A DNA stretch of 64,000 nucleotides from Hellea sp. (lineage in GTDB: Bacteria > Pseudomonadota > Alphaproteobacteria > Caulobacterales > Maricaulaceae). Shown here one piece after another: positions 1 to 64,000 of the stretch (within the stretch, counting starts at the first letter, position 1; every line of letters begins with the position of its first letter). The stretch covers positions 1-64,000 of the forward strand of contig JAQXEH010000065.1 in NCBI GenBank assembly GCA_029250925.1. Direction: 5' to 3'. Made by a program: the position numbers and the translations under genes. A model generated the notes under the pieces. That model was given only the letters and a program-made list of their open reading frames with translations, did no database searches and was not told where the DNA came from.

Positions 1-384
1 GACATAGCAATAGTAGATAAAAGAAGACCAAAAGCTGGCGAGTCTGAAGTTATGAATATTATAGGTGATGTAGCAGGCAGAACATGCATATTATACGATG
101 ATATAATTGACTCTGGCGGCACCCTTTGTAATGCAGCTAAAGCCCTAAAAGACCATGGTGCAAATTCAGTATCAGCATATATTACTCATGGTGTACTAAG
201 CGACCCCGCTGTTGAAAGAATAAACAAATCTGAGCTAACAGAATTGGTAATAACAGATTCTATTGCCCAGTCTCAAAAGGTAAAAGATTGCAGAAAAATC
301 AGAGAAGTTTCGATAGCAACTCTTTTAGGCGAAGCCATTCGCCGCATCGCTAATGATGAGTCTGTATCAAAGTTATTTGAATAA
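1..384 (+). CDS. prs: Ribose-phosphate pyrophosphokinase, C-terminal part (5' end outside window)
   Basis: This is the last 127 residues of PRPP synthetase, which transfers pyrophosphate from ATP to ribose 5-phosphate to make PRPP for nucleotide, His and Trp synthesis. The frame is open from base 1 and the gene starts upstream of the window. The fragment opens with the family stretch VDKRRP, followed by GDVAGR and the PRPP-binding loop DDIIDSGGT at about fragment residues 33-40. The C-terminus looks complete. It stops 387 bp before the next gene, which lies on the opposite strand. The family assignment is firm; nothing can be said about the promoter. Confidence 0.95.
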
Positions 385-771
385 TCATACTGACACACAA
401 ATCGGTATGTTCAAGAGTTCCTCTATCATCTTGTAACTGCAATCGTTACGCATACCTTAAGTTAAGCAGTTTTTTAGGACGAGACGACTACATCATGAAT
501 AAGGGTTATAGAACTGCCTTTTTGTTTCACAAGCTATCACGTTCTCAAGTTATCCAATTATATTTTTGCATCCGTTTTACAAGCACTTAAGATGTCGGCA
601 ACATCATTATCAAAAACGGAGTCAACGTAAGCCTAATTTTGCTCTCCACGCGCTCTAATCCCAAGCTCTCTTATTTCGCGGAAACCGTAAATGCTTATAG
701 CTAATGCCTGCAAGTAAAGTTATGCGGAATATATAATTTTAGCTGTCTTATAAAATTATATGATAATTCTA
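385..771. other. 387-bp stretch without an intact gene
   Basis: No complete gene is visible between prs and the peptide transporter, which converge here. Two small inverted repeats occur: GTAAC/GTTAC (433-437 and 445-449) and GCAGTT/AACTGC (466-471 and 512-517). The second is followed by a T-run at 519-523 and could be a weak terminator for prs, although its loop is about 40 nt. On the minus strand, 713-558 reads as a protein-like frame broken by one TAG (listed separately). The length is unusual for this densely packed window, so this may be a decayed locus. Confidence 0.5.
558..713 (-). pseudogene. Possible remnant of a small coding region with an in-frame TAG
   Basis: Read on the minus strand from a TTG at 713, the frame gives 26 residues containing FREIRELGIRARGEQN. 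A TAG follows at 635-633. The same frame then continues with AYVDSVFDNDVADILSACK and ends with TAA at 560-558. The residue composition of both halves looks protein-like and the DNA is less AT-rich than the flanks. No family was recognised with confidence. It could be a decayed gene, part of a functional RNA, or chance. There is no good ribosome binding site. Confidence 0.2.
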
Positions 772-2319
772 TTATTCATTATCTGTTGCAATTGTATCAA
801 GATGCATCATCTTTTTAATAAATGGTGAGATTAAGATCAGTAAGATACCAACACCTACGGCAAGTTTACCAACACTCGAATAAACTAATATCACTTGATC
901 CGCGCCACCTCCATCAGCGGTTGTTAATTTTGCAATTTGAGCAGCGGCAAAATTACCGAACCCAGAAGCCAAGAACCAAGCTCCCATAATCAATCCTACC
1001 ATTTTAGGAACGGATAGCCTTGTCATTGCAGATAAACCTACTGGCGATAAACATAATTCTCCAGTGGTATGTAGAAGATAGATTAAGAAAATAAAAATTA
1101 CCGGTGTCATTTCAGAGCCAGCAGCATTTGCACCCCAAACTAGAACAAGAAACCCTAAACCAAGCTGAATTATACCTAAACCAAATTTAGCTGGGGCTGA
1201 TGGGTCTAAATTTCTTTTGCCTAACCAAACCCAAAGAGCAGCAAATAAAGGACCTAAAAGAACTATATACATGGCGTTCAGAGACTGAAAAACAGAGGTC
1301 TTAATCTCTTGACCAAAAATAGTTCTGTCAACAGAACGGTCTGTAAATAATGAAAGTGATGAACCTGCCTGTTCAAATAATGCCCAAAATAGAACCTGAA
1401 CTGAAATCAGTATTAATGCTGCAAATATTCTATTTCTAGGATGTGGCGGCAGCGTTAAAACAGAAGAAAGTATTATATAAAGGTATACTACTGCAAATGT
1501 TGAATAAAGAACCCATTTGACCGCTCCCTCATCTCTAATTAGAAACCAAAGAACACCCACACCAATAAATGTTAAAACATAAATAATCCATTCCGTTGAT
1601 AGTCCCATAAATTTTTTAATCGCAAGTTCCGAAGGGTTTGGAGGCTCACCAGCTCCTTCTAACAGTGGCTTACCCCATACAAAGGCAATCAAACCAAGGA
1701 GCATTCCTATACCTGCTAGTCCAAAACCATATTTCCACCCATATGTTTCTCCTAAGCCGCCTGCAATCAATGCGCCACCAAATGCGCCTAGGTTTATCCC
1801 AACATAAAAAATTGTAAATGCACCGTCACGGCGTTCATCAGTTTTTTCATATAACTCGCCAACAATAGCAGATATATTTGCTTTTAAAAAACCTACACCG
1901 GCAATTATTAAAGCCAAAGAAAGATAAAACATGTTCATGATAGAGTCACTTCGTTCACTAGCAACTTTTACAGGTTCACCCTCTATTGCCATTCCCAGAT
2001 GGCCTAAAACAAGTAGTATAGCTCCAAATAATACAGCTTTTCTTTGGCCTAAATATTTGTCGGCCAAAACACCTCCAATAACAGGTGTTACATAGACCAA
2101 AGTAGTATAGGCACCATAAATACCATAAGCTTGACCATCTGTGAATAAAAAGTGCTTTGTTAAATACAAAACTAATAAAGCACGCATACCATAGTATGAA
2201 AATCTCTCCCACATTTCAGCAAAGAAAAGAATGAAAAGTCCTTTCGGGTGGTTTCTCATCTGAAAGAGGCACATGGCAACCCCTATTACGGCTACAGCAC
2301 CAAGCATTATGTAAAACAT
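772..2319 (-). CDS. Proton-dependent oligopeptide transporter (POT/PTR2 family)
   Basis: This 515-residue inner-membrane symporter is predicted to import di- and tripeptides with protons. The family's ExxERFxYYG motif is at residues 35-44 (EMWERFSYYG), and later segments include GVGFLKANIS and FYVGINLGAF, both typical of POT proteins. The sequence is hydrophobic throughout, consistent with 12-14 transmembrane helices. An AGGGGA ribosome binding site lies 5 nt before the ATG at 2319, which supports this start over the internal Met at residue 21. It is monocistronic and converges on prs. Substrate range cannot be read from the sequence. Confidence 0.9.
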   Translation of the reverse strand: MFYIMLGAVAVIGVAMCLFQMRNHPKGLFILFFAEMWERFSYYGMRALLVLYLTKHFLFTDGQAYGIYGAYTTLVYVTPVIGGVLADKYLGQRKAVLFGAILLVLGHLGMAIEGEPVKVASERSDSIMNMFYLSLALIIAGVGFLKANISAIVGELYEKTDERRDGAFTIFYVGINLGAFGGALIAGGLGETYGWKYGFGLAGIGMLLGLIAFVWGKPLLEGAGEPPNPSELAIKKFMGLSTEWIIYVLTFIGVGVLWFLIRDEGAVKWVLYSTFAVVYLYIILSSVLTLPPHPRNRIFAALILISVQVLFWALFEQAGSSLSLFTDRSVDRTIFGQEIKTSVFQSLNAMYIVLLGPLFAALWVWLGKRNLDPSAPAKFGLGIIQLGLGFLVLVWGANAAGSEMTPVIFIFLIYLLHTTGELCLSPVGLSAMTRLSVPKMVGLIMGAWFLASGFGNFAAAQIAKLTTADGGGADQVILVYSSVGKLAVGVGILLILISPFIKKMMHLDTIATDNE

Positions 2320-2424
2320 TCATTTCCCCTAGAAAAAACTTAAATCCATAGTTATTTTGACGCAATAACAAAAATATATAGTCACAACAAGTTCTTTTAA
2401 TTAACCAAAAAAATCTTAAAAAAA

Positions 2425-3771
2425 CTAATAACGACACTCTTCATAAACGCGCATGGTATTCTTATCCCAAGCAGTATTGTATTTATGAATTAATTTATCT
2501 GCATTTGTCTTACCAGTTTTAGTAAACTCATAAAGCTCTTGAAGAAATATACTTTCATTGTCTCCATGACCATTAATTCTTGATCTGGCATTAAGACCAA
2601 ATCTAGATATATTTAAACACTCATTAACAATACCAATTATTGGCTTACCTCTAAATTGCGTCTGCAACCCAGAAATTGGGACCTCACGTCTTAGTTGCTC
2701 TCTCTCTTGTGTAGTCCAATCTTTGACTAAATCCCATGCGGAATTTAAAGAGTTGTCATCATATAATAAACCCACCCAAAAAGCAGGCATGGCGCAAAGT
2801 TCATTCCAAGGACCAGTATCACTACCTCGCATTTCCAAAAAAGTCTTCAATCGTACTTCTGGAAAAATTGTCGATAAATGATCATCAAAGTCAGATAAAG
2901 AAGGTTTCTCTAGTGGAAGCTCTTTTAAATTCCCCTTTATGAAGTCTTTGAAAGAACATCCAGAAACATCTATATAGCTGTCATCTCTATTAATAAAATA
3001 CATTGGAACATCCAGAACATAATCAACATATTGTTCAAAACCAAATCCCTCTTCAAAGACAAATGGCAACATACCAGTTCGATCATTATCAGTATCCAGC
3101 CATACTTGTGAACGATAAGACTTATAACCATTCAATTTGCCATTAGTGAATGGTGAATTAGCAAATAGGGCTGTTGCAATAGGTTGGAGGGCAAGGCTGA
3201 CCCTAAATTTTTTAACCATATCTGACTCAGAAGAAAAATCTAAGTTCGTTTGAACAGTACATGTCCTAAACATCATTTCGCGCCCTAAAGTACCAACTTT
3301 TTGCATGTACTCTCGCATGATTTTATATCGCCCTTTGGGCATAATAGGCACATCCTCAAGACGTGTATCTGGTCTAAAGCCTAATGAAATAAAACCTATA
3401 TCAATTTCGTCTGCTACTTCTTTAACCTCTTTTAAATGTCTAGACACTTCAGAACAAGTTTGATGAACATTTTCAAGAGGAGCACCTGATAGCTCTAATT
3501 GTCCGCCAGGCTCGAGGGATATAGATGCACCATTTCTTTTTAATGCAATAATGTTTCCATCTTCAAAAATAGGCTCCCAATTAAACCGTTGGAGTTTATT
3601 CAAAATGGGCTCAATGCCCCCTCGATACTCCAGTGGTTTGAGCGTGCTTGCGTAGAAACCTATCTTTTCATGCTCTGTGCCTATACGCCATTCAGACAAT
3701 GGTTTGCAACCAGAAGCTAGATGATCAATCATCTGAGATTTATTTTCAATTATACTTTTTTTTCTGATCAT
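2425..3771 (-). CDS. gshA: Glutamate-cysteine ligase, alphaproteobacterial/plant type
   Basis: This enzyme catalyses the ATP-dependent joining of Glu and Cys, the first step of glutathione synthesis, in the cytoplasm. The 448-residue protein has the WRIGTEHEK opening (about residues 29-37) and the segments EPGGQLELSG and MRGSDTGPWNELCAMPAFW, which mark the GshA class shared by plants and Alphaproteobacteria. Length matches the family. In many alphaproteobacteria gshA lies next to rsmE and ubiA; here a monooxygenase gene sits between gshA and rsmE. The glutathione-dependent GFA and GST-like genes elsewhere in the window agree with a glutathione-making cell. Confidence 0.95.
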   Translation of the reverse strand: MIRKKSIIENKSQMIDHLASGCKPLSEWRIGTEHEKIGFYASTLKPLEYRGGIEPILNKLQRFNWEPIFEDGNIIALKRNGASISLEPGGQLELSGAPLENVHQTCSEVSRHLKEVKEVADEIDIGFISLGFRPDTRLEDVPIMPKGRYKIMREYMQKVGTLGREMMFRTCTVQTNLDFSSESDMVKKFRVSLALQPIATALFANSPFTNGKLNGYKSYRSQVWLDTDNDRTGMLPFVFEEGFGFEQYVDYVLDVPMYFINRDDSYIDVSGCSFKDFIKGNLKELPLEKPSLSDFDDHLSTIFPEVRLKTFLEMRGSDTGPWNELCAMPAFWVGLLYDDNSLNSAWDLVKDWTTQEREQLRREVPISGLQTQFRGKPIIGIVNECLNISRFGLNARSRINGHGDNESIFLQELYEFTKTGKTNADKLIHKYNTAWDKNTMRVYEECRY

Positions 3772-3894
3772 AAAAATCGTTTAGTATTCTACTCACACGT
3801 GAGCAAGGTAATAAGTAATTAAAAAAAGTTAAGTAGGGAGTTTATAACAAAAATTTCATACTAAAAATACTTTAACTATTAATCAAATAATGTT

Positions 3895-5349
3895 TCAATC
3901 AGAGAATATTAAATCGCCCTCATCTATTGGGTCTTGAATAAGCAATTTTTTATCAATCTTATAATCTTGCAAGTTAAGCCAAGGATGTCTGTCACCTTGA
4001 TTAGGTAGTTTATCCATGACACGAAGAAAATACCCTGCTTGAAAGTTAATCCATGGGTATTTTTGCATTCTTACTTTCATTACGGGAACCACTTTTTTAT
4101 ATTCATTTATTTTCACATACTCGATAACTCTTAATACAAATTCAGATATAAGATTGGCCCTCAACGTCCATGATGCGTTAGTATAACCAAATACTGAGAA
4201 ATAATTTGGAATCCCAGAATACATTGTACCTTTATAACCGAAACAATCTGCAAGTTCTTGTTTTTGTCCATCAATGTAAATTTCACAACCCCCATTAATC
4301 AAAACTTCTAGGCCTGTAGCCGATACAATAATATCAGCATCAAGGTGTTCACCCGACTTCAATGCTATACCACTCGCATCGAAATGGTCTATTTCATCAG
4401 TCACTATACTTGCCTTACCATACTTTATAGCTGAAAATATGTCTCCATCTGGCACCATACAAACTCTTTGATCCCAAGGGTTATATTTTGGATTAAAGTG
4501 CAAGTCGACAGGGTAATTAGTACCTAGTTCTTTGATTGTTTTTTTACGAAACCAATTTCGAGATTTCTCGGGATTTTTACGAGCCTTAAAGTAGAGGTGC
4601 CTTGCAAGAAATATATTTTTAAAGCGGTTTACCTTAAACGCTAAATTCTTTGGCATAATAGATCTCACAATAATACCAATTCTATCAACTGAGGGAATAG
4701 AGGCGACATAACTTGGGGATCTTTGAAGCATTGTAACATGCTTGGCCTTTTTAGATAATTCAGGAACTAGAGTAAATGCTGTTGCGCCTGAGCCAATGAC
4801 AATCATGTTTTTATTTTTATAATCTAAATCCTCAGGCCAATGTTGAGGATGAATAAACTTTCCTAAAAACTTTGATTTTCCTAAAAATGTAGGAGTATGG
4901 CCTTTATCATATCTATAATAACCTGTTGATGACACTATAAATTTAGTTTTAACAAATTCATTCAATCCCGTTTTCAAATTTTTTAGAGTAATATGCCACA
5001 AGCATTCTTTGGTCGAATAATTAACAGAGGTAACCTCTGACATATATTTTATGAATTGCATTATATCATACTCTTTGGCAACAGAGTGAATATAATCTCT
5101 AATGCTTTTACCATCAGCTAAGGTCTTATTACCTGTCCAAGGACGAAAATCATAACCAAGTGTTAACATATCAGAGTCAGACCTGATCCCGGGGTATCTG
5201 AACAAATCCCATGTGCCTCCAATGCTGCCACGTGACTCAAATATAAGGATATTATCATTTGGAAACTTAATTTTGTAACGACAAGCCGCTCCTACTCCTG
5301 ATAAACCGGCTCCGATGACAACCATGTCAAATATTTTATTGTATGACAT
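3895..5349 (-). CDS. Flavin-containing (Baeyer-Villiger-type) monooxygenase
   Basis: A 484-residue FAD/NADPH monooxygenase. The FAD-binding GAGLSG motif is at residues 13-18 and a second Rossmann motif (GSGATA) starts at about 186. Residues 161-172 (FLGKFIHPQHWP) match the Baeyer-Villiger fingerprint FxGxxxHxxxWP exactly, rather than the N-oxide FMO form that ends in Y/F. Such enzymes insert oxygen next to a ketone to give esters or lactones. The actual substrate is unknown. The gene lies between gshA and rsmE with 123-bp and 154-bp flanks, more space than is usual here, which suggests insertion as a single-gene unit. Confidence 0.88.
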   Translation of the reverse strand: MSYNKIFDMVVIGAGLSGVGAACRYKIKFPNDNILIFESRGSIGGTWDLFRYPGIRSDSDMLTLGYDFRPWTGNKTLADGKSIRDYIHSVAKEYDIMQFIKYMSEVTSVNYSTKECLWHITLKNLKTGLNEFVKTKFIVSSTGYYRYDKGHTPTFLGKSKFLGKFIHPQHWPEDLDYKNKNMIVIGSGATAFTLVPELSKKAKHVTMLQRSPSYVASIPSVDRIGIIVRSIMPKNLAFKVNRFKNIFLARHLYFKARKNPEKSRNWFRKKTIKELGTNYPVDLHFNPKYNPWDQRVCMVPDGDIFSAIKYGKASIVTDEIDHFDASGIALKSGEHLDADIIVSATGLEVLINGGCEIYIDGQKQELADCFGYKGTMYSGIPNYFSVFGYTNASWTLRANLISEFVLRVIEYVKINEYKKVVPVMKVRMQKYPWINFQAGYFLRVMDKLPNQGDRHPWLNLQDYKIDKKLLIQDPIDEGDLIFSD

Positions 5350-5503
5350 TATAAAATACTACCTGCATATAAATTACCAAAAGAACCAAGAGCACAAAAA
5401 AGAATTTGAAATGCATTTTTATGTCTCCCTTACTCAAAGTTTTGTATGTTATGACATCAAAACTATCAATAAATTAATAATTGGGAATGATTATGAAAAA
5501 ACT

Positions 5504-6232
5504 CTAATTCCAATCACCGCTTATCGCTTGATAAAGAGTTAAAAGGCTCAAAGAGGCAGTATCTGAACGTAAGACTCTTGGCCCAAGGGAAATAGGTCTG
5601 GTAAAATTTTTACTCATTAAATAATTTCTTTCAACACCGGAAAATCCACCCTCAGGCCCTATTAAAATTCCAACAGGGGAACTTATATTTGCGATAACAT
5701 CAACCGGTGATATCACAGCTTTTTTTTCGTCTGCAAAAAGTAGCACTCTATTATTATTCCAATCTCCAAATAGTTCCAACAAACTTTTTGGCTCCATAAT
5801 TTCTGGGATGTCAAGTCTTTGAGTTTGTTCAGCTGCTTGTACTGATTGATATCTTGCCTTTGAAATATTGAAAGATGCACTCTGCGTATGCTCAGAAATA
5901 ATCGGCTGAAAGGTTCTTACACCTAGCTCAGTTCCCTTTTCAATTATGAAAGACACTCGGTTTTTACGAATATTTGAAAAACAGAGCATTACGTCAGGTA
6001 CAATAACTTGTTCTAATACTTTCTCCTCAATTAATAAATCAATGGAGCGTTTTCCGTGGTAGTTAATCGATGCTTTCCATTCTCCTGATATACCATTAAA
6101 TACCGATATTTTATCATCATTATGTTTTCGGAGAACATTACCTAGGTAATTAAATTGATCTTTGTTAAGGCGTATTATTGCACCCTTTTCGAGTTTACAG
6201 TTAATATACATTCTGGTTAGCATATATTTCAC
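5504..6232 (-). CDS. rsmE: 16S rRNA (uracil-1498-N3)-methyltransferase
   Basis: This SPOUT-class enzyme methylates U1498 of 16S rRNA in the 30S subunit using S-adenosylmethionine. The 242-residue protein has an N-terminal PUA-like part and the C-terminal trefoil-knot signatures IGPEGGFSG (from about 191) and LGPRVLRSDTA (216-226). The family usually begins near TRMYIN, so the start could be three or so residues inside the chosen ATG. It is divergent from ubiA across a 67-bp gap, an arrangement common in Alphaproteobacteria. Confidence 0.93.
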   Translation of the reverse strand: MKYMLTRMYINCKLEKGAIIRLNKDQFNYLGNVLRKHNDDKISVFNGISGEWKASINYHGKRSIDLLIEEKVLEQVIVPDVMLCFSNIRKNRVSFIIEKGTELGVRTFQPIISEHTQSASFNISKARYQSVQAAEQTQRLDIPEIMEPKSLLELFGDWNNNRVLLFADEKKAVISPVDVIANISSPVGILIGPEGGFSGVERNYLMSKNFTRPISLGPRVLRSDTASLSLLTLYQAISGDWN

Positions 6233-6299
6233 TCCAACGTATGTGGTTTATATTAAAAATATAAATAGAAAAACATAATTTTTAATATAGTACTCTCTT

Positions 6300-7247
6300 A
6301 TGAATACAACATTGAAAGACTCAAATTCAACACATTGGGTTAATAATACCCCAGCTAATATTAGACCTTTCCTTCAACTTTCCAGATTAGACCGGCCTGT
6401 AGGATACTGGCTTCTAACTCTACCGGGCTGGATGGCGTTAGCATTTTCCACATACCAGCACGGAATACACCTATCGGATATAAAATGGGCAATTCTTATT
6501 CTAGTAGGTGCAGTGGCAATGCGCGGTGCTGGATGTACCTATAACGATATAATAGATCAGAATCTCGACATTCAAGTTGATAGGACTGCTTTAAGACCTT
6601 TACCATCTGGTGCTGTTTCGAATAAACAAGCCTGGATATGGGTAATCCTACAATGCATCATCGGTTTACTATGTTGGGCAATATTACCAAATATATCAAA
6701 AGTTATTGCTCTACTCTCTATCCCTCTAGTCTTGGCATATCCATTTATGAAACGCATCACATGGTGGCCACAAATTTGGTTAGGCTTAACCTTTAATTGG
6801 GCTGTTTTAGTTGCTTATTCCGCTAAGACTCTCACTCTTAATTTACCAGTAATTTTATTTTACCTAGCACTTGTTTTTTGGACCCTAGGTTATGATACCA
6901 TTTACGCTTGCCAAGATCTTGAGGATGATATTAAGGTCGGAATCAAAAGTACCGCTAGGAAGTTTGGCAGAAGAGTTAAAACTGGGATTGGTACTAGTTA
7001 CTTTATATCAATATTTTTGATTTTTTTGTCTAAACTCCTTCAGGCCGACCAAATAAATGGATATGAAATATGCATTATATTAGTTGGGTTATTCCCATTT
7101 GCATTTCACTTAATTTACCAGGTTTTTGCTTTCAAACCTGCAGATAAAGAAAAATCATTATTTATCTTTAAATCTAATAAGTTTTCAGGGTTTTTGTTAA
7201 TACTTTCATGGTTTTTGATGGGTTTATTTTCTGCCCATATTAATTAA
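6300..7247 (+). CDS. ubiA: 4-hydroxybenzoate polyprenyltransferase
   Basis: This integral inner-membrane prenyltransferase attaches the polyprenyl tail to 4-hydroxybenzoate in ubiquinone synthesis. The two Asp-rich Mg-diphosphate motifs are present: NDIIDQNLDIQVDR (82-95) and DTIYACQDLEDD (199-210). The 315 residues carry several hydrophobic helices and the substrate-side segment RLDRPVGYWLL, all typical of UbiA. It implies a ubiquinone-based aerobic respiratory chain. It is divergent from rsmE and followed after 39 bp by msrB. Confidence 0.95.
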   Translation: MNTTLKDSNSTHWVNNTPANIRPFLQLSRLDRPVGYWLLTLPGWMALAFSTYQHGIHLSDIKWAILILVGAVAMRGAGCTYNDIIDQNLDIQVDRTALRPLPSGAVSNKQAWIWVILQCIIGLLCWAILPNISKVIALLSIPLVLAYPFMKRITWWPQIWLGLTFNWAVLVAYSAKTLTLNLPVILFYLALVFWTLGYDTIYACQDLEDDIKVGIKSTARKFGRRVKTGIGTSYFISIFLIFLSKLLQADQINGYEICIILVGLFPFAFHLIYQVFAFKPADKEKSLFIFKSNKFSGFLLILSWFLMGLFSAHIN

Positions 7248-7286
7248 TTTATAGAACTTTTTATTACTACAAAACGTATCGATGTT

Positions 7287-7811
7287 ATGGATAATATTAA
7301 AAAAAAGTTTAAATATACAGCATCAAGACGTAACATATCAATGCAGTTGTTTGCTGTTTTATTAATGTCATGCAAGAAGACTAACTCCACAGAATTATAT
7401 GGGAATGCAAAGATGGATGATACAAAATGTATAAATATACCAGAAACTGAATGGAAGAGCAGATTAACATCTCTTGAATACTCAGTTTTACGGAGAGAGG
7501 GTACTGAAAGACCAGGCACTTCTGAACTCAACTGGGAAAAAAGAAGCGGTCAGTATGTTTGCGCCGGATGTAATCAACCACTATTTAGATCCGAGCATAA
7601 GTATGAATCTGGAACTGGCTGGCCAAGTTTCTATGATGTCATCCATGAGAATATTGGTACTAAAACTGACAAGAAGCTTTTTATGACCCGAACTGAATAT
7701 CACTGCAGCTGTTGCAAGGGTCATCAAGGCCACGTATTCAAGGATGGTCCAGATCCAACCGGCCTTAGATATTGCAACAATGGAGTAGCTCTTAAATTTG
7801 TTCCCTCATAG
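7287..7811 (+). CDS. msrB: Peptide-methionine (R)-S-oxide reductase, probably exported
   Basis: MsrB reduces methionine-R-sulfoxide in proteins. In 174 residues the zinc ligands C92/C95 and C140/C143 and the catalytic Cys163 (RYCNNG) are intact, together with GTGWPSF and GHQGHVF. About 48 extra residues precede the domain. They include a twin-arginine-like ASRRNIS (12-18), a hydrophobic stretch and Cys29 in LLMSCKK. This resembles a Tat signal with a weak lipobox, so a periplasmic or lipid-anchored location is inferred. Many alphaproteobacterial MsrB proteins have Tat-type leaders. It may be cotranscribed with ubiA. Confidence 0.92.
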   Translation: MDNIKKKFKYTASRRNISMQLFAVLLMSCKKTNSTELYGNAKMDDTKCINIPETEWKSRLTSLEYSVLRREGTERPGTSELNWEKRSGQYVCAGCNQPLFRSEHKYESGTGWPSFYDVIHENIGTKTDKKLFMTRTEYHCSCCKGHQGHVFKDGPDPTGLRYCNNGVALKFVPS

Positions 7812-7913
7812 TAAAGATAAGATAAATTTAGCCTTGTATTTTTATTAAATAAAATTACATCTTAATTAAGAGCCGTCTCATTCCGAGGCCGCGTTTGTGA
7901 AAGGAGGTCGATT

Positions 7914-7952
7914 TTGTTTATCTATTTTGGGGGGTTTGCCCTAAGCTATTAA
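7914..7952 (+). other. Possible 12-codon peptide inside the candidate RNA
   Basis: A TTG at 7914 lies 6 nt after the very strong ribosome binding site ending at 7907. It opens a 12-codon frame reading MFIYFGGFALSY and stopping at TAA 7950-7952. The spacing is ideal, so a leader peptide is possible. The start codon is weak, however, and a frame this short arises easily by chance. Confidence 0.15.
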
Positions 7953-8038
7953 ATTAGCACTTTCGTAAAAGCGAAACTGGGTAGAGAATATTTCTTGAAG
8001 CTGAGTAATGAACTTAGTAAAGCCCAAACTTCAAAATT

Positions 8039-8073
8039 AAGCCGCTTCATATTGTGAAGCGGCTTTTTCTTTT
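8039..8073 (+). terminator. Strong Rho-independent terminator
   Basis: A perfect 11-bp stem, AAGCCGCTTCA (8039-8049) with TGAAGCGGCTT (8055-8065), closes a 5-nt loop and runs into a T-rich tail to 8073. It terminates plus-strand transcription coming from the candidate RNA and/or msrB, before marR. It is the only terminator of this quality seen in the window. Confidence 0.9.
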
Positions 8074-8105
8074 GTAATTTATATTTTTCAGCATAATGTG
8101 GAATA

Positions 8106-8118
8106 CAATTATTAATTG
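8106..8118. promoter_or_regulatory. Palindrome upstream of marR, possible autoregulatory operator
   Basis: CAATTA-T-TAATTG is a perfect 6-1-6 inverted repeat ending 8 bp before the marR start codon. MarR-family proteins usually bind such AT-rich palindromes in their own promoter. In AT-rich DNA this pattern also arises by chance, so assignment rests on position. Confidence 0.35.
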
Positions 8119-8126
8119 GAATCATT

Positions 8127-8576
8127 ATGGCAATCGCTAGACCTATAGACCGAAGACTTTACTTTATTTTCGACAGAGCACACTCATTAATTACAAAAGA
8201 AGCTCAAAATTATCTACAAAAAACATCAGAAATAGGAACTTCACAAGCAGCCGTGCTTATTTATTTGGGTTATCACGACAGATGTAGACTTACTGACCTA
8301 GCCAAAGCTATCGGTAGAAATAATGCTTCAATTACCGGCTTAGTAGAACGTATGGAAGCAAAGCTATTACTAGCACGTATGACTTTGTTTTCAGATAGAC
8401 GTTCCAAAGCAGTTGCATTAACAGAAAAAGGTTGGAGTGAAAGGGAGAAAGTTATGAACAACTTTCGTAATTTTAATGATCGCATGATGAAAGGTTTATC
8501 AGAAGAAGAAATTTCAGTTGTAATGAAGTTTTTGCAAACTGCTCCCGAAAATGTACAATTTCTGTCAGAGAAATAA
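8127..8576 (+). CDS. MarR-family transcriptional regulator
   Basis: A 149-residue winged-helix repressor-type protein. The DNA-binding region runs through TSQAAVLIYLGY, LTDLAKAIGRNNASITGLVERMEA and the wing at SDRRSKAVALTEKG, the usual MarR order. Helical ends suitable for dimerisation flank it. The single Cys (in DRCRL) is not at the N-terminal redox position of OhrR proteins. MarR proteins commonly respond to phenolics or oxidants; the ligand here is unknown. Palindromes lie just upstream (8106-8118) and downstream (8581-8596), the latter before pmbA. Confidence 0.88.
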   Translation: MAIARPIDRRLYFIFDRAHSLITKEAQNYLQKTSEIGTSQAAVLIYLGYHDRCRLTDLAKAIGRNNASITGLVERMEAKLLLARMTLFSDRRSKAVALTEKGWSEREKVMNNFRNFNDRMMKGLSEEEISVVMKFLQTAPENVQFLSEK

Positions 8577-8580
8577 TTTT

Positions 8581-8596
8581 ATCAAATTTATTTGAT
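8581..8596. promoter_or_regulatory. Palindrome between marR and pmbA, possible operator
   Basis: ATCAAAT-TT-ATTTGAT is a 7-2-7 inverted repeat just after the marR stop codon and 74 bp before pmbA. It has the size of a MarR-type operator. It contains no G/C-rich stem, so it is unlikely to be an efficient terminator. Binding is inferred from position only. Confidence 0.3.
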
Positions 8597-8670
8597 CATT
8601 CATTTTAATACCTTCATTAATAATATCAGCACCTAATTAGACATAAGCATTAAAAAAAGAAAATTTATCT

Positions 8671-10029
8671 ATGAGCTTTGAAAACACCCTAAACAGATCT
8701 GAAATTGATAATGTTGTTCAGAAACTACTTTTAAAAGCTAAGCACTTCGGGGCAACATCTGCAGATGCCGTTGGAACTTATGGTAGGTCTTTGGGAGTAG
8801 TAGTTCGCAATGGAGAACTGGAAGATATAGATAATAATGAAGGCTGCGATGTAGGACTACGCGTTATGGTAGGTAAACGCCAGTCTTGCGTTTCGACATC
8901 TGATACATCCCACGCTTCGCTTGAAAAAATGGCAGAGAGGGCTGTAGCTATGGCTAAATTAGCTCCTGAGGATCCCTATTGTGGACTAATCGAAACCAGC
9001 AAACTCAAAAAGCATAATCCAGATTTACAACTATATGACAGTACATCCATATCTCCCAAAGAACTGAAAGAAAGAGCTTTAGAAGTTGAGGCATCAGCAT
9101 TAAAGGTTAAAGGCATACTCCAGGCAGAAGGCGCAAATGCTAGCCATGCTCACTCGGAAATATTTTTTCAAACAAGTAGTGGTTTTTCTTATGAGTGGAT
9201 GTCTTCTCGACACTCAATTTCTGTATCAGCAATAGCTGAGCTTAACGGGTCAATGGAAAGAGATTATGACTATCATTCTACAAGATGGCTAGAAGACTTG
9301 AGGTCCACTAAAGAGGTTGGGCAGCTTGCTGGTTCAAGAGCTATAGCTAGGATTGGTTCAAAACAAATAAAATCGGGGGCAATGCCAGTAATTTTTGATA
9401 AAAGAGTATCTAATGCACTCCTTTCAGCGCTTTTGGGAGCAATTTCTGGTCCATCTGTAGCTAGAGGTGTTTCATTTCTAAAGGATAAATTAGGTTTACA
9501 GGTATTTGATGGTAAAATTCAAATTATCGATGACCCTCAGATAATTAGAGGACATGGTTCCCGCCTTTATGATGGAGAAGGAATAATACCAGTTAAAAGA
9601 AGTTTAATTAAAAATGGCATGCTTCAAACATGGTTGTTGAACTCATCCTCAGCGAGACAGTTAAATCGAGAAACAACAGGTCATGCGAGCAGAAACATAA
9701 GTTCGCCTCCTGGAGTTTCTTCTACAAATGCATATATTGCAAATGGATCCTCCTCTCCTGAGGAAATAATAAAACAAATCACTGATGGATTGCTCATAAC
9801 TGAAATGTTTGGTCCATCACTTAATGGAAATACAGGTGATTACTCAGTTGGTGTTTCTGGATTTAAAATTGAAAATGGGCAAAAAACGCACCCTGTAAGC
9901 GAAGTTACTGTTGCAGGAAACTTATCAGAGATATATAAATCTTTAACGGCTGCAAATGATCTAGAATTTAACAGTGCAACAGTTTCGCCTACTCTTTTAG
10001 CGCAGGGCTTGACCGTTGCAGGTCTCTAG
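8671..10029 (+). CDS. pmbA: TldD/PmbA-family metallopeptidase subunit (PmbA/TldE)
   Basis: PmbA (TldE) works with TldD as a heteromeric zinc protease that degrades unfolded peptides and matures some modified peptides. The 452-residue length fits, with family segments such as SGFSYEWMSSRHSISVSA, RDYDYHSTRWLEDL, SRLYDGEGI and GPSLNGNTGDYSVGVSG. The HExxxH zinc motif belongs to the TldD partner and is not expected here; no tldD is in the window. It leads a probable operon with the IMPase-DUF4170 and ABC exporter genes, a conserved alphaproteobacterial order. Confidence 0.9.
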   Translation: MSFENTLNRSEIDNVVQKLLLKAKHFGATSADAVGTYGRSLGVVVRNGELEDIDNNEGCDVGLRVMVGKRQSCVSTSDTSHASLEKMAERAVAMAKLAPEDPYCGLIETSKLKKHNPDLQLYDSTSISPKELKERALEVEASALKVKGILQAEGANASHAHSEIFFQTSSGFSYEWMSSRHSISVSAIAELNGSMERDYDYHSTRWLEDLRSTKEVGQLAGSRAIARIGSKQIKSGAMPVIFDKRVSNALLSALLGAISGPSVARGVSFLKDKLGLQVFDGKIQIIDDPQIIRGHGSRLYDGEGIIPVKRSLIKNGMLQTWLLNSSSARQLNRETTGHASRNISSPPGVSSTNAYIANGSSSPEEIIKQITDGLLITEMFGPSLNGNTGDYSVGVSGFKIENGQKTHPVSEVTVAGNLSEIYKSLTAANDLEFNSATVSPTLLAQGLTVAGL

Positions 10030-10033
10030 AGAA

Positions 10034-11113
10034 ATGGTCATCAGTTATGCTGATGACTTAGCCCTTATTAAAAAAGTAGTACATAAAGCAGGTCAAATCG
10101 CAAAAGCAGCTTTTTTAAAAGATGAACTTCAAATATGGGACAAAGGTGATGGTCACCTAGTTACTAGTGCAGATATAGCAGTAAATAATTACCTTTCTAA
10201 ATATTTAAAAGAAAATCGACCTAAGTATGGTTGGCTATCGGAAGAAACTAAAGATGATAGCTCTAGACTTAAGGCAAAAAGAACATTTGTTGTTGACCCT
10301 ATAGACGGAACAAAAGCATTTATAGATGGAACAACAGATTTCGTAGTTTCTGTTGCAGTTATCGAAAGTGATTACCCAGTAGCGGCTGTTATATACAATC
10401 CTATTAAGAATGAAATGTTTGAAGCCACTTTAGGTGGTGGATCAAAATTGAATAATAGTAATATTAAAGTTAACGACAAACAGTCGGTAAAAGATATTAC
10501 AATGATAGGCTATAGCCGTAAATTCAAACAACTTAAATGGCCGCATATGAATTGTTTCAACGTAAATTCAATGGCTTATAGAATTGCATTGGTTGCATGC
10601 GGTAAAGCAGATGCAACTGTTGCATTTACTCCAAAATCAGATTGGGATGTTGCAGCTGCTCAATTAATTGCAACTGAGGCAGGAGCATACATCTCAAATA
10701 TTAATGGAAAAATACCTTCATATGCTAATACCAATACGAAGGGTTCAGGCATTATTTGTGCTGGAAAAAATCTCCATAGTTTGTTACTAGAACTAACTTA
10801 CCCAGTGATTAAAAGATATAATACATCAACCGATAAGTTAAAGGAATTTGGATTTATGGCGACTAAATCAGAGGATAGAAAAAATGTGCAACTACTTCAC
10901 ATTGTTATAGGGGGGGAGCTCTTGGATCCTAATAAGTCAGAATTCAAAGATCTTAATAAAGTTGATTATATTGGTGCTTTCCCAAATTTTAAGTCAGCCC
11001 ATACCGCTTGGAAATCTGCAGCCCAAAAAACTGTTGATAATGCCCATATGCGTTATTTTATATTACATGCACACGAATTAATTGACCCTAATAAAGATGG
11101 TATAATTGGTTAA
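10034..11113 (+). CDS. Inositol monophosphatase-family phosphatase fused to a DUF4170 domain
   Basis: Residues about 1-260 form a Mg-dependent sugar/nucleotide phosphatase (IMPase/CysQ superfamily) with metal-binding LSEET, DPIDGTKAF (about 88-96) and SDWDVAAAQLIATEAGA. Residues about 280-352 match DUF4170 (LLHIVIGGELLDP through AHMRYFILHAHELIDP). In related genomes DUF4170 is normally a separate gene directly downstream, so this is an apparent fusion. An ATG at 10856 with AAGGA about 10 nt upstream could also start DUF4170 on its own. I prefer ATG 10034, 4 bp after pmbA, over TTG 10016. The exact phosphatase substrate is unknown. Confidence 0.88.
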   Translation: MVISYADDLALIKKVVHKAGQIAKAAFLKDELQIWDKGDGHLVTSADIAVNNYLSKYLKENRPKYGWLSEETKDDSSRLKAKRTFVVDPIDGTKAFIDGTTDFVVSVAVIESDYPVAAVIYNPIKNEMFEATLGGGSKLNNSNIKVNDKQSVKDITMIGYSRKFKQLKWPHMNCFNVNSMAYRIALVACGKADATVAFTPKSDWDVAAAQLIATEAGAYISNINGKIPSYANTNTKGSGIICAGKNLHSLLLELTYPVIKRYNTSTDKLKEFGFMATKSEDRKNVQLLHIVIGGELLDPNKSEFKDLNKVDYIGAFPNFKSAHTAWKSAAQKTVDNAHMRYFILHAHELIDPNKDGIIG

Positions 11114-12869
11114 ACTCACTTCAAATAAAGATGATTATCATTTAATTAGCAGATTATGGACAAACTATATATGGCCTCAAAAAAGAAGACTATTACTTGC
11201 TCTTTTATTTATGGCATTATTAGCAGCGACTACAGCTGCCTACACTTTTATAGTTAGCTTTGTAATTGATGAAGCTAATAACCTAACAAAAAAAAACAAC
11301 ACAATTAAGCAAGCACAATCTTATGCTTTTTCAGTATTGCCTTTATTAATTTTTATTACAGCAACATCTGGTTTATCTAATTATCTACAAAGAATCTTAA
11401 ATAATTTGATTGCTCTAAAAGCAGTTACGAAGATGCAAAAACAAATGTTAAAATCAACCTACAATAGTGATTTTGGTTCCTTTAAACAAAAAAAATCTGG
11501 AGATATAATTTCTAAATTCACTAATGACATAACAGTGGTATCTAACGCCTTAATTCGCACAATGTCGAACCTTATCGCTGCTTTTCTTACAATTGCTCTT
11601 ACAATTGCAGCCATGTTATATCAAAATTGGCAATTATCATTGATAATGACTGTCTTCATTATTGCTTACTGGCCCATCTTATCAATATCTAAACGCATGC
11701 GGGGAGATGCTAAAAATGTTCAAGATCAAATTGGAAAAATAACTTCTAATTTAAAGGAAAGTTTTAACAATATGCGGATTGTAAAAACCTATAATTTAGA
11801 AATATTAGAAAATAGTAGGTTAAGTAAAAATTTTGATGCACGAGAACGTCTTCAAATGAAATTAGTTACCGAACAAGCACGGGTTGATCCAATACTAGAG
11901 GTGCTAGGGGGACTAGCCATAGCTGGGGTAGTAATCTTTGGGGTTTACCAAATATCAAATGAGACGGCTAGCGCTGGCTCAATAGCAGCTGTTTTAACTG
12001 GCTTGTTGATACTCTCACCTAAATTGCGAGCACTAGGAACACTTAATAATGTAGCTCAAGAGGGACTTGCTGCACTGACTAGAATATTCACTGTGATTGA
12101 TGAAGAAGCAAATATACAAGACACACCTCACTCCCAAGAGCTTATTAAGATAAACGGAGAGATTAGTTTTGATAATGTTTACTTTAAATATCCAGATGGA
12201 AATCTAGCCTTAAAAGGGGTTTCATTAATTGCTCGACCTGGCGAAACAGTCGCGATAGTAGGTTATTCGGGAAGCGGTAAGTCTACAATTATGAATTTAA
12301 TACCTAGATTGTATGATGTGCAATCTGGTTCCGTTTGCATAGATGGGCATGACATAAAAAATATTAAAATAAAAAATTTGAGAAATAATATAGCTTTGGT
12401 TTCTCAAGAAATAATATTATTCAATACTACTATAGCTAACAATTTAAGCTATGGGAATGACAGCGCTGATATGGATGATATAATTCATGCAGCCAAGCAA
12501 GCAGATGCACATAAATTTATTTCAGAATTACCATTTGGATACGAAACTGTACTTGGTGAAAATGGGCATGGCCTTTCTGGTGGACAAAAACAACGATTAT
12601 CAATTGCTAGAGCACTTTTAAGAGATGCCCCAATTTTATTGATGGATGAAGCCACTTCAGCAATAGATTCATTAAGTGAAGATACTATAAAAAAGTCCCT
12701 CAAAGACTTTATAATAAATAAAACAACTATAATAATTTCTCACAGACCAAACTCCGTGAAAAATGCTGATAGAATATATGTACTAGATAATGGAAACATT
12801 GTTGAAACAGGGAGACATAAAGATCTCATAAAAAAAAGATCTGGGGTTTACTCAAAATTACAAAATTAA
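11106..12869 (+). CDS. MsbA-like ABC transporter, fused permease and ATPase
   Basis: A 587-residue half-transporter of the exporter type. The first about 320 residues hold six predicted membrane helices, followed by an ATPase with Walker A GYSGSGKST (from about 386), signature LSGGQKQR (about 489) and Walker B ILLMDEATSAID (about 511-522). In this alphaproteobacterial neighbourhood it is thought to flip a lipid, probably lipid A or a phospholipid, across the inner membrane. This is inference from context. The TTG start overlaps the preceding stop by 8 bp, indicating translational coupling. Confidence 0.9.
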   Translation: MVKLTSNKDDYHLISRLWTNYIWPQKRRLLLALLFMALLAATTAAYTFIVSFVIDEANNLTKKNNTIKQAQSYAFSVLPLLIFITATSGLSNYLQRILNNLIALKAVTKMQKQMLKSTYNSDFGSFKQKKSGDIISKFTNDITVVSNALIRTMSNLIAAFLTIALTIAAMLYQNWQLSLIMTVFIIAYWPILSISKRMRGDAKNVQDQIGKITSNLKESFNNMRIVKTYNLEILENSRLSKNFDARERLQMKLVTEQARVDPILEVLGGLAIAGVVIFGVYQISNETASAGSIAAVLTGLLILSPKLRALGTLNNVAQEGLAALTRIFTVIDEEANIQDTPHSQELIKINGEISFDNVYFKYPDGNLALKGVSLIARPGETVAIVGYSGSGKSTIMNLIPRLYDVQSGSVCIDGHDIKNIKIKNLRNNIALVSQEIILFNTTIANNLSYGNDSADMDDIIHAAKQADAHKFISELPFGYETVLGENGHGLSGGQKQRLSIARALLRDAPILLMDEATSAIDSLSEDTIKKSLKDFIINKTTIIISHRPNSVKNADRIYVLDNGNIVETGRHKDLIKKRSGVYSKLQN

Positions 12870-12876
12870 TAAAATC

Positions 12877-13536
12877 TCACTCTCTTCTCAAAATCAATTC
12901 TGTTATTGGGTTGCCAGACCATTGTTTCATAAAATTTACTTTAAGTTCAACTGGATCGTAAACATCCAAAACCCAATTTAAAAAGCTTATTTCCTTTTGA
13001 CTGGAATATAATAAATATTCCAAGAAAAAGAAGTCAAGTATACCTGTTTTACCTTGTTTAATATGCAAATACTTTAGGCTCAACTGACTTATCGCGACTT
13101 CAATCGGTTCATTCATATGGAAGTGTTTATAGAGTACTCCCATAAAACCAGTTCTATCTGCTCCAGACTTACAATGCATAATTGCTGGATACTCTATTTC
13201 ACTGAATAATTTCTGAGCATTTACTATGGTTTCTTTAGAGTGAACATCTCGACTATAAACCCGAAAGTCTATCATATTAATTGCGTTTTGATCACATGCC
13301 TCCTTTTCTAGAAGGTAGTAACCTTTATCACTTTTTCCTCTTAAATTGATATTTGTCTTTATACCCCGTTCTCTCCACTCTTGTATTCGCCTTGGCGATG
13401 GTTGGTTTTCACGGTACATTTCCTTGCCAATTTCATGATGGTTAGAAAACTTGTAACGTAAAAATCCATGATCAGAAAAAATTAAGTCCTTATACGCCCT
13501 TTTTCTATCAGCCTTTTTATTGAGATTAAGCGACAT
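12877..13536 (-). CDS. Tyrosine/dual-specificity protein phosphatase-like protein
   Basis: The 219-residue protein has the Cx5R phosphatase loop HCKSGADRTG at residues 121-130, with nucleophile Cys122 and Arg128. The upstream segment TNINLRGKSDKGYYLLEKEAC is typical of DSP-like bacterial phosphatases. Asp97 in YSRDVHS could be the general acid. There is no signal peptide. It stands opposite to the lipid A cluster, its stop only 7 bp from that of the ABC exporter and its start 48 bp from that of the DUF374 gene. Its substrate may be a phosphoprotein or a phospholipid; the location suggests an envelope role. Confidence 0.82.
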   Translation of the reverse strand: MSLNLNKKADRKRAYKDLIFSDHGFLRYKFSNHHEIGKEMYRENQPSPRRIQEWRERGIKTNINLRGKSDKGYYLLEKEACDQNAINMIDFRVYSRDVHSKETIVNAQKLFSEIEYPAIMHCKSGADRTGFMGVLYKHFHMNEPIEVAISQLSLKYLHIKQGKTGILDFFFLEYLLYSSQKEISFLNWVLDVYDPVELKVNFMKQWSGNPITELILRRE

Positions 13537-13584
13537 TTACTATAAGCCTTTATTTTTACGAGGTGTATAGCAGGGAGTAATAAA

Positions 13585-14307
13585 GTGTTCAAACGCTTCA
13601 TAAAATTTAAATTAATACAGCTAATTTTAGGCTTACTAATTGCTATATATATGACAATAGTTAAGCATACTACCAAGTGGAGCATCGAAAACGAAGCTGA
13701 GTTAAGCGAAATTATTAAAAATAATGAAGCATTCATCCTAATAACATGGCACTCGCGAATCTTGATGTTGAATGCTGCCTGGACTAATAAAAAGCTCATC
13801 CCTTCTGTACTAATATCGAAATCGCGCGATGGAGCTATTATAACTAATGCTTGCCGATTTCTAGGAATTAATACAATTCGTGGCTCCATAAATGCAAATA
13901 AGCAAAATAATAAAATTAAGGTTTCAAAAAGGGGAACATTAGCAACCCAGGAAATTATCAAAGCTCTGGATAATTCAGGCTGTATAGTCATAACACCTGA
14001 TGGCCCTAGTGGTCCAAGGCAGCATTTAAAAAAAGGAGCTCTTCGTATCGCACGTATTACTGGCGTTCCAATATATCCTATAATATTTTCAGTGCACAAA
14101 AGAAAAGTTTTTAAAACATGGGATAGTTTTGTATTACCTTTTCCCTTTAATAAAGGTAAAGTCATTTGGACAAATCCAGTTTATATTCCAAAAGAAACTA
14201 CTGATAGAGAGCTTAAGGAAATTCAAATAAAAATAGAAAATAAAATGAACGACTTGCTAGACTCTGCAGATTCCGCATATGGACACCATCCAGTTAAAAA
14301 GACTTAG
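13585..14307 (+). CDS. DUF374-family lysophospholipid acyltransferase-like protein
   Basis: A 240-residue membrane-associated protein with an N-terminal hydrophobic anchor. It has the DUF374 signatures TWHSRILML (His at the acyltransferase position), SRDGAIITN, FLGINTIRGS and PDGPSGPRQHLKKGALRIA. The family is related to lysophospholipid acyltransferases and lies between the exporter and waaA in many alphaproteobacteria, suggesting acylation of an envelope lipid; the reaction is not established. The start is GTG at 13585 preceded by AGGGAG. It ends 2 bp before waaA. Confidence 0.87.
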   Translation: MFKRFIKFKLIQLILGLLIAIYMTIVKHTTKWSIENEAELSEIIKNNEAFILITWHSRILMLNAAWTNKKLIPSVLISKSRDGAIITNACRFLGINTIRGSINANKQNNKIKVSKRGTLATQEIIKALDNSGCIVITPDGPSGPRQHLKKGALRIARITGVPIYPIIFSVHKRKVFKTWDSFVLPFPFNKGKVIWTNPVYIPKETTDRELKEIQIKIENKMNDLLDSADSAYGHHPVKKT

Positions 14308-14309
14308 GT

Positions 14310-15590
14310 ATGCAAAGTAATTTTCTAATTAATTTATATAAATTTGTAATGGTTTTAATAAGTCCAATTTTACGGATGTGGATAAAATACAGAATCATCA
14401 ATGGCAAAGAGGAATATCATAGAACAAAAGAAAGGTTCGGCTACCCAACTATAGCTCGCCCAAATAACGCAATAATTTGGTTACACGGAGCTAGCGTAGG
14501 AGAAGTAAAAATATTATTTCCATTAGTTGATAGAATAAGGACTGACTTCCCGGATGCTTACATTCTTATCACTAGTGCAACTAAAACTTCGGCTGATTTA
14601 ATATGCAAAAATAGTCTTCCTAACACTTATCATCAATATTTGCCCTTAGATATACCTAAAGCGGTAAATTTGTTTGTAGAGTACTGGAAACCTAGTGCGC
14701 TGATAATTGCTGAATCCGAAATATGGCCGAACCTTTTGACAACAGTAAAGTCTAAAAATATACCTATAGCGCTTATAAATGGGCGCTTTTCACAAAAATC
14801 AATTAAGTCTTGGTGTCTTATTAAAAATACAGCGCAAATAATATTTAATTATTTTGACATTATTATATCTGCAGATCTGAATACTGATAGATTTTTGAGA
14901 GACGTAATAGGTGATAAAGTTCAATATTTAGGAAACTTAAAGTCTAATGCCTCGCACCTAGAAGTAAATAAAATAATTCATAATAAGCTAAAAATTCAAA
15001 TCGGTGATCGACCTGTTTGGTGTGCGGCGAGCACTCACAAAGGTGAAGAAAAGTTTATTATTAGCGCGCATAAAAAATTAAAATTAAAATTCCCAAGCCT
15101 ATTGTTAATAATGGCTTTAAGACACCCCGAAAGAGCTAAAAGTGTAATTAAAAAACTAAACAACGTGACAGTTGCAAAGCACTCCTGTGAAGAAATAATC
15201 ACAAACAAAACAGATATCTACCTTATTGATACAATTGGTGATATGGGTTTAGCATATTCATTATCAGGAATAACACTAGTATGTGGCTCATTAATAAAAG
15301 GGCTGAAAGGCCATAATCCACTTGAACCCGCTAATTTTTCTAATGCTATTTTAACAGGTAATTATTTTAATAGTTTTCATGATATATATATGTCTATGAT
15401 TAACTTAAAAGCCGCTGCAAATATATCATCAGTTGATAAGATTGAAAAACATGTGAGTGAATTACTGTCAGATTCAGATAAGCTAAAGGATAAGCAAAAT
15501 TTAGCATATAACTTCGCCAATAGTCAGACTTCTATTTTAGACACAACATGGTATAAACTAAGACAAATAATTTCAGAGACAGAAATATGA
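14310..15590 (+). CDS. waaA: 3-deoxy-D-manno-octulosonic acid (Kdo) transferase
   Basis: WaaA (KdtA) moves Kdo from CMP-Kdo to lipid A precursor at the cytoplasmic face of the inner membrane. The 426-residue protein has an N-terminal anchor, the acceptor-side motif WLHGASVGEV (57-66, with Glu65 at the catalytic base position), AESEIWPNLL and the donor-side segment VCGSLIKGLKGHNPLEPA. Length and order match the GT30 family. It overlaps lpxK by an ATGA junction. The sequence does not show whether it adds one or two Kdo residues. Confidence 0.94.
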   Translation: MQSNFLINLYKFVMVLISPILRMWIKYRIINGKEEYHRTKERFGYPTIARPNNAIIWLHGASVGEVKILFPLVDRIRTDFPDAYILITSATKTSADLICKNSLPNTYHQYLPLDIPKAVNLFVEYWKPSALIIAESEIWPNLLTTVKSKNIPIALINGRFSQKSIKSWCLIKNTAQIIFNYFDIIISADLNTDRFLRDVIGDKVQYLGNLKSNASHLEVNKIIHNKLKIQIGDRPVWCAASTHKGEEKFIISAHKKLKLKFPSLLLIMALRHPERAKSVIKKLNNVTVAKHSCEEIITNKTDIYLIDTIGDMGLAYSLSGITLVCGSLIKGLKGHNPLEPANFSNAILTGNYFNSFHDIYMSMINLKAAANISSVDKIEKHVSELLSDSDKLKDKQNLAYNFANSQTSILDTTWYKLRQIISETEI

Positions 15591-16582
15591 AAACCCCCGA
15601 ATTCTGGAGTCATAAAAGTGGACGAGACTCAGCTCCAGCTATAAGAACTATTTTATCCCCAATTGGATGGCTGTATGGTAAATTTGTATCAAAAAATATA
15701 AATAATTCAATTCCGTATAATTCAGGTATCCCTGTAATATGTGTTGGAAATGCAACTCTCGGGGGGACGGGGAAAACCCCTGTTACTATATATATTTTAA
15801 AAAGCTTGAGGCGTTTAGGGCTAAATGCAGTTGGCTTAACAAGAGGATATGGCGGTCAAGAAAAGGGGCCCGTTCTCTTAAATGATAAGCATACATCTTA
15901 TGATGTAGGAGACGAACCGTTATTACTTGCTAAATATGCTCCAGTATGGGTTGCTGCAGGAAGAGATGACGGAGCTAAAGCAGCAGTGAGTAATGGAGCA
16001 TCTGTTATTGTAATGGATGATGGCCATCAAAATCAATTACTAAAAAAAACATTATCATTACTTGTTGTAGATGCAGAAGTTGGTTTCGGAAACGGTAAAA
16101 TTTTTCCAGCTGGACCATTACGTGAAAATTTAGACGAAGCCCTTAATCGAAGTGATGCGGTTATATTAATGAAGCCAAATAAAGACTATCAACCAGATAA
16201 TTTTTTATTGAATCAGTTGAGTAAAAAAGTATTGATTAACGCCTATTTAAAACCAACCTCTATTTTACCTAAAGGAAAATTATATGCTTTCGCAGGGATA
16301 GGCAGACCAAATAAATTTTTTGATAGTCTACGCGACTCTGGGGGAGAAATAGTTGAAGCAATCTCATATTCAAATCATTATAAATATAAAGATATAGATA
16401 TAGAAAATTTGTTCACGCTGGCCTCAGAGTATGAAGCATCATTAATAACAACTGAAAAAGATTACGTCCGCCTGCCAAGGGGCTATCGGAAAGGCGTTCA
16501 TAAATGGCCTGTTACAGTGCATTTTGAGGATGAATTAACACTCAGACGGCTTCTTCACCCCTTTGTCAAACCACCTAATTAA
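15587..16582 (+). CDS. lpxK: Tetraacyldisaccharide 4'-kinase
   Basis: LpxK phosphorylates the 4' position of the lipid A disaccharide. The 331-residue protein has the P-loop VGNATLGGTGKTPVT (53-67), GLTRGYGG, the Walker-like VIVMDDGHQNQ and FPAGPLRE, all diagnostic. The N-terminal segment is membrane-associated. It overlaps waaA by 4 bp and is followed 2 bp later by an LpxL-like gene, so the run 13585-17466 is very likely one transcript for late lipid A assembly. Confidence 0.95.
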   Translation: MKTPEFWSHKSGRDSAPAIRTILSPIGWLYGKFVSKNINNSIPYNSGIPVICVGNATLGGTGKTPVTIYILKSLRRLGLNAVGLTRGYGGQEKGPVLLNDKHTSYDVGDEPLLLAKYAPVWVAAGRDDGAKAAVSNGASVIVMDDGHQNQLLKKTLSLLVVDAEVGFGNGKIFPAGPLRENLDEALNRSDAVILMKPNKDYQPDNFLLNQLSKKVLINAYLKPTSILPKGKLYAFAGIGRPNKFFDSLRDSGGEIVEAISYSNHYKYKDIDIENLFTLASEYEASLITTEKDYVRLPRGYRKGVHKWPVTVHFEDELTLRRLLHPFVKPPN

Positions 16583-16584
16583 TA

Positions 16585-17466
16585 ATGAAATTAAAAACAC
16601 AAATCATCTGGAGACTTGAAGCATTAATATATGACATTGTAAGTCTATTTTTTAGTCTACTACCATTTAGTTTTGTATCCGGATTAGGAGCAATTATTTT
16701 TAAAGTAATAGGCCCTATGACAAATAAACACAAAATTGTACGCACAGGACTAATGATAGCTTTCCCTGAAAAGTCCAGAGAGGAAATAAACAATTTAGCA
16801 TCAAAACAATGGGATAATATAGGAAGAACTTTTGCAGAGTTTCCAGTGTCCCACAAAATTAAAATTATAAATAATAAAAATATATCAGTTAACGGTTTAT
16901 CTAAAGCAATTAAAAACACTCCCGCATTATTTATATCGGGACATTTTTCTAATTGGGAAATTATATTAAGCCTTTTAATAGAAACAAAACTTCCAGTACA
17001 AATTACTTATCGCAAATTAAACAACCCTTATATTGATGCACGAATTCGGAAACAAAGAGAAAAGAATGGTGCGAGATTTTTAATACAAAAATCTGGTCAA
17101 ACAAGTGCTAGAAATTTATTAAAAGCACTTAAAAATAAGCAAAGCATCGCAATGTTAAACGACCAGAAATTTAATGAAGGTATAAGCGTTCCATTTTTTG
17201 GTGTGAATGCTATGACTGCTCAAGGTTTTGTTCGGCTAGCCTTAAAAACAAACTTACCACTTTTGCCAGTGATAGTACAAAGAAAGAAATCCAAATTCAC
17301 TATCAACTTTTATGAACCTATACATCTTATTAAAACTAAAAATAAATCTTTAGATGTAGAGAATGGTGTTATTCAAATAAATAAGTTTATTGAAGAAAGG
17401 ATAAGGGAGAATCCCGATCAATGGTTTTGGGCTCACAGACGTTGGCCTAACTTTCACTATGAATAA
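16585..17466 (+). CDS. lpxL: Lipid A late acyltransferase (LpxL/HtrB family)
   Basis: A 293-residue membrane-bound acyltransferase that adds a secondary acyl chain to lipid A from acyl-ACP. The catalytic Hx4E motif is His120-Glu125 (HFSNWE). Also present are NDQKFNEGISVPFFG and the C-terminal WFWAHRRWP typical of the family. An N-terminal hydrophobic helix anchors it. Whether it is the LpxL or LpxM position enzyme cannot be decided. Its stop codon directly abuts the stop codon of the opposing chorismate mutase, with no base between. Confidence 0.9.
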   Translation: MKLKTQIIWRLEALIYDIVSLFFSLLPFSFVSGLGAIIFKVIGPMTNKHKIVRTGLMIAFPEKSREEINNLASKQWDNIGRTFAEFPVSHKIKIINNKNISVNGLSKAIKNTPALFISGHFSNWEIILSLLIETKLPVQITYRKLNNPYIDARIRKQREKNGARFLIQKSGQTSARNLLKALKNKQSIAMLNDQKFNEGISVPFFGVNAMTAQGFVRLALKTNLPLLPVIVQRKKSKFTINFYEPIHLIKTKNKSLDVENGVIQINKFIEERIRENPDQWFWAHRRWPNFHYE

Positions 17467-17790
17467 TTAGCGGGTATTTGTAGAGTTTATTGCATCCCAT
17501 TGCTGAAACTCATATAATATTGATGCTTCTATCAAATGGCGCCAAACTGTTTCAGCTATCTCGGATGACAAACCCTGAACTTTAGCCTCTTTTAGTACTT
17601 TGTTTATTACATCCTCAATTCGTGGTGTATCTCTGACATCGTCTCTATTGTTTTTAATTCTAGCCGCAGCAGTCATATATCGTTGGCGCTCCGCTAAAAT
17701 TTTCACTAAATTTTTGTCTAATTTATCTACCCCAAATCGAACTTCGCTCATAGTGTTGCAATTTTCAGGTCTAGTGTAGTTTTTAGTCAT
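17467..17790 (-). CDS. Chorismate mutase, AroQ class
   Basis: A 107-residue all-helical chorismate mutase that converts chorismate to prephenate for Phe/Tyr synthesis. Family features include the basic run RFGVDKLDKNLVKILAERQRY, then AARIKNNRDDVRDTPRIEDVI and the final helix ETVWRHLIEASILYE. It is monofunctional, with no fused dehydratase. Its start overlaps the stop of the M23 peptidase gene by 8 bp. Met14 (17751) is an alternative start, and neither has a clear ribosome binding site. Confidence 0.88.
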   Translation of the reverse strand: MTKNYTRPENCNTMSEVRFGVDKLDKNLVKILAERQRYMTAAARIKNNRDDVRDTPRIEDVINKVLKEAKVQGLSSEIAETVWRHLIEASILYEFQQWDAINSTNTR

Positions 17791-18691
17791 TTTTGGGCCA
17801 TCTTGTTAAAGTCTCAGGATCTAGATTACGATTACGCCACTTTAATCGCCAGCACAAATGTGGTCCCGTTGAGCGGCCTTTTGACCCAACTGTTGCAATT
17901 AATTGCCCTTGCTTAACATGCTCGCCCTCACGAACTAAGTTTTCTTCAGTATGAAGGTACATTGATATTAAGCCTTGTCCATGATCGATTAAAACCATAG
18001 ATCCCTCGAAATACAAATCATCGTCTGATAAACTTATTACGCCATCAGCAGGTGCATATATTTTTGTTCCAACTTTAGCCGCAATATCAACTCCATAATG
18101 AGGCTTTTTGGGAATTCCATTTAATATGCGTTGAGAACCAAAAGGGGATGTTTTATTCATATTTTCTAACGGGTTGATAAAACCATCTTTAAAGCCCATT
18201 TCAATTTGTCTAGAGGCAAAACCTTTAGCTTTTTTTCGAGAACTTACTCTTATGTCTTTTAATTGCTCTTCATTAAAACTTGAAACTTGAGATGGGGGTA
18301 AACCGCTAATTCTAGAAGTTGTATAATCTCGGGTGGGTATAACGAAATCTAAACGATGCCCATTTGCTTCTATATAATTATCCCGTTCATCGCGATCAAA
18401 ACCTATTATAATATTTCCGTTAGGACCTGATGTTTCGTAATAATAATCAGATTGGCTCCTTCCAACTTTAACTTTCGTATTTGGCATAGTTTTACAGAGA
18501 ACCATACCGCCCTGCTCTAGTATACCAGTACATGATATTTCATTCAGCGCTTTTTCTTCAGGTAGATAATCGCTTGCGTTATTTTTCAAAACTAAATCAG
18601 TTGCTTCAGCGACAAGAATCTTTGGTACAAAATCGCTAAAGGCAGACGTATTCAACAACAAAAAATATAATATCAGGGTGAAAAAGGGCAC
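17783..18691 (-). CDS. M23-family (LytM-type) peptidase with an altered metal motif
   Basis: I chose GTG 18691, which shares its G with the stop of the upstream gene and has AAGGA about 10 nt before it. This gives 302 residues beginning with a hydrophobic signal peptide, so the protein is exported. The C-terminal LytM domain has HYGVD (His198, Asp202) and GPHLCW. The second zinc His of the usual HxH is Cys280 here. M23 enzymes cut peptidoglycan cross-links; degenerate ones act as activators. Whether this one is active is uncertain. A TTG at 18712 would add seven residues. Confidence 0.85.
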   Translation of the reverse strand: MPFFTLILYFLLLNTSAFSDFVPKILVAEATDLVLKNNASDYLPEEKALNEISCTGILEQGGMVLCKTMPNTKVKVGRSQSDYYYETSGPNGNIIIGFDRDERDNYIEANGHRLDFVIPTRDYTTSRISGLPPSQVSSFNEEQLKDIRVSSRKKAKGFASRQIEMGFKDGFINPLENMNKTSPFGSQRILNGIPKKPHYGVDIAAKVGTKIYAPADGVISLSDDDLYFEGSMVLIDHGQGLISMYLHTEENLVREGEHVKQGQLIATVGSKGRSTGPHLCWRLKWRNRNLDPETLTRWPKND

Positions 18692-18900
18692 TAATCCTGG
18701 TCCTTTCTCCAAGCCTCTAAACTTGCTTTAGCATCTTTATATGCCTCTTGTTTATTTGAATTCCAATAACGCAATGAATTTAGAGGTATCTTTTCTTTAG
18801 TGATGGCACAAAATACAAATTTACCATCCTTCAATATTGAAAAATCCGATTCACCATAATGTATAGTCGCTTCTGCAGAGTTTTTAAATGATATATCCAT
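18691..18900 (-). CDS. DUF2093-family small protein
   Basis: A 69-residue protein of unknown function. The segments IHYGESDFSILKDGKFVFCA, ITKEKIPLNSLRYW and QEAYKDAKASL match DUF2093, a family known almost only from Alphaproteobacteria. It lies between xseA and the M23 peptidase, as in relatives where it adjoins xseA. It is translationally coupled to the peptidase through a TAGTG junction. No membrane segment or catalytic motif is visible. Confidence 0.82.
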   Translation of the reverse strand: MDISFKNSAEATIHYGESDFSILKDGKFVFCAITKEKIPLNSLRYWNSNKQEAYKDAKASLEAWRKDQD

Positions 18901-18934
18901 ATATAATTTTCCCTTATCTCACTTTAATAAATGA

Positions 18935-20407
18935 CTAAAATAAATCAGGCTGTTGGAAATTCTTTGATTTTTTTTTGGTGATTGACTTGTTTACCCTTTT
19001 TTCTACTTCACCATCAATAGTAGCATCAATTTTACCATCAGAAAAAGTCATGATAATTTTACTATTAAGGGGGAGATGACTTTTAGTTCTAATTATATTT
19101 CCGTTACAGTCATCTACAATAACATAGCCTCGATCTAATACTCTTTGATAGCTGTAGGCGTCAAGTAACTGTGTATTTTTTGAAAGTATTTGTATTCCAT
19201 TATTAATATGATTATTCGCTGCATTTGTTAATCGTTCAAATATTTGTGATAATCTCTTCTCTTGAATAGAAATATTATGCCTTATGGGCCTTGCATTTAA
19301 TCTCAGAGATAGATTGCTTAAATTATTTAGTGGTCGGTCAATCAATCTTTCAAGGTTTGGAATTTTAGAGGATATTAAATAGATCTTTTGTATAAATGGT
19401 TCGAATATACTTTTCGGTTTAACCATCTTTGCTAATATTAAATCTAAGCTTTGTTGCGGGTGAGCAAGTATGTTGTTAGCTTGAGGCAACTTAGCAGAAG
19501 ATAGTATTGCTTTCTTTTCTTTTATATTTCTTGTTAGGCTACGAGACAAACGGCTCCCACGTTCAAATATAATATCTTTTAAATCACTTAATACCGGTAC
19601 AGCCTTCTCTCCTGCACCAGTAGGAGTTGGAGACCTGTAATCTGCTACATAATCCATCAAAGTCCAATCGGTCTCATGTCCAACTGCAGATATTATGGGT
19701 ATTTTGGAGGAAGAAGCCGATCTTACTACAATCTCCTCATTAAAACACCAAAGATCCTCTATAGACCCCCCTCCTCTGGCTACTATTAGTAAGTCAGGGC
19801 GAGTTATTTCCATATTATTAAACCCTACGATAGCGTTCGATATTTGCTTAGCGGCTTTATCGCCTTGCACCAAAACTGGCCATACAATTACATTTACTGG
19901 AAACCTTTCAGAAATCCGGTGTAGAATGTCCTGTATAACAGCTCCTGTTGGCGAAGTAATCACTCCAATAACCTGAGGCATATAAGGTATTTTAATTTTT
20001 CTGTTTGGATCAAAAAGACCCTCATCCGAAAACATTTTTTTTCTTTTTTCTAAAAGAGCTAAAAGAGCACCCTCACCTGCGAGTTGCACTGAACTAATTA
20101 TTAATTGGTAATTTGACCTACCAGGATAAGTGGAAAGCTTACCTTCGCAAACAACTTCCATTCCTTCCTCTAATTTAACAGAAAGGTTATTCATGGTACC
20201 CTTCCAAAGAATTGAATTTATTACAGCTTTGCTATCCTTTATATCAAGATAGCAATGACCGGATTTTGCTATTGTAACACGTCCTAATTCTCCACGAACT
20301 CGTACATGGCCATACATATCTTCAACAGTTTGCTTAAGGGAATAAGCAAGCTCAGATACTGAATATTCTTTAAAGTTTTCTCTTGATTTAATTGAATGTT
20401 CTGACAC
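18935..20407 (-). CDS. xseA: Exodeoxyribonuclease VII large subunit
   Basis: XseA, with XseB, degrades single-stranded DNA from both ends. The 490-residue protein has the N-terminal OB fold (VRGELGRVTIAKSGHCYLDIKD), the catalytic part with GVITSPTGAVIQDI, RGGGSIEDLWCFNEE and AVGHETDWTLMDYVADYRSPTPT, then a coiled-coil-rich region and a C-terminal DRGYVIV segment. The C-terminus is Lys-rich. Divergent from purD across 74 bp, as in many alphaproteobacteria. No xseB was found in the window. Confidence 0.95.
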   Translation of the reverse strand: MSEHSIKSRENFKEYSVSELAYSLKQTVEDMYGHVRVRGELGRVTIAKSGHCYLDIKDSKAVINSILWKGTMNNLSVKLEEGMEVVCEGKLSTYPGRSNYQLIISSVQLAGEGALLALLEKRKKMFSDEGLFDPNRKIKIPYMPQVIGVITSPTGAVIQDILHRISERFPVNVIVWPVLVQGDKAAKQISNAIVGFNNMEITRPDLLIVARGGGSIEDLWCFNEEIVVRSASSSKIPIISAVGHETDWTLMDYVADYRSPTPTGAGEKAVPVLSDLKDIIFERGSRLSRSLTRNIKEKKAILSSAKLPQANNILAHPQQSLDLILAKMVKPKSIFEPFIQKIYLISSKIPNLERLIDRPLNNLSNLSLRLNARPIRHNISIQEKRLSQIFERLTNAANNHINNGIQILSKNTQLLDAYSYQRVLDRGYVIVDDCNGNIIRTKSHLPLNSKIIMTFSDGKIDATIDGEVEKRVNKSITKKKSKNFQQPDLF

Positions 20408-20481
20408 GTATATCTTTCATAATTTATAATTAACCTATACATTAAAAAATATATAATGGAATCTTTAGATTAGGATAAACG

Positions 20482-21756
20482 ATGAAAGTTTTATTAATAG
20501 GTTCTGGAGGAAGAGAGCATTCATTAGTTTGGAAATTGAATCAAAGCGACTTAGTATCTGAACTTACATGCCTTCCAGGCAACGCTGGCATTGCAGAAAT
20601 CGCAAATATCGTTCCAATTAAAGCTCATGAAATAGAAAAAATAATAAAGCATGTCATATTAAAACAGTATGACTTTGTAATCATAGGTCCAGAACAGCCT
20701 TTAGCCTTGGGAATTGTTGATAAATTGAAAGATATAGGGATAAAAGTTTTTGGCCCAACCCAATCTGCGGCTCGACTGGAAAGCTCCAAGGAATTTACAA
20801 AGAAATTATGCTCGAAATATAATATTCCAACAGCTAAGTATGGAGTTTTTGATAATTTGAAAGATGCTAAATCATATATAAAAAAAATGCGAGCTCCATA
20901 CGTAATTAAAGCCGATGGATTAGCTTCAGGTAAAGGTGTTGTTTTACCTGAAACATTAGATGGTGCTTTAAAAGAGCTAGAAGAAATATTTTCAGGAAAG
21001 TTTGGAGATGCCTCCTCTAAAGTTCTTATTGAAGAATTTATGGAGGGACAAGAGGCAAGCTTTTTTGCTATATCAGATGGTGTAAATATTTTACCGTTAA
21101 TTGCCGCTCAAGATCACAAACGCGCTTTCGATGGAGATAAAGGGCCTAATACAGGTGGAATGGGCGCTTATTCCCCCACACCAGTTTTTAACGAAGAAAT
21201 CCAGAAAATAGTGATGAATAAGATAATTATTCCAACTGTGGAGGGTATGGCTGCTGATGGCACTCCATATGTAGGAATTTTATTTGCTGGTCTTATGATT
21301 ACAAATGAAGGGCCTAAACTAATAGAGTATAATGCACGTTTTGGTGATCCTGAGTGTCAGGTTTTGATGCGTCGCCTAAAATCTGATCTCATGGATATTT
21401 TTCTTAAGGCAGAAGAAGGAAACCTTGACGCCATTAAAGAGCTTATTTGGTCTAACAAACCAACTGTAAATATTGTACTCGCCAATAATGGATACCCAGG
21501 TAAATACAAAAATGGAAGCATCATAAAAGGTATAGAAAAAGCAAATTCAAAAAATGAAATTGTTATATTTCATGCAGGAACAAAATATAATGAAAATAAT
21601 AATATTTGCTCTGCGGGGGGGAGAGTATTAAATGTAACATCTCAAGCGGACACATTGAACAAAGCGTTAGAGAAGGCCTACGAAGCAATTGATAATGATA
21701 TTGAATGGGATGATGGTTTTTGCCGCAGAGATATAGGTTACCAGGCAGTTTGTTAA
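20482..21756 (+). CDS. purD: Phosphoribosylamine-glycine ligase
   Basis: PurD joins glycine to 5-phosphoribosylamine with ATP, the second step of purine synthesis. The 424-residue protein opens with KVLLIGSGGREHSLVWKL and includes IKADGLASGKGV, GPNTGGMGAYSPTP and the metal-binding EYNARFGDPECQVLM of the ATP-grasp fold. Length is normal. Divergent from xseA; 24 bp after its stop the opposing ribF ends. Confidence 0.96.
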   Translation: MKVLLIGSGGREHSLVWKLNQSDLVSELTCLPGNAGIAEIANIVPIKAHEIEKIIKHVILKQYDFVIIGPEQPLALGIVDKLKDIGIKVFGPTQSAARLESSKEFTKKLCSKYNIPTAKYGVFDNLKDAKSYIKKMRAPYVIKADGLASGKGVVLPETLDGALKELEEIFSGKFGDASSKVLIEEFMEGQEASFFAISDGVNILPLIAAQDHKRAFDGDKGPNTGGMGAYSPTPVFNEEIQKIVMNKIIIPTVEGMAADGTPYVGILFAGLMITNEGPKLIEYNARFGDPECQVLMRRLKSDLMDIFLKAEEGNLDAIKELIWSNKPTVNIVLANNGYPGKYKNGSIIKGIEKANSKNEIVIFHAGTKYNENNNICSAGGRVLNVTSQADTLNKALEKAYEAIDNDIEWDDGFCRRDIGYQAVC

Positions 21757-21780
21757 AATAAGATTATAATGTTCTTACAG

Positions 21781-22719
21781 TTAGGTGATATTAAAAAGTG
21801 ATTTAGCACCGATGCAGTCCTTTTGGATTTGTTCCTTTAGGTCATCAAGTGATGCAAACTTCTTCTCCGGTCTGATAAAACTCCTAAAACGCACTTGGAG
21901 ATCTTGGTGGTATATATCACCATTGAAATTAAAAATATGTACTTCAAGAAGGGTTGAATCACCGCCAACAGTGGGGCGTTTCCCTGAATTAGCGATAGAG
22001 GGCAACCAACTCTTAGAGCCAGACAGTTTAGCTTCCACACAATAAACACCCAATTTAGGCCTTATTAAATCACCAAACTCTAAATTAGCTGTGGGAAAAT
22101 TAATAGTTCGACCTAATTGTCGCCCCACCTTCACAATTCCATCCACTATCCATGGTCTCGATAACATATGTGCAGCGTGAAACACATCTCCCGTTTTAAT
22201 AGCATCTCTGATATTGGTGCTTCCATATTTTCCGTATATTTTATGTAGTCCCAGTGTATCCATTACTGTGACATCAATATTATACAACGCACAATTTTGT
22301 TTCATACTTTCGACATTACCGCATCTATTTTTTCCAAATTTATAATCCTCTCCGACAACAACATGCCTAACGCCTAACCCTTCATGTAATACTGATTTAA
22401 CAAATTCTGCGTCATTCATGTCCCTAAGGTATTCATCAAAAGGAATTTCATAAAGTCTGGAGACATTCAAATTCATCATTATCTCTGCACGAACTTTTGG
22501 ACTCATGAGACGGAATGGAGTAATATCGGGTTTAAAATATCTTATTGGATGCGGACGAAATAAACCTATACCCATTTTTAGGTCATGATTATTGGCAATT
22601 TCCATAGCTTTAGAAATAACAACTTGATGACCCCTATGAAGGCCATCAAAGTTTCCCAGAGCAATGACAGCATTTTTATCATCATTAGATAAATTTCTGT
22701 AATCGTTTAAGGTTTTCAC
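21781..22719 (-). CDS. ribF: Bifunctional riboflavin kinase/FAD synthetase
   Basis: RibF makes FMN and FAD. The 312-residue protein has an N-terminal nucleotidyltransferase domain with GNFDGLHRGHQ (about 22-32) and FRPHP, then GVRHVVVGEDYKFG and ISxx-type STNIRDAI. The C-terminal kinase domain carries GRQLGRTINFPTANL and PKLGVYCVE. Many flavoproteins in this window depend on its products. The preceding MaoC gene ends 1 bp upstream, so the two may be cotranscribed. Confidence 0.95.
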   Translation of the reverse strand: MKTLNDYRNLSNDDKNAVIALGNFDGLHRGHQVVISKAMEIANNHDLKMGIGLFRPHPIRYFKPDITPFRLMSPKVRAEIMMNLNVSRLYEIPFDEYLRDMNDAEFVKSVLHEGLGVRHVVVGEDYKFGKNRCGNVESMKQNCALYNIDVTVMDTLGLHKIYGKYGSTNIRDAIKTGDVFHAAHMLSRPWIVDGIVKVGRQLGRTINFPTANLEFGDLIRPKLGVYCVEAKLSGSKSWLPSIANSGKRPTVGGDSTLLEVHIFNFNGDIYHQDLQVRFRSFIRPEKKFASLDDLKEQIQKDCIGAKSLFNIT

Positions 22720-22720
22720 G

Positions 22721-23155
22721 TTATATTATTGGCCGTTTAGAAACGAATACGCCAGCATCCCCGCGACATATCTTTTTGCCATTTACTTCGCAATAACATT
22801 TCATTTTTATACGCCCCGTTCTTAAATTTATTTCGGAAATTTCAGCTACTGCTGTTACCACATCTCCGATAAAAGCTGGCTTTCGAAAACGTAAATTTAG
22901 CTCTACAAATACAGCTCCAGGACCAGGTAAATCATTACCTAAAACAGCTGAGATAAATGATGCAGATAAAGCTCCATGCGCTATACGCTGACCGAATTGG
23001 GTAGTTGCGGCAAATTCAGAGTCAACATGAATAGGATTGTTATCCCCAGTAATCTCAGCGAAAGTATCAATCATTTTACCTGTAATGACTGATGTGGTTG
23101 ATGATTTCATGCCTAGCTGAAGGTCTTCTAAGTAATATTTTATGTTAGTATCCAT
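22721..23155 (-). CDS. MaoC-family (R)-specific enoyl-CoA hydratase-like protein
   Basis: A 144-residue single hot-dog domain. The hydratase motif is FAEITGDNNPIHVDSEFA, with the Asp/His catalytic pair DNNPIH, followed by FGQRIAHGALSASF. It resembles PhaJ-type hydratases that hydrate trans-2-enoyl-CoA to (R)-3-hydroxyacyl-CoA. It ends 1 bp before ribF on the same strand. It may serve the fatty-acid block just beyond the HAD gene; specificity is unknown. Confidence 0.85.
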   Translation of the reverse strand: MDTNIKYYLEDLQLGMKSSTTSVITGKMIDTFAEITGDNNPIHVDSEFAATTQFGQRIAHGALSASFISAVLGNDLPGPGAVFVELNLRFRKPAFIGDVVTAVAEISEINLRTGRIKMKCYCEVNGKKICRGDAGVFVSKRPII

Positions 23156-23183
23156 AATAACAGTTTATCCTAACTAATCAGTT

Positions 23184-24020
23184 TTACCAAGATAAATCAG
23201 AAGACATATATTTAGATAAAATACCGTTATCGCTCAAAAGTGAAGAAAGCTCTTTTTCTTTTTTACCATAAAGGCCATCTTGTATAAATAGACAATCATA
23301 ATCTTGCTGTTGAGCACCTAGCAAATCAGTAAAAATATTATCACCAACGCAAAGTATGCGATCTTTTGGAGGAACATATCCGAGTAACTCTCTCATCCAC
23401 GCCCTCGTAAGACTATATATTGGGTCATGGGGTTTACCGGCATAGATTACCTCGCCACCTATTTTTTCATATATTTTAGCAAGAGCTCCACCACACCAGA
23501 CTATTTTACCTCCAAATTTAACTTTTACGTCAGGGTTTGCGCACAGAAATGGTAATGATCTGTCTTTTGCATCAGTTAATAATTTTAAGTAATCATCAGG
23601 CTCGTCATCATCATCAAACATTCCAGTACAAGATATAAAGCTTGCGTGTTCTATATCAGAAAAATGTAGGTCCATCTCACCATAAAGAACATCATCGCGA
23701 TCTGGCCCTAATTTAAAGACAGGCCCGGGTGCGCGCCTAGCGATTTCATTAATAATTGCATCACCTGAGGTAACTATCGCATCATAAAAGTCTCCAAGGA
23801 CTCCAATATCATCAAAAGCCCTTGGTATAGATATTGATGGCTTAGGGGAATTAGATATCAGGATAACCGGGCCATTTTCAGAACGAAAAAGTTCCAAAGC
23901 TTCTGTGGCTGGTTTATAAGGAGAATTTCCGTTATGAATAACGCCCCAAATATCGCAAAGTAACACATCGTAGTTTCCAGCTATTTGAGCTAGGCCTGAA
24001 ATAGATTTAAAATTCGACAT
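23184..24020 (-). CDS. HAD-superfamily hydrolase, TIGR01459 type
   Basis: A 278-residue haloacid-dehalogenase-type phosphatase. Motif I is LLCDIWGVIHNG (about 20-31, nucleophile Asp), motif II is VILISNSPKP, and the late segment ILCVGDNIFTDLLGAQQ holds the metal-binding acids. This matches the TIGR01459 subfamily of Alphaproteobacteria and resembles NagD-like capped HAD enzymes. The substrate is unknown. It lies 44 bp from the next gene upstream and may belong to the same transcript. Confidence 0.85.
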   Translation of the reverse strand: MSNFKSISGLAQIAGNYDVLLCDIWGVIHNGNSPYKPATEALELFRSENGPVILISNSPKPSISIPRAFDDIGVLGDFYDAIVTSGDAIINEIARRAPGPVFKLGPDRDDVLYGEMDLHFSDIEHASFISCTGMFDDDDEPDDYLKLLTDAKDRSLPFLCANPDVKVKFGGKIVWCGGALAKIYEKIGGEVIYAGKPHDPIYSLTRAWMRELLGYVPPKDRILCVGDNIFTDLLGAQQQDYDCLFIQDGLYGKKEKELSSLLSDNGILSKYMSSDLSW

Positions 24021-24064
24021 ATTTAATTACTCAACTAAAATAATGAGTCTTATACTAAGTTATA

Positions 24065-24523
24065 TTACTTTGTTAATTGCAGGGTGAGCCAATCTGCAAC
24101 TAATGCAGGCTTATCTGAACCTTCTATATCAACACTTACTTGATAAGTGATTAGAAAGTTACCCTCTTTTTTTTCTATAACTGACTTAAGAAAAAATCGC
24201 CCTCTGACTCTTGAACCACTTGGAACTGGTGCAAGAAACCTTATTTTTTCAAAACCATAGTTAATGCCCATTTTTACACCTTCAATAACTAATCCAGAGA
24301 CTTCTGAGAAGTGTGAGAGTAAAGAAAGTGTCAAAAAGCCATGAGCAATGGTTCCTCCAAAGGGAGTCTTTTCAGCAAGCTCTTTATTAACATGGATATA
24401 TTGTCGATCTTCGGTCACGTCTGCAAAAGTATCGATACGCACTTGGTCAATTTCTAACCATTCACTAAAGCCTATCTCTGTTCCTACTAATGACTGAAGT
24501 TCAGATGGTAATGTTGTTTTCAT
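24065..24523 (-). CDS. MaoC-family dehydratase (NodN-like)
   Basis: A 152-residue hot-dog hydratase with the catalytic motif FADVTEDRQYIHVNKELAE and the following TPFGGTIAHGFLTLSLL. The second half, INYGFEKIRFLAPVPSGSRVRG, is the usual MaoC scaffold. It is 14 bp downstream of an acyl-CoA dehydrogenase gene and clearly in its operon, so it likely hydrates the enoyl-CoA produced there. Confidence 0.87.
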   Translation of the reverse strand: MKTTLPSELQSLVGTEIGFSEWLEIDQVRIDTFADVTEDRQYIHVNKELAEKTPFGGTIAHGFLTLSLLSHFSEVSGLVIEGVKMGINYGFEKIRFLAPVPSGSRVRGRFFLKSVIEKKEGNFLITYQVSVDIEGSDKPALVADWLTLQLTK

Positions 24524-24537
24524 TTATATAACCTCGG

Positions 24538-25677
24538 TTAATATTCATTACTGAGTGCTACTTTATTCATATGATAGCTAGCGTCACCAAATAATTCCTG
24601 AAGCACTCTTATACGTTTCATAAAAAGTCCAATATCATATTCATCAGTCATGCCTACACCTCCATGCATTTGAACACCTTCTTGAGATGCTAGCTTAGCT
24701 ACAGACCCTAATTTTGCCTTAGTCATTGCACAAATACCTTCAGAGTTATCATCATTTTTATCAAGGGCGGTTAAAGCGGCCATAACTGCAGACCGAGCAT
24801 TTTCAATCTCACTGTAAAGATGAGATGCGCGATGTTGTAATGCTTGGAATTCACCAATTATTTTACCAAACTGTTTGCGTTCTTTTATATATGCAACGGT
24901 AGATTCAAATGCTTGAGATCCTGCACCTAAAAGCTCTGCCGAAACAGCGGCTCTCCCTGCATTCAGAACCTTTCTCAATATATGTTCACCATCATCAATG
25001 TTGCCTATTAATGCATCACCCGAAATTTCAACCTCATTAAAGTCTACTCTTGCAGAATTTCTACTATCTAGCATAATAGTTCTTTCAGTAGATATACCAT
25101 TTGTATTTGGGTCAACAAGAAAAAGACTTGTAACCTCTGTGCCATCTTCTTGTGATCCTGTTTTCGCTGCCACTATAAACGCGTCAGCAACATGCCCATC
25201 GACTACCATAGCTTTCGAACCATTTAATCTGAAACCATTACCAGATCTTTCAGCTGTGGTTGTTATATTATCAGGATTGTGCTTTGCCCTTTCATCAAGA
25301 GCTAATGCTATAATAGCGTCTCCAGATGCAATTTTAGGTAACCAATTTGACTTTTGGTCATCTGACCCGCCCTCGCGAATTGCCGTTGCTGCTAATATCG
25401 AAGTTGATAGGAAAGGAGAAGCAGATAAATTTCTACCCATTTGCTCTGCAATTATACCGCTGGCCATAAACCCCATATCAACTCCACCATATTCTTCCTC
25501 AACAAGAACACCCGTAAAGCCCATTTCAGCCATTTCCTTCCAAAGGGCTTGGCTGAAGCCAATCTCATCTCTATTGTCTCTTAAATTTCTCAATTCCTTA
25601 ATTGGTGCCTTATCAGCAAAAAAACCTTCTGCCGCATCTTGAAGCAAAGACTCGTCTTCGTTTAAAACTAAACCCAT
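24538..25677 (-). CDS. Acyl-CoA dehydrogenase family protein, subunit lacking the usual catalytic Glu
   Basis: A 379-residue acyl-CoA dehydrogenase-fold flavoprotein. FAD- and substrate-binding regions include RKQFGKIIGEFQALQHR and QMHGGVGMTDEYDIGLFMKR. Where most family members have the xEGxxxE catalytic loop, this C-terminus instead reads RVLQELFGDASYHMN. It is in tandem with a second dehydrogenase that keeps the motif. Similar unlike pairs in mycobacterial steroid catabolism form alpha2-beta2 enzymes with complementary FAD and active-site residues. A heteromeric enzyme is therefore inferred, not shown. Confidence 0.87.
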   Translation of the reverse strand: MGLVLNEDESLLQDAAEGFFADKAPIKELRNLRDNRDEIGFSQALWKEMAEMGFTGVLVEEEYGGVDMGFMASGIIAEQMGRNLSASPFLSTSILAATAIREGGSDDQKSNWLPKIASGDAIIALALDERAKHNPDNITTTAERSGNGFRLNGSKAMVVDGHVADAFIVAAKTGSQEDGTEVTSLFLVDPNTNGISTERTIMLDSRNSARVDFNEVEISGDALIGNIDDGEHILRKVLNAGRAAVSAELLGAGSQAFESTVAYIKERKQFGKIIGEFQALQHRASHLYSEIENARSAVMAALTALDKNDDNSEGICAMTKAKLGSVAKLASQEGVQMHGGVGMTDEYDIGLFMKRIRVLQELFGDASYHMNKVALSNEY

Positions 25678-25719
25678 ATTTAGTAACCCCTAATAGTTAG
25701 AATGAACTTTTAAATATTA

Positions 25720-26907
25720 TTATGCGCCAGGAAGTTGAAGAATATGTTTCGAAATAATATTCAATTGGACCTCAGATGTTCCGCCTTCAATTGAATTACC
25801 CTTAGTTCTCAGCCATGTTCTAGCAAGCTTACCATCGGATGACCTATCAGACTCCCACTCCAATCCATCGTGTCCAGTAGCGTCCATCATGAGTTCGTAT
25901 TTACGCTTGTTGAGCTCTGTACCATAATATTTTAACATTGAACTGTCAGCACCCAAAGAGGAACCCGCTTTGGCCTCGGCAAGTTTTCTTGTAAGAGTCA
26001 TACTGAAGGCCCATTCATCAATTTCTGTTTCAGCTATTTTTGAACGAAGGATAGTATCCGATAGTTTTCCATCATCTAAACCTAAGACAGTTGCTGCAAG
26101 TTCGTGCAACGGACGAGTTAGTGAACCCGCTACCTCATGCTGACCACCAATCATTTCTCTTTCATGAGTTAAGAGGTACTTAGCAACATCCCAGCCTTTA
26201 TCTTGCACTCCAACTAGGTTTTTCTTTTCGACTCTAACATCCTTAAAGAAAGTTTCACAAAATGGTGAACGCCCTGATATTAACTTAATCGGCTTTGGTT
26301 CGACACCATCTGTTTTCATATCGAATAATACGAATGAAATTCCGTGATGTTTTTTTCCTGTGTTATCTGTTCTTACCAAGCAAAATATCCAGTCAGCTTT
26401 ATCCGCATAAGATGTCCAGACTTTTTGACCGTTCACAACAAAATGGTCTCCCATATCCTCACATTTTGTGGCTAATGATGCCAAGTCAGAACCAGCTGCG
26501 GGCTCTGAATAGCCTTGACACCAACGAATTTCTCCTCGCGCAACAGGTGGAAGATGCTCCTTCTTTTGGTCTTCCGTTCCGAATTTTAAAAGCGCAGGGC
26601 CCAACATCCAAATTCCAAAGCTATCTAATGGCGACCTAGCACCTATGCGCTTCATCTCTTTTTTGATGACCATTTCTTCAGCTCTACTTAGGCCTGCTCC
26701 ACCGTACTCCACAGGCCAAGTGGGAACGGTCCAACCTTTTTCAGCCATTAGATGCATCCATACCTTCTGTGCTGTTGACTGAAACTCCCACTCACGCCCC
26801 CCCCAGCAAATATCTTTATCCGATGTTATTGGCTGACGCATTTCATCTGGACAATTATCTTCCAGCCAAGTTCTAACCTCCAGAGAAAAAGCTTTTAAGT
26901 CGGTCAT
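25720..26907 (-). CDS. Acyl-CoA dehydrogenase, subunit with catalytic Glu loop
   Basis: A 395-residue acyl-CoA dehydrogenase that introduces an alpha-beta double bond into acyl-CoA, passing electrons to ETF. Recognisable parts are WPVEYGGAGLSRAEE, WCQGYSEPAAGSDLASL, GQKVWTSYADKADW and, near the end, GNSIEGGTSEVQLNII with the catalytic Glu. It begins an operon with the second dehydrogenase (43 bp downstream) and MaoC. Its promoter region, shared with a divergent alcohol dehydrogenase, holds a 22-bp palindrome. Substrate unknown; long N-terminal helices resemble steroid or branched-chain acyl-CoA dehydrogenases. Confidence 0.9.
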   Translation of the reverse strand: MTDLKAFSLEVRTWLEDNCPDEMRQPITSDKDICWGGREWEFQSTAQKVWMHLMAEKGWTVPTWPVEYGGAGLSRAEEMVIKKEMKRIGARSPLDSFGIWMLGPALLKFGTEDQKKEHLPPVARGEIRWCQGYSEPAAGSDLASLATKCEDMGDHFVVNGQKVWTSYADKADWIFCLVRTDNTGKKHHGISFVLFDMKTDGVEPKPIKLISGRSPFCETFFKDVRVEKKNLVGVQDKGWDVAKYLLTHEREMIGGQHEVAGSLTRPLHELAATVLGLDDGKLSDTILRSKIAETEIDEWAFSMTLTRKLAEAKAGSSLGADSSMLKYYGTELNKRKYELMMDATGHDGLEWESDRSSDGKLARTWLRTKGNSIEGGTSEVQLNIISKHILQLPGA

Positions 26908-26924
26908 GATTTAGTCCTTTTAAT

Positions 26925-26946
26925 TATATGCACATAGTTGCATATA
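26925..26946. promoter_or_regulatory. 22-bp palindrome in a divergent promoter region
   Basis: TATATGCA (26925-26932) and TGCATATA (26939-26946) form a perfect 8-bp inverted repeat with a 6-bp centre. It lies between the divergently transcribed acyl-CoA dehydrogenase (start 26907) and alcohol dehydrogenase (start 27005). The size suits a TetR- or MarR-type operator controlling both. It contains AGTTGCA, which recurs before two other catabolic genes. Confidence 0.45.
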
Positions 26947-27004
26947 CTTACTTAGGGCATTGGTAAAGACAAACCCGCAAAATGACGCAATTAACGAGGT
27001 ATAA

Positions 27005-28135
27005 ATGCAAACTTTCAACACAGTACCAGACATACGAATAGAATTTGGAGGGGCTTCGAATTTAGCGAACCATCTTGTGGGGTTAGGTAAAAGTAAAAGA
27101 GTAATAATTATAACAGACAAGGGAATCAGTAATTTAGGGTTAATTTCAAAAGGTCTTACCTCTCTTGAATCTGAGGGATACTCTGTAATGGTCTATGATG
27201 AAGTTGTAGCCGACCCACCAGAAGAAATGGTTTTGAGTGCTACTGAAAGGATTAAAAAGTTTAATCCAGGAGTCATCATAGGTTTTGGTGGGGGATCACC
27301 TATGGATACAGCTAAAGTCATCGCTCATTTATGCGTAGCTGGGACAGAAATTAAGGATCTTTATGGCGTAAATAAAGTAAATAACCACAGGCTGCCGCTT
27401 ATCCTGATCCCAACAACAGCGGGTACTGGTTCTGAAGTAACAAATGTAGCCATTATAACAACTGGATCTACGGCAAAGGAGGCCATTGTAGCCAACAGCC
27501 TATATGCGGATAGAGTCTTACTCGATGCTAAACTTACAATGGGTTTACCAAAGCAGATAACCGCAGCAACTGGTATTGATGCTATTGTACACGCGATTGA
27601 AGCATACACATCAGTAATTAAAAAGAATCCATTGTCAGATACTTTCGCCATCGCCGCATTGCGTAAACTACAATCCGCAATAATTCCTGCATGCATTGAT
27701 GGGAATGATTTAGAAGCAAGAAATCAAATGTTATTAGGAGCAATGCTAGCTGGTCAAGCTTTTACAAACGCACCTGTGGGGGCTGTGCATGGTTTAGCAT
27801 ATCCACTGGGTGGGTTTTTTCATATTCCCCATGGGCTATCAAACGCATTGGTTTTGACTGCAGTTATGGAATACAATTTACCCAAAGCAGATCATTGGTA
27901 CGGACAGATAGCAAGGGAGTTAAAAGTTGGTGACACAGGAATGGATTTAATAGAAGAAATGAAGCGCATAAAAGAAGAAACAGGTGTTCCGCAAACGTTG
28001 TCCGAAGTGGGAATACCTGCAAATGCAATACCTGATATGGCAAAAGATGCTATGCTTAAGACCCGCGTGCTAAGAAATAATCCTGTCAAAATGACATACG
28101 ATGCTGCGGTAGGCATCTATGAAAGAATTTTATGA
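27005..28135 (+). CDS. Iron-containing alcohol dehydrogenase
   Basis: A 376-residue group III alcohol dehydrogenase that oxidises an alcohol (or reduces an aldehyde) with NAD(P). The nucleotide-binding GFGGGSPMDTAK is at about residues 94-105. The metal ligands lie in TGIDAIVHAIEAY and AVHGLAYPLGGFFHIPHG. Length fits the family. It is divergent from the acyl-CoA dehydrogenase operon and overlaps the next thioesterase gene by ATGA, so it probably acts in the same catabolic block. Substrate unknown. Confidence 0.92.
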   Translation: MQTFNTVPDIRIEFGGASNLANHLVGLGKSKRVIIITDKGISNLGLISKGLTSLESEGYSVMVYDEVVADPPEEMVLSATERIKKFNPGVIIGFGGGSPMDTAKVIAHLCVAGTEIKDLYGVNKVNNHRLPLILIPTTAGTGSEVTNVAIITTGSTAKEAIVANSLYADRVLLDAKLTMGLPKQITAATGIDAIVHAIEAYTSVIKKNPLSDTFAIAALRKLQSAIIPACIDGNDLEARNQMLLGAMLAGQAFTNAPVGAVHGLAYPLGGFFHIPHGLSNALVLTAVMEYNLPKADHWYGQIARELKVGDTGMDLIEEMKRIKEETGVPQTLSEVGIPANAIPDMAKDAMLKTRVLRNNPVKMTYDAAVGIYERIL

Positions 28136-28569
28136 AAAAACCTTCTTCTCCGAAAAAAAATATATATAAATACTTCATCAGAATTAAAACTAGGTGGAAT
28201 GATAATGATAGCTATGGGCACGTCAATAATGCAATATATCATGAGTATATGGACACAGTAGTTAATAACTATCTGATTGAGCATCAAATTACTAACTCCG
28301 ATGAAAATTCACCAATTGGGTTTGTGGTATCAAATTCATGCACTTACTTTCAACCCGTCAAGTATCCCGATACTTTAAACATAGGCTTACGCATAATAAA
28401 AATTGGGACATCAAGTGTTACTTATGATGTCGGAATCTTTAAAAATAATGAAACTGAAGCTTCAGCACGAGGAAGTTTTGTGCATGTTTATGTTGATAAG
28501 AAAATGAGGAAACCTATTTGCATTTCAGATAAAATGAAACATAAACTAAATAATATCAGTACTTTATAA
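28132..28569 (+). CDS. Acyl-CoA thioesterase, 4-hydroxybenzoyl-CoA thioesterase-like
   Basis: A 145-residue hot-dog thioesterase. The motif TRWNDNDSYGHVNNAIYHEYMD contains the Asp and the GHVNN segment typical of 4HBT-type enzymes. Later, YFQPVKYPDTLNIGLRI supports the fold. It would hydrolyse an acyl-CoA to free acid and CoA. The start overlaps the alcohol dehydrogenase stop by 4 bp, indicating coupled expression. Confidence 0.87.
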   Translation: MKKPSSPKKNIYKYFIRIKTRWNDNDSYGHVNNAIYHEYMDTVVNNYLIEHQITNSDENSPIGFVVSNSCTYFQPVKYPDTLNIGLRIIKIGTSSVTYDVGIFKNNETEASARGSFVHVYVDKKMRKPICISDKMKHKLNNISTL

Positions 28570-28626
28570 AACTAAAATAATGTAATCCACTAGGTATTAA
28601 TATAAATTAATTTTAAGGACAAAAAA

Positions 28627-29451
28627 ATGACAGAAATATTTGGAAAGGTTGCATTTGTAACTGGCGCTGCATCGGGCATAGGCTTAGCTTTAACTAAGTC
28701 ATTATTAGATCATGGAGCAAAAGTAATGATGTCCGACATCAACGAGGAATTACTGACTGCTGAATTTAAATCACTAAATAGCACAAATGTTGAAATGACA
28801 GTTTGCGATGTATCCAAACCAAACTCTGTGAGTGAAGCTGCAGAGCTGACCATTAAAACCTTCTCTAAGGTTCACCACATATTTAATAATGCAGGTGTAT
28901 CATTAGCCGGCTACCCAGGAAAAATAGCACTACAAGACTGGAGGTGGATTACTGATATCAATCTAATGGGAGTAGTTCATTGTGTTGAAAAATTCTTACC
29001 TCTTATGCTATCGCATGGTGAACCAGCTCACATAACCAACACCGCCAGTATGGCCGGTCATGTTGCAGCAAGTGGAATGGGGCCTTATTTTGCAACCAAG
29101 TATGCAGTCGTGGGTTACAGTGAAGCTTTAAAAGTAGAATTAGAAACTAAAAACATCGGAGTTAGCTGTTTATGCCCAACATGGGTTAAAAGTAATATTC
29201 ACAATACTGCATCAAAAAGCCCAGTAGCAGGTAAAAATGATTCATACAAACAATCTAAGTCTTATGAAATAGTTAAAGCATTAATTGAAAATGGAATGGA
29301 TGCCGAGGTTTATGCTGAGTTATGCATTAAAGGAATACAATCAGATAGACTTCATATATTTAATGACCCGTTAGCAAGGGAAGCAATGACAGAGCGGCAT
29401 AAACTTTTACAGAAAGACTATGATCAAAATCTGACTGATCTCGCAATATAA
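28627..29451 (+). CDS. Short-chain dehydrogenase/reductase (SDR)
   Basis: A 274-residue classical SDR. The cofactor motif TGAASGIG is at about residues 13-20, NNAG at about 89-92 and the catalytic YxxxK is YFATK, with Ser in the TNTASMAGH strand. Such enzymes interconvert alcohols and ketones with NAD(P)H. In this setting a 3-hydroxyacyl-CoA or related hydroxy compound is plausible. It follows the thioesterase after 57 bp on the same strand. Confidence 0.9.
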   Translation: MTEIFGKVAFVTGAASGIGLALTKSLLDHGAKVMMSDINEELLTAEFKSLNSTNVEMTVCDVSKPNSVSEAAELTIKTFSKVHHIFNNAGVSLAGYPGKIALQDWRWITDINLMGVVHCVEKFLPLMLSHGEPAHITNTASMAGHVAASGMGPYFATKYAVVGYSEALKVELETKNIGVSCLCPTWVKSNIHNTASKSPVAGKNDSYKQSKSYEIVKALIENGMDAEVYAELCIKGIQSDRLHIFNDPLAREAMTERHKLLQKDYDQNLTDLAI

Positions 29452-29477
29452 TTTAGACCCTTCAAAATCATTTAAAT

Positions 29478-31013
29478 CTAAAGGCCTATCAATTGAGGTA
29501 TGGATTTTCGAAGTTCATATTTAAGTACCTTTCCAGTACCTCCGCGTGGTAATTCATCCATTATATGCAAATATTTCGGTTTTTTATAGTTAGCTAATTT
29601 AGCATCAAGATGATAAAGTATTTCCTCAAGAGTTAATGTTTTATTTTTTTTAAGAACTGCACAAACACAACCTGTTTCTCCAAACTTTTCATTCCTTACG
29701 CCTATAACGGCTACTTCATGGATTTGAGGCATAGCATATAAAAGGTTTTCTATCTCGGCCGGATAAACGTTTTCACCTCCTGATATATACATGTCCTTGA
29801 GGCGGTCTTCTATGAAAACAAAACCATTTGAATCCATTCGCCCTATATCTCCTGTTCGGAACCATCCATCGACAAAACTTTTTTTATTTGCCTCTGGATT
29901 TCTCCAATAGCCTGGTGTGACAGCATTTCCTTTAAACCATATTTCCCCCGATATATTATGAGCACATGTATTCCCATTGTTATCAACAATACGAACTCTG
30001 GTATGCATCAATGGTTTACCTGCGGATCCAATCATTTGGGGTATATATTCTTTACTCAAAAATGTACCGCCAGCTGCAGTTTCTGTTAGTCCGTACCCCT
30101 CTTGAATTATAACACCTTTTTCTAACCACCACTCACAAAGAGGAACCGGAACAGTTTCTGCTCCGCAAAGTGCTGTAATGAGTCTTGAGAAATCTATATT
30201 ATCAATTTCAGGGTTTTCTTTCATAGCATTATAAGCTGCCGGCACCATGAATATCAAATTTATGCCAAGGGCTGGGTCATTAATAGCATTCAGAGTTGCA
30301 GATGGATCAAACATACGCATAATGACACAAGTTCCCCCTACAGCAATACTTGGTAATGCAGTTACGTTTAAACCTCCTATATGGAATAAGGGCATATTAT
30401 TTAAAGAAACTTGGTGTGGGCCAGTATCAGGAAGTCGTGCTGTAGAAGAAATCGTAAACTCTAACATACCATGGGTGATTATTACACCTTTAGGCATACC
30501 AGTTGTACCAGATGAATACATCAGCAAGCACTGGTCTTCATAAGATTGTTTAGTGAATTCATATATGGGTTTTGCAGAGCTTATCCCGCTCTCATAGCCA
30601 CTGTTACCCCCTAAACCATCAGTATCAACCCAATGAGGCACATTAGTAAGTAATTTAGTTTCTTTTCCTACGTTCTCAAATGGCTTATCAACCAAAACTA
30701 AAGAGGTCTCTGAGTCATTAAGTATGTAAGCTAACTCATTTGGGGTAAGACGGAAGTTTAATGCTAAGCATACAGCTCCTATACGCCAGCAACCAAAGAT
30801 TAATTCCATCACATCGGTTGTGTTAAGACAAAGAAAAGCAACCCTATCTCCGGATTTTATCCCCTTTGACTTTAAGAAACCTGATACCCTCGCTACGCGC
30901 TCATGTGTTTCCTTGTAAGAAAAATTCCTTTTACTCATAAGGTCGATCATCGCGGTTTTATCCGGCGTATTTTTGGCGTGATATTCAATCCAATCGCGAG
31001 CTTCGAGAGACAT
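29478..31013 (-). CDS. AMP-dependent acyl-CoA synthetase/ligase
   Basis: This 511-residue enzyme activates a carboxylic acid to acyl-CoA with ATP. Adenylation motifs are in order: YSSGTTGMPKGVIITHG (P-loop-like), GYGLTETAAG, WFRTGDIGRMDSNGF, then RLKDMYISGGENVYPAEIE and the catalytic Lys in PRGGTGKVLKYELR. It would supply substrate to the two nearby dehydrogenases. It converges with the SDR gene (26-bp gap) and is divergent from trhO over 142 bp, where a perfect palindrome lies near its start. Confidence 0.91.
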   Translation of the reverse strand: MSLEARDWIEYHAKNTPDKTAMIDLMSKRNFSYKETHERVARVSGFLKSKGIKSGDRVAFLCLNTTDVMELIFGCWRIGAVCLALNFRLTPNELAYILNDSETSLVLVDKPFENVGKETKLLTNVPHWVDTDGLGGNSGYESGISSAKPIYEFTKQSYEDQCLLMYSSGTTGMPKGVIITHGMLEFTISSTARLPDTGPHQVSLNNMPLFHIGGLNVTALPSIAVGGTCVIMRMFDPSATLNAINDPALGINLIFMVPAAYNAMKENPEIDNIDFSRLITALCGAETVPVPLCEWWLEKGVIIQEGYGLTETAAGGTFLSKEYIPQMIGSAGKPLMHTRVRIVDNNGNTCAHNISGEIWFKGNAVTPGYWRNPEANKKSFVDGWFRTGDIGRMDSNGFVFIEDRLKDMYISGGENVYPAEIENLLYAMPQIHEVAVIGVRNEKFGETGCVCAVLKKNKTLTLEEILYHLDAKLANYKKPKYLHIMDELPRGGTGKVLKYELRKSIPQLIGL

Positions 31014-31066
31014 ACATCTTCCTTATATTTTTTTTAAAACAGACCCAACCTTACAGTCCATGAAAA

Positions 31067-31078
31067 TAGTTGCAACTA
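31067..31078. promoter_or_regulatory. Perfect 12-bp palindrome TAGTTGCAACTA, possible operator
   Basis: The palindrome lies 54-65 bp upstream of the acyl-CoA ligase start codon (31013, minus strand), in the intergenic region shared with trhO. Its core AGTTGCA also occurs in the palindrome before the acyl-CoA dehydrogenase operon and in the region upstream of mutA, suggesting one regulator for several acyl-CoA genes. Binding is inferred. Confidence 0.4.
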
Positions 31079-31155
31079 GATGTATCTATTAGAATGTGGA
31101 TTTTTCTAATTACTGACTGATTGACGACTTGTTAGATACACATTAAGCGGATCAC

Positions 31156-32070
31156 ATGGCTTTTACTGTTGCAGCGTTATATCATTTTACGAGTTTACCT
31201 GATTATAAAAACCTTAAATCACCACTATCAAATATGTGTGAGCTTTTAAAAATAAAGGGAACAATACTTTTAGCTTCTGAGGGAATCAATGGCACAGTAG
31301 CAGGCACTGATTTTGCTATAATGCAATTAATTGAATATCTGCAAAAAGACAACCGCCTGAAAAATTTAGAATATAAATCTTCAAAATCAAGAGAAATGCC
31401 TTTCTACAGAATGAAGGTCAGGTTGAAAAAAGAAATTGTAACGATGGGGGTTGAAGGTATCAATCCAAATCGCGTTGTAGGAACTTATGTTGAACCTAAA
31501 AACTGGAATAACTTAATCAAAGATCCCGATGTTATATTGATTGATACAAGAAATGATTATGAAGTTGAAATTGGTAGTTTTAAAGGGGCTATAAACCCAG
31601 ACACGAGTAACTTTAGGGAGTTCCCCGCATGGGTAGAGGATAATCGTGAGAAATTAGAAAATAAAAAAATAGCAATGTTTTGTACTGGAGGAATACGATG
31701 CGAAAAAGCAAGTTCATACATGAAAGAAAATGGATTTAATGATGTTTACCATTTAAAAGGCGGCATACTAAAATACTTAGAAACTCAGCCACAAAAAGAA
31801 AGCTTGTGGAAAGGAGATTGCTTTGTGTTTGATCAACGCGTTGCGGTCAAGCATGCCCTTAAAGAGTCAGATTACGATCAATGTTTCGCATGCAGATACC
31901 CTATAACTATTGATGACAAAAACTCTTTCAAATACACCAAAGGAATATCATGTCCTAAGTGCTATGATAGTCTGACCAAAGAAAAAAAAGAAAGTTTCGC
32001 AGAGAGACAAAAACAAATAAACCTGTCTAAATTGCGCGGGGAAACCCACATTGGGAAAAAAAATAATTAA
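31156..32070 (+). CDS. trhO: tRNA uridine(34) hydroxylase, rhodanese-domain (TrhO/YceA)
   Basis: TrhO hydroxylates U34 in the wobble position of certain tRNAs using molecular oxygen. The 304-residue protein has an N-terminal acylphosphatase-like domain ([14 protein letters not shown]), a rhodanese domain with the Cys loop [13 protein letters not shown], and a C-terminal Cys-rich segment FACRYPI...ISCPKCYD. Length and order match the family. It is joined to the next gene by a TAATG junction. Confidence 0.93.
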
Positions 32071-32690
32071 TGAATATTTTATGGTCTTTCAGACGTTGCC
32101 CCTACGCAATGAGGGCAAGAATGGCACTTTTTCTTAGTGAAATAAATTATGAGCATAGGGAAATTAAATTAAATAATAAACCAGTCGAGTTTATTTCAGT
32201 TTCCTCTTCAAAAACTGTGCCAGTATTTGTTACTAAAAAGGGTAAAATAATAGAGGAAAGTTTAGACATAATGGAATGGTCTTTAAATCGTAACGATCCA
32301 CTAAAATTATTGGATTGTGACTATTTAGAAAGCAACTTACTCATAAAAAAGAATGATACTTATTTTAAATACCATCTAGATAGGTATAAGTATGCAAGTC
32401 GATATGAACCTGAATCTTCTCGCAACTCCATAAATATAATACATAGAAATAAAGCAGAAAAATTTATACAAATTTGTGAAAGAAAACTATCAAATGAAGA
32501 CAACCTTTTACAAATGAAGCAAACAATAGCTGACTTAGCAATTTTTCCATTTATTCGTCAATTTTCCAATGTTGAGCCAAATTGGTGGAAAAATTCTAAC
32601 TATAAAAAAACAATGAAATGGCTTGATGGATGCACAGAGTCAGATTTATTTAATAAAATAATGGATAAACACTCTATTTGGAAACCATAA
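32070..32690 (+). CDS. Glutathione S-transferase-like protein
   Basis: A 206-residue protein with an N-terminal thioredoxin fold (ILWSFRRCPYAMRARMAL) in which Cys10 of RRCPYAMR sits at the glutaredoxin/GST catalytic position. SKTVPVF and EESLDIMEW form the usual glutathione-site segments. The C-terminal half is helical. GST-like genes often follow trhO in marine proteobacteria; a shared role is not known. Start and stop overlap with trhO by one base. Confidence 0.82.
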   Translation: MNILWSFRRCPYAMRARMALFLSEINYEHREIKLNNKPVEFISVSSSKTVPVFVTKKGKIIEESLDIMEWSLNRNDPLKLLDCDYLESNLLIKKNDTYFKYHLDRYKYASRYEPESSRNSINIIHRNKAEKFIQICERKLSNEDNLLQMKQTIADLAIFPFIRQFSNVEPNWWKNSNYKKTMKWLDGCTESDLFNKIMDKHSIWKP

Positions 32691-32703
32691 CAAATATAAA
32701 TCT

Positions 32704-32763
32704 GTAATAACCCGCTATTACACGCAATAAAATTTGACATATATTCTCATATTAGCATGATAA
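32704..32763 (+). promoter_or_regulatory. Probable promoter and inverted repeat of the KOR operon
   Basis: TTGACA (32734-32739) and TGATAA (32758-32763) form a sigma-70-like -35/-10 pair with 18-bp spacing (17 if ATGATA is used). Upstream, GTAATA (32704-32709) and TATTAC (32716-32721) are inverted repeats separated by 6 bp, in the position of an activator site. The ribosome binding site GGGGAG follows at 32779-32784 before ATG 32789, so the leader is short. Confidence 0.6.
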
Positions 32764-32788
32764 ACATCTAGAATCATTGGGGAGATTC

Positions 32789-34606
32789 ATGAGTCAAATG
32801 AAACCGACGAATATCGATAATCCAGATTATTTTCATAAAGTAGTTGATTGCCAATGGGCTTGCCCAGCTCATACTCCAGTACCTACTTATATCCGCCAGA
32901 TTGCCCAAGGAGATTACACTGGGGCTTACTTAACTAACAGGGAGTCAAATGTTTTTCCTGGTGTTCTAGGTCGTGTATGTGATCGTCCATGTGAACCAGC
33001 ATGTCGAAGAGGTCGGGTTGAAGAAAAGCCAGTAGCAATTTGCCGTTTAAAAAGGGTAGCAGCCGATCATAGAGATAATATCAAAGAATATTTACCAAAA
33101 AAACCTTCGGTTATGAATGGAAAAAAAATTGCGCTTATAGGAGCAGGGCCTGCGTCTTTCACTGTTGCAAATGATTTAGCACCGCTAGGGTATCAATGTA
33201 CAATTTTTGAAAAGCTCTCGAAACCAGGTGGCTTAATGCGGTCCAATATCCCAGCTTTTAGGTTGCCTGAAGAGGTATTAACAGAAGAATTGAACTACAT
33301 TCTTAATATGGGTGTTGAACTAAAATTAAACACCCCAATTAATAGTATGAAATCATTATTAGATGAGGGGTATGATTCAATTTTTGTTGGCTCAGGGGCT
33401 CCAAAGGGTAAAGACCTCAATTTACCTAATCGATGGGATGATAAAGATCATATCCATATTGGTATTAATTGGCTAGAAGAAGTAGCTTTCGAGCATACTA
33501 AAACAATAGGAGATAATGTTCTAATAATTGGTGTAGGAAACACAGCTATGGACTGCTGTAGAACCTCTCTTCGACTGGGGGCTAAATCAGTTAAAGTAAT
33601 GGGAAGAAAACCTCGATCATTTTTTAAAGCTTCTATATGGGAAGTTGAGGATGCTGAGGAAGAAAATGTAGAAATTATAATTAACCATTCACCAGAAGCT
33701 TTTATAACACAAGGTGGCCGTTTAACCGGTATGCTTTTCTCAGTTATAAAACATAGTTTTGATAACGATGGTAATATTATAAATAGTCAACCAATAGAGA
33801 AAGTTACTATACCATGTGATGATGTTATTTTAGCAATAGGTCAAGAGAATGCATTTCCTTGGATAGAACTTGATACAGGAATTAAATTTGATAAATGGAA
33901 TGTTCCAATTATTGATAAGAAAACTTTCGAGTCGACAAAAAAGGGTATATTTTTCGGTGGAGACTCCGCATTTGGTCCCAAAAATATAATATGGGCGGTG
34001 GAGCATGGTCATCAAGCTGCTATTTCTATTCATAACTATTGCCGCGGCGTCTCATTAGAACAAAGAGTATCAAATAAGATTGAATTAAAATCGACTAAAA
34101 TGGGTATGTTTGAGTGGAGTTACTCCAACTCCTATGACGGATCAGAACGAAGAAAGATGGAACACCTTGATTTAGTCAAGCGGTTTTCAAAACTTAATAC
34201 CGAAGTAGAAATTGGCTTTTCCCCGGAACAAATAGCTACTGAAGTCCAAAGGTGTCTTAACTGCGATATACAAACTGTATTTGATGCACCAAAGTGTACA
34301 GAATGTGATGCATGTATAGATATTTGCCCTGTTGAGTGCCTCTCAATAACAGAAAATACAAATAATGAAGAGATACTCAGAGAAAATTTAAATTTCGAAA
34401 AAAATGAATTTAATCAATCACTATTTATTTCCGAGGAGTTAAAATTTACTAATCGAATAATGGTTAAAGATGAAAACATCTGCCTGCATTGTGGATTATG
34501 TGCCGAAAGGTGCCCTACCGCTGCTTGGGACATGTCCGAAGGAATAGTTAAAATACATCATGCCGATACTCAGGATCAAAACTACGCCTCGGAGACTGCC
34601 GAATAA
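32789..34606 (+). CDS. GltD/NfnB-like FAD-NAD(P)H oxidoreductase with C-terminal 2[4Fe-4S] ferredoxin domain
   Basis: The 605-residue start was chosen at ATG 32789, 4 nt after GGGGAG. The N-terminal Cys-rich cluster domain has Cys21, 25, 64, 68 and 72. An FAD fold (IGAGPASF, about 117-124) and an NADPH fold (GVGNTAMD, about 247) follow, as in the glutamate synthase small subunit. The last 110 residues carry two ferredoxin motifs, CTECDACIDICP and CLHCGLCAERCP. It heads an operon with KorA- and KorB-like genes. It is inferred to carry electrons between the 2-oxoacid enzyme and NAD(P)H. No glutamate synthase large subunit is nearby. Confidence 0.88.
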   Translation: MSQMKPTNIDNPDYFHKVVDCQWACPAHTPVPTYIRQIAQGDYTGAYLTNRESNVFPGVLGRVCDRPCEPACRRGRVEEKPVAICRLKRVAADHRDNIKEYLPKKPSVMNGKKIALIGAGPASFTVANDLAPLGYQCTIFEKLSKPGGLMRSNIPAFRLPEEVLTEELNYILNMGVELKLNTPINSMKSLLDEGYDSIFVGSGAPKGKDLNLPNRWDDKDHIHIGINWLEEVAFEHTKTIGDNVLIIGVGNTAMDCCRTSLRLGAKSVKVMGRKPRSFFKASIWEVEDAEEENVEIIINHSPEAFITQGGRLTGMLFSVIKHSFDNDGNIINSQPIEKVTIPCDDVILAIGQENAFPWIELDTGIKFDKWNVPIIDKKTFESTKKGIFFGGDSAFGPKNIIWAVEHGHQAAISIHNYCRGVSLEQRVSNKIELKSTKMGMFEWSYSNSYDGSERRKMEHLDLVKRFSKLNTEVEIGFSPEQIATEVQRCLNCDIQTVFDAPKCTECDACIDICPVECLSITENTNNEEILRENLNFEKNEFNQSLFISEELKFTNRIMVKDENICLHCGLCAERCPTAAWDMSEGIVKIHHADTQDQNYASETAE

Positions 34607-36438
34607 TGAGTGAATATCCAGAAATTAGGCTGAATGATTTTGTAATTAAAATTGGCACAGTTAATGGTACTGGTTCTGCTTCAGCCAATGAATTACTCAT
34701 GAAAACTATATTTCGTATGGGTGTACCAGTAGTAGGGAAAAACATATTTCCATCTAATATCCAAGGACTGCCAACTTGGTACGAGATACGTGTAACAGGT
34801 GATGGGCATGCTGGACGTTCTGGCGATGTTGATATAATGGTCGCTATGAACCCCGAAAGCTATGAGCGTGACCTAAATAGTATTTCGAGTGGCGGCGTGC
34901 TCATATATGATAGTACTTGGCCGAGACCTCACTTCATGAACCGTGCTGACATAACTGTAATCGGCATTCCGCTATCAAGCCTTTGCAATGCAGAATTTGA
35001 AGTGGCAAGGTCGAGAATACTTATGAAGAATATGGCATATGTTGGGGCTGTAGCGGCTATTATTGGACTTGATATGTCTATAATACAAAATCTAATTAAT
35101 GAAACATTTGAAAAGAAAAAAAAATTAGTGCCCGCCAATATCAAGGCAGTAGATTTAGGTTTTAACTACATAAAAGATAACAAACTAAACAATGAAAAAT
35201 TCTTCATTAAAGCACTCAATAAAACATCCAATAAAATAATGATTGACGGAAACACTGCCGCTGGAATTGGAGCAGTATATGCGGGGGCAACATTTGGTTC
35301 TTGGTATCCAATCACTCCATCAACATCATTAATGGATAGTTTTTCAAAATACTGTGACATATATAGAAAACACCCTAAAACTAATGAAAATTTGTATTGC
35401 ATCATTCAAGCTGAAGATGAACTATCCGCTGCTGGTATGGCAATGGGTGCAGCTTGGAATGGAGCCAGAGCATTTACCCCTACATCAGGTGCTGGCATAT
35501 CACTTATGAGTGAGTTTATAGGCTTTGCTTACTATGCCGAAGTTGGGCTCGTTTACTTTGATATTCAACGCGTTGGTCCTTCAACAGGAATGCCGACGAG
35601 AACTCAGCAATGCGATATAAATCTTACTGCCTATGCAAGTCACGGGGATACAAAGCATATAGTCCTATATCCAGCTGATCCTGGTGAATGCTTCACAATG
35701 TCAGCACAAGCTTTTGATTTAGCTGAAAGGTTTCAAACACCAGTATTTTTTCTATCCGATTTAGATATAGGAATGAATGATTGGATGGTTGATGAGTTGG
35801 AATGGGAAGAAAACTACACCCCCGATAGAGGAAAAATAATGACCTCAAAACAACTAGCTGATATAGAGGTTTACAGCAGATATTTAGATATTGACGGAGA
35901 CTATATACCCTATAGAACATTACCAGGAACTGACCCAAAAGGTGCTTACTTCCTTAGAGGTTCCGGACATAACAAATATGGTAAGTATACTGAAATAAGC
36001 GCTGAGTATAAAGAAGTTGTAGATAGGCTTTTACTTAAATGGAAAAGTGCTGCACCATTTACCCCACAACCCATTATAATCAAAAGCCAGAAAAAAACTA
36101 ATTATGGGGTTATTGCTATAGGAAGTTCTGATGGAGCTGTTCGTGAAGCATGCATTAACCTAGAAAAACAGGGCATACATATTGATTATATGAGGATTAG
36201 GTCATTTCCTTTTGCAGACTCTGTTGAAGAGTTCATCGTTGAACACGACTTAGTCTTTATTGTTGAACAAAACCGAGATGCACAATTAATGAATTTATTA
36301 CTCACTGAAACAAATGTGCCACGAGAGAGTTTAGCGTCCATTAAATACTATGCAGGTCAACCTCTAAATTATAAATTTGTATATAAAGCTTTATTCACTG
36401 GAATAATGGCTAATTCAAAAAATAAGAAGACAGCATGA
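34606..36438 (+). CDS. korA: 2-oxoacid:acceptor oxidoreductase, fused gamma-alpha subunit
   Basis: A 610-residue protein with a gamma domain (about 1-195, GTGSASANELL, GDVDIMVAMNP) joined to the alpha or pyrimidine-binding domain (about 210-600). The alpha part has GNTAAGIGAVYAG, SWYPITPSTSL and RVGPSTGMPTRTQQ, the KorA signature. Such enzymes decarboxylate a 2-oxoacid (often 2-oxoglutarate) to acyl-CoA, reducing an iron-sulfur carrier. The fused gamma-alpha form is like that of aerobic mycobacterial KorA. It is coupled upstream by TAATG and downstream by ATGA. Substrate is not decided by sequence. Confidence 0.9.
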   Translation: MSEYPEIRLNDFVIKIGTVNGTGSASANELLMKTIFRMGVPVVGKNIFPSNIQGLPTWYEIRVTGDGHAGRSGDVDIMVAMNPESYERDLNSISSGGVLIYDSTWPRPHFMNRADITVIGIPLSSLCNAEFEVARSRILMKNMAYVGAVAAIIGLDMSIIQNLINETFEKKKKLVPANIKAVDLGFNYIKDNKLNNEKFFIKALNKTSNKIMIDGNTAAGIGAVYAGATFGSWYPITPSTSLMDSFSKYCDIYRKHPKTNENLYCIIQAEDELSAAGMAMGAAWNGARAFTPTSGAGISLMSEFIGFAYYAEVGLVYFDIQRVGPSTGMPTRTQQCDINLTAYASHGDTKHIVLYPADPGECFTMSAQAFDLAERFQTPVFFLSDLDIGMNDWMVDELEWEENYTPDRGKIMTSKQLADIEVYSRYLDIDGDYIPYRTLPGTDPKGAYFLRGSGHNKYGKYTEISAEYKEVVDRLLLKWKSAAPFTPQPIIIKSQKKTNYGVIAIGSSDGAVREACINLEKQGIHIDYMRIRSFPFADSVEEFIVEHDLVFIVEQNRDAQLMNLLLTETNVPRESLASIKYYAGQPLNYKFVYKALFTGIMANSKNKKTA

Positions 36439-37487
36439 CCTCATTTATAAAACCTCGGATAAACCGGAAAAGTGCTCCCACAAATAAAATTGGTTTAACA
36501 CGGCAAGATTATGATGGTACGATGTCCACTTTGTGTGCGGGATGTGGACATGATAGCGTTACGGCAGCACTAGCCCGGGCTTTTTTCGAATTATCAATCC
36601 AGCCCCATAAAGTAGCAAAAATTTCTGGTATAGGTTGCTCTTCAAAGACAACATCATATCTCCTTAAAGAAGCTCATGGTGCTAATACTGTACATGGACG
36701 AATGCCTTCATTCGCTACGGGAGCTATGGCGGCGAATAACTCATTAACTTATTTTGGGGTATCTGGGGATGGAGATAGTCTTTCAATTGGAATAGGGCAA
36801 ATGATTCATGCTATGCGTAGAAATACAGATATGCTCTATGTATTAGAAAATAATGGAGTTTACGGTCTGACTAAGGGCCAGTTTTCGGCTTCAGCTGACA
36901 TCGGATCGGTAGCAAAAAAAGGGATAATAAATGATCAACCCCCTATTGATCCTTGCGCATTGGGTTTATCTGTTGGTGCTAGTTTTATTGCTCGATCATT
37001 TTCAGGCGATAGAAAGCAATTAGTGCAGCTAATTAGGGCTGGATTAATGCACAAAGGTTTTGCTTTAATCGATGTGATATCACCATGTGTAAGCTTTAAT
37101 GATCATAAAGGTTCAACAAAATCATATGAACATACTTACAAATATTATAATAAATTTGTACATGCCGATTATATACCACCAGCAGAAGAAATTAAAACGG
37201 CTTACGATGCGGGTGAATCAATGCCAATAACTCTCCATGATGGTGGAAAAATTATCCTTCGTAAACTAGATGCAGATTATAACCCGGCAGATAGATCCTC
37301 AGCATTTTCTAAAATTATAAATAATAATATAAAGGAGATAGCTACAGGCTTGATATATATCGATGAAAACCTTGCCGATATGGCAGAACAAAACAATCTC
37401 GAAACAAGACCTCTTAATCAGGTACCATATAAAGAGTTAAATCCAGGATTAGATAATTTAAAACAGATACAAAAATCATTCCGTTAG
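36435..37487 (+). CDS. korB: 2-oxoacid:acceptor oxidoreductase, beta (thiamine diphosphate) subunit
   Basis: A 350-residue TPP-binding subunit with GDGDSLSIG (111-119) as thiamine motif. Cluster cysteines are seen at Cys34 and Cys37 (LCAGCGHD), Cys68 (GIGCSSK) and about Cys217 (SPCVSFN), so the proximal [4Fe-4S] site appears complete. HAMRRNTDM and ENNGVYGLTKGQ are typical of KorB. It completes the three-gene operon; no separate ferredoxin gene follows, consistent with the ferredoxin domain of the first subunit doing that job. Confidence 0.9.
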   Translation: MTSFIKPRINRKSAPTNKIGLTRQDYDGTMSTLCAGCGHDSVTAALARAFFELSIQPHKVAKISGIGCSSKTTSYLLKEAHGANTVHGRMPSFATGAMAANNSLTYFGVSGDGDSLSIGIGQMIHAMRRNTDMLYVLENNGVYGLTKGQFSASADIGSVAKKGIINDQPPIDPCALGLSVGASFIARSFSGDRKQLVQLIRAGLMHKGFALIDVISPCVSFNDHKGSTKSYEHTYKYYNKFVHADYIPPAEEIKTAYDAGESMPITLHDGGKIILRKLDADYNPADRSSAFSKIINNNIKEIATGLIYIDENLADMAEQNNLETRPLNQVPYKELNPGLDNLKQIQKSFR

Positions 37488-37585
37488 TAAATTATACTAT
37501 TTTATCTAAATACAGTTATCAACAAAGCACATAACACAACATCTTGTAATAAAAATTACTCAAGCTAGCCTTAATCCATAAAGAT

Positions 37586-37598
37586 TCGTAAATTACGA
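37586..37598. promoter_or_regulatory. Odd palindrome upstream of ybjN
   Basis: TCGTAA-A-TTACGA is a 6-1-6 inverted repeat 20 bp before the ybjN-like start codon, with AAAAGG as ribosome binding site between them. It may be an operator or a chance repeat. Confidence 0.25.
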
Positions 37599-37617
37599 TA
37601 TCCCAAAAGGTATTAAA

Positions 37618-38151
37618 ATGAGTTATGCTGACGATAAATTCTTACGACCCAAACAGTCCTTAAAGAGTCTGGGTCTCCTGAGGGAGAATCCCTTAGACGT
37701 CTTCTGCAGGCTATCGATAGCTGAGGGCTATGAAAACGAAAGAGTTGACTTAAATGAATTACACATAGCGTTAAACGGACTATGGTGTGATCATAATGTT
37801 TCTATAACATGGAACTCAGCATCAGAACAGTTACAAGTATTCCTTATATTCGAGAGTAGAACTATTGGTGGAAGGTCTGATAATATCTGCAGATTAATAT
37901 CACTTTTAAACGAAAGACTTTCATCGGGTCATTTTGATTATTGGGATAAAAACAAATCACTCGTCTACCGGGACTCAATCTCCCTTCGTGGTGGCGCCAA
38001 TTTAAAAACAGAACAAGCAATGGATATGATTGCTCTAGCACTAGATGCAGCTGAACGCGGTTACCCAGCATCCCAGTATGTTATATGGGCAGGTAAATCT
38101 CCAGAAGATGCGTTAACATCGGCATTAGTTGATTTAGAATCTAATAAGTAA
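37618..38151 (+). CDS. YbjN-domain protein
   Basis: A 177-residue protein of the YbjN family. After an N-terminal tail with LKSLGLLRENPLD, the domain follows with VDLNELHIALNGLWCDHNVS, then INxLNERL-type LISLLNERLSSGHFDYW and ALDAAERGYPASQYVIWAGKSPEDAL. It lies 3 bp before proC, a conserved alphaproteobacterial pair. The function is not established; the family is thought to act as a chaperone-like or sensory protein. Confidence 0.8.
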   Translation: MSYADDKFLRPKQSLKSLGLLRENPLDVFCRLSIAEGYENERVDLNELHIALNGLWCDHNVSITWNSASEQLQVFLIFESRTIGGRSDNICRLISLLNERLSSGHFDYWDKNKSLVYRDSISLRGGANLKTEQAMDMIALALDAAERGYPASQYVIWAGKSPEDALTSALVDLESNK

Positions 38152-38154
38152 ATA

Positions 38155-38964
38155 ATGAGAAATAGAACACATTTAGTAATAGGCGCTGGTAAAATGGGCG
38201 GTGCCCTAATAAAGGGATGGATTCTCTCAGAAATCATAATTCCTGAACAACTCTTAATAATAGACCCCCACCCCAGTGAAGAAGCAAATAAAGCAATAAA
38301 AGCAGGCGCCTTACACTTAAAAAAACCTAATAATAAATTACAAAATGTACAAACAACAATATTAGCAATAAAACCACAGAAAATAAATGAACTATCCGAT
38401 AGTTTATCTAAATACTTACCTCAAAATTCACTAATTATTTCAATTTTAGCAGGAACTAAAATTAAAAAATTACAAGGGATATTTAATAACTATGCAATAG
38501 TTAGAGCAATGCCAAATACACCTTCCTCTATTGCAAAGGGTATCACTGGTTTTGTAAAAAATTCTGAGGTTAACAAAAATCAAACATTAGAGGTAATGAA
38601 ACTTTTTCGGGCTTTAGGAAAAGTATATGAGCTTAATAATGAAACTCTCATTAATGCCATAACTGGCATTTCGGGGTCTGGACCAGCTTATCTGTTTTAC
38701 TTTATTGAAGCACTGGAGAAAGCTGCTATTGAACACGGGCTTCCTGAAGGATTAGCAGCAGTTTTTGCACGCGAAACAATAATTGGCTCTGCAGCTTTAT
38801 TGGAAAATTCGAATGATACACCTGCTAAACTTAGGCAAAATGTAACATCTCCCAACGGAACTACTGAAGCCGCACTTAAGGTTTTAATGAAAAAAAATGG
38901 ATTAGAACGATTAATTAACGATACTGTTAATGCAGCAATACAGAGATCTAAAAATTTAGAATAA
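38155..38964 (+). CDS. proC: Pyrroline-5-carboxylate reductase
   Basis: ProC makes proline from pyrroline-5-carboxylate with NAD(P)H. The 269-residue protein starts with the Rossmann motif VIGAGKMGGALIKGW. The active-site part AITGISGSGPAYLFYFIEAL and the C-terminal LRQNVTSPNGTTEAAL are diagnostic. Length fits. It is 3 bp from ybjN and its stop is 1 bp from that of the opposing histidine kinase. Confidence 0.95.
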   Translation: MRNRTHLVIGAGKMGGALIKGWILSEIIIPEQLLIIDPHPSEEANKAIKAGALHLKKPNNKLQNVQTTILAIKPQKINELSDSLSKYLPQNSLIISILAGTKIKKLQGIFNNYAIVRAMPNTPSSIAKGITGFVKNSEVNKNQTLEVMKLFRALGKVYELNNETLINAITGISGSGPAYLFYFIEALEKAAIEHGLPEGLAAVFARETIIGSAALLENSNDTPAKLRQNVTSPNGTTEAALKVLMKKNGLERLINDTVNAAIQRSKNLE

Positions 38965-38965
38965 A

Positions 38966-40276
38966 CTAAATGGGAATCCGTAAAACTGCTTTCACGCCTC
39001 CCATTGAGCTATCATAAAGCCTTAAAGAACCACCGTGATTTTGAGCTATATCTCTGGCTATTGAAAGCCCTAATCCAACACCTTCAATGTTTTGGTTTCT
39101 TGAATTATCCAATCTATGAAATGGCTTGAAAGCTAATTTCCTCTTATTTTTTGGAATACCTTTGCCATCATCCTCAATTGATATCATTAAATTTTCGTAA
39201 GGTTTAGATATTGTTATACGGCAGTTTTCTGCATATTTCAGAGCATTTTCAATTAAATTTATTAATACACGTTCGATAGCTTTCGGACGTACGGATGCTG
39301 TAATTTCAGTTGGTGCGATTAGTTGAATATTATTTAATTTCATTTTATTTATTAAATTCTGAATAAAATTATAAATGCTAATTACTTCTAACTTTTCTCC
39401 TTCAAGGCCTCGTGCAAAATCTAAATAGGCTTCAAGCATAGACTCCATATCGATAACGTCTTGTTTAGCTGCTCTGTTCTCCTCAGAGTTATCTTGCATA
39501 CTCAAATGTAATTTTAACCGCGTTAAGGGTGTTCGCAAATCATGTGATACACCTGCCAACATGGTTGTTCTTTGTTCTATATGCCTTTTGATGCGACCGC
39601 GCATCTTAAGAAATGACTGACCTGCTAACCTCACTTCCACAGCACCTGATGGCTGAAAATTATATTTATCTTCACCCCGGCCAAACGCATCCGCAGCACT
39701 AGCCAATTCAGAAATAGGGGTGGCTTGATTTCTAATAAAATAAATTGAAACTAATGAAAGCAAAATAGTCGCCATAACCAACCAAAAAATAAATACATGC
39801 CCCAATGGAGCGAACACTCTCTCACGGGCGGCAATAAACCTTAAAACTCCTTTATCAACACTTACTCTTATATCGATATGATTTGGATATTTTGTTGTAT
39901 CAAACCAAAAACTTTCTATTAAACTATTGTTTAATGATCGACTTAATGTTTTATCTAAATTAGAAAAAAATGAATTCCGCCTAGTAGTTGGCAATTCATC
40001 GCCCAGTTCAAGTGCAACAGATAACTCCATCTTTGGTCGTAGTAAATTTTCTAATTTTTCAACTTGTTCTAAAGTTGGGTTTTGCTTGTAAAGCTGCACT
40101 GCAACTGAAATATCTGCAGCCACAGAATCTGATAAGTTAGAGGTAACTTGGTCCCAGTGAACATTAAAAAAGAAGTAAACAACTGCTATTTGCATTATAG
40201 TAATTGGAAGCATTATAATAAGTAGAGCACGTCCAAATAGACTCTTTGGCAAATATTTATTTATAGTTTTTTTCAT
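38966..40276 (-). CDS. Sensor histidine kinase, EnvZ-like
   Basis: A 436-residue membrane kinase. TM1 is at about 15-37, a periplasmic sensor region follows, and TM2 is at about 161-181, with HAMP behind it. The phosphoacceptor His245 is in LAGVSHDLRTPLTRL, the N box is LINLIENALKYA, and G boxes are DDGKGIP and GVGLGLSIA. The order matches EnvZ. It would phosphorylate the adjacent OmpR-like regulator. The signal is unknown; a link to osmotic or envelope stress is by analogy only. Coupled to the regulator by a TAATG junction. Confidence 0.91.
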   Translation of the reverse strand: MKKTINKYLPKSLFGRALLIIMLPITIMQIAVVYFFFNVHWDQVTSNLSDSVAADISVAVQLYKQNPTLEQVEKLENLLRPKMELSVALELGDELPTTRRNSFFSNLDKTLSRSLNNSLIESFWFDTTKYPNHIDIRVSVDKGVLRFIAARERVFAPLGHVFIFWLVMATILLSLVSIYFIRNQATPISELASAADAFGRGEDKYNFQPSGAVEVRLAGQSFLKMRGRIKRHIEQRTTMLAGVSHDLRTPLTRLKLHLSMQDNSEENRAAKQDVIDMESMLEAYLDFARGLEGEKLEVISIYNFIQNLINKMKLNNIQLIAPTEITASVRPKAIERVLINLIENALKYAENCRITISKPYENLMISIEDDGKGIPKNKRKLAFKPFHRLDNSRNQNIEGVGLGLSIARDIAQNHGGSLRLYDSSMGGVKAVLRIPI

Positions 40277-40980
40277 TAAGGGCTTTCAACAACTAACCGA
40301 TAGCCTATACCACGTACGGTAACTAAATATTCAGGAATAGAAGGATTATTTTCTATTTTTTGACGAAGACGTATGATTTGTATATCTACAGCCCTCTCTG
40401 ACTTAGACCCTATCTCGGTCGATAGCGAGTGACGAGTGACTACTCCACCATTTTTCCTAGACAAGATATCAAGCAATTTAACTTCGCTACTTGTGAGGTG
40501 AACAGCCATATCATTTTTGACAAGCTTGGACAATTCATGATTATAAGAAAACGGACCGAAATTCACCTTGGGACCAACTGCTGTTGAGGCGAGCCTTTTA
40601 AATATTGACTCAATTCTTAAAACTAACTCTTCAGGTTCGAAAGGTTTAGAAATATAATCATCAGCCCCTGCCTTTAGGCCCTCAATACGATTATTAACAT
40701 CACCTTTAGCTGTTAATAAGATTATAGGAATATCATTATGTTGACGCAACTTTCGTGTGAACTCAAAACCAGTTTCTTCTGGCATCATTACATCCAATAT
40801 AAGTAAATCGAAACACAGGCCATTCATCTTTGCTCTAGCATGTTTAGCACTGCTGCATTCTGACACACGAAAGCCAGATTTAACAAGGTATGATTTTAAT
40901 AACTTACGAATACGATTATCATCATCAACTACTAGAATGTGAATATCACTTCTATGTGAATTTAGCATATTTGTGCTCAA
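40276..40980 (-). CDS. OmpR-family response regulator
   Basis: A 234-residue two-domain regulator. The receiver domain has the acidic pair Asp19/Asp20, phosphoacceptor Asp63 (LLILDVMMP) and the switch Lys in LLTAKGD. The C-terminal winged helix includes LTSSEVKLLDILSRKNGGVVTR and DIQIIRLRQKIE, followed by the terminal hairpin VRGIGYRLV. It precedes the kinase in a two-gene unit divergent from ilvE. Target genes cannot be deduced from the window. Confidence 0.92.
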   Translation of the reverse strand: MSTNMLNSHRSDIHILVVDDDNRIRKLLKSYLVKSGFRVSECSSAKHARAKMNGLCFDLLILDVMMPEETGFEFTRKLRQHNDIPIILLTAKGDVNNRIEGLKAGADDYISKPFEPEELVLRIESIFKRLASTAVGPKVNFGPFSYNHELSKLVKNDMAVHLTSSEVKLLDILSRKNGGVVTRHSLSTEIGSKSERAVDIQIIRLRQKIENNPSIPEYLVTVRGIGYRLVVESP

Positions 40981-41086
40981 AATTCCTCCTATCCAAATGA
41001 ATCGTTATTGACATCTGTGATATCCTGTCGAGAATGGCTTTTAAATTAGATCCTAGCAAGTAGGTACTTCAATAAAGGTTTTTGGA

Positions 41087-41974
41087 ATGATTACTAAAGC
41101 ATACCATGATAGGGATGGAAAAATTTGGTTTGATGGTCAATTTGTTGATTGGCGAGACTCTAAAGTTCACATACTCACACACTCACTTCATTATGGTTCA
41201 GCGGTTTTTGAGGGTAATAGGGCATATGAGGGGAAAATTTTTCGTTTAGAGGATCATACTAATCGTTTGATAAAGTCAGCTGAGTTAATGGGATATGAAA
41301 TTCCTTATTCAGCGAGTGAAATAAATAAAGCATGTATAGAGACCCTAAGAATTTCTGGTTTGTCCGATGCATATATGCGACCTGTCGCATGGCGTGGTTC
41401 AGAAATGATGGGTGTAGCTTCAAAAAATAATAATATTCACCTGGCAATCGCCTGTTGGTTTTGGGGCGACTATTTTGAAGACAAGATGAAAGGTATAAGA
41501 TTATGCATTGCGGATTGGAAACGTCCTGCTCCTGATACTATACCATGTAAATCAAAAGGTGCTGGTCTTTATATGATATGTACTCTTTCAAAAGACTCAG
41601 CTAATTCAAAGGGATTCGATGATGCCTTAATGTTTGATTACAAGGGTCGTGTAGCAGAGTGCACAGGCGCACATATATTCTTTGTTAGGGGAACAGAAAT
41701 TCATACACCAACTTGCGACAACCTACTTGATGGTATTACCCACAACACTATTTTAAAACTTGCACAAAAGAGAGGTTACACAGTTTTTGAACGGGATATT
41801 TACCCTTCAGAAATGTCTCATTTTGATGAGTGTTTTGTAACAGGCACAGCAGCAGAGGTTACGCCGGTAAGAGAAATAGAAGGAAGATATTACAAACCTG
41901 GAGAGGTCTGCCACGCATTATCAACAGATTACGACGCAATTGTACGGCAAAATACATCCTTTGAAAAATTTTAA
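41087..41974 (+). CDS. ilvE: Branched-chain amino acid aminotransferase
   Basis: This class IV PLP aminotransferase interconverts Val, Leu and Ile with their oxoacids. The 295-residue protein has HILTHSLHYGSAVFEGNRAY at the start, the PLP-binding Lys in CKSKGAGLY (about 156), and DALMFDYKGRVAECTGAHIF. AAAG ribosome binding site AAAGG sits about 10 nt before the ATG. The stop overlaps that of opposing pgsA by a few bases. Confidence 0.93.
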   Translation: MITKAYHDRDGKIWFDGQFVDWRDSKVHILTHSLHYGSAVFEGNRAYEGKIFRLEDHTNRLIKSAELMGYEIPYSASEINKACIETLRISGLSDAYMRPVAWRGSEMMGVASKNNNIHLAIACWFWGDYFEDKMKGIRLCIADWKRPAPDTIPCKSKGAGLYMICTLSKDSANSKGFDDALMFDYKGRVAECTGAHIFFVRGTEIHTPTCDNLLDGITHNTILKLAQKRGYTVFERDIYPSEMSHFDECFVTGTAAEVTPVREIEGRYYKPGEVCHALSTDYDAIVRQNTSFEKF

Positions 41975-42588
41975 TTCTTAAAACCGTGCTTAAAATAAAT
42001 AGCAGCTGTCCATAAAGATAAAACAGATGAAAGCCATAATGAAAGTATTCCAAGGACCCCATTAAGACTTGTCGAGCCTTTTATTGGGCCCTCAAAATTA
42101 TGGTTTGCAAAAAAACTCGCTAAAAGTATGATTGCTAAAAATTCAAAAGCTGTTTTCCATTTAGCTAATTTTGTTGGAGGTAGCAAAATACCACTATTTG
42201 ATGCATATTCGCGTATTCCAGACACTAATATATCTCTAAATATTATTATAATAGCAGGAATTAAAACAATCATATTTCCCTGCACGATGATACAATATGA
42301 AATTAAACAACCAGCAACTAATAATTTATCTGCAATAGGGTCAATCATTCGTCCAAACCCGCTCTCCAGTTTCCATCTCCGTGCGATATAACCATCAAGG
42401 AAATCAGATACAAAGGCATATACTAGGCAAGAATAGATGAGAGCTTTATTGCTCAATCCATCAAAGCCAAACCTAAAACCAATTAAACTCATGATTATAA
42501 TTGGTATCAATAAGATGCGAGATATAGTTAAAATATTTGGCACTCTTGAATATATGTAATTATTTCTTTTATCAGATTTTAATATCAT
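41971..42588 (-). CDS. pgsA: CDP-diacylglycerol-glycerol-3-phosphate 3-phosphatidyltransferase
   Basis: This membrane enzyme makes phosphatidylglycerol-phosphate. The 205-residue protein has the CDP-alcohol phosphotransferase signature from Asp65 to Asp87, including LDGYIARRW and GRMIDPIADKLL, with four metal-binding Asp. Several hydrophobic helices surround it. It lies 21 bp downstream of uvrC, a pairing common in many proteobacteria. Its final bases overlap the end of ilvE. Confidence 0.94.
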   Translation of the reverse strand: MILKSDKRNNYIYSRVPNILTISRILLIPIIIMSLIGFRFGFDGLSNKALIYSCLVYAFVSDFLDGYIARRWKLESGFGRMIDPIADKLLVAGCLISYCIIVQGNMIVLIPAIIIIFRDILVSGIREYASNSGILLPPTKLAKWKTAFEFLAIILLASFFANHNFEGPIKGSTSLNGVLGILSLWLSSVLSLWTAAIYFKHGFKN

Positions 42589-42609
42589 AATCCCTATTCC
42601 ATAGTAATT

Positions 42610-44466
42610 TCAATCATTGAAGTGGTCAAAAATTTCCTGAGCTAATTTTACACTAATTCCTTCAACTTGTACCAACTCATCCGATGAAGCAGACTTTATA
42701 GCTCTTGCTGAACCAAAATGTGATAGTAAAGCTTTTTTTCTCATTGCCCCTACGCCATCAATATTGTCCAATGGACTTGAAGTCATTTGTTTCTTTCTTC
42801 GTGACCTGTGAGTGCCAATGGCAAATCTATGGGCTTCATCACGTAAACGCTGTAAATAATATAATACAGGGGTTTTCGGGGGTAATGTAAATGGATCTCG
42901 GCCATTCATGAAAAAAGTTTCTCTCCCAGCATTTCTTTCAGGACCTTTCGCAATAGCGACTAAGGTTATTCGATCGAGAACACCAAGGTCTTTAAGGACA
43001 GAACTTACTATACTCAATTGTCCTTTTCCTCCATCGATTAATATTAAATCAGGCCAACTAAGCTGTGGCTTATTAACTAATCTAGTAAACCTCCGCCTAA
43101 AAACTTCTGCCATCATTGCGTAATCATCCCCAGGAGACATATTTTCATCTTTAATATTGAAGGTTCTATATTCTTTTTTATCAAAACCACTTTGCCCTGA
43201 AACTATAAACGCTCCTATAGCATTAGTCCCTTGGATGTGACTATTGTCGTAAACTTCAATGCGCTCAGGAAAACTTTCTAATTTTAATGTATTTTTTAGT
43301 TCTACCAATAGAGCTTTTTGAGAGGCACTTTCTGACATCTTTCGTGCCAGGGCTTGTTGAGCATTATTTAAGGCCTTATCGAGCATAAGTTTTTTTTCAC
43401 CTCTTTGTGGTAAATGAATAGAAACTTTAGAACCTGCTCTTTCCCCAAGGCCAGATTGTAGTAGAAACTTATTAGGAAGCTCTTTATTAACATATATATT
43501 TTTAGGAATTGGCTTATTCATATAAAATTGAGCTATGAAGGCATCTAATACTTCCTCTGATTTATCGTCCAAAGTATGACGAGGAAAATATGATTTATTT
43601 CCCCAATTCTGTCCCGCTCTAAAGAAAAAAACTTGGACACAGCTTTGATTGCTGTCTTTGTAAATGGCGAATATATCAGCCTCAGAGAATGTTCTAGGAT
43701 TTATACCATTATCGATTCCCGTAACTTGGCTTATTGCATGAATACGATCCCTATACTCAGCAGCTTTTTCATAATTCTGGGCACATGAAGCTTCGGACAT
43801 TTTCTTTTGTAGGTTTTTTTTCAATGCAACTGAGCGACCAGATAAAAAATCATCAGCATCTTTGATCAATTGAGAGTAATCTTTTTGGTCTATTTCACCC
43901 GTACAAGGCGCAGAACAACGTTTAATTTGATACAGCAAACAAGGACGGGTTCGAGATTCAAATATTGCATCTGAACAATTTCTTAAACGAAATGCTCGCT
44001 GAATAGTATCTAATGTTCTATTAACCGCTGATACACTTGCAAATGGTCCATAATAGTCACCGTTGTTTTTTTTAGCGCCCCTATGTTTTTTTATTTGCGC
44101 AGCCGAGTGATCCTTTCGAACCAAAATATAGGGAAACGACTTATCATCACGTAATAAAATATTATACCTTGGTTTTAATTTTTTAATTAAGCTGGCCTCT
44201 AGTAACAAGGCTTCCGTCTCTGATCCACAAATAATAAATTCCATATCATGAGTGGCCCTAATCATTCTTTGTATACGAACTGGGTGCCTATTATAATTGG
44301 TGTAAGCACTCACTCGGTTTTTCAGGTTTTTAGCTTTTCCAACATATAACAAATTTCCATGTTCATCGAACATTCGGTAAACACCTGGCTTCTTTTGCAA
44401 TCGGGACACAAAGTCTTTGATTAGCTCAGTACCATTCAGTTCGGTATCAGTGACAGAGACAGACAT
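42610..44466 (-). CDS. uvrC: Excinuclease ABC subunit C
   Basis: UvrC makes both incisions in nucleotide excision repair. The 618-residue protein has the GIY-YIG nuclease domain from KPGVYRMFDEHGNLLYVGKA (about 26-45), a Cys cluster CLLYQIKRCSAPCTG, a UVR motif near NYEKAAEYRDRI, the RNase H-like domain (EVYDNSHIQGTNAIGAFIV and LILIDGGKGQLSIV) and C-terminal helix-hairpin-helix (IDGVGAMRKKALLSHFG). Length is normal. Confidence 0.96.
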   Translation of the reverse strand: MSVSVTDTELNGTELIKDFVSRLQKKPGVYRMFDEHGNLLYVGKAKNLKNRVSAYTNYNRHPVRIQRMIRATHDMEFIICGSETEALLLEASLIKKLKPRYNILLRDDKSFPYILVRKDHSAAQIKKHRGAKKNNGDYYGPFASVSAVNRTLDTIQRAFRLRNCSDAIFESRTRPCLLYQIKRCSAPCTGEIDQKDYSQLIKDADDFLSGRSVALKKNLQKKMSEASCAQNYEKAAEYRDRIHAISQVTGIDNGINPRTFSEADIFAIYKDSNQSCVQVFFFRAGQNWGNKSYFPRHTLDDKSEEVLDAFIAQFYMNKPIPKNIYVNKELPNKFLLQSGLGERAGSKVSIHLPQRGEKKLMLDKALNNAQQALARKMSESASQKALLVELKNTLKLESFPERIEVYDNSHIQGTNAIGAFIVSGQSGFDKKEYRTFNIKDENMSPGDDYAMMAEVFRRRFTRLVNKPQLSWPDLILIDGGKGQLSIVSSVLKDLGVLDRITLVAIAKGPERNAGRETFFMNGRDPFTLPPKTPVLYYLQRLRDEAHRFAIGTHRSRRKKQMTSSPLDNIDGVGAMRKKALLSHFGSARAIKSASSDELVQVEGISVKLAQEIFDHFND

Positions 44467-44533
44467 ATCTAAATAATTAGAGAATTTAGAACAAGAGATA
44501 TGGGGAATCCGATATTTACCATAGTCTGATTAA

Positions 44534-44923
44534 TTAAACCTTACTTTTCAATAAATTGATATTTTTTTCCCAATTTTTACCATCAAATTCGATAGTATTT
44601 TCTATTTTCAAAGTACCTTTTTTTATACACCTGAAATTTATGCTATATTTATCAGGATGTGACCTCGGCTGGTAGAATGACTTAACCCCACATTCAGTGC
44701 AGAACATGTGCTCTGCTTTACCAGATCCAAACCTATAGCTTTTTATAAAATTTTCGCCTCTTAATAAAGTAAAATTCTCATGAGGCACAAAGACATGTTG
44801 AAATCCTACTGCATTACATATTGAGCAATTACAAATAGTAACAGATGTAATTGCAGGCGCTTTAAACATAAATCGAATTTTTTTACAGTGGCACTCGCCT
44901 TTATGACTGATCATTTGCTTCAC
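44534..44923 (-). CDS. GFA/CENP-V-family zinc protein
   Basis: A 129-residue protein of the glutathione-dependent formaldehyde-activating (GFA) family. The zinc-binding Cys are in GECHCKKIRF, CNCSICNAVG and FCTECGVKSFY, in standard order. GFA was proposed to bind glutathione and formaldehyde, but most members have no proven activity. The gene is monocistronic and divergent from thiE. Confidence 0.85.
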   Translation of the reverse strand: MKQMISHKGECHCKKIRFMFKAPAITSVTICNCSICNAVGFQHVFVPHENFTLLRGENFIKSYRFGSGKAEHMFCTECGVKSFYQPRSHPDKYSINFRCIKKGTLKIENTIEFDGKNWEKNINLLKSKV

Positions 44924-45048
44924 CGATTATATATCAGATATTTATTTTCTGTTTCAGATTGTAAAAAAAAACTTAACATACACCCATTACTCAACTAGTG
45001 GTAACAATATGTATTATAGTGAGTCTACAATCAAGTATTACAAACATT

Positions 45049-45705
45049 ATGAAAGTTAATGTTTGTCAATTATACCTCATTACCCCCCCTCAAATAAAGG
45101 ATGTTAATTTATTTTGTTTAAACTTAGAGACGGCGCTATCAGCTGCACCTGTTAATTGCTTGCAAATAAGACTAAAAAAAGAAAATAATGAATGTGAAGA
45201 TGACATTGTAATTTTAAGCTTATTCAATAAAATTAAACCTATTTGTGATAGATATGGAACACTAATAATAATAAATGATAATCCGTATGTTGCAAAAACA
45301 GCTAAAGCAGACGGTGTACATTTAGGACAGAAAGATGCCGACTACTCCCATGCAAGAGAACTTTTGGGGCAGGAAGCTATTATTGGCATAACATGTCACA
45401 ACTCTAAAGAATTAGCTTTTAAGGCCGCTTCTTCAGGGGCAGATTATGTTGCCTTTGGAGCATTTTATAGCTCAAAAACAAAAGACATAAAACACAAAGC
45501 AAATATGGAGATACTAGAATGGTGGCAGGAAGCAATGGAAATTCCATGTGTAGCCATTGGCGGCATAGATATTTCAAATGTAGAAAACATCATAAAAGCT
45601 GGAGCAGACTTTATCGCATTATCCAATGCAGTGTGGTCCAATACAGACAATATATCATTAGTTGTTTCGCAATTATCGCAGCTGTGTCATCAGCATACTC
45701 ACTAG
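45049..45705 (+). CDS. thiE: Thiamine-phosphate synthase
   Basis: ThiE couples the thiazole and pyrimidine halves to thiamine phosphate. I chose ATG 45049 (218 residues), since the family begins near QLYLITPP. A GTG at 44998 would add 17 residues. The core has LQIRLKKEN, ADGVHLGQKDADY, GITCHNSKELAF, YVAFGAFYSSKTK and CVAIGGI, all ThiE marks. No TPP riboswitch was seen upstream. The 3' end overlaps the start of the next gene. Confidence 0.9.
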   Translation: MKVNVCQLYLITPPQIKDVNLFCLNLETALSAAPVNCLQIRLKKENNECEDDIVILSLFNKIKPICDRYGTLIIINDNPYVAKTAKADGVHLGQKDADYSHARELLGQEAIIGITCHNSKELAFKAASSGADYVAFGAFYSSKTKDIKHKANMEILEWWQEAMEIPCVAIGGIDISNVENIIKAGADFIALSNAVWSNTDNISLVVSQLSQLCHQHTH

Positions 45706-46700
45706 ACGTCAATTCAGAAATTAAGTCTATTTCTCAAAATCAGACTGAAGCTGAAAAATACTATAGACTATCTTTAAAAGCCTATGAGAATAAAGATAAT
45801 ATAAAAGCAATAGAATTAGCGAGACAATCTTACGGATATGGCTCAGTAGAGTCAGCTGTAATATTAGGAGAAATATTTAGAAAATCAAATCCGTCCATTA
45901 GGAGTCTCAAAGAATCTAAGAAATGGTACTTATTGGCAGCAAATGCTAATAATTCAGAAGCATTAATGGCTCTAGGCGAGATGGCATTGCTGAAACAAGC
46001 AGGTCTCACGATAAATGATGCACTAATATATTTAACAAAAGCATCAGATATGGGCCATACCGATGCTATGGTAGCTCTGTCTGAAATTTACCTGAAGGGT
46101 ATTGGAGTTGACATTGACAGGCCGCTATCGCTTAATTTTTTACATAAGGCTTCAAATGGATTTAATAACGAAGCTACAAAATTATTAGGTGACAGGTTTA
46201 TTAATATTGACGCCGATAAAGCACTTAAATTTTATGAATTAGCAGCTAATGCTGGACATATAGAAGCTGCATATATCACAGGAATTATGTACGCAGAAGG
46301 TTTGAATATTTTACCCAATATAACTAAGGCTTCTAGTTATTTAAAACAATCAGCTGATGCTAATTACCCAGCTGCTCAAGCAGATTACGGATTATTAATT
46401 TACCAAAACAAAACAAAGTCAGCACCCGATAAAGGTCACTCCCATTGGTTTAAAAAAGCAGCTTATGGAGGGGATAAGGAAGGTCAGTTTCTCTATGCAT
46501 TCATATTAGCAAAAGGTGAAGGGGTTCAGCGCAATTTTCAGGACTCTTATTACTGGCTTATTAAATCAGGAAAAAGTGGTAATAGTTCTTATGACCGGGA
46601 TAGAGAAAAATTACAAAGCAGTCTCGAAAGCATTTTAACAAATATAGAAATACAAAAGATAAAAACGCTTATTTCTCAGGAAGAGGCCATTGATAAATAA
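45633..46700 (+). CDS. Exported Sel1-repeat protein
   Basis: GTG at 45633 gives 355 residues starting with a signal peptide (IISCFAIIAAVSSAYS). At least seven Sel1-like helical repeats follow, for example KKWYLLAANANNSEALMALGEMAL, ALIYLTKASDMGHTDAMVALSEIYLKG and KFYELAANAGHIEAAYITGIMYAEG, written here only by their cores. Such proteins bind other proteins and often serve in signalling or envelope assembly. The start overlaps thiE by 73 bp in another frame. A longer frame from 45519 is open but would bury the signal peptide. Confidence 0.8.
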   Translation: MVQYRQYIISCFAIIAAVSSAYSLDVNSEIKSISQNQTEAEKYYRLSLKAYENKDNIKAIELARQSYGYGSVESAVILGEIFRKSNPSIRSLKESKKWYLLAANANNSEALMALGEMALLKQAGLTINDALIYLTKASDMGHTDAMVALSEIYLKGIGVDIDRPLSLNFLHKASNGFNNEATKLLGDRFINIDADKALKFYELAANAGHIEAAYITGIMYAEGLNILPNITKASSYLKQSADANYPAAQADYGLLIYQNKTKSAPDKGHSHWFKKAAYGGDKEGQFLYAFILAKGEGVQRNFQDSYYWLIKSGKSGNSSYDRDREKLQSSLESILTNIEIQKIKTLISQEEAIDK

Positions 46701-46701
46701 A

Positions 46702-47547
46702 TTATTTATCGTACCCAGGGTTAAACTTAGACAGTTTTCGCATAAGCCCTGGCCACACCAGATTATCACCCATTCCAGGAACAAAAGCAGCGGCCCCTTG
46801 AGCATAAACTTTGTTACCCATTTCTCGTGATTGCTCAATAAGCGCACTTTCGCTTCCAACGGATTGCGCAAGTATCTGTGCTTTGCATGCATTTTCCAAA
46901 AAATACATCCGCAGAAAAGCGACGCCGCAAGTTGGTCCTGTTGTTAATGTTCCATGGTTACGTAACATTAATAAGTTTTTTGAACCAAGGTTTTCTACAA
47001 TTCTCTCTCTCTCATCAAGTTCGAGAGCTATTCCCTCGTAATCATGATAAGCTAAATCATCAAATACTTGCATCGCCATTTGAGAATATCTTCTTAAGCC
47101 TTTTTTTTGGGCAGATACTGCCATCCCATATGGTGTATGTACATGTATTACACATCCAGCATCTTCCCGCGCTAAGTGCACAGCGGAGTGTATTGTAAAA
47201 CCTGCAGGATTAATAAAATAGCTCGTATCTTGACATATATCACCTTTTATATTGATTTTAACCAGTGATGATGCTGTCATCTCTTCAAACATTAAACCAT
47301 AGGGGTTTATTAAAAAGCGGTGCTCACCATTCTCATTTGGTAAACGCGCGGAAATATGAGTAAAAACTAAATCCGTCCAGCCATACATAGCACATAATCT
47401 GTATGTTGCTGCCAACTGAACTCTCACAGCCCACTCCTCTGCAATGACTGAACCTTTTAAACTTGGAATTTTAGTAGGGCATGGAATAGAGAATCCACTA
47501 TCGACATTTAGGGCTGAAGAATTGTTAAGTTTCATATACAAGCTCAT
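46702..47547 (-). CDS. Class II aldolase/adducin-family protein
   Basis: A 281-residue protein of the zinc-dependent class II aldolase fold. HVHTPYGMAVSAQKKGL and LMLRNHGTLTTGPTCG hold the metal-binding His residues; the first His pair and the HGTL His are intact. Families with this fold include fuculose-phosphate aldolase and adducin-like proteins. The substrate is unknown. It converges with the Sel1 gene (1-bp gap) and is divergent from lptD. Confidence 0.85.
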   Translation of the reverse strand: MSLYMKLNNSSALNVDSGFSIPCPTKIPSLKGSVIAEEWAVRVQLAATYRLCAMYGWTDLVFTHISARLPNENGEHRFLINPYGLMFEEMTASSLVKINIKGDICQDTSYFINPAGFTIHSAVHLAREDAGCVIHVHTPYGMAVSAQKKGLRRYSQMAMQVFDDLAYHDYEGIALELDERERIVENLGSKNLLMLRNHGTLTTGPTCGVAFLRMYFLENACKAQILAQSVGSESALIEQSREMGNKVYAQGAAAFVPGMGDNLVWPGLMRKLSKFNPGYDK

Positions 47548-47738
47548 TCAATTAATAACTTAGGTTTATAAAATCACAATAAAATCTAATTCTCAAGAAT
47601 AAGTATCAAATATTACAAACTTTTTAGTTTGTTATTTATTTTTTCTTGTTAAATTGATAGACCTAATGAAGTCATTTGGCTATTGCATCTTAAAAAGAAT
47701 GACTTGAATAGTCACTGAGACAAAATTGAGGTTGAAAT

Positions 47739-50141
47739 TTGCCCGTAACAAAAAACATTAAAGTAATCAGATCGCTAATTCTGTTTATACCAGTAATGTT
47801 TTGTAACATAGCGAATGCTCAGGTTAATACTTCTGCCAGAGAAGCTTCGATCTTAACTGATGAATTTGCAAATAATCCCTTTCGAGATCCTGATATAATT
47901 TACTTGGAAGCAGACTCACTCATTAATAATGAAAATGATGGAGTATTAATAGCATCCGGTCAGGTAATTGGTAAATATCAAGAAAGGACTTTAAGAGCAG
48001 AAAAAGTAGTTTACACATTGGCTACAGGCGTGGTTATTGCCAGTGGAAACGTAGTTTTAATTGACCCAAACGGTTCAACACAATATGCAAGTAAACTTGA
48101 GCTTTCAAATGAACTCGAAACTGGCACTGCTACCGACTTTACAGCTCGGCAGGTTGGAAACGGTTTAACATCTGCAGCTTTTGCGACACGAACAGAAAAT
48201 GGAGAAATAGAACTATATAATGCATACTACACTGCCTGCAAGCTGTGTAAGGATAAAGGTAAGACTAAAAAGCCCTCTTGGCGCATAAAAGCTCGAAAAG
48301 TCAGGCAGGATAAGAAAACACGTACTTTTCGCTATAACAGTGCCTTATTAGAAATTGGAGGATTGCCACTATTTTGGACACCATATCTAGCTCACCCAGA
48401 CCCTAGTGCGGAAAGGTCCAGTGGTTTCTTAACTCCATTTTCTGGCGTAACTTCAAGCAAAGGGTTTAATGTAAGAACACCCTATTATTGGGCCCTTAAT
48501 GAATACACAGAAGCAACATTTACTCCTAATCTATATCAAAACGTAAACCCAATGATGAAGTATCAATTTATTCGTAAATTTAATACTGGCGCGTTGAGTG
48601 TTGACGGCAGCCTTACCTACTCAAGTTTTTTTGATCGTGATGGCAATGAATTTAATCCAGACGACTTTCAAAATCCTTCTCAAGCACCATTGGGAGAGAA
48701 ATTACGCTCACATACTTTCATAAAAGGATTATTTTCTCCCAGCAAAACGTGGAGTTATGGTTTTGGACTAGAATTATCTTCTGATGACGATTATTTAAAC
48801 CGTTATAATCTAGAGGAACCGTCTGAAAGGTTTGGAATTTACAATCCTGTCGGCAGAAGGAATATTTCACAAGCTTTTATTGTTGGTCAACAAGAGACTT
48901 TTCGGTTTTCTGCCTCAACGGTTGGTTATCAGGATTTAAGGTCTAATTTTAGGAAAAACCTAGGAACAGGCTTAATAACCGTGAGTGAACCAGACGATCG
49001 GGAGTTACCTATTCTCGCGCCAAAAATCGAAGTTGAAAAATATTGGACAGATCCAATTTTAAAAGGACGTATCAAGGGGTATGGTGATTTCACAGCGCTA
49101 ACTCGCGACATAGGGAATAACTACCTCAGGGGAACAGCAGGCATTGATTATAGTAAAAATACAGTAACTCCGGTAGGGCTAGAACTAAAAACCTTTTTGA
49201 ATAGTAGATATGATTTTTATAAAATTAAACCTGAGGACAAAACAAATGTTAGTTATGACAGTATCGAATTTCAAAGAAATTTGGGTCAGGTCGGATTTGA
49301 TGCAAGATATCCGTTTATAAAACGCGGAAAAAAAATAGACTTAATTATCGAGCCTCGCATTCAGTTAACGAATAGTTTTGGCAACACCAAGCTTGATAAG
49401 TTCCAAGCATCTCAATCCTCTTCAATGATTACTTCAATTAACCCTAGTGAAATCAACTATTTATCCACTCAACAAGATGGGCAAGATATTGATTTGACTG
49501 GGAATTTATTGTGGCAAAGTAATAAATCAACAGGGTTTGATTTTTGGGAATCAGGACTTAGAGCAGATATCGGAGCCTCATTTATTGCTGATGCAGGAAA
49601 TACTCGTGCGCAGTTGTTCATAGGACGAAGTTATGCAGAAAATTCAGAGAATAATTTTTCGGAAGGCTCTGGTTTATCAAGCAAAAAATCAGACATAGTC
49701 AGCAATCTGGAATTAGACATTAATAAAAACCTATCGATTATCACAAGGCTTCGCTATGATGATAAAGAAAATAAATTACGCCGTCTGGACTCTGCACTAA
49801 ATTTTAGAAGTAAGTATATAAAAACTGATTTACGCTATTATAGACTAAACTCAGCAATAAACTCATACTTTAATAACGGGGCACCCAATCAAGAAATAAA
49901 AGGAAATGTAACTATAAATTTCAGTAAAAACTGGAGTCTAGGTTATTCAGCGGAACGTGATATTGATTTAAAAAAAATGCGAAAGCAAAGGCTAAGCCTG
50001 AAATTTAATGACGACTGCACTTTAGTCGAAGTTTTTTATGCAAAAAATAATTTTAATACGGCATCCTTTAATAATGTCACAAGAAATACTTCAGGGCTTG
50101 GGATACGGATTTCATTACTTACTCTCGGAAGTATGAATTAG
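47739..50141 (+). CDS. lptD: LPS-assembly protein LptD
   Basis: LptD is the outer-membrane beta-barrel that inserts LPS into the outer leaflet with LptE. The 800-residue protein has a signal peptide ending near NIANA, an OstA/LptA-like jellyroll (GVLIASGQVIGKYQERTLRAEK, GVVIASGNVVLIDPNG in cores) and a long barrel domain with alternating strands. The Cys pair CKLC (about 168-171) and one Cys near the C-terminus remain, fewer than in E. coli. The start is TTG at 47739, 7 nt after GAGG. Together with the lipid A cluster it implies an LPS-bearing outer membrane. Confidence 0.92.
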   Translation: MPVTKNIKVIRSLILFIPVMFCNIANAQVNTSAREASILTDEFANNPFRDPDIIYLEADSLINNENDGVLIASGQVIGKYQERTLRAEKVVYTLATGVVIASGNVVLIDPNGSTQYASKLELSNELETGTATDFTARQVGNGLTSAAFATRTENGEIELYNAYYTACKLCKDKGKTKKPSWRIKARKVRQDKKTRTFRYNSALLEIGGLPLFWTPYLAHPDPSAERSSGFLTPFSGVTSSKGFNVRTPYYWALNEYTEATFTPNLYQNVNPMMKYQFIRKFNTGALSVDGSLTYSSFFDRDGNEFNPDDFQNPSQAPLGEKLRSHTFIKGLFSPSKTWSYGFGLELSSDDDYLNRYNLEEPSERFGIYNPVGRRNISQAFIVGQQETFRFSASTVGYQDLRSNFRKNLGTGLITVSEPDDRELPILAPKIEVEKYWTDPILKGRIKGYGDFTALTRDIGNNYLRGTAGIDYSKNTVTPVGLELKTFLNSRYDFYKIKPEDKTNVSYDSIEFQRNLGQVGFDARYPFIKRGKKIDLIIEPRIQLTNSFGNTKLDKFQASQSSSMITSINPSEINYLSTQQDGQDIDLTGNLLWQSNKSTGFDFWESGLRADIGASFIADAGNTRAQLFIGRSYAENSENNFSEGSGLSSKKSDIVSNLELDINKNLSIITRLRYDDKENKLRRLDSALNFRSKYIKTDLRYYRLNSAINSYFNNGAPNQEIKGNVTINFSKNWSLGYSAERDIDLKKMRKQRLSLKFNDDCTLVEVFYAKNNFNTASFNNVTRNTSGLGIRISLLTLGSMN

Positions 50142-50151
50142 AAAAAACTCA

Positions 50152-50934
50152 TTAGCCAACAAAGGACTTTTCAATAACAAATTCAGCTGGAATTGAGTTT
50201 GACCCCTCCCTAAGACCAAACTGTTTCATTAATTTAGCTGTATCATCAATCATATCTTTTGAACCACATATCATAGCTCTATCTTTATCAGCACGCATTT
50301 CATGTAATCCTATTTCTCTGAACAACCCCCCCGACTTTATTAAATCTGTTATACGGCCATTTACAGGATGTTCTTCACGAGTTAATGTAGTTAAGTGAAG
50401 TAATTTACCATTTACCATATCTCCTACCAAAGGGTCATTTTTAATTTTTTCTATTAATTGCATACCATAAGATAGTTCAGCTTTTTGCCTGCATGTATGA
50501 GTTAGTATCACTCGTTCATATCGCTCATATGTATCTGGATCCCTTATGAGTGAAGCAAAAGGAGCTATGCCAGTTCCAGTAGAGAACATATATAAATTTT
50601 TGCCTGGCAGAAGAGCATCTAATACCAATGTACCAACTGGCTTTCTGCTTAATAAAACAGTATCACCTTTCTTAATTTTTTGTAAACGTGATGTAAGTGG
50701 CCCATCGGCAACTTTGATCGAATAAAACTCAAGCTCGTCAGCCCAAGATGGACTAGCCACCGAGTAAGCTCTCATTATAGATTTTTTTTGACCCTCAATT
50801 TTAGGCAATCCAATCATAACAAACTCACCGGATCTAAATCTGAAGCTTGAAGGACGACTAATGGTAAATTTAAACAATCTATCAGTATAATGCTCAACTG
50901 ATAAAACTGTTTCTTCTGTAGGTAAATTAGACAT
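50152..50934 (-). CDS. fpr: Ferredoxin-NADP+ reductase
   Basis: This 260-residue flavoprotein transfers electrons between NADPH and ferredoxin or flavodoxin. FAD-binding RAYSVASPSW (about 54-63) and the NADPH site FSTGTGIAPFASLIRD are present, with MICGSKDMI and the C-terminal EFVIEKSFVG typical of bacterial Fpr. It may feed iron-sulfur enzymes such as the KOR system of this window. It converges with lptD and is divergent from mutA over 150 bp. Confidence 0.92.
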   Translation of the reverse strand: MSNLPTEETVLSVEHYTDRLFKFTISRPSSFRFRSGEFVMIGLPKIEGQKKSIMRAYSVASPSWADELEFYSIKVADGPLTSRLQKIKKGDTVLLSRKPVGTLVLDALLPGKNLYMFSTGTGIAPFASLIRDPDTYERYERVILTHTCRQKAELSYGMQLIEKIKNDPLVGDMVNGKLLHLTTLTREEHPVNGRITDLIKSGGLFREIGLHEMRADKDRAMICGSKDMIDDTAKLMKQFGLREGSNSIPAEFVIEKSFVG

Positions 50935-51084
50935 TCAAGTATCCACATTAATTTTCTAGGTTATATATAAAAAAGAGATTTAATAAATCCTTTATCTTCA
51001 ATATAAACTTAATACAAAATATAAATTACACCAACTATCCATTAGATAAGTTGAACTTTTAGTTGCAATCGTTAGATAGAATAT

Positions 51085-52314
51085 ATGGACATTACATCAA
51101 AAGAAATTAACTCCGTTCAGAAATTAAAATCCGAGTGGGATACACTTGTTGTGAAAGGTCTAAATGGATCCACCATTGAAGACATAACAAGAAAAACAGA
51201 CGATAATATCATTAGGGGACCCCTATCAACTTCTGACGATATTGGTTCTAAAACTAAAATACTGCAAAGAGGAACAATACCACACCTTGAAGGAAGATCA
51301 TGGCATATAACTGCGGTTATATATGGACCTGATGTTAATTACGCTAATGAACAAGCTTTAATTGATCTCGAAGGCGGTGCAAGTGCGTTACGTTTACAAT
51401 CAGGAGAAAAAACATTAAATATTAAAAGTAATAATGAACTTAGTCGTTTGTTAAACGGCATACATACAGAATATGTACCGATTGTTTTAACGCCAAACAG
51501 CTCACTAGATAACATTGATTTATTTAAAAAATTTCAAAAATCATCTGTTTATCTTGGTTTAGACCCTCTTACGCATAATTTAGAAAGCGCACTTCCCAAC
51601 CTACCTGAAAATTGGAGGGGTGTTACCATAAATTCAGCTAAAATTCACAATGATGGAGGAACTGAAGTTCAGGAATTAGCGCATTTTGCTTCGTCTGTAG
51701 CTTATTGCTTCCGCACTTTTGGTAAAGGTATACTCAAACATCTTAATGTAGAGCTTTGTACAAATCAGGATGCACACTTAAATATAGCAAAGCTCAGGGC
51801 AGCTCGAGCAATATATTCAAATATAACAAGAGAATTTGGTATTAAAGATGCTTCTTTGACTATTCACTCAACCTCCTCTGAACGTATGATGCAAAAAATT
51901 GATGCATGGACAAATATGCTACGATTAATGAGCGCTGGTTTCGGCGCAGTAGTTGGTGGTGCAGACTTTATCACAACACTTCCTTATACAGACCCAATTG
52001 GTCTACCTACTAAAATGGGGCATAGAGTTTCAAGAAATATGCAGATAATGATGATGGAAGAAAGTCATTTGGGCCTTGTTAATGACCCTGCTCATGGAAG
52101 CTTTTTCCATGAACGTATGACACATGCGCTGACTGATAAGGCCTGGAGTGAATTCCAAAATATTGAAAGTGAAGGAGGGATTGAAAATTTAAGCAGATTT
52201 CATCTAAGGGTTAAAAAATCTTCGGAGAAGCGCCTATTACAAAATGAACCAATATTGGGGGTAACACTTCATGCAGATGAAACTATTCCTACTCCAGAAA
52301 TAAGAGGTTTTTAG
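51085..52314 (+). CDS. mutA: Methylmalonyl-CoA mutase small subunit, short form
   Basis: A 409-residue MutA-type partner of the mutase. It has a TIM-barrel-like part with segments [17 protein letters not shown]-like [26 protein letters not shown] and [10 protein letters not shown], related to the large subunit. It ends about where the barrel ends and lacks any cobalamin-binding domain. It is thus likely a structural subunit of a heterodimer. It precedes the large subunit by 1 bp. AGTTGCA lies 18-24 bp upstream of the start codon. Confidence 0.87.
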
Positions 52315-52315
52315 T

Positions 52316-54451
52316 ATGGTACCTGATTTTACTAAAATAAAATTTAATACTTCTGATTTTAAATACTCAGATGAAGTTGCCTGGGTGGCTCCAGAAGGAA
52401 TAGAAATAAAAAAAGTATATAAAAAAGAAGATGTAGAAAGCATTAAACACCTTAATGGACTACCTGGTATTTCTCCTTACATGCGAGGCCCCTACCCTAC
52501 AATGTATATTCAGAGACCTTGGACAATACGACAATATGCGGGCTTCTCTACAGCCGAAGACTCAAATGCTTTTTATAGGCGCAATCTATCTTCTGGGCAA
52601 AAAGGTTTATCTGTAGCTTTTGACCTGGCAACTCATAGGGGGTATGATTCCGACCATCCCAGAGTATCGAGTGATGTTGGCATGGCAGGTGTAGCCATAG
52701 ATTCAATCTATGACATGAGGGTTTTATTTGATAAAATCCCTTTAGATAAAATGTCTGTATCTATGACAATGAATGGTGCAGTGTTACCTATCCTTGCTTT
52801 ATATATAGCAGCAGCAGAGGAGAAAGGTATAGATCAAAAATTACTAACAGGTACAATTCAAAATGATATATTAAAAGAATTCATGGTAAGGAACACATAT
52901 ATATACCCACCTAAACCTAGTATGCGAATTATATCTGACATCTTCAAACACACTTCCCAAAATATGCCTAAATTCAATTCAATCTCTATTTCTGGCTATC
53001 ACATGCAAGAGGCTGGAGCATCAGCTGATATTGAATTAGGATATACCCTGGCAGATGGTTTAGAATACATCCGTACAGGAGTAGCTGCCGGTATGGACAT
53101 TGATACATTTGCGCCGCGTTTATCCTTCTTTTGGGCTATTGGAATGAACTATTTTATGGAAGTTGCTAAACTACGCGCTGCGCGATTACTATGGTCAGAA
53201 ATATTAAAGCCATTCAATCCGAAAAATCCTAAATCATCTATGCTACGAACCCACTGTCAAACATCAGGATGGTCATTAACAGCCCAAGATGTCTACAACA
53301 ATGTAGGAAGAACTCACATAGAAGCCATGGCAGCTGTAGATGGACACACACAAAGCTTACACACCAACTCATTGGATGAAGCATTAGCTTTGCCCACGGA
53401 TTTCTCAGCTAGAATAGCCAGAAATACTCAAATATTTCTACAAACCGAAGGCAAGCACTGTGATCAAATAGACCCGTGGGGCGGAAGCTATTATGTTGAA
53501 AAACTTACTAACGATTTAGCTAAAAGAGCACTTAACCATATCAATGAAATAGAATCAATGGGTGGGATGGCATCAGCTATAGAAGCTGGAATACCAAAGC
53601 TAAGAATAGAAGAATCAGCCACTAAGACTCAAGCAAGAATAGATAGCAAATCTCAAACTGTAGTTGGTGTTAATAAATACCTTTCCTCAGAAAAAGATAA
53701 TATTCCTATTTTAAAAGTGGATAATAAAAAAGTTAGAGAGGGTCAATTAAAGCGGCTAGAACAACTGAAAGCAGATAGAGATATGAAAACAACCCAAGAA
53801 AGTCTTGATGCTCTCACTAAATCTGCCGAAATTGGAGAAGGTAATTTATTAGAGCTTGCTATAAACGCAGCTCGCGCAAAAGCTACAGTTGGTGAAATAT
53901 CATATGCTTTAGAAAAAGTTTGGGGTCGATATGAAGCTTCCCCTACTGGAGTTCAAAATATTTATTCGAATGCATTTGACCCAAGCTGCGAAAGCCTTAA
54001 CCAAGCAAAAGCCCGGGTTAAAGTATTTAAAGAACTCGAGGGAAGATCTCCACGAATTCTAATAGCAAAAATGGGGCAAGATGGACATGATAGGGGGCAA
54101 AAAGTTGTAGCAACTGCTTTTCAAGATATAGGTTTTGATGTGATCATAGGACCATTATTTCAAACACCTAAAGAAGCAGCAATAATGGGGATTGAAAATG
54201 ATGTCGATATAATTGCTGCAAGCTCACTAGCAGCAGGACATTTAAATTTAATTCCAAGTCTTAAATCTGAGCTTGATACCAAAGGAAGTAAAGATATATT
54301 GATTGTTGTCGGAGGTGTTATCCCTCCTGAGGATGTCCCCTCACTAAAAGATATGGGAGCAAAGGCTGTATTTCCTCCTGGTACAAATATTCCTGAAGCT
54401 GCATTAGAAGTTCTTGAAATTATGAATATGAGGCTAAGTCAAGGCTCCTGA
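52316..54451 (+). CDS. scpA: Methylmalonyl-CoA mutase large subunit
   Basis: This cobalamin enzyme rearranges (R)-methylmalonyl-CoA to succinyl-CoA. The 711-residue protein has the substrate barrel with [18 protein letters not shown] and [15 protein letters not shown], and the B12-binding domain with the ligand motif GQDGHDRG (about 586-593) and [12 protein letters not shown]. Together with propionyl-CoA carboxylase 2-6 kb away it completes most of the propionyl-CoA pathway. A methylmalonyl-CoA epimerase and the MeaB chaperone are not in the window. Confidence 0.95.
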
Positions 54452-54453
54452 CC

Positions 54454-55023
54454 CTAATCGACAAGCCGTAAGAACTCTGCTCTTTGTTCTGGTTGATGAA
54501 ATTTACCTGAAAGTGCAGAACTGATCATTTTATGTGGCGTTCTTATACCTCGCATGCTCATGCATAAATGTTCACCTTTAGCCATAACTGCGACGTCATC
54601 AGTGCCCAGTATCACTTTCACATGATTAGCTATATCAGAAACTAGCTGTTCTTGTAGCGTAAGCTTATGAGCATGTTTGTGGGCTATACGTGCGAACTTA
54701 GATAAACCCAAGACTTTGTCATCAGCAATGTACGCTATCGATATGTCGCACCAGAATGGCAACATATGATGTTCACACATAGACCATACTTTCATACCGG
54801 TAACTGCAACCATTTGATTGTGCTTAACTGCACTGAACGTGGTATCTAACTTACCCGCATCATATTCAACAAACTCTTGCCAAAAATCAGCTATTCTTCT
54901 TGGCGTCTCAGCAAGACCCTCTCTTTTAGGGTCCTCACCAAGGGCCTCCAAAAGTTCTTTAACTAGTAGTTTAACTTTATTATGATCTATTTTTCTTGGA
55001 GGCTCGTTATAGCGTGATGGCAT
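54454..55023 (-). CDS. folE: GTP cyclohydrolase I
   Basis: FolE converts GTP to dihydroneopterin triphosphate, starting folate synthesis. The 189-residue protein has EGLAETPRRIADFW, the zinc-binding CEHHMLPFWC, GLSKFARI, and the C-terminal HLCMSMRGI with the third Zn Cys. Length is normal. The stop is 2 bp from that of scpA. It begins before a run of genes on the same strand, after a 42-bp gap. Confidence 0.95.
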   Translation of the reverse strand: MPSRYNEPPRKIDHNKVKLLVKELLEALGEDPKREGLAETPRRIADFWQEFVEYDAGKLDTTFSAVKHNQMVAVTGMKVWSMCEHHMLPFWCDISIAYIADDKVLGLSKFARIAHKHAHKLTLQEQLVSDIANHVKVILGTDDVAVMAKGEHLCMSMRGIRTPHKMISSALSGKFHQPEQRAEFLRLVD

Positions 55024-55065
55024 TAGTATCTCTTTTAGGTGTAGGGTGTAACTATCTTGGTAATA

Positions 55066-55491
55066 TTAAAGACTACTGAGGTAATCTCGAATAACTTCTA
55101 CTCTTCTACGGTTAACACCCCTATCGGAATATCCAACCCTTGACGAGGAACGAATCTCCCAAGTCTCAAAATCGCTTTGTCTGAATTCTACATCATCAAC
55201 AAACTTAAATATTTTTGACATATAAGTGGCTGATAAATAGATTTCAGTTTCAGAGGTTATGATACCTCCGGAATTGGTTACCGCACGCTTGAGTTCGCTA
55301 AGGTTGCCTAGTAATGGCTTAACTTTCTTTTCGGGCTGAGTATCAAACTCTGAAGATACGCCATTAGGTGATGACTTTAAATCAGCCAATTTCCCATCTA
55401 TTAAACCAATTGCTTCTCCCTTCTGTGATTTTAGGCCCAGCAAGAAAAAACTTAAAGCGATAAAGGCAAATCCAAAAAAAATATATTTCAT
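55066..55491 (-). CDS. DUF1499-family membrane-anchored protein
   Basis: A 141-residue protein of unknown function. An N-terminal hydrophobic segment (about 3-20) is a probable anchor or signal. The rest matches DUF1499: NSGGIITSETEIYLSATY, FVDDVEFR and WEIRSSSRVGYSDRGVN. The family is widespread in proteobacteria and cyanobacteria. It starts 3 bp after the alpha/beta hydrolase and is probably in its operon. Confidence 0.78.
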   Translation of the reverse strand: MKYIFFGFAFIALSFFLLGLKSQKGEAIGLIDGKLADLKSSPNGVSSEFDTQPEKKVKPLLGNLSELKRAVTNSGGIITSETEIYLSATYMSKIFKFVDDVEFRQSDFETWEIRSSSRVGYSDRGVNRRRVEVIRDYLSSL

Positions 55492-55494
55492 TTT

Positions 55495-56475
55495 TTATCC
55501 GTTCATAATGTGAGATATGTACTCATCATACCAAGTTGGCCCAGTCAAGCTTTGAAAAAAACCGTTGTGGCCGCCTCTTTCAGTAATAATACGATTTGCG
55601 TTAATATTTAGTTCAAGTTTTTCTATATCGCCATAAGGTATTATACCATCATCCACTGAAGTGATAATACTTATTGGAATAGGGCATGTTTTTAAATCGT
55701 GGGCATCAACCCTATAGGCATCAAAGTAAGATTTTAAACTAGGAAATTCTGTATATTGCGCCATGATTTTTTCAGTCATTGACATTACAGAATTATCAGA
55801 AAAAATTTCATTAAAATTATATAAGTTAGGAAAAAACTTTTGTTTTTTACGAAGAGAATTTTTCCATTTTTTCAAAAAATATCTTTTATAAAAGTAATTG
55901 CCATCAACTAATGGGGCTGCAGACCATGGGTCTACAACAGGACTTATAGCAAAAATATGCTTTAGGTTTTTAATTGATAAATCACGTAGACTTCTTGCGA
56001 TTCTTAGACTGAAATTACCGCCGAGAGAGAAGCCAACTATATAAACTGGTATTTCCCCAGAAAAAGCTACAGCTTGCTTAACTGCATCAAAAACCTCATT
56101 AAAGTTAGTAGATAAAAATATCCCTGAATTCAAATCCTGGGTTTCACCATGATCGCGATAGTTTAGTCGGAAAATAGATGAACCTTGATTGAATAAATAA
56201 TTACCACACGAAACAACATAACTACTATCCTGGGACCCTTCCCACCCATGTAAAAAAATAACTAGTGATTTATTTTGCGAGCTTTTTGAATAACTAGCTT
56301 TTAATCTAACATTATCTTCACAGGTCAAAATAATAGTTTCTGCTACTTCTAACATTTTATTATTGCCACGTTTTCTGTATTTAAATGAGGCTAATGAAGT
56401 CTGAACTAAGGGTGAAGAAAGCCATATGGGCGGCTTAAACGGCTTCATATTATTGACTTTAGTTATGTTTCTCAT
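55495..56475 (-). CDS. Alpha/beta-hydrolase, YheT-like
   Basis: A 326-residue serine hydrolase of the YheT type. The nucleophile Ser150 is in VGFSLGG, the Asp in TSVDDGIIP (about 270) and the His in RGGHNGFF (about 302). FKPPIWLSSPLVQTSLAS is the YheT N-terminal signature. The cap region is of average length. Met10 (56448) is an alternative start. It follows pccA by 33 bp. Its esterase substrate is unknown. Confidence 0.86.
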   Translation of the reverse strand: MRNITKVNNMKPFKPPIWLSSPLVQTSLASFKYRKRGNNKMLEVAETIILTCEDNVRLKASYSKSSQNKSLVIFLHGWEGSQDSSYVVSCGNYLFNQGSSIFRLNYRDHGETQDLNSGIFLSTNFNEVFDAVKQAVAFSGEIPVYIVGFSLGGNFSLRIARSLRDLSIKNLKHIFAISPVVDPWSAAPLVDGNYFYKRYFLKKWKNSLRKKQKFFPNLYNFNEIFSDNSVMSMTEKIMAQYTEFPSLKSYFDAYRVDAHDLKTCPIPISIITSVDDGIIPYGDIEKLELNINANRIITERGGHNGFFQSLTGPTWYDEYISHIMNG

Positions 56476-56508
56476 CCTACAGAATCACCATAATAAAACA
56501 GAAATGAT

Positions 56509-58542
56509 TTAAGAAATTTTTTCTGTTTTAAATTCCATAATTACTTCATCAACAGCAAGGTTGTCTCCTGCTTTTACATTCACCTTATGGACTATTCCTT
56601 GATTTTCAGCTCGGAGGGTATTTTCCATTTTCATGGCTTCAACAACTGCCAAGGCTTGCCCTTCTTGTATCTCTTGTCCCTCTTCTACAAGCAGTGAAAC
56701 TATTACGCCCGGCATGGGGCATAAAAGTAAATTGGATGTATCTGGTTCGATTTTCTCTAGCATAAATTCTGACAACTCTGCCCCCCTGGGCGTTCTTACA
56801 GAAACTTTAAATTCACAACCACGGTGCCATACCCTATAACCTTCAGATATTTTCTTAGCTATAAAATTAAATTTACAATTATCAATGAATGCTTTCACAA
56901 GTTGTTGACCTGGCTTCCAACTCGTTAAGACCTCCATGTCTAATGCATCAAGTTCTCCATCAGGGTCTTTTATTGAAATTGTTCTTAGACCTTCTTCACC
57001 GTTAATATCTGCAGTATATTTAGTACCACCTATCTCAACTGACCATAAATCTGGAACATGGCGCTCATGATTAGGCAGTGCACCTGAAATATTAGCTGCA
57101 CGATGCTCGCTAATATCATGCATTAATGCACAAACAGCTGCTATTCGTCTTGTATGAGCATTACTAATTTCTGCCCCCGCAAAGCCATCGGGGTACTCTT
57201 CAGATATAAATGCAGTAGTTATGTTACCACTTACGAAACGATCATGTTCATATACAGCCTGCAGAAATGGTATATTATGTCCTATCCCTTCCAGCTCAAA
57301 AACATCCAAGGCGTCTTTCATTGTATTGATAGCAATATCTCTATCCCCACCCCATGTACAAAGCTTAGCAATCATGGGGTCGTAATACATAGAAATTTCT
57401 CCACCTTCGAATACCCCAGTATCATTGCGTATAGCATGATCATCCCAAACACCTTCACTAGGAGGACGATATCGTTTAAGCCTACCTATTGAAGGTAAAA
57501 AATTCCTGTAAGGATCTTCTGCATATATGCGCGACTCCATAGCCCAACCTGAAAGCTCTATGCTTTCTTGAGTAGAAGAAAGAACATCTCCGTTTGCAGA
57601 CTTTATCATCTGTTCGACAAGGTCAATACCGGTTATGAGTTCTGTTACCGGGTGCTCGACTTGTAATCGTGTATTCATTTCCAGGAAATAAAAATTCTTA
57701 TCTTTATCAACTATAAACTCGACAGTACCAGCAGAGTCATAATTAACTTCTTTTGCCAATGCCACTGACTCTAACCCCATAGCTTCTCTTGTTTTTTCAT
57801 CAAGAAATGGTGAAGGAGCTTCTTCAATAACTTTTTGATTTCTACGTTGTATTGAACACTCTCTCTCCCCCAAATAAATTACATTTCCATGTTTATCCCC
57901 TAACACTTGAATTTCAATATGCCTTGGTTGTTCAATAAATTTTTCTATAAAAATTCTATCATCCCCAAAGCTATTTGCAGCTTCATTTTTTGATGATTGA
58001 TACCCTTCACGGGCCTCTGTGTCATTCCATGCTATTCTCATACCTTTACCACCGCCACCGGCTGATGCTTTAATCATTACTGGATATCCGATTTCTTTAG
58101 AAATTTTGATTGCTTCATCCGCGTTCTCTATCAAGCCCATGTGGCCAGGAACGCAAGAGACCCCTGCATCAATTGCTAATTTTTTTGAGGTGATTTTATC
58201 TCCCATTGATATGATTGCATGCGCATTAGGGCCTATAAAAGTGATATTTTTATCCGCAAGCCTCTTAGCAAATTCGGCATTCTCAGATAAAAATCCGTAT
58301 CCAGGATGCACAGCATCTGAACCTGTTTCTGCTATAGCTTTAAAAATCTTGTCCATAACTAAGTAAGACTGATTTGCTGGCGAAGCGCCGATGTAATAGC
58401 TTTCATCCGCCATATCAACATGAAGGGCATTTTTATCAGCATCTGAAAAAATAGAAACAGTTTTAATTCCCATCTTTTTTGCTGTCTTGATTACGCGACA
58501 TGCAATTTCACCACGGTTGGCTATAAGTATTTTTTTTATCAT
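56509..58542 (-). CDS. pccA: Propionyl-CoA carboxylase, biotin-containing alpha subunit
   Basis: This subunit carboxylates biotin with ATP for addition to propionyl-CoA. The 677-residue protein has biotin carboxylase N-terminal (ILIANRGEIACRVIKTA), ATP-grasp KASAGGGGKGMRI and EMNTRLQVEHPVTE, a BT linker region, and the C-terminal biotinyl domain with Lys638 in EAMKMEN. The 677-aa length and the PCC-type linker fit PccA rather than acetyl-CoA carboxylase. It lies 69 bp after pccB. An in-frame tandem TAGTCTAGA repeat occupies part of that gap. Confidence 0.93.
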   Translation of the reverse strand: MIKKILIANRGEIACRVIKTAKKMGIKTVSIFSDADKNALHVDMADESYYIGASPANQSYLVMDKIFKAIAETGSDAVHPGYGFLSENAEFAKRLADKNITFIGPNAHAIISMGDKITSKKLAIDAGVSCVPGHMGLIENADEAIKISKEIGYPVMIKASAGGGGKGMRIAWNDTEAREGYQSSKNEAANSFGDDRIFIEKFIEQPRHIEIQVLGDKHGNVIYLGERECSIQRRNQKVIEEAPSPFLDEKTREAMGLESVALAKEVNYDSAGTVEFIVDKDKNFYFLEMNTRLQVEHPVTELITGIDLVEQMIKSANGDVLSSTQESIELSGWAMESRIYAEDPYRNFLPSIGRLKRYRPPSEGVWDDHAIRNDTGVFEGGEISMYYDPMIAKLCTWGGDRDIAINTMKDALDVFELEGIGHNIPFLQAVYEHDRFVSGNITTAFISEEYPDGFAGAEISNAHTRRIAAVCALMHDISEHRAANISGALPNHERHVPDLWSVEIGGTKYTADINGEEGLRTISIKDPDGELDALDMEVLTSWKPGQQLVKAFIDNCKFNFIAKKISEGYRVWHRGCEFKVSVRTPRGAELSEFMLEKIEPDTSNLLLCPMPGVIVSLLVEEGQEIQEGQALAVVEAMKMENTLRAENQGIVHKVNVKAGDNLAVDEVIMEFKTEKIS

Positions 58543-58568
58543 TTATTTAACTTCCGATAAGGCCATTA

Positions 58569-58586
58569 TAGTCTAGATAGTCTAGA
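58569..58586. repeat. Tandem 9-bp repeat between pccB and pccA
   Basis: TAGTCTAGA occurs twice head-to-tail (58569-58577, 58578-58586), each copy holding the TCTAGA palindrome. It lies 27 bp upstream of the pccA start codon. Too short to classify; perhaps a regulatory site or a replication slip. Confidence 0.5.
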
Positions 58587-58611
58587 AATATTCAATCAAT
58601 TTAGATCAATG

Positions 58612-60144
58612 TTAAAGCGGTAAATTACCATGTTTTTTCCATGGATTTTTTAATTCTTTATCTTTAAGCAGCGCAAAAGCTCTGTTAACACGTTTTCTGG
58701 TAGAATGCGGCTGAATGACTTCATCAATATACCCTAATTCAGCAGCGCGAAATGGACTTAAAAACTTTTTTTCATAATCATTAATATGCTTATCTATCTT
58801 GTCGTTATCACTTAGGTCGCTTCGGTGTAGAATTTCTACAGCACCCTTAGCGCCCATTACAGCTATTTGTGCTGTAGGCCAAGCATAATTTATATCACCT
58901 CGTAAGTGTTTTGGCGCCATAACACAATAAGCACCTCCATAAGCTTTTCGGGTTATAACAGTTACCTTAGGTACGGTTGCCTCACCGAATGCATATAATA
59001 ATTTTGCACCATGCTTTATGGACCCTCCAAACTCTTGGCTTGTTCCGGGCAAGAAACCCGGTACATCAACTAAAGTTAAAATTGGGATATCAAAAGCGTC
59101 ACAAAATCTTACGTGCCGAGCTGCCTTACGAGATGCATCGCTATCCAAACAACCTGCAAGTACCATAGGCTGATTAGCTACCACTCCTACTGTCTGTCCC
59201 TCTAGGCGAATAAATCCACATAGAATATTTTTAGCAAAATCTCTTTGAATCTCGAAGAAATCTCCCTCGTCTGCAATTTTTTCAACTAACTCATGCATAT
59301 CGTATGGTATGTTGGGATTTTCAGGAACAATGGTATCCAGACTTTCATCAATACGGTCATGTTTATCATAAAACTTTCGTACAGGTGATCCCGTCCGATT
59401 GTTGAGCGGTAAAAAATCAAATAACCTTCTAATCTCAGAAAGTGTCTCCAAGTCATTATCAAAAGCACCATCTGCTACTGATGATTTCGTTGTATGGGTT
59501 TTTGCTCCTCCAAGCTCTTCAGCAGTTACAATTTCATTTGTAACTGTTTTAAGCACATCCGGACCTGTCAAAAACATATAGGAACTATCTCTTACCATAA
59601 AAATAAAATCCGTCAGAGCGGGTGAGTAAACAGCACCGCCTGCACTTGGGCCCATAATAACTGAGATTTGAGGTACAACACCTGAAGCTAAAATATTATT
59701 TTGAAAAACATCTGTGTACCCGGCTAATGCCTCAACACCCTCTTGAATACGGGCGCCACCCGAATCGTTAAGGCCAATAATTGGAGATCTATTTTTAATC
59801 GCCATTTCTTGTACTTTGCAAATTTTTTGAGCATGTGTTTTAGAAAGTGAACCGCCAAATACTGTAAAATCCTGAGCATATACGAATGTCTTTCTACCAT
59901 TAATTGTACCCCAGCCCGTTACTACACCATCACCTGGAAAGTGGGATTTATCCATACCGAAATCAACGGAACGGTGCTTCACAAACATATCAAACTCTTC
60001 AAAACTATCTGGGTCAAGCAATAGCTCAAGACGTTCTCGGGCTGTCAATTTTCCTTTATTATGTTGCGCTTCAATTCGCTTGGCTCCGCCGCCAAGTCTA
60101 GCTTCATCGCGTCGTATCTGCAATTGATCTAAAATATTACTCAA
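58612..60144 (-). CDS. pccB: Propionyl-CoA carboxylase beta subunit
   Basis: This carboxyltransferase moves CO2 from biotin to propionyl-CoA giving methylmalonyl-CoA. The 510-residue protein has [16 protein letters not shown] (oxyanion loop), [30 protein letters not shown] and [19 protein letters not shown], typical of PccB. It is the first gene of a minus-strand series pccB-pccA-hydrolase-DUF1499-folE and is divergent from the RND genes over 189 bp. Confidence 0.94.
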
Positions 60145-60333
60145 ACCTAAACCCCTTCATGTAAGTACGGTAACTGAGCACCCTACAAATAGGAACGCAT
60201 GGGTCAACCCTGATTTAGTATAAATAAATTTTCATAAATTTAAAAAGTCTATAAAAAGGCATTTAAACCTATCTATTGACCAGATATTGTCCTAAGCGAA
60301 ACCAATTAAAGTATAAATCTATTTAAAACTTGA

Positions 60334-61425
60334 ATGCGTAATAGTCCCATGAAACTTAGCAGATCTTATATCACAGCTTTTGCTTCCATAACTCTGATAA
60401 TAGGCTGGTTCTTATTTAATAGCTTAAAATCCCAAAAAATAGAATCACAGCCTTCAGAGACAATTAAGACAGAACAAATTCCAACAGTTTTAGTTAAGAA
60501 TAGCTACGCATCTGATCACGAAGTAAATTACAAAATATTCGGTCGAACAGAAGCTAACAGAGTGGTTACTTTGAAAGCTGAAACTTCAGGTTTAGTTATA
60601 CACACTCCCGCTAGAGAGGGGCAGATCTTGAGCACAGGCCAAATTGTTTGCCGATTACAGACAGATGCGCGCAAAGCTAACTTAGATCAAGCAAAAGCAT
60701 TACTCGAATTGCGGAGGTTTGACCTTAAAACAACCGAAGCGCTTGTTGAGAAGGGCTTCAAGTCTGAAATACAACTTAAATCCCAGAAGGCAGAGGTAGA
60801 TGTTGCAACCGCTAATGTTAAGCAATCCCAGATTGAACTTGATAATGTAAATATTCGCAATCAATTCAAAGGTATTTTATTAAAACAAATAGCTGAAACC
60901 GGTGAATATCTATTACCAGGACAATCGTGCGCTACAGTTGTTGAACTCAACCCATTAATCGTAGTTGTAGAACTGACTGAACAACAAGTTGGGAAAGTTC
61001 AGCTTAATCAAAATACTGAGATTAAATTACTTTCTGGTAACACCCTAACTGGTAAGATTGTTTACATAGAACCGATATCCAACCCTGCAACCAGAACTTT
61101 TAGAACTGAAATCGAAGTTGATAACAGTGAATATATCCTCAGAGGAGGCTTAACTGCATCTGTCAGTATTAAATCTGAAATAGTTAAAGCCCACTTGATA
61201 CCTTCAAAAATATTAACTTTGAATACATCTGGTGAGATTAGTATTCGTTATGTAAATATGGATAATTCTGTAGGTCTATCTGTTGTCAATCAAATAGATG
61301 AAGAACCCAATGGCATCTGGGTGACTGGCCTTCCTGATGAGGCATTGATAATAATAGATGGCCAAGACTACGTATCAGTTGGTTCAACAGTCAAACCAAA
61401 ATTTACAAACACAGAAGATATCTAG
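60334..61425 (+). CDS. RND efflux periplasmic adaptor (membrane fusion protein)
   Basis: A 363-residue HlyD/AcrA-type adaptor. A hydrophobic N-terminal anchor or signal is at about 11-28. The biotinyl-lipoyl-like half (VTLKAETSGLVIHTPAREG...STGQIVCRL, cores only), a helical hairpin (KANLDQAKALLELRRF) and the beta-barrel domain follow. Met6 (60349) is an alternative start. It ends 1 bp before the pump gene, with which it clearly forms an operon. Confidence 0.9.
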   Translation: MRNSPMKLSRSYITAFASITLIIGWFLFNSLKSQKIESQPSETIKTEQIPTVLVKNSYASDHEVNYKIFGRTEANRVVTLKAETSGLVIHTPAREGQILSTGQIVCRLQTDARKANLDQAKALLELRRFDLKTTEALVEKGFKSEIQLKSQKAEVDVATANVKQSQIELDNVNIRNQFKGILLKQIAETGEYLLPGQSCATVVELNPLIVVVELTEQQVGKVQLNQNTEIKLLSGNTLTGKIVYIEPISNPATRTFRTEIEVDNSEYILRGGLTASVSIKSEIVKAHLIPSKILTLNTSGEISIRYVNMDNSVGLSVVNQIDEEPNGIWVTGLPDEALIIIDGQDYVSVGSTVKPKFTNTEDI

Positions 61426-61426
61426 A

Positions 61427-64000
61427 ATGGGCTCTCTCGTGGGCATAGTAGGGTTCTCAATCAAGAACTGGCGCATGGTTATTGGCATAATGGTATTCGC
61501 AGTCTTAGGCGGCATACTAGCTCTAGACCGTCTTCCTATGGATGCAGAGCCTGATATTCCTGTACCATTTGTTACCGTACAAGTTGTTTTACCGGGTATA
61601 TCACCAGAAGACTCTGAACGGTTGTTAGTCAAACCAATGGAAACAGAAATTAAATCCATAGAAGGAGTTAAACAAATTAACTCAACTGCAGCCACAAATG
61701 TTGCTCAGATAACAATTGAATTTGAGATATCTCATGACCTAGACAAAGCTCTCACAGATGTCATTGAAAAAGTTGATCGCGCTCGCGCAGATTTTCCAAG
61801 AGAAGCGCGTGAACCTGTAATAGAAGAGGTATCTACATCTACTTTGCCAATATTAGTGGTAAACTTGTGGGGCGATGCTCCCGAAAGAGAGTTACAGAAA
61901 CGTGCAAAAGAAATACAATCTCGCCTTGAAAGCCTAGCTGAAGTACTTGAAGCAAAGATATCAGGTGAAAGAATCGATGTTTTGGAGGCTATCATAGACC
62001 CTTCAAAATCAGAGAGTTTAAATATAACCATCGATGAGATTTCTCTAGCAGTTAACAGAAACAACAGCTTAGTTCCCGCTGGGGCTCTTCAAACAAATAA
62101 CGGGAAATTCAACATTAAGGTCCCAGGACTTATCGAAAGCAATAATGACTTATCAAATATCGTTATTAGGCGAAATCAAAATAACAGTATTATCCGCATG
62201 AGCGATATAGCAAAGGTTAGAAACGGTTATAAGGATGCTCAAAACATAGCAAGGTTCAATAAACGCAATTCAGTATCTTTAGAGATATCTAAACGTCAAG
62301 GAGAAAATATTCTCGATACATCTGCGAAAGTACAGGAACTTGTTAACTCAATAACCGAAAGCCCAGGCTGGCCCTCAACTATTAATGTAACATACAGTCA
62401 ATCCAGAGCGGAATATATAGAAGAGATGGTGCAAGAGTTATCCTCATCAATAATTAATGCTGTTATTCTTGTTTTCATTGTTTGCATTGCAGCCTTGGGT
62501 TGGAGATCGGCCGTATTTGTAGGCTGGGCAATCCCAGCTAGCTTTTTAATAGCTTTTTGTCTTTTTTATATCCAAGGTGAAACCATAAATATGATGATAT
62601 TATTTGGTTTAATTTTATCAGTTGGGGTATTAGTTGATAGTGCGATAGTTATTGTAGAATATGCGGATAGAAAAATGGATGAAGGTCTTCCACGCCGTGA
62701 AGCATTTCAGATGGCTGGTGAAAGAATGTTTTGGCCTATAGTTTCATCCACAGCAACAACACTAGTTGCTTTTGTTCCATTGCTATTCTGGGAAACTATT
62801 ACCGGAAAATTCATGTCTTACATGCCATTGACAATGATTTATGTTCTAACTGCTTCAATGCTTATGGCTTTAGTATTTTTACCTACATTAGGTTCTTTGA
62901 TAGGCTTTAAACCAAAGAATAATGAAAAATCAAATGCCGCATTACTGGCAGGAGAAGATGGAGATCCATCAAAACTTATTGGATTTACAGGACTATATGT
63001 TAATTTTATCAAGAAACTTATAAATTACCCTTTGATGGTAATATTAGGCATGTTTCTTCTTAGTTTTTTAATATTTCAGATGTTTATCTCAAGTATTAAT
63101 GGGATACCTCCAAAACCAATAGAGTTTTTCACACAAACGCCAAGTGATCAGATCTTTGTTTTAGCCAGAACGAGGGGCAATGGAACACCCGAACAAAGTA
63201 TGAATATTGCAACTCTGCTAGAGGATAGGATTTCAGAAATAGAAGGAGTGGACTCCGTTTACACCGTTGTTGGTCCAGGTGCAGCTGGCCAGGGCGGGGA
63301 AGCAAGTCTAAACAGCCCTGACAATGTACCCATAGATGCAACAGTTCGTGTTTATACTGAACTAATTCCTTTTTCAGATCGAAGTAGATCAGTTAGCGAC
63401 ATAATAGAAGATCTTGAAATAGCTAGTTCAAATATCCCAGGTGTATTAACTGAGATTACAGCAATCAGCCAAGGTCCGCCAATGGATAAAGACATAGGCA
63501 TTCAAATATCATCTGATAATCGAGAAATGTTAAAGGAAGTTACTTTATTAATACACAACAAACTAGCATCAATTGAAGGTGTTTACGATACTGAAGATAC
63601 CTTACCCCTGCCCGGTGTTGACTGGTCAATGGAAGTAGACAGAGCAGAAGCCGGAAGGCTTGGGCTTGATATTTCAAAGATAGGTGATTCTCTTCAGTTT
63701 GTTACAGAAGGAGCTCTTATTGGACGTTATCGTCCACTCAATGTGGATGATGAAGTCGACATTCGCTTGCGTTACCCAAGTTCATCTCGCGACCTTTCAC
63801 AACTCGACATTTTAAGAATACAAACACCTCAAGGGGCTATACCCATTTCTAATGTTGTAAAGCGGGTCCCAAAAAAAAGAGAAGACAAAATTCAAAGAAG
63901 AGATCTTTCACCTTTTTATCTAGTTCAAGGAAATACTCAGAAAGGTTACGCAACGAACAAGCAAGTGGAGTTAATGCAGGACTGGATTAAAAAAGAAAAT
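61427..64000 (+). CDS. RND-family efflux permease (AcrB-like), 3' end outside window
   Basis: Open from ATG 61427 to the window end (858 codons so far; the family is about 1,030). The inner-membrane N-terminal helix leads to a DAEPDIPVPFVTVQVVLPG segment, standard for RND pumps. GLILSVGVLVDSAIVIVE (written as its core) carries the two TM4 Asp region expected for proton relay. Later sequence covers the large periplasmic loop. The substrate is unknown. It forms an inner-membrane pump with the preceding adaptor; no outer-membrane factor is in the window. Confidence 0.93.
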   Translation, partial: MGSLVGIVGFSIKNWRMVIGIMVFAVLGGILALDRLPMDAEPDIPVPFVTVQVVLPGISPEDSERLLVKPMETEIKSIEGVKQINSTAATNVAQITIEFEISHDLDKALTDVIEKVDRARADFPREAREPVIEEVSTSTLPILVVNLWGDAPERELQKRAKEIQSRLESLAEVLEAKISGERIDVLEAIIDPSKSESLNITIDEISLAVNRNNSLVPAGALQTNNGKFNIKVPGLIESNNDLSNIVIRRNQNNSIIRMSDIAKVRNGYKDAQNIARFNKRNSVSLEISKRQGENILDTSAKVQELVNSITESPGWPSTINVTYSQSRAEYIEEMVQELSSSIINAVILVFIVCIAALGWRSAVFVGWAIPASFLIAFCLFYIQGETINMMILFGLILSVGVLVDSAIVIVEYADRKMDEGLPRREAFQMAGERMFWPIVSSTATTLVAFVPLLFWETITGKFMSYMPLTMIYVLTASMLMALVFLPTLGSLIGFKPKNNEKSNAALLAGEDGDPSKLIGFTGLYVNFIKKLINYPLMVILGMFLLSFLIFQMFISSINGIPPKPIEFFTQTPSDQIFVLARTRGNGTPEQSMNIATLLEDRISEIEGVDSVYTVVGPGAAGQGGEASLNSPDNVPIDATVRVYTELIPFSDRSRSVSDIIEDLEIASSNIPGVLTEITAISQGPPMDKDIGIQISSDNREMLKEVTLLIHNKLASIEGVYDTEDTLPLPGVDWSMEVDRAEAGRLGLDISKIGDSLQFVTEGALIGRYRPLNVDDEVDIRLRYPSSSRDLSQLDILRIQTPQGAIPISNVVKRVPKKREDKIQRRDLSPFYLVQGNTQKGYATNKQVELMQDWIKKEN

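Follow-up and report, generated by a model that had tools for sequence, protein, structure and literature searches.

Introduction

A 2-oxoglutarate:NADP+ oxidoreductase is known from the aromatic-degrading bacterium Azoarcus evansii, now classed in Aromatoleum (Ebenau-Jehle, Boll and Fuchs 2003, as cited in PMC10134865 and PMC8163825). PMC10134865 presents a tree of GltD, NfnB and DsrL homologues that includes one A. evansii oxidoreductase subunit, together with NsoC. Within this superfamily, the distal iron-sulfur cluster of NfnB is held by C39, C42, C47 and C100 and the proximal cluster by C51, C90, C96 and E117 (PMC7596348); in StnC, where bifurcation has been lost, K170 ligates the proximal cluster in one state (PMC10482914). 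The authors who delimited DsrL left out look-alikes adjoining 2-oxoacid oxidoreductase genes, so genes of the kind described below had been seen previously. In StOFOR1, the substitutions K49I and D468A abolish activity with 2-oxoglutarate.

Here we describe three genes, korC, korA and korB, in a 64,000-nucleotide stretch of DNA from Hellea sp. (contig JAQXEH010000065.1, positions 1 to 64,000; the window). We consider it probable that their products form a single alpha-beta-gamma 2-oxoacid:NAD(P)+ oxidoreductase resembling the A. evansii type, whose most likely reaction would be 2-oxoglutarate + CoA + NADP+ -> succinyl-CoA + CO2 + NADPH.

Results

The three genes lie on the forward strand of the window at 32789–34606 (korC), 34606–36438 (korA) and 36435–37487 (korB), linked by TAATG and ATGA overlaps. 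A likely ribosome-binding site, GGGGAG at 32779–32784 of the same strand by direct reading, precedes the korC ATG at 32789; an in-frame TTG is also present at 32777. The korC product, 605 residues long, is a GltD/NfnB-type subunit that combines iron-sulfur, FAD and NAD(P)H parts and carries a 2[4Fe-4S] domain at its C-terminus. It matched the Pfam families Fer4_20, Pyr_redox_2 and Fer4_7, and a fold search returned NfnABC, StnC, NfnB, GltD and dihydropyrimidine dehydrogenase. The 610-residue KorA (Pfam POR and POR_N) is a fused gamma-alpha subunit with a YPITP motif at residues 234–238, and scored above the curated cut-off of TIGR03710, the 2-oxoacid:acceptor oxidoreductase family of that fused form (545.5 versus 482.75 bits). 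The 350-residue KorB (Pfam TPP_enzyme_C and PFO_beta_C) fell below the curated cut-off of the beta-subunit family TIGR02177 (209.4 versus 261.9 bits), yet it retains the TPP domain and four cysteines, C34, C37, C68 and C218, which were invariant in an alignment of 38 homologues and are predicted to bind one [4Fe-4S] cluster. No ferredoxin gene lies within the three-gene operon. A first-pass annotation of the DNA had read the overlapping operon, its subunit make-up, four candidate KorB cluster cysteines and the lack of a ferredoxin gene in the same way, and the coordinates, Pfam domains and alignments bear that reading out.

KorC and KorA orthologues occurred in the identical 41 of 385 alphaproteobacterial genomes, about a tenth, with KorC identities of 49–100%. 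In all 41, korA came directly after korC in the same orientation and the aligned ends lay −1 to 110 bases apart, although relatedness among the carriers means that these amount to fewer than 41 independent events. KorA matches were spread over 29 of the 277 genera in this sample. Six further genomes of the 385 held KorC-like proteins of only 33–37% identity, and KorA of the same type was absent from them. The first-pass annotation had asked whether the proteins co-occur, which they do, and had warned that the first gene might turn up with unrelated partners; this was looked for and did not occur. In a phylum-wide sample, KorC was found in 24 of 398 genomes. The order korC-korA-korB on one strand held in 59 of 59 fetched loci with all three genes at a minimum identity of 45%, a count of loci rather than species, as some share a genome. 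These loci belong to Maricaulales, other Alphaproteobacteria, Gamma- and Betaproteobacteria and Acidobacteriota; the closest named relatives are Hellea MAGs, at 88–95% identity, which makes the host a Hellea-like alphaproteobacterium of marine origin. When neighbours were compared in 34 loci, only korC, korA and korB recurred widely and no fourth gene did: judged from coordinates, the other large clusters overlap kor genes in other frames, and the remaining ones appear solely among the acidobacterial loci or in a handful of loci. Because the unit is conserved across phyla, the operon is far beyond chance. It is a real, conserved and self-contained module and, judging from sequence, its three products very probably form one complex.

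On plasmid 2 of Aromatoleum aromaticum EbN1, the same three genes keep this order and overlap at their ends; identities are 51–53%, and all checked cluster ligands are conserved. They are annotated there merely as an FAD-dependent oxidoreductase and generic 2-oxoacid oxidoreductase subunits. The plasmid is conjugative, and two acyl-CoA dehydrogenases, an FAD-dependent oxidoreductase and a CBS-domain protein precede the operon (L158, 105–4853). Elsewhere, at four loci (L042, L043, L051 and L073), korA and korB are separated by gaps of roughly 380–780 bases with short open frames, dissimilar by eye. One locus labelled Cyanobacteria (L067) groups, operon and flanks, with the acidobacterial loci L066–L072, and its bin may be misnamed. 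An apparent korC-korA fusion in a Gemmatimonadota contig (L077) was rejected, as its reading frame crosses a run of undetermined bases (N) and continues as a protein unrelated to KorA.

The N-terminal iron-sulfur segment of KorC (32849–33052; this and the following parts are on the forward strand) contains C21, C25, C64, C68, C72, C85 and K88. The FAD and NAD(P) Rossmann domains occupy about residues 113–418 (33125–34042; Pfam Pyr_redox_2 at 113–407), a CxxC formed by C489 and C492 lies behind them (34253–34264), and the C-terminal 2[4Fe-4S] domain (34295–34513; Pfam Fer4_7) carries C503, C506, C509 and C513 followed by C565, C568, C571 and C575. All of these cysteines, K88 and R273 were invariant in 96 homologues. 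Alignment with NfnB and StnC suggests roles for the N-terminal residues: C21 and C72 align with the distal-cluster ligands C47 and C100 of NfnB, C25, C64 and C68 with its proximal-cluster ligands C51, C90 and C96, and K88 stands at the position of NfnB E117, aligned with StnC K170. C85, though invariant, falls in neither predicted N-terminal ligand set. Residues 1–20 hold no counterpart of NfnB C39 and C42, and we infer that C489 and C492, a counterpart of the N-terminal RCxxC of NfnB and GltD, complete the distal cluster. In ten GltD/NfnB-type paralogues the RCxxC occurs at residue 45–66, whereas it sits behind the FAD domain in KorC, in a protein from locus L021 and in the first of two from L081; a further locus, L083, is laid out differently. 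An equivalent motif likewise follows the FAD domain in the structures 8oh5, 9bov and 9n5u. This shift of the CxxC from its N-terminal place in NfnB may have gone unremarked earlier. An AF2 model of KorC built from 23 sequences had a mean pLDDT of 65.5, with good FAD and NAD(P) domains and values below 50 over most iron-sulfur regions. The L081 protein, from 8001, is 1050 residues long and joins a SCGKCVPCRMG motif, which we take to be NuoF/HydB-like, to a GltD-like part; a second GltD/NfnB-type gene follows at 12378–13610.

The Hellea assembly (1.84 Mb, 88 contigs, 92.6% complete) encodes sucA and sucB above their cut-offs, and sucA exceeded its cut-off in 54 of 57 KorC carriers, with one more carrying the gene split over the ends of two contigs. 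At most a sucA fragment was found in the two others, which are 88% and 95% complete. The loss of 2-oxoglutarate dehydrogenase (OGDH) that the first-pass annotation had suggested looking for is therefore not what these genomes show. The Hellea genome also encodes a haem-copper oxidase, and bcrB had no match in it. Two further ideas were discarded: a lack of other NADPH sources, as zwf and pntB are present in the Hellea genome, and a link to benzoyl-CoA reductase, as bcrB occurred in just one of 17 genomes tested. In one of the alphaproteobacterial genomes (G607), KorAB comes in two kinds. The first lies near benzoyl-CoA reductase (L153, 14722–17381), with KorC absent from the 20 kb read there; the other belongs to a KorCAB operon on a different contig (L154, 6621–11388), and the kor genes beside bcrB are of a different type, 28 and 39% identical. 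In the Hellea genome, near-equal weak matches at G000:C13:3657-3827 and G000:C55:3657-3827 possibly reflect duplicated MAG contigs.

Conserved pocket residues lean toward 2-oxoglutarate as the substrate. KorB K71, which is invariant, and L145 align with K49 and L123 of the StOFOR1 beta subunit, and KorA R322 and T237 align with the carboxylate-binding R344 and T256 of StOFOR1. S453 of KorA stands at the position of alpha-D468, and the pocket therefore differs from that of StOFOR1. The physiological substrate of the same complex could instead be another 2-oxoacid, such as pyruvate or a branched-chain acid, or a broad range of them; StOFORs take both pyruvate and 2-oxoglutarate, the NCBIfam assignment reaches the general 2-oxoacid family alone, and the conserved neighbours in the 34 loci offered no clue to the substrate. 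With K71 invariant and the A. evansii enzyme named after 2-oxoglutarate, we regard this as unlikely. As to the nucleotide, the phosphate motif of KorC reads G/A/V-R-K/S, with R273 invariant and the next residue K or S, rather than the YRR of NfnB, and is only partly kept.

The first-pass annotation had also allowed that the enzyme runs in reverse, as an NAD(P)H-driven reductive carboxylation, which would serve anaplerosis or CO2 fixation. OFORs can work in either direction, and 6n2n, the solved structure closest to KorA, belongs to an enzyme that serves in a reverse TCA cycle. The potential of 2-oxoglutarate/succinyl-CoA + CO2 is about −0.52 V and that of NADP+/NADPH −0.32 V. These textbook values give oxidation an advantage of about 39 kJ/mol, and therefore NADPH alone should not drive carboxylation. 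Bifurcation, moreover, has left no signature: no NfnA, HydBC or ETF partner was common to the 34 kor loci compared, and the proximal cluster of KorC has Lys, not Glu. The carboxylation alternative thus found no support, and we think it very improbable. The same features bear on whether KorC itself bifurcates, the complex also giving reduced free ferredoxin. NfnB, of the same fold, does bifurcate; KorC R158 aligns with NfnB R201 and StnC R239, and the A. evansii ferredoxin is reportedly regenerated by an NADP-dependent oxidoreductase (PMC8163825). However, the invariant K88 replaces the Glu ligand of NfnB, as in StnC, where bifurcation is lost, and the operon contains no NfnA gene, which leaves little likelihood for a bifurcating KorC.

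Discussion

In the 2-oxoacid:NAD(P)+ oxidoreductase that we favour, KorA and KorB would decarboxylate the 2-oxoacid on TPP and pass electrons singly to the KorB [4Fe-4S] cluster. From there they would enter the C-terminal 2[4Fe-4S] domain of KorC, acting as a tethered ferredoxin, and move through the putative distal cluster (C21, C72, C489 and C492) and proximal cluster (C25, C64, C68 and K88) to FAD, which would reduce NAD(P)+ by hydride transfer. Such a complex would work alongside OGDH, not in its place. The direct coupling of 2-oxoacid oxidation to NAD(P)H put forward in the first-pass annotation is supported by the strict linkage of korC and korA (the same 41 among 385 genomes, with the two genes side by side in every one) and by the A. 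evansii-type enzyme. By analogy, it is supported as an already known kind of enzyme, because the A. evansii enzyme is known and the tree places its subunit in the GltD/NfnB superfamily. More tentatively, and with somewhat more doubt than confidence, KorC could represent a lineage of that superfamily with a distal cluster drawn from both ends of the protein and a lysine-ligated proximal cluster. It would then act as a tethered ferredoxin:NAD(P)+ reductase arm that does not bifurcate, through which aerobic bacteria obtain NADPH from an enzyme that ordinarily depends on ferredoxin.

The operon is real but ordinary, since an aromatic degrader already provides an enzyme of this kind and roughly one in ten of the sampled alphaproteobacterial genomes carries the genes. 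What it adds is that a predicted ferredoxin-free, NAD(P)-linked 2-oxoacid oxidoreductase is a common, portable three-gene module of both Proteobacteria and Acidobacteriota, and that the carriers examined for OGDH retain it too. Our guesses for why both enzymes are kept are NADPH supply, or an OGDH bypass when oxygen is scarce or the cell is oxidatively stressed.

Several described systems share parts of this architecture. The 2-oxoglutarate:ferredoxin oxidoreductase 6n2n/6n2o, which we take to be from Magnetococcus, has the same fused gamma-alpha and beta subunits, but the entry lacks a KorC-type subunit. Among solved structures, those nearest to KorC are StnC and the large subunit of NfnABC (8oh5, 9bov, 9n5u), which share the proximal-cluster Lys and the RCxxC behind the FAD domain, but are larger, have other domains and are partnered by bifurcating HydBC-like subunits. 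DsrL has the same domain order, with N-terminal Fe-S, FAD, NAD(P), linker and C-terminal 2[4Fe-4S], but its partner is sulfite reductase, and a gene linked to 2-oxoacid oxidoreductase subunits, as korC is to the adjoining korA and korB, falls outside DsrL as its authors delimited it. NfnB, GltD and dihydropyrimidine dehydrogenase share the core fold of KorC and differ in having an N-terminal RCxxC and, in NfnB, a proximal-cluster Glu. The A. evansii enzyme was studied in anaerobic aromatic metabolism, unlike the setting of the Hellea genome, with its aerobic oxidase and no bcrB match. Our tie to it runs through architecture, genus and the phylogeny that cites it, and should be read as an analogy: like the complex predicted here, it oxidises a 2-oxoacid and has a subunit of the GltD/NfnB superfamily, it reduces NADP+, the likely acceptor in Hellea too, its congener EbN1 has the identical gene order, and in Hellea a GltD-like subunit is likewise encoded together with KorA and KorB.
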